Shown piece by piece: positions 1-12,049 of a stretch of 12,049 nt of DNA. Source of the stretch: Planctomycetota bacterium (GTDB lineage: Bacteria > Planctomycetota > UBA1135 > GCA-002686595); the NCBI GenBank assembly GCA_011524785.1, contig WTJQ01000004.1:1-12049 (forward strand), written 5' to 3'. The stretch's first letter is position 1. Each line of letters begins with the position of its first letter. The notes below the pieces were generated by a model that saw nothing but the letters and a program-made list of their open reading frames with translations, did no database searches and was not told where the DNA came from. The position numbers and the translations under genes are program-made.

Positions 1-1070
1 TCCTCACCCTCCTCGCGGGGCTGGCTCCCCAGCCCCTCGCCGCCCCGCTGCCGGGCGACGCCGTCGTCGTCCAGGCGACGATGGTCCACACCGCTGATGC
101 GGCCATCGAGAACGGCCGCGTCCTGATCCGCGACGGTCGCATCGAGGCCGTGGGTCCTGACGTCGGGGCCGGCGAGCGCCTGATCGAGGTCGAGGGCCAC
201 CTCACCGCCGGCATGGTCGTCCTCGGGGACCGCACGAGCCTTGGCGCCGAGGCGCGGGACGAGACGCGGCAGGTGATGGACACGGCCGACCTCGTTCACG
301 GATACGACGCCGAGAGCAAGGACTGGGCGCCGTTCCTGGAGGCGGGCGTCACCGCCGTGCTGCTGACCCCGGAGGCGGGCGCCCTCGTGGGCGGTCGCAC
401 CGCGGTCGTCAAGCCGGGCGGGGCCGTGATGAGCCCGCGGGCTCACCTCGACCTCTGCTTCTCGACCGCCGCGTTCCGTGACGGCGTGGCGCCCAGCAGC
501 TACCCGGGTGCCCTCGCCATGCTCGAGGAGCACATGGCCGGCGGGGCTGGCGGCTTCGGGCTGATCAAGGACGGCCTGCCCGTCCACCTGTCCGCGCGGA
601 CGCGGGCCGAGGGGCTGCGTGCGATCGCCTTCGCGCAGCGCCACGGCCTGAAGGGCGCGCTCAGCGGAGTCGCCCGCGCGGGCGACCTGGCCCCCGAGCT
701 GAAGGAGGCTGGCCTGGCCGTGATCCTGCCGCCCCTGGGTCCGGGCTCCGACCCGCGCCACGCGGCCTCGGCCGCGGCGCTCGCGAAGGCCGGCGTGCCG
801 ATGGGCTTCAGCCTCGACGCCAAGAAGGCGTCCCCGACCGCCCTGCGCTTCACTGCCGCGCAGTGCATGAAGGCCGGGATGCCCCGCGCCGCGGCGTGGT
901 CCGCCCTGACCAGCCAGGCCGGCGCCATCAGCGGCACGACCGCCGGGAGCCTGGCGCCTGGGAGCGCCGCGGACCTCGTGCTCTGGAGCGGCGATCCGCT
1001 CGATCTCACCAGCCGCGTGGAGCGCGTCTGGATCGACGGCGCTGCCGTCCACGGAGGTGACGACCAATGA
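1..1070 (+). CDS. Exported amidohydrolase-like protein, metal site degenerate (gene 1, 5' partial)
   Basis: The reading frame is open from base 3 to the TGA at 1068-1070 (355 visible residues) and its start lies left of the window. The ATG at 81 is internal: the codons before it encode the end of a signal peptide (LTLLAGLAPQPLAAPLPGDA). Comparison with gene 2 suggests only a few residues are missing. The N-terminal beta strand (VLIRDGRIEAVG), a GVTA motif and the C-terminal AADLVLWSGDPL strand place it in the imidazolonepropionase-like amidohydrolase superfamily. The strand-1 motif PGLVxxHxH is replaced by AGMVVLGDR, so both His are lost, with Gly at the first and Arg (visible residue 77) at the second. 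The later His positions are also changed (SARTR, LSGVA). An Asp in GFSLDA may correspond to the usual final Asp ligand. It is the shortest member of the cluster. I expect no normal hydrolase activity. The stop overlaps the gene 2 start by 4 bases. Confidence 0.9.
   Translation, partial: LTLLAGLAPQPLAAPLPGDAVVVQATMVHTADAAIENGRVLIRDGRIEAVGPDVGAGERLIEVEGHLTAGMVVLGDRTSLGAEARDETRQVMDTADLVHGYDAESKDWAPFLEAGVTAVLLTPEAGALVGGRTAVVKPGGAVMSPRAHLDLCFSTAAFRDGVAPSSYPGALAMLEEHMAGGAGGFGLIKDGLPVHLSARTRAEGLRAIAFAQRHGLKGALSGVARAGDLAPELKEAGLAVILPPLGPGSDPRHAASAAALAKAGVPMGFSLDAKKASPTALRFTAAQCMKAGMPRAAAWSALTSQAGAISGTTAGSLAPGSAADLVLWSGDPLDLTSRVERVWIDGAAVHGGDDQ
1053..1060 (+). promoter_or_regulatory. Shine-Dalgarno site of gene 2
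   Basis: GGAGGTGA lies 6 bases before the ATG at 1067, inside the last codons of gene 1. It fixes the gene 2 start and, with the ATGA stop/start overlap, implies translational coupling of genes 1 and 2. Confidence 0.8.
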
Positions 1071-2269
1071 TCCTGACCACCCTCATGGCGGCGGCCGCGC
1101 CCGCCCTGGCCGGCGGAGGCACGGGCGTGAGCCTGATGGTCCACGCCGAGTACCTGCACGTCGGGCCCGGCGAGGTCGTCCGCAACGCCCTCGTCCAGGT
1201 GGACGAGGGGCAGATCGTCGCCGTCCTTCCCGGCCGCAGCGCTCCTGACGGCGCGCTCTCCGTCCACTCGGCGATGGCCGGGATGGTCGACGCCAGCGCT
1301 CGTACGACCGGTGACCCTTCGGCAGTCGAGCAGTCAAAGGAGATCATCACCCAGCTCTCCGTCCAGGACGCGCTCGATCCGTTCGACCCCGCCTGGGGTC
1401 GCCTCGCGCGCACCGGGGTCACCACCGCCCTGATCGCCCCGCCCGACCTGAACGTCATCGGCGGGCTCACGGTGGTGGTGAAGACCGCTGGCGCGCCGCG
1501 CCTCGAGGGGCGCGTGCTGGAGGGCAAGCCCATCCTCCGAGGCGCGATCGGCGACCAGCCGAGCGCCCGCAACTCGCCCGCCTTCGGCCGGCCGCGCAAC
1601 TACTTCGCGCGCCGTCCCACGACCCGCATGGGCGTGGAGTGGGAGTGGCGCAAGGCGTTCTTCGACGCTGGCCAGGCCGAGCGCTTCCCCGAGGCCGACT
1701 TCGAGGGCGCTGACGTGCTCCGCGCCTGCCTCAAGGGCGACGTGCGCGTGATGATCCAGGCCTGGACCACGGCCGACATCCGGACCGCCTGCTACCTCGA
1801 CGAGGAGATGCAGCGTGAGGGCTACGGCGACCTCGACCTCGTGATCGACGCCGGCGCCGAGGCCTGGAAGGAGCCTGCCTTCCTCCAGCGCACCGGCACC
1901 TCGGTCGTGCTGCCGCCCTTCCCGGCCTCGGGTCGCAGCGGCGAGCGCTCCTTCATGCCCTGGAACACCGCCCGCGTCCTCCTGGACAAGGGCATCCCGG
2001 TCGCCCTGTCGGGCCACGGCGGGACCTCCCCGAAGACGCGCCTGGGGGACCAGGCCGGCTTCGCCATGCGCGGCGGCCTGACCTTCGACGAGGCCCTCGC
2101 GGCCGTCACCACCACCCCCGCGGCGCTCCTCGGCGTGGAGCAGCGCGTGGGTCGGGTCGCGGCCGGGATGGACGCGGACCTGGTCCTCTGGAACGGCCGG
2201 CCCTTCGAGGCCACCAGCGCCATCGTCGGTGTCGTCGCCAGCGGCGACGTCGTCCTGCAGCCCCGCTGA
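1067..2269 (+). CDS. Exported amidohydrolase-like protein, metal site lost (gene 2)
   Basis: A 400-residue protein. The start is set by a strong ribosome site and a 4-base overlap with gene 1. Residues 1-17 form a short, uncharged leader (MILTTLMAAAAPALAGG). Residues about 22-70 make the N-terminal beta-sandwich strands, GVTT at 117-120 begins the next barrel strand, and residues 362-380 (GRVAAGMDADLVLWNGRPF) are the C-terminal family signature. By alignment to genes 5 and 6, every metal-ligand position is altered: HxH becomes Ser77 and Arg79 in AGMVDASAR, the Lys position reads ILRGAIGDQP, and the later His and Asp positions read IQAWT, IDAGA and LSGHG. The protein is therefore predicted to be a non-catalytic envelope protein with the amidohydrolase fold. 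The family call is firm. Loss of catalysis is inferred, since an unusual metal site elsewhere cannot be excluded. Confidence 0.95.
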   Translation: MILTTLMAAAAPALAGGGTGVSLMVHAEYLHVGPGEVVRNALVQVDEGQIVAVLPGRSAPDGALSVHSAMAGMVDASARTTGDPSAVEQSKEIITQLSVQDALDPFDPAWGRLARTGVTTALIAPPDLNVIGGLTVVVKTAGAPRLEGRVLEGKPILRGAIGDQPSARNSPAFGRPRNYFARRPTTRMGVEWEWRKAFFDAGQAERFPEADFEGADVLRACLKGDVRVMIQAWTTADIRTACYLDEEMQREGYGDLDLVIDAGAEAWKEPAFLQRTGTSVVLPPFPASGRSGERSFMPWNTARVLLDKGIPVALSGHGGTSPKTRLGDQAGFAMRGGLTFDEALAAVTTTPAALLGVEQRVGRVAAGMDADLVLWNGRPFEATSAIVGVVASGDVVLQPR

Positions 2270-2333
2270 TCGCTCCGCGCCCCCTTCGCAACGCATCCCC
2301 GCGACGCACGCTCTACCGAACACCCTCCTCACC
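2270..2333 (+). other. Spacer between genes 2 and 3, no Shine-Dalgarno
   Basis: These 64 bases are C/T-rich and carry no purine-rich ribosome site, hairpin or promoter-like boxes that I can see. The last bases read CACC directly before the ATG, a context shared with gene 5. Confidence 0.5.
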
Positions 2334-3740
2334 ATGAAGCCCCACCTCCTCCACCGCCTCACCGCGGTCCTCGCCCTCACCGCCGCCGCCCACGCGGGCG
2401 ACAGCTACGCCGTCAAGGCCGGCACCGTCATGACCATGGGGGGCGACCCCATCGAGAACGGTGTGATCGTCATGCAGGACGGCCGGATCACGGCCGTTGG
2501 CAAGGACGGCGAGGTCGAGATCCCCTGGGACGCCGAGGTCTTCGAGGCCCCGGACCTGGTCGCCTTCCCGGGCATGGTCGAGGCCTGCATCTCCGGCGGG
2601 ATGGACCGGCCCAACGAGTCGGTCGACGTCACCCCCTTCCTCGACGTCAACGACTCGATCGACCCGGTCAACTTCTTCTACGAGGACATGCGCCGCGCGG
2701 GCGTGACGACCATCAACGTCCAGCAGGGTGACGAGACCGTCATCGCGGGGCGCGGCATGGTCGTCAAGCCGAGCGGCATGACCGTCGAGGCGATGATGGT
2801 CCGGCCCCAGTCGGGCATGAAGATCAGCGTCGCCCCCAAGCGCGGCAAGTCGCGCGCCGTGCAGCTGATGATCCTGCGCAACGCCTTCGCCGACCTCCGC
2901 CGGACCCTGGAGGGCATGGTCCAGGAGAAGCAGGACGAGGTCGCCAAGGCGCGCCGCGAGGCCCTCGCCCAGGGCCGTGACTTCGAGGAGCCCAAGCCGG
3001 CCGGCCGCGCGATGGAGGGCAGCGGCTGGAAGCTCGAGGGCCTCGAGTGGGTCGACCGCTCGACGATCGACGCGAAGCTGCTGCCGCTGCTCGACGTGGT
3101 CGAGGGGCGCCTGCCCATCTACCTGAACTGCGAGACGCCGATGGACGTCCTCCACGGCCTCGCCATCGCCAAGGAGAACGGCTTCCTCGCCCAGACCGTC
3201 CTCATGATCGGCGCCTCCTGCTGGAAGGTCTCCGACCAGATCAAGGAGGCCGGGGTGCGCGGCGTCGTCCTGCCCCTCCAGCTCGAGCACACCGAGCGAG
3301 CCCCCTTCGCCGAGGAGGACACGGTCACCCTGCTCCCCGAGCACTTCGCGGAGAAGGGGATCCCCTTCGCCCTGCGCTCGGCCAACAGCACGACCGAGTC
3401 CCTCTGGTACCAGGCCGCTCGCTGCGTGGCGCTCGGCGTCGACCGCCAGCAGGCGCTCGAGGCCATCACCACCATGCCGGCCGACCTGATCGGTCTCGGC
3501 AGCGACGTCGGCTCCCTGGAGCCGGGGCACCACGCCAACATCGTGCTGCTCAGCGGCGACCCGCTGTCCCTGCAGAGCACCGTCCAGTACGTGTTCGTCG
3601 AGGGGCGCATGATCTACGACCGCTCGCAGGACACGCGCCTGCAGCACCTGCTCGAGGGCGTGGAGCCCGAGGGCGTCTCCGCCGACGAGCCCGTCGTCAC
3701 GGACATCCACGAGGAAGAGCGCAAGGCCGGCGGGGAGTGA
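2334..3740 (+). CDS. Exported amidohydrolase-like protein, metal site degenerate (gene 3)
   Basis: A 468-residue protein. The frame is open upstream into gene 2, but the ATG at 2334 is chosen because it begins a standard Sec signal peptide (MKPHLLHRLTAVLALTAAAH, cleavage near AHAG) with a charged n-region and does not overlap gene 2. Strands typical of the N-terminal beta-sandwich follow (VIVMQDGRITAVG, 44-56), then GVTTINV at 123-129 and the C-terminal signature at 392-411 (GSLEPGHHANIVLLSGDPL). The HxH motif is replaced by PGMVEACIS (Cys85, Ser87). A Lys in GMKIS (163) falls where genes 5 and 6 carry their conserved Lys. The later His and Asp positions read LNCET, MIGAS and LRSAN. Residues about 190-240 are an expanded, highly charged insertion, and the C-terminus (441-468) is an acidic tail. 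It is probably not a working metallohydrolase. Confidence 0.95.
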   Translation: MKPHLLHRLTAVLALTAAAHAGDSYAVKAGTVMTMGGDPIENGVIVMQDGRITAVGKDGEVEIPWDAEVFEAPDLVAFPGMVEACISGGMDRPNESVDVTPFLDVNDSIDPVNFFYEDMRRAGVTTINVQQGDETVIAGRGMVVKPSGMTVEAMMVRPQSGMKISVAPKRGKSRAVQLMILRNAFADLRRTLEGMVQEKQDEVAKARREALAQGRDFEEPKPAGRAMEGSGWKLEGLEWVDRSTIDAKLLPLLDVVEGRLPIYLNCETPMDVLHGLAIAKENGFLAQTVLMIGASCWKVSDQIKEAGVRGVVLPLQLEHTERAPFAEEDTVTLLPEHFAEKGIPFALRSANSTTESLWYQAARCVALGVDRQQALEAITTMPADLIGLGSDVGSLEPGHHANIVLLSGDPLSLQSTVQYVFVEGRMIYDRSQDTRLQHLLEGVEPEGVSADEPVVTDIHEEERKAGGE

Positions 3741-3758
3741 CCCGAGGCACTGCCACCC

Positions 3759-3763
3759 AGGAG
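3759..3763 (+). promoter_or_regulatory. Shine-Dalgarno site of gene 4
   Basis: AGGAG sits 5 bases before the ATG at 3769, within the 28-base gap after gene 3. It supports that ATG even though the resulting leader is short and uncharged. Confidence 0.7.
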
Positions 3764-3768
3764 CAAGC

Positions 3769-6534
3769 ATGCTGACCATCCTCCCCCTCCTGCTCGCCGC
3801 GGCCCCCGTCGGGGACGCCGTGCTCGTGCGCGCAGGGACCATCCACCTCGTGGGGGACGGCACCGTCCTGAAGGACGGCGCCCTCCTGATCGAGGACGGC
3901 AAGATCGTCGAGGTCGGTGACCTCGAGGCGCCGGCGGGCGTGCGCGAGGTCGACTACGGCCCCGACGCCACCATCGTCCCGGGCCTCGTCGCGGCCGACA
4001 GCCGCTACGGACAGGGCCCGGCGGCTGCACGCGCCGCGTCGCCGATGCTGCGCGCCGCCGACAACTTCGACGTCTTCTCGCGCTACAGCAGCGCCCTCTC
4101 GGGCGGCGTGACCACGGCCTACCTGGCTCCGGCGGACGACCGCCTGATCGCCGGTCAGGGCGGGGTCGCCAAGCTGGCGGGCGAGGCGGACATGAGCCGC
4201 TTCCTGAGCGACAGCGCCGCCATCCACGGCAGCATCGCGACCGCCGCGCGCAGCACGCCTGGCTTCTGGGAGCCCCCGCTGCCCGCCACCGTGGACGTCG
4301 GCCTCGGCGTCGAGCAGCCGCAGCTGCCGCGCACCACCATGGGTGCGGTGGTCGGCCTCCGCGAACTCATGGCGTTCGCGGGTGGCGATCAGGAGCAGGC
4401 CAGCGAGTGGGGCAGCCTGACCGGCCCAGCGCTCGCCGAGCTGATGCAGGCCGGCCGCACCTGGCGCATGGGCGTCGACGACGCGCGCCAGGCGAAGGCC
4501 CTGCACGATCTCTTCGTCGAGGCGGGGCAGCCGCTCATCCTCGAGGCGAGCACCGGCGTGGTCGAGCTGGCCTCCGAGCTCGCGGCGGCCGGCATCTCCG
4601 TGATCTACGAGCCTGGCGGGCAGAAGCCCGAGCAGACGCAGAGCTTCAACTTCGGCGGCTTCCGTGGCCGGGGCTTCTCGGCGCCGACGCCTGCGGCCAG
4701 CTCGACCGGGGATCGCCGCACGCTCGGGGACGCCGAGGACCAGGCGACCGCCGCGCGGCTGATCGAGGCCGGCGTGAAGGTCGCCATCGCGACGCCGGAC
4801 TCCATGAACGTGAGCAGCCTGCTCCAGGCCGCCTCCATGGCGCGCCGGGGAGGCCTCTCCGCCGCGGATGCGCTCCGCGCAATCACCCTGACCCCCGCCG
4901 AGCTGTTGGGCGTTGCCGATCGCGTCGGCAGCCTCGCCGCCGGCAAGGACGCGGACTTCGTCGTGCTGAACGGCGCGCCCACCGAGCCGGGCGTGAGCGT
5001 CAACGCCACGTGGGTCGAGGGCGAGCTCCGCTGGGAGAGCAGCGAGCGCGCTCCCCGCGTGATCCAGGTCGAGGAGCTCCACCTCGGGGACGGCACCGTG
5101 CTGCGCCCGGGTGAGGTGCTCGTGTCCGGCGGCAAGATCGTCGAGGTCGGTGAGCGCGTGGGTCGTCCTCGCGGCGCCGTCCTCCACCGCGCCGCGGCTG
5201 CTATGCCTGGCGCCATCGATGGCTGGGGTCACCTGGGCGTCGATGGGAGCCGGAAGGGCTTCAACACGCGCTTCGACCTGTCGACGATCGTCGAGCCGGG
5301 CGATGCCGGCGACCACGCCGTCGCGGCCGCGGGGGTCACGACCGTGAACCTCGCCCCCTACAGCGTTGGGCACGGCACGCCCTCGATGACCTACAAGCCG
5401 GCGGGGGACCAGCCCTCCTCGATGGTGCTGGCCAACCCGACCGGCGTGTTCCTCGTCTGGAACAACGCGATTCCCAGCCTGGTCGGGAACCAGGTCCGGG
5501 GAAGCCTCGCCCAGGCCGCCGACTACGCCAAGAAGTGGCGCGAGTACGAGGAGGCCATGAGCAAGTACACCCCGCCCGCCCCCGAGTCGGACGACGACGA
5601 GGAGGACGAGGACGAAGGCGAGGAGGAGAAGGACGAGAAGAAGAAGAAGCCCAAGGACAAGCCGGACGCGATCCCCGCGACCGGGACCTGGAAGGCCGAC
5701 TCCATCCGCCTGCGCCTCCTCGACGAGGGCGGCACCCTCGAGGGCACCCTGCGTGCCCCGGCCTCGCCCGACCTCGTGCACCTGACGGGCACCCGCGAGG
5801 GCCACGACCTGACCCTCTCCGGCCCCGTCGGTCTCGAGACCATCGTCCTGACGCTGACCGAGGAGTTCGACGAGAACGACGTCGAGCGTCCGCGGCTGCA
5901 GGGCACGTGGAAGCTCGCTGGTGCCGAGGGTGACGGTGAGGCCCTCGATCTGCCGCGAACCGGCACCGACTACCCGGTCGTGCGCCGCCCCGAGCGGCGC
6001 AAGCAGCCGGAGGCCAAGGCTCCCAAGGGCCAGCCGCGGTCGCCCGGCATCAACCCCGACCTCGAGCCGCTGCGGCAGGCGATGATGGGCAACAGCCCCG
6101 TCTTCGTGCAGATCGGTGATGCCACGCAGCTCGACGCGTGCCTGGCGACCTTCAACCAGTTCGGTCTCAAGCCGATCCTGGTCGGGAGCACGGGAGTCAG
6201 CAGCCGCCACGCCTCGCGCATGGCGGGCGTCCTCATGACCTCGGTCACCTCCAGCGTCCCCAGCGGCGTGCCGGTGATGTTCCGCTCGAACGCGGAGCAG
6301 GCGACCGCCGACCTCCTGGACCAGGTCTCCATGGCCGTGGCCAACGGGCTCTCCCCCGCGGTCGCCGTGCGTGCCCTCACCGGGGACGCCGCGACCATGC
6401 TGAAGGTCCACGACCGCGTGGGCTTCCTCCGGGCCGGTCAGGACGCCGACCTGGTGCTCTTCGACGGCCCCCCGCTCCATCCCGCCAGCAGCGTCGTCGG
6501 CGTCCTCGTCGACGGTGAGGAGATCTCCGACTGA
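3769..6534 (+). CDS. Double-module exported amidohydrolase-like fusion protein with inserted beta domain (gene 4)
   Basis: A 921-residue protein, about twice the family length. Residues 1-14 are a short uncharged leader (MLTILPLLLAAAPV). Module A covers about 17-425: DGKIVEVG strand, PGLVAADSR at 71-79, GVTT at 113-116, and signature GSLAAGKDADFVVLNG at 387-402. Module B covers about 430-921: GGKIVEVG at 454-461, PGAIDGWGH at 480-488, GVTT at 522-525, and signature GFLRAGQDADLVLFDG at 885-900. Module B is split by an Asp/Glu- then Lys-rich linker (607-631) and a beta-rich insert (about 637-719) bounded by two GTWK motifs. In module A, HxH is Asp77 and Arg79; only Asp344 in TPDS may match a ligand. 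In module B, the first His is Trp486, the second is kept (His488), and the later positions are lost. Neither half should bind metal in the usual way. Fused double-module relatives are, to my recollection, found in other phyla, so fusion alone need not be recent. Confidence 0.95.
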   Translation: MLTILPLLLAAAPVGDAVLVRAGTIHLVGDGTVLKDGALLIEDGKIVEVGDLEAPAGVREVDYGPDATIVPGLVAADSRYGQGPAAARAASPMLRAADNFDVFSRYSSALSGGVTTAYLAPADDRLIAGQGGVAKLAGEADMSRFLSDSAAIHGSIATAARSTPGFWEPPLPATVDVGLGVEQPQLPRTTMGAVVGLRELMAFAGGDQEQASEWGSLTGPALAELMQAGRTWRMGVDDARQAKALHDLFVEAGQPLILEASTGVVELASELAAAGISVIYEPGGQKPEQTQSFNFGGFRGRGFSAPTPAASSTGDRRTLGDAEDQATAARLIEAGVKVAIATPDSMNVSSLLQAASMARRGGLSAADALRAITLTPAELLGVADRVGSLAAGKDADFVVLNGAPTEPGVSVNATWVEGELRWESSERAPRVIQVEELHLGDGTVLRPGEVLVSGGKIVEVGERVGRPRGAVLHRAAAAMPGAIDGWGHLGVDGSRKGFNTRFDLSTIVEPGDAGDHAVAAAGVTTVNLAPYSVGHGTPSMTYKPAGDQPSSMVLANPTGVFLVWNNAIPSLVGNQVRGSLAQAADYAKKWREYEEAMSKYTPPAPESDDDEEDEDEGEEEKDEKKKKPKDKPDAIPATGTWKADSIRLRLLDEGGTLEGTLRAPASPDLVHLTGTREGHDLTLSGPVGLETIVLTLTEEFDENDVERPRLQGTWKLAGAEGDGEALDLPRTGTDYPVVRRPERRKQPEAKAPKGQPRSPGINPDLEPLRQAMMGNSPVFVQIGDATQLDACLATFNQFGLKPILVGSTGVSSRHASRMAGVLMTSVTSSVPSGVPVMFRSNAEQATADLLDQVSMAVANGLSPAVAVRALTGDAATMLKVHDRVGFLRAGQDADLVLFDGPPLHPASSVVGVLVDGEEISD
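5587..5925 (+). other. Charged linker plus beta-rich insert inside module B of gene 4
   Basis: Residues 607-631 are nearly all Asp, Glu and Lys and are encoded by a purine-rich run. They are followed at about 637-719 by alternating hydrophobic strands bounded by GTWK motifs (639-642 and 712-715). The pattern suggests a small beta-barrel or sandwich placed in the barrel loop that is also expanded in genes 3, 7 and 8. I do not recognise the domain with certainty. Residues 720-765 form a second basic and proline-rich linker back to the barrel. Confidence 0.6.
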
Positions 6535-6559
6535 TCCGCTCCCCGAGCCAGGCTCCACC

Positions 6560-7912
6560 ATGAAGAAGACAGCTCTGCTCTCCCTCCTCGCTCTCGGCCT
6601 CGGCGCCTCCAGCGCCACGGCGGGCGACTTCGGCGGACGCCCCCGCGGCGGCGACTCCGTGCGCGCGTCCCTGGCGATCGCCAGCCAGGGCGAGGTCCAC
6701 CCGGGCGCCGTCGGCGGCCGCGGCCTCGCGATCTACTCCAAGAAGGTCGCGGTCTGCGAGTGGAACGGCCAGGACGTCATCAACAACGGCGTCGTCCTCG
6801 TGAAGGACGGCAAGATCGAGGCCGTCGGGAAGCGCGGCGAGGTCCTCCCGCCCCCCGACTACGCCCAGATGGACGTGGGTGACCAGTGGATCGTCCCCGG
6901 CCTGGTGGAGATGCACAACCACGTCGCGGGTCGCTTCGGCCTGAACGACACCGTCTACCTGGCCAACCCCGGTCTGCGTGCGTCGTCCGACGTCTTCGCC
7001 GGCAACGCGCAGCTGGACCTCGGTCTCGCCGGCGGCGTCACGACCGTCCTCTACATCCCGGGCTCGGGCTCCAACGTCGGCGGCCAGGGTGTGCTCCTCC
7101 GAACCGGCTTCAACACCTACGAGGAGTGCCTCATCAAGGATCCCGGCTCGATGAAGCTGGCCCAGGCAGGCAACCCGGAGCGCTGGCTGACCCGGCCGAA
7201 CCGCTCCTTCATGAACTGGAACACGCGGACCACCTTCCAGCGCGGCATCGCCTACGCGCAGGAGTGGGAGGCGTACGAGCGGGACGGCGGCGTGATGCCG
7301 CGCAAGGACCCCCAGTGGGAGATCTTCCGCCACCTGCGCAAGCGTGACGTCCACATCTCGACGCACACGCAGATCTACCAGGTCGTCCTGAAGACCATCA
7401 CGATGGTCCACGACCAGCTCGGGCTGCCGTTCTTCATCGACCACGGCACCTTCGACTCCTGGCGCGTCGCCAAGGAGGCCGAGAAGCGCGGCATCTTCGC
7501 CTGCCTCGGTCCCCGCAACATCGACGTCCCGGCGCGGGGCTTCATCCAGTGGAGCGGCTCGAACCCCGAGCGGGTCCAGGGCGTCGCCGCGGGCTACCAG
7601 AGCGAGGGCTTCACCCGCATCGGCTTCAACACCGACTCCCCCGTCATCCCCCAGGAGGAGCTGCAGCTCCAGGCGTCGATGGCCGTCCGGTACGGCTTCG
7701 ACGAGTCGAAGATGGCCACCCTGCGCGGCCTCACGATCGTCCCGGCCATGGCCGGCGGGATCGGCGACAAGGTGGGCAGCATCGAGGTCGGCAAGGAAGC
7801 CGACCTGCTGATCACGACCGGGGACATCACCGACCCCCGCCACTCGGTCGAGCTGGTCCTCCAGCTCGGCAAGGTGGTCTACGACCCGGCCCAGACCGGT
7901 CGTCGCTGGTAG
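6560..7912 (+). CDS. Exported metal-dependent amidohydrolase with intact active site (gene 5)
   Basis: A 450-residue protein. The ATG at 6560 starts a classical Sec signal peptide (MKKTALLSLLALGLGASS, cleavage near ATAG); a GTG at 6515 in the same frame would overlap gene 4 and bury the leader. All ligands expected of an imidazolonepropionase-like amidohydrolase are present: His119 and His121 in PGLVEMHNH, Lys199 in GSMKLAQAGNPERW, His269 in ISTHTQ, His295 in FIDHG, and Asp359 in GFNTDS. The Lys in a GNPxR context could be carboxylated to bridge two metals, as in other binuclear amidohydrolases. GVTT is at 159-162 and the C-terminal signature GSIEVGKEADLLITTGD at 406-422. Hydrolysis of a C-N bond in a cyclic amide or peptide-like substrate is the family expectation, but the substrate is not readable here. 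It is the close paralogue of gene 6, about half identical by eye in the barrel, and both end in RRW. Confidence 0.96.
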   Translation: MKKTALLSLLALGLGASSATAGDFGGRPRGGDSVRASLAIASQGEVHPGAVGGRGLAIYSKKVAVCEWNGQDVINNGVVLVKDGKIEAVGKRGEVLPPPDYAQMDVGDQWIVPGLVEMHNHVAGRFGLNDTVYLANPGLRASSDVFAGNAQLDLGLAGGVTTVLYIPGSGSNVGGQGVLLRTGFNTYEECLIKDPGSMKLAQAGNPERWLTRPNRSFMNWNTRTTFQRGIAYAQEWEAYERDGGVMPRKDPQWEIFRHLRKRDVHISTHTQIYQVVLKTITMVHDQLGLPFFIDHGTFDSWRVAKEAEKRGIFACLGPRNIDVPARGFIQWSGSNPERVQGVAAGYQSEGFTRIGFNTDSPVIPQEELQLQASMAVRYGFDESKMATLRGLTIVPAMAGGIGDKVGSIEVGKEADLLITTGDITDPRHSVELVLQLGKVVYDPAQTGRRW

Positions 7913-7940
7913 GCCGCTCTCCGCTCCGAGGCCCATCCCC

Positions 7941-9221
7941 ATGCACGCCATCCTCCGCAAGGCCCTCGCCGCCGGCGCGCTGACCCTGGTCGGCGCGGCG
8001 CCGGCCGTGGGCGTGCAGGAGGCGGGTGCGCCTGGCGGGCCGGGGCTGGCGATCCTCACCCAGAAGGCGCTGCTGGTCCCGCTCGAGGGGCAGCAGGTGC
8101 AGGACCACGCCGTGATCCTGGTGCGGGACGGCCTGATCGAGGCCGTGGCCCACCGCGACGACCTGGTCGTGCCCAGCGGCTACGAGGTGCGGGACGTCGG
8201 GGCCGACTGGGTCTGCCCCGGCTTCGTCGACCTGCACAGCCACATCGCGGGCACCCGCGGGCTGAACGACACCGTCTATCAGACCAACCCCGGCCTGCGG
8301 ATCTCGGCCACCGTCATCCCGCAGAACCCCGCCCTGCAGCTGGGCGTCGCCGGCGGCGTCTCGACGATCCTCTTCATCCCGGGCTCGGGCTCGAACCTCG
8401 GGGGTCAGGGCGTGCTCCTGAAGACCGGGCACGACTCCTACGAGGAGATGGAGATCCGCAACCCCGGCTCGGTGAAGATCGCGCAGGGGGACAACCCGAC
8501 CCGCTGGGGCTTCGGGATGCGGCGCTCGATGATGGCGTGGAACCTCCGCCAGGAGCTCTTGAAGGGCGTCGAGTACGCCCGGGCCTGGCTCAAGCACGAG
8601 ACGGATGGCGGCCCGGCCCCGCGCCGCGACGTCCGCTTCGACGTCTTCCGCGACCTCCTCACGCGGAAGATCGAGGTGTCGACGCACACGCAGTACTACC
8701 ACCTGGTGCTGACCACGATCACGATGCTGGCGCGCGACTTCGGCTTCGCGACCTACATCGATCACGGCTCCTTCGACAGCTACCTGACCACGCCGCTGGC
8801 GCTGGAGAACAAGGTCAACGCGATCCTGGGCCCGCGCGAGGTCATGGCGCCCTCGCCCCCGCGCTTCGACACCGACGGCCAGGTGCAGGGCTCGGCCTGG
8901 GGCTTCCAGAAGCTCGGCCACGACCGCATCGGCTTCAACACGGACGCCCCGGTGGTGCCCCAGGAGGAGCTCTCCGTGCAGGCCGCCATGGGCGTCCGCT
9001 ACGGCATGGACGATCGCAACCTGGAGGGCGTGCGGGGACTCACCTGCATCCCCGCGGTGACGGCCGGCCTCGAGCGCCAAGTCGGCAGCATCGTCCCCGG
9101 CATGCAGGCCGACCTCCTCGTCGTCACGGGCGATCCCGTCGACCCCCGGACCAGCGTCGAGCTCGTCCTCCAGGACGGCCAGGTCGTCTACGACACCAGC
9201 AAGAACAGGAGGCGTTGGTGA
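7941..9221 (+). CDS. Exported metal-dependent amidohydrolase with intact active site (gene 6)
   Basis: A 426-residue protein starting 28 bases after gene 5, with no clear ribosome site (CCCC precedes the ATG). The leader is MHAILRKALAAGALTLVGAA, with cleavage likely before residue 30. The ligand set matches gene 5: His99 and His101 in PGFVDLHSH, Lys179 in GSVKIAQGDNPTRW, His249 in VSTHTQ, His275 in YIDHG, and Asp335 in GFNTDA. Segments GLNDTVY, IPGSGSN-GGQGVLLKTG and VRYGMDD are shared with gene 5 and absent from the other modules. Genes 5 and 6 therefore form an active pair, probably from tandem duplication. The C-terminus ends RRRW, and its AGG AGG Arg codons create a consensus Shine-Dalgarno sequence before gene 7, unlike the CGT CGC used in gene 5. 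The reaction is probably metal-dependent amide or cyclic amide hydrolysis in the envelope; the substrate is unknown. Confidence 0.96.
   Translation: MHAILRKALAAGALTLVGAAPAVGVQEAGAPGGPGLAILTQKALLVPLEGQQVQDHAVILVRDGLIEAVAHRDDLVVPSGYEVRDVGADWVCPGFVDLHSHIAGTRGLNDTVYQTNPGLRISATVIPQNPALQLGVAGGVSTILFIPGSGSNLGGQGVLLKTGHDSYEEMEIRNPGSVKIAQGDNPTRWGFGMRRSMMAWNLRQELLKGVEYARAWLKHETDGGPAPRRDVRFDVFRDLLTRKIEVSTHTQYYHLVLTTITMLARDFGFATYIDHGSFDSYLTTPLALENKVNAILGPREVMAPSPPRFDTDGQVQGSAWGFQKLGHDRIGFNTDAPVVPQEELSVQAAMGVRYGMDDRNLEGVRGLTCIPAVTAGLERQVGSIVPGMQADLLVVTGDPVDPRTSVELVLQDGQVVYDTSKNRRRW
9207..9212 (+). promoter_or_regulatory. Consensus Shine-Dalgarno at end of gene 6
   Basis: AGGAGG lies in the last codons of gene 6, 8 bases before an ATG at 9221 that overlaps the gene 6 stop by one base (TGATG). 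That ATG is in frame with gene 7 and would add 28 residues before its leader. The site may load ribosomes at 9221, or support coupling to the downstream start at 9305. Confidence 0.6.
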
Positions 9222-9304
9222 TGCCTCTCCCCCAAGGAACCCTCCAGCGCACTGCTCCTGACCACCCCAACCCCGTGCCGGTGGCGGCGCGGACCCGTGC
9301 AACC

Positions 9305-10537
9305 ATGATGCTCTCCACCCTGCTCCTGGCCGCCGCGCCGGCCGTCAGCGCACCCGCGGGGGACCTCCTCGCGATCCGCGCGCGACACCTCGCGACCGGT
9401 ACCGGTGAGACCCTCGAACACGCCGTCGTCCTCGTCGAGGACGGCCGCATCGTCACGGTCGGTGAGGACCTCCCGATCGAGCGCGGCATCCCCGTGCTCG
9501 ACCTCGAGGAGGAGGTCTGGGTCCTGCCCGGACTCGTCGACGCCTACTCGCGCTACGGCCTGTCCGGGTCGGGCTTCTCCGACCTCCGCCCGTACATCCA
9601 GGCCGCTGACGAGGTGCGCCTGGACGACTCGTCCTGGGCGCGCGGCATGCGCCAGTACGGAGTGACGACGGCAGCCTTCTACCCGGCCGGGCGCGGGATC
9701 CCCGGGCAGTCGGTCGTGGTCGCCACGGGCCCCACCCCCGAGGGCTCGCGCGTGCTGCGCCGCAGCGCCTACCTCAAGGCCCTCGTCGGCAACGACTCGA
9801 CCAGCAAGCGCTACCTGCGGGACGGCTTCAAGGAGGCCGACGAGTGGCTCGACAAGGAGGCCAAGAACCGCGAGAAGTACGACAAGGCCAAGGAGAAGGC
9901 CGAGAAGGAGAAGGACTCCGACAAGAAGAAGGCCGAGCTCGCCAAGCTGGGCTCCTACAAGCCGCTGCCCCCGAACATGAAGGGCCAGGCCTTCCTCGAC
10001 CTGCGCGCGGGCAAGATCGAGCTGCTGGCCTCCATCAACAAGGCGGCCGACTACCTCCACTTCCTCGACGCCCTTGGGGACGAGGACGTGTCCTGGCACC
10101 TCCGGACGAGCCTCTCCACCGAGAGCGACCTCTTCCACGTGAAGGAGGAGATCGGTGAGGCCGGCGCGATGGTGATCATCGAGCCCGAGATCACCCTGCA
10201 CCCCTCCACCATGCGGCAGCGCAACCTGCCCGCCGAGCTGCACCGGGCCGGGGCCAAGCTGGTCCTCATCCCCCGTGCGGACAACTCGACCGGCATGAAG
10301 GAGTGGTTCCGCGACGTGGGCGTGATGGTCTCGGCCGGCCTGGACCGTGACGCGGCCATCCAGGCCATGACCCACCACCCCGCGGCACTGCTCGGGGTGT
10401 CCGACCGCGTGGGCACGATCGAGGTCGGCAAGGACGCCAACCTCGTGATGCTCACCGGGGACCCGTTCGAGGCCGGCACCGAGGTGCTCGCCGTCATGGC
10501 CGGAGGCTCCGTGGTCTTCGGGGAGGACGAACTGTGA
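9305..10537 (+). CDS. Exported amidohydrolase-like protein, metal site degenerate, charged helical insert (gene 7)
   Basis: A 410-residue protein if started at 9305. That ATG begins a leader (MMLSTLLLAAAPAVSAPAG) aligning with the leaders of genes 2 and 4. The codons between the upstream in-frame ATG at 9221 and 9305 have far fewer G/C third bases (about 20 of 28) than the gene body, so I favour 9305; the 9221 start has the better ribosome site and gives 438 residues. DGRIVTVG (46-53), GVTT (119-122) and GTIEVGKDANLVMLTGDPF (370-388) mark the family. HxH is replaced by Tyr81 and Arg83 in PGLVDAYSR. Lys158 (LKALVGN) and Asp327 (RADNS) may match ligands of genes 5 and 6, but both later His are lost. 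Residues about 177-215 form a Lys/Glu-rich predicted helix inserted in the barrel. It is probably not a normal hydrolase. It overlaps gene 8 by 4 bases. Confidence 0.94.
   Translation: MMLSTLLLAAAPAVSAPAGDLLAIRARHLATGTGETLEHAVVLVEDGRIVTVGEDLPIERGIPVLDLEEEVWVLPGLVDAYSRYGLSGSGFSDLRPYIQAADEVRLDDSSWARGMRQYGVTTAAFYPAGRGIPGQSVVVATGPTPEGSRVLRRSAYLKALVGNDSTSKRYLRDGFKEADEWLDKEAKNREKYDKAKEKAEKEKDSDKKKAELAKLGSYKPLPPNMKGQAFLDLRAGKIELLASINKAADYLHFLDALGDEDVSWHLRTSLSTESDLFHVKEEIGEAGAMVIIEPEITLHPSTMRQRNLPAELHRAGAKLVLIPRADNSTGMKEWFRDVGVMVSAGLDRDAAIQAMTHHPAALLGVSDRVGTIEVGKDANLVMLTGDPFEAGTEVLAVMAGGSVVFGEDEL
10521..10527 (+). promoter_or_regulatory. Shine-Dalgarno site of gene 8
   Basis: GGGAGGA ends 6 bases before the GTG at 10534. 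Together with the GTGA overlap with the gene 7 stop, it supports GTG as the true start and coupled translation. Confidence 0.75.
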
Positions 10538-11985
10538 TCAAGCTCAAGCTGAAGACCCTCGCGCCCCTGGCGCTCCTCCTCGCCGCGGTCCCCGCGGCGG
10601 CGCTCCAGCCCCTCCCGCTCCTCGACGACGAGGCGACGGAGTCCGAGGAGGAGGACGAGCACTGGGTGCTCCTCAAGGGGGGCGACGTCTACACCGGCAC
10701 CGGAGCCCTGCTCCGCAAGGCGGACGTGCTCTGCCGGGACGGGAAGATCGCGGAGATCGGGTACGACCTGTACGCGCCCGAGGAGGCCGAGGTCATGGAG
10801 ATCTCCGGCTACCGCGTCTACCCGGGCCTCGTGGCTCTCGAGTCCCGTGGCCTCTTCGGGGGCAGTGGCTCACTCAAGGACTCGGTCGATCCCTTCAACG
10901 AGTCGATGACCTATGCCGTCGCCAGCGGGATCACCACCGCGGTCAACGGATCCGAGATCGGCAAGCTCAACCGCGGTCGCCTCGAGGACGTGCTCGTGAA
11001 GCGCGGCACCTTCGTGGGCCTCAGCTACTCCATCTCGAACCCCTCGGGACGCGGCAGCCTGCGTGAGAAGCTCGAGGCCGCCGCCGCCTACCTGCGGACC
11101 TATCGCGAGTGGCAGGTGCAGGTCCGGTCCAACAAGGACCTCAAGGAGCCCAAGAAGAGCGGCGTCGACTCGAACGTCCTCGCCGTCCTCGAGGGCAAGG
11201 CCCGTGCCCTGTTCAGCTCCGACGAGCAGCAGGACCTGGTCGGCATCGCACGCCTCGCTCAGGAGTACGGCTTCCGCCCCGTCATCAAGGGCTGCCGGGA
11301 GGGCTGGATCGTAGCGGACGAGCTCGGTCGGGCGGGTGCCTTCGCCATCATCGAGGCCCGGGACCGCCGCTCGAAGAACGAGGCCCTCGTCCGGCCCGGC
11401 GGCTCCTCGATCGAGAACGCCGCGATCCTGCACCAGCACGGCGTTCAGGTCGCCGTCCTGCCCAGCTCGACCGGCATCAGCCTGGGCGGCATCGTCGGTC
11501 GCGACATCATGCACATGCCGACCGAGGCGGCCTTCGCCGTCCGCGGTGGCCTGCCGGAGGACGCGGCCATCGCCTCGATGACCACCATCCCCGCGCGCTT
11601 GCTGGGCCTGGGGCATCGCCTCGGCACGATCGAGGAGGGCAAGGATGCCGACCTGATCGTCACGGACGGGGACCTGCTGCACTACCGGACCTTCGTCCAG
11701 TGGGCCCTGGTCGGCGGGCGGGTCGTCTACGACAAGGAGGCCGAGCTCTACTTCGCCCACATCCGTCCGCGTCCGGATGGCGAGCTGGCGCCCGAGAGCC
11801 CCGTGGATCCCGGCGAGGACGACATCGTCGAGCCGCCCGCGGAGGAGCCTGAGGAGGAGCCGGCCGAGGAGCCCAGCGAGGGCTCGGGCGACGCGCCCAC
11901 TGAGGACTCCACCGAGCCGCCCCCCGCCGAGGGTGGATCCGGTGAGGGGGCCGAGGAAGGGCCGGCGGAGGACACCGCGGACTGA
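10534..11985 (+). CDS. Exported amidohydrolase-like protein, metal site lost, acidic C-terminal tail (gene 8)
   Basis: A 483-residue protein starting at GTG. The leader has a strongly basic n-region (MIKLKLKTLAPLALLLAAVP, cleavage near AAA), followed by an acidic patch at 31-42. CRDGKIAEIG (67-76), GITT (132-135) and GTIEEGKDADLIVTDGD (364-380) mark the amidohydrolase superfamily. HxH is replaced by Glu103 and Arg105 in PGLVALESR. The Lys position and later His and Asp positions read FVGLS, SSDEQ, IKGCR and LPSST, so no canonical ligand survives. After the last beta strand, residues 411-483 form a Pro/Glu/Gly/Ser-rich acidic tail containing short EEP-type repeats, probably disordered. The charged stretch at about 177-210 lies where gene 7 and module B of gene 4 carry larger inserts. 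It is the last gene before a strong hairpin. I predict a non-catalytic envelope protein. Confidence 0.95.
   Translation: MIKLKLKTLAPLALLLAAVPAAALQPLPLLDDEATESEEEDEHWVLLKGGDVYTGTGALLRKADVLCRDGKIAEIGYDLYAPEEAEVMEISGYRVYPGLVALESRGLFGGSGSLKDSVDPFNESMTYAVASGITTAVNGSEIGKLNRGRLEDVLVKRGTFVGLSYSISNPSGRGSLREKLEAAAAYLRTYREWQVQVRSNKDLKEPKKSGVDSNVLAVLEGKARALFSSDEQQDLVGIARLAQEYGFRPVIKGCREGWIVADELGRAGAFAIIEARDRRSKNEALVRPGGSSIENAAILHQHGVQVAVLPSSTGISLGGIVGRDIMHMPTEAAFAVRGGLPEDAAIASMTTIPARLLGLGHRLGTIEEGKDADLIVTDGDLLHYRTFVQWALVGGRVVYDKEAELYFAHIRPRPDGELAPESPVDPGEDDIVEPPAEEPEEEPAEEPSEGSGDAPTEDSTEPPPAEGGSGEGAEEGPAEDTAD
11764..11982 (+). other. Acidic, Pro/Glu-rich C-terminal tail of gene 8
   Basis: Residues 411-483 consist mainly of Glu, Pro, Asp, Gly, Ser and Ala. 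Imperfect EEP units occupy 436-450. No hydrophobic segment or sorting motif is seen at the C-terminus, so the tail is not an obvious membrane or secretion anchor. Confidence 0.7.
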
Positions 11986-12007
11986 GCCCGACCTTGGGAA
12001 CGCACTC

Positions 12008-12039
12008 GCGGCCCGTGCAGGACTTCCTGCACGGGCCGC
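12008..12039 (+). terminator. GC-rich hairpin, probable terminator of the cluster
   Basis: A perfect 15-base inverted repeat (12008-12022 against 12025-12039) folds as a 14-pair stem with an ACTT loop, starting 22 bases after the gene 8 stop. The bases after it (TACACTTCCC) give only a weak U-run, so Rho-independent termination is likely but not certain. The symmetry means it could serve a converging gene on the other strand, outside the window. Confidence 0.6.
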
Positions 12040-12049
12040 TACACTTCCC

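Follow-up and report, generated by a model that had tools for sequence, protein, structure and literature searches.

Enzymes that work together with catalytically inactive relatives are already known in several settings. In the ClpP/ClpR core, the 20S proteasome and CCT, numerous paralogous subunits each occupy a set position and some of them lack an active site, but these assemblies have other folds and are not exported amidohydrolases. Within the amidohydrolase fold, the dihydropyrimidinase-related CRMP/DPYSL proteins are inactive paralogs that form tetramers; their PDB chains appear among the weak structure-database matches of the profiles described below, yet they are eukaryotic, have a signaling role and are not encoded in an operon. 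The COG1228 prolidases and carboxypeptidases, such as Cc2672 (3mtw, NCBIfam NF051886), belong to the same superfamily as our enzyme and give it a weak profile match, but the score lies far below the family cut-off, and we know of no degenerate partners for them. The Thermotoga maritima protein in PDB entry 3ooq, which we take to be the product of locus TM0814, has intact ligand residues in our alignment and shares a TRMG motif with one of our degenerate classes. Unlike the cluster, it is a single protein, and the ten chains in its entry are suggestive only; we found no paper giving its function or oligomeric state. In Pseudomonas aeruginosa aspartate transcarbamoylase, an inactive pseudo-dihydroorotase chain of amidohydrolase fold is reported to be required for the activity of the hetero-oligomer (PMC7053772); there, the active partner belongs to another family, only one inactive chain is involved and the complex is cytoplasmic. 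A study of secreted metal-dependent bile salt hydrolases (PMC13081902) concerns those enzymes, not sets of pseudoenzymes. The likeness to pseudo-dihydroorotase and ClpR concerns a possible mode of working, not membership. Pseudoenzyme partners as such are not new; eight classes of them around one exported enzyme in a fixed order are, and our literature search, with subscription papers mostly outside its coverage, found no description of such a system, in line with the first-pass annotation, which knew of none.

The window analyzed here, 12,049 nucleotides long, is the entire contig C62 of a MAG with 652 contigs and 79% completeness, and the cluster is therefore truncated at its 5' end. Between positions 1 and 11985, eight tandem genes on the forward strand encode nine amidohydrolase modules, with intergenic gaps from g1 to g8 of -4, 64, 28, 25, 28, 83 and -4 nt. 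This tightly packed arrangement and its coordinates are confirmed as first annotated. The degenerate module g1 (3-1070) is open at the contig edge and retains a signal peptide remnant. It is followed by degenerate g2 (1067-2269), whose class motif RRPTTRMG (1610-1633) contains the residues R182, P184 and R187, kept in 66/66, 67/67 and 65/67 sequences of the g2 alignment, and by degenerate g3 (2334-3740). The double-module gene g4 (3769-6534) comprises two degenerate modules, g4a (3769-5046) and g4b (5047-6534), the latter with a charged, beta-rich insert at about 5659-5958. Beyond the enzymes g5 and g6 lie two further degenerate modules, g7 (9305-10537) and g8 (10534-11985), and from about 11764 g8 continues into a C-terminal tail that is acidic and rich in proline. 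Directly 3' of g8, a perfect 14-bp GC-rich hairpin without a T run (12008-12039, forward strand, z -6.2) is a candidate operon terminator; no RNA family reached its gathering score in the window. Seven of the eight proteins exceed at least one of the Pfam Amidohydro_1/3 cut-offs, and g1 falls 0.1 bits below both. In profile-profile comparison every one of the eight degenerate classes matches the intact class with an E-value of 7e-53 or better, placing the degenerate modules by homology among the barrels of the amidohydrolase superfamily, with the fold modeled for g2 alone. The shared DG-I, GVT(T/A) and ADLV motifs noted on first reading are present but are not strict, with variants DEGQI in g2, SGGKI in g4b, GVST in g6, GITT in g8, HANIV in g3 and DANLV in g7.

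Only two window genes carry all six metal ligands (HxH, Lys, His, His, Asp), and alignments uphold the first-pass annotation on this point. In g5 (6560-7912) these are HNH at 6914-6922, Lys within 7151-7165, His within 7361-7372 and 7439-7450, and Asp within 7631-7642; in g6 (7941-9221), a second intact copy with 51% identity to g5, they are HSH at 8235-8243, Lys within 8472-8486, His within 8682-8693 and 8760-8771, and Asp within 8940-8951. The loci together hold 136 enzyme modules, of which 24 belong to a divergent type, g6x, leaving 112 others. The full set is present in 135 of the 136, the remaining one being truncated, and in 0 of 535 degenerate modules. In PDB sequence comparisons, g5 and the g2, g3 and g4 profiles all match the entry 3ooq best, and g5 scores far short of two described families, with 63 bits against a cut-off of 500 for Xaa-Pro dipeptidase (NF051886) and 43.8 bits against 298 for imidazolonepropionase (TIGR01224). 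The genes g5 and g6 probably encode an exported, metal-dependent amidohydrolase with a binuclear site. Enzyme copies number one, two, three, four and five in 37, 17, 8, 7 and 1 of 70 regions, some of which are cut, and the commonest set in other loci is accordingly one intact and eight degenerate modules (37/70 regions with a single enzyme).

The cluster is conserved well beyond the window. Of 40 near relatives, 38 contributed one locus each (G005 and G026, whose top g5 match was weak, were left out), and 40 more loci were collected through the g3 profile; two of these from family f32 (L138 and L139) have another arrangement and were excluded from the class counts, as were L050-L052, which lie on the same contigs as G006, G002 and G004. 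About 26 family codes are represented among the resulting 76 loci, f41 and f65 only in part, and the named relatives are Planctomycetota MAGs and the complete genome of Poly30 (CP036434). In relatives an extra degenerate gene, g0, precedes g1, so the genus set comprises ten modules: the count of nine first given is correct for the window but one short for the genus. The full order is g0-g1-g2-g3-g4(a+b)-enzyme(1-5 copies)-g7-g8. By eye, we counted it as complete in 58 of 76 loci, with a contig end clipping g0 in a few of these; another 16 run into a contig end but keep the order in what remains, and two are split, with g0-g4 and enzyme-g7-g8 on different contigs (L105 and L141 in G211, L106 and L142 in G184). 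In distant families, where several modules match the wrong class profile, modules were named by position. One genome, G097, carries a second cluster copy on contig C63 (L146) besides that at L101. The genes are thus kept together, in conserved order, across much of the phylum, and the inactive chains are encoded and conserved together with the enzyme. An enzyme orthologue is found in 73 of 294 sampled phylum genomes (E <= 1e-100, the next group starting at 1e-86), making the cluster common yet far from universal, and the g3 profile at 1e-20 matches all 73, although some of these are weak hits that could represent different paralogs. We also looked for a conserved partner from another family and rejected the best candidate: the commonest flank, a Glycos_transf_3 gene downstream of the cluster (e.g. 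L053:16898-17962; Pfam was run on two), occurs in 17 regions, with 13 of the 14 members listed coming from the window's family or Poly30, and other flanking groups occur in at most five regions each.

We propose, as the reading we hold slightly better than even, that the cluster encodes an exported, 3ooq-like metallo-amidohydrolase that acts within a hetero-oligomer of its pseudoenzyme siblings. Under this model the exported enzyme and the exported paralogous modules of the eight classes without an active site would assemble outside the cytoplasm, each degenerate class would hold its own place and stabilize or position the enzyme, and the substrate would be peptide-like. All eight window genes begin with a signal-peptide-like stretch as judged by eye, that of g1 being cut by the contig edge. 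By a simple rule, export signals are present in nearly all members of most degenerate classes (g1 33/34, g2 35/38, g3 38/38, g4 39/41, g7 37/39, g8 38/39) and of the enzymes (72/74 and 22/24), compared with 34 of 252 flanking ORFs. Gene fusions point the same way. The modules g4a and g4b share one gene in the loci read, g0+g1+g2 are fused in L118, g0+g1 in L120 and L134, and g7+g8 in L124, at junctions that resemble linkers without a signal peptide; in L111, g3 and g4 stand in one frame across a signal-like stretch. Because the genes that fuse are neighbors, these fusions are modest evidence for contact between their products. The stoichiometry of the putative complex would not need to be strict, given the split clusters and the one to five enzyme copies. 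Further observations count against a complex: a single-copy Cytobacillus relative has no partners, the model of the double gene g4 is poor (pLDDT 49), and g0 carries an export signal in only 14 of 22 cases. The first-pass annotation had offered either a hetero-oligomeric machine or ligand-binding, scaffold or regulatory roles for the relatives; of this, the retention of pseudoenzymes stands, the conservation pattern and fusions lean toward the structural options, and the complex itself is a prediction.

The alternative that survives best, though we consider it unlikely, is that the degenerate modules are ligand-binding or regulatory pseudoenzymes that act apart from the enzyme, with a retained pocket that binds a substrate or signal. 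The AlphaFold2 model of g2 (pLDDT 85.8) does show a full amidohydrolase barrel, with 3ooq as its nearest solved structure (TM 0.80), and five polar residues on its active-site face, E88, E92, N169, R182 and R183, are invariant; g3 retains its first ligand histidine in 52 of 69 members and the lysine in 60 of 69. (The g4 model, in which the packing of both modules is unreadable, reaches a pLDDT of 61-79 in the beta-rich insert of g4b.) Conservation of the active-site face argues the other way for most classes. Its loops are more conserved than the rest of the protein in the enzyme (0.673 versus 0.584) and in g6x (0.745 versus 0.641). In g0, g1, g2, g4a, g4b, g7 and g8 the relation is reversed, with the loops as the less conserved part (p 0.03 to 1e-6). 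For this comparison we delimited the face from the g2 secondary structure only, and alignment between classes is poorer in loops. This deficit in seven of eight degenerate classes favors a structural role over ligand binding, and independent binders would need neither a fixed gene order nor fusions. The deficit is absent in g3 (p = 0.51) and weak in g2 (p = 0.03), which also has the invariant polar residues, so these two classes may still bind something.

It is improbable that some degenerate modules instead catalyze a reaction with a changed or metal-free site. Two g1 members (G060 and G027) keep five of the six ligands, and this partial retention, like that of the histidine and lysine in g3, could be read as residual chemistry, but it also points to stepwise loss from active ancestors. 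One ligand column could not be mapped in g0, g4a, g4b and g8, but their members retain no more than 1, 1, 3 and 1, respectively, of the remaining five (g0 and g1 of L111-L114, in which a spurious extra piece shifted positions, were excluded from these counts). A check for an alternative complete metal site, made at the level of the ligand columns, saw no conserved replacement set in any degenerate class, and the weak conservation of the face in seven of the eight also speaks against other catalysis. We give similarly little weight to the idea of an extended coat or surface layer made of these modules, with catalysis playing a minor part. The many exported copies of one fold, the acidic tail of g8 and the charged insert of g4b would suit such a structure, but Pfam found no anchoring or surface-layer domain in the eight window proteins, and the enzyme's ligands are strictly kept and the enzyme itself is often duplicated.

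Nor, in our view, are these homologous, adjacent modules the decaying copies of an ordinary tandem duplication, a reading that we regard as refuted by open frames, by order and orthology across about 26 families and by low dN/dS. Between the window and G006, dN/dS is 0.165 for g3 (270 codons, part of the gene), 0.152 for g4, 0.202 for g7 and 0.152 for g8, compared with 0.075 and 0.103 for the enzymes g5 and g6 (for g1 and g2, G006 offers no sequence). Purifying selection acts on those degenerate genes that were tested. In a FastTree phylogeny of 191 modules, computed with long-branch warnings and including a second locus set that was labeled by position and then tree-tested, the enzyme class (E), g1, g2, g3, g4a, g7 and g8 can each be separated from all other modules by a single branch (support 87-100), while g4b requires two changes and g0 four. 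Most classes therefore seem to predate the divergence of these families.

Smaller combinations of intact and degenerate modules occur elsewhere. In 18 other phylum loci, selected for such modules, 18 intact and 27 degenerate modules are found. Each of the 18 loci combines one intact module with one or two degenerate ones, either as neighbors or within proteins that measure 851-1539 aa from stop to stop, and this pairing also speaks for the proposed complex. The fifth ligand column is off by one in 13 intact modules of the 18, all 13 of which have a His next to it. Two such sets lie in the window's own genome, on C501 (L095) and C13 (L096). Six genomes encode single proteins of 1461-1539 aa with the order degenerate-intact-degenerate: G088 (L138), G320 (L151), G108 (L152), G268 (L153), G258 (L156) and G248 (L157). 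The linker after the first module of L138 weakly matches the g4b profile in the region of the insert. Among plasmids from outside the phylum, a search returned a small and selected sample of seven records, four of which were inspected. In Qipengyuania and Novosphingobium (Alphaproteobacteria) a degenerate gene comes after an intact one; Hymenobacter has three adjacent genes, none reading as a complete intact enzyme and one short at its start, and the lone intact protein of Cytobacillus lacks a signal peptide. On the Qipengyuania citrea plasmid (L164, 2114-7114) the pair is flanked by genes for a peptide MFS transporter and an FKBP-type prolyl isomerase, which hint at peptide substrates. A more specific form of the model is possible, and we offer it tentatively: a nine- or ten-barrel hetero-oligomer with one of each module in a fixed arrangement, in which the one living enzyme type would be caged or positioned by eight dead classes, as the end point of a series, visible in living bacteria, that runs from an enzyme alone to an enzyme with one, two and finally eight dead siblings.

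If the complex is real, one bacterial enzyme would be accompanied by more paralogous pseudoenzymes than in any other case known to us or found in our searches, and the stages with zero, one, two and eight dead partners would allow the growth of hetero-oligomer complexity to be traced step by step. The cluster is also a warning that profile-based annotation labels inactive proteins as amidohydrolases, and it provides a handle on an exported system in a largely uncharacterized part of the Planctomycetota.
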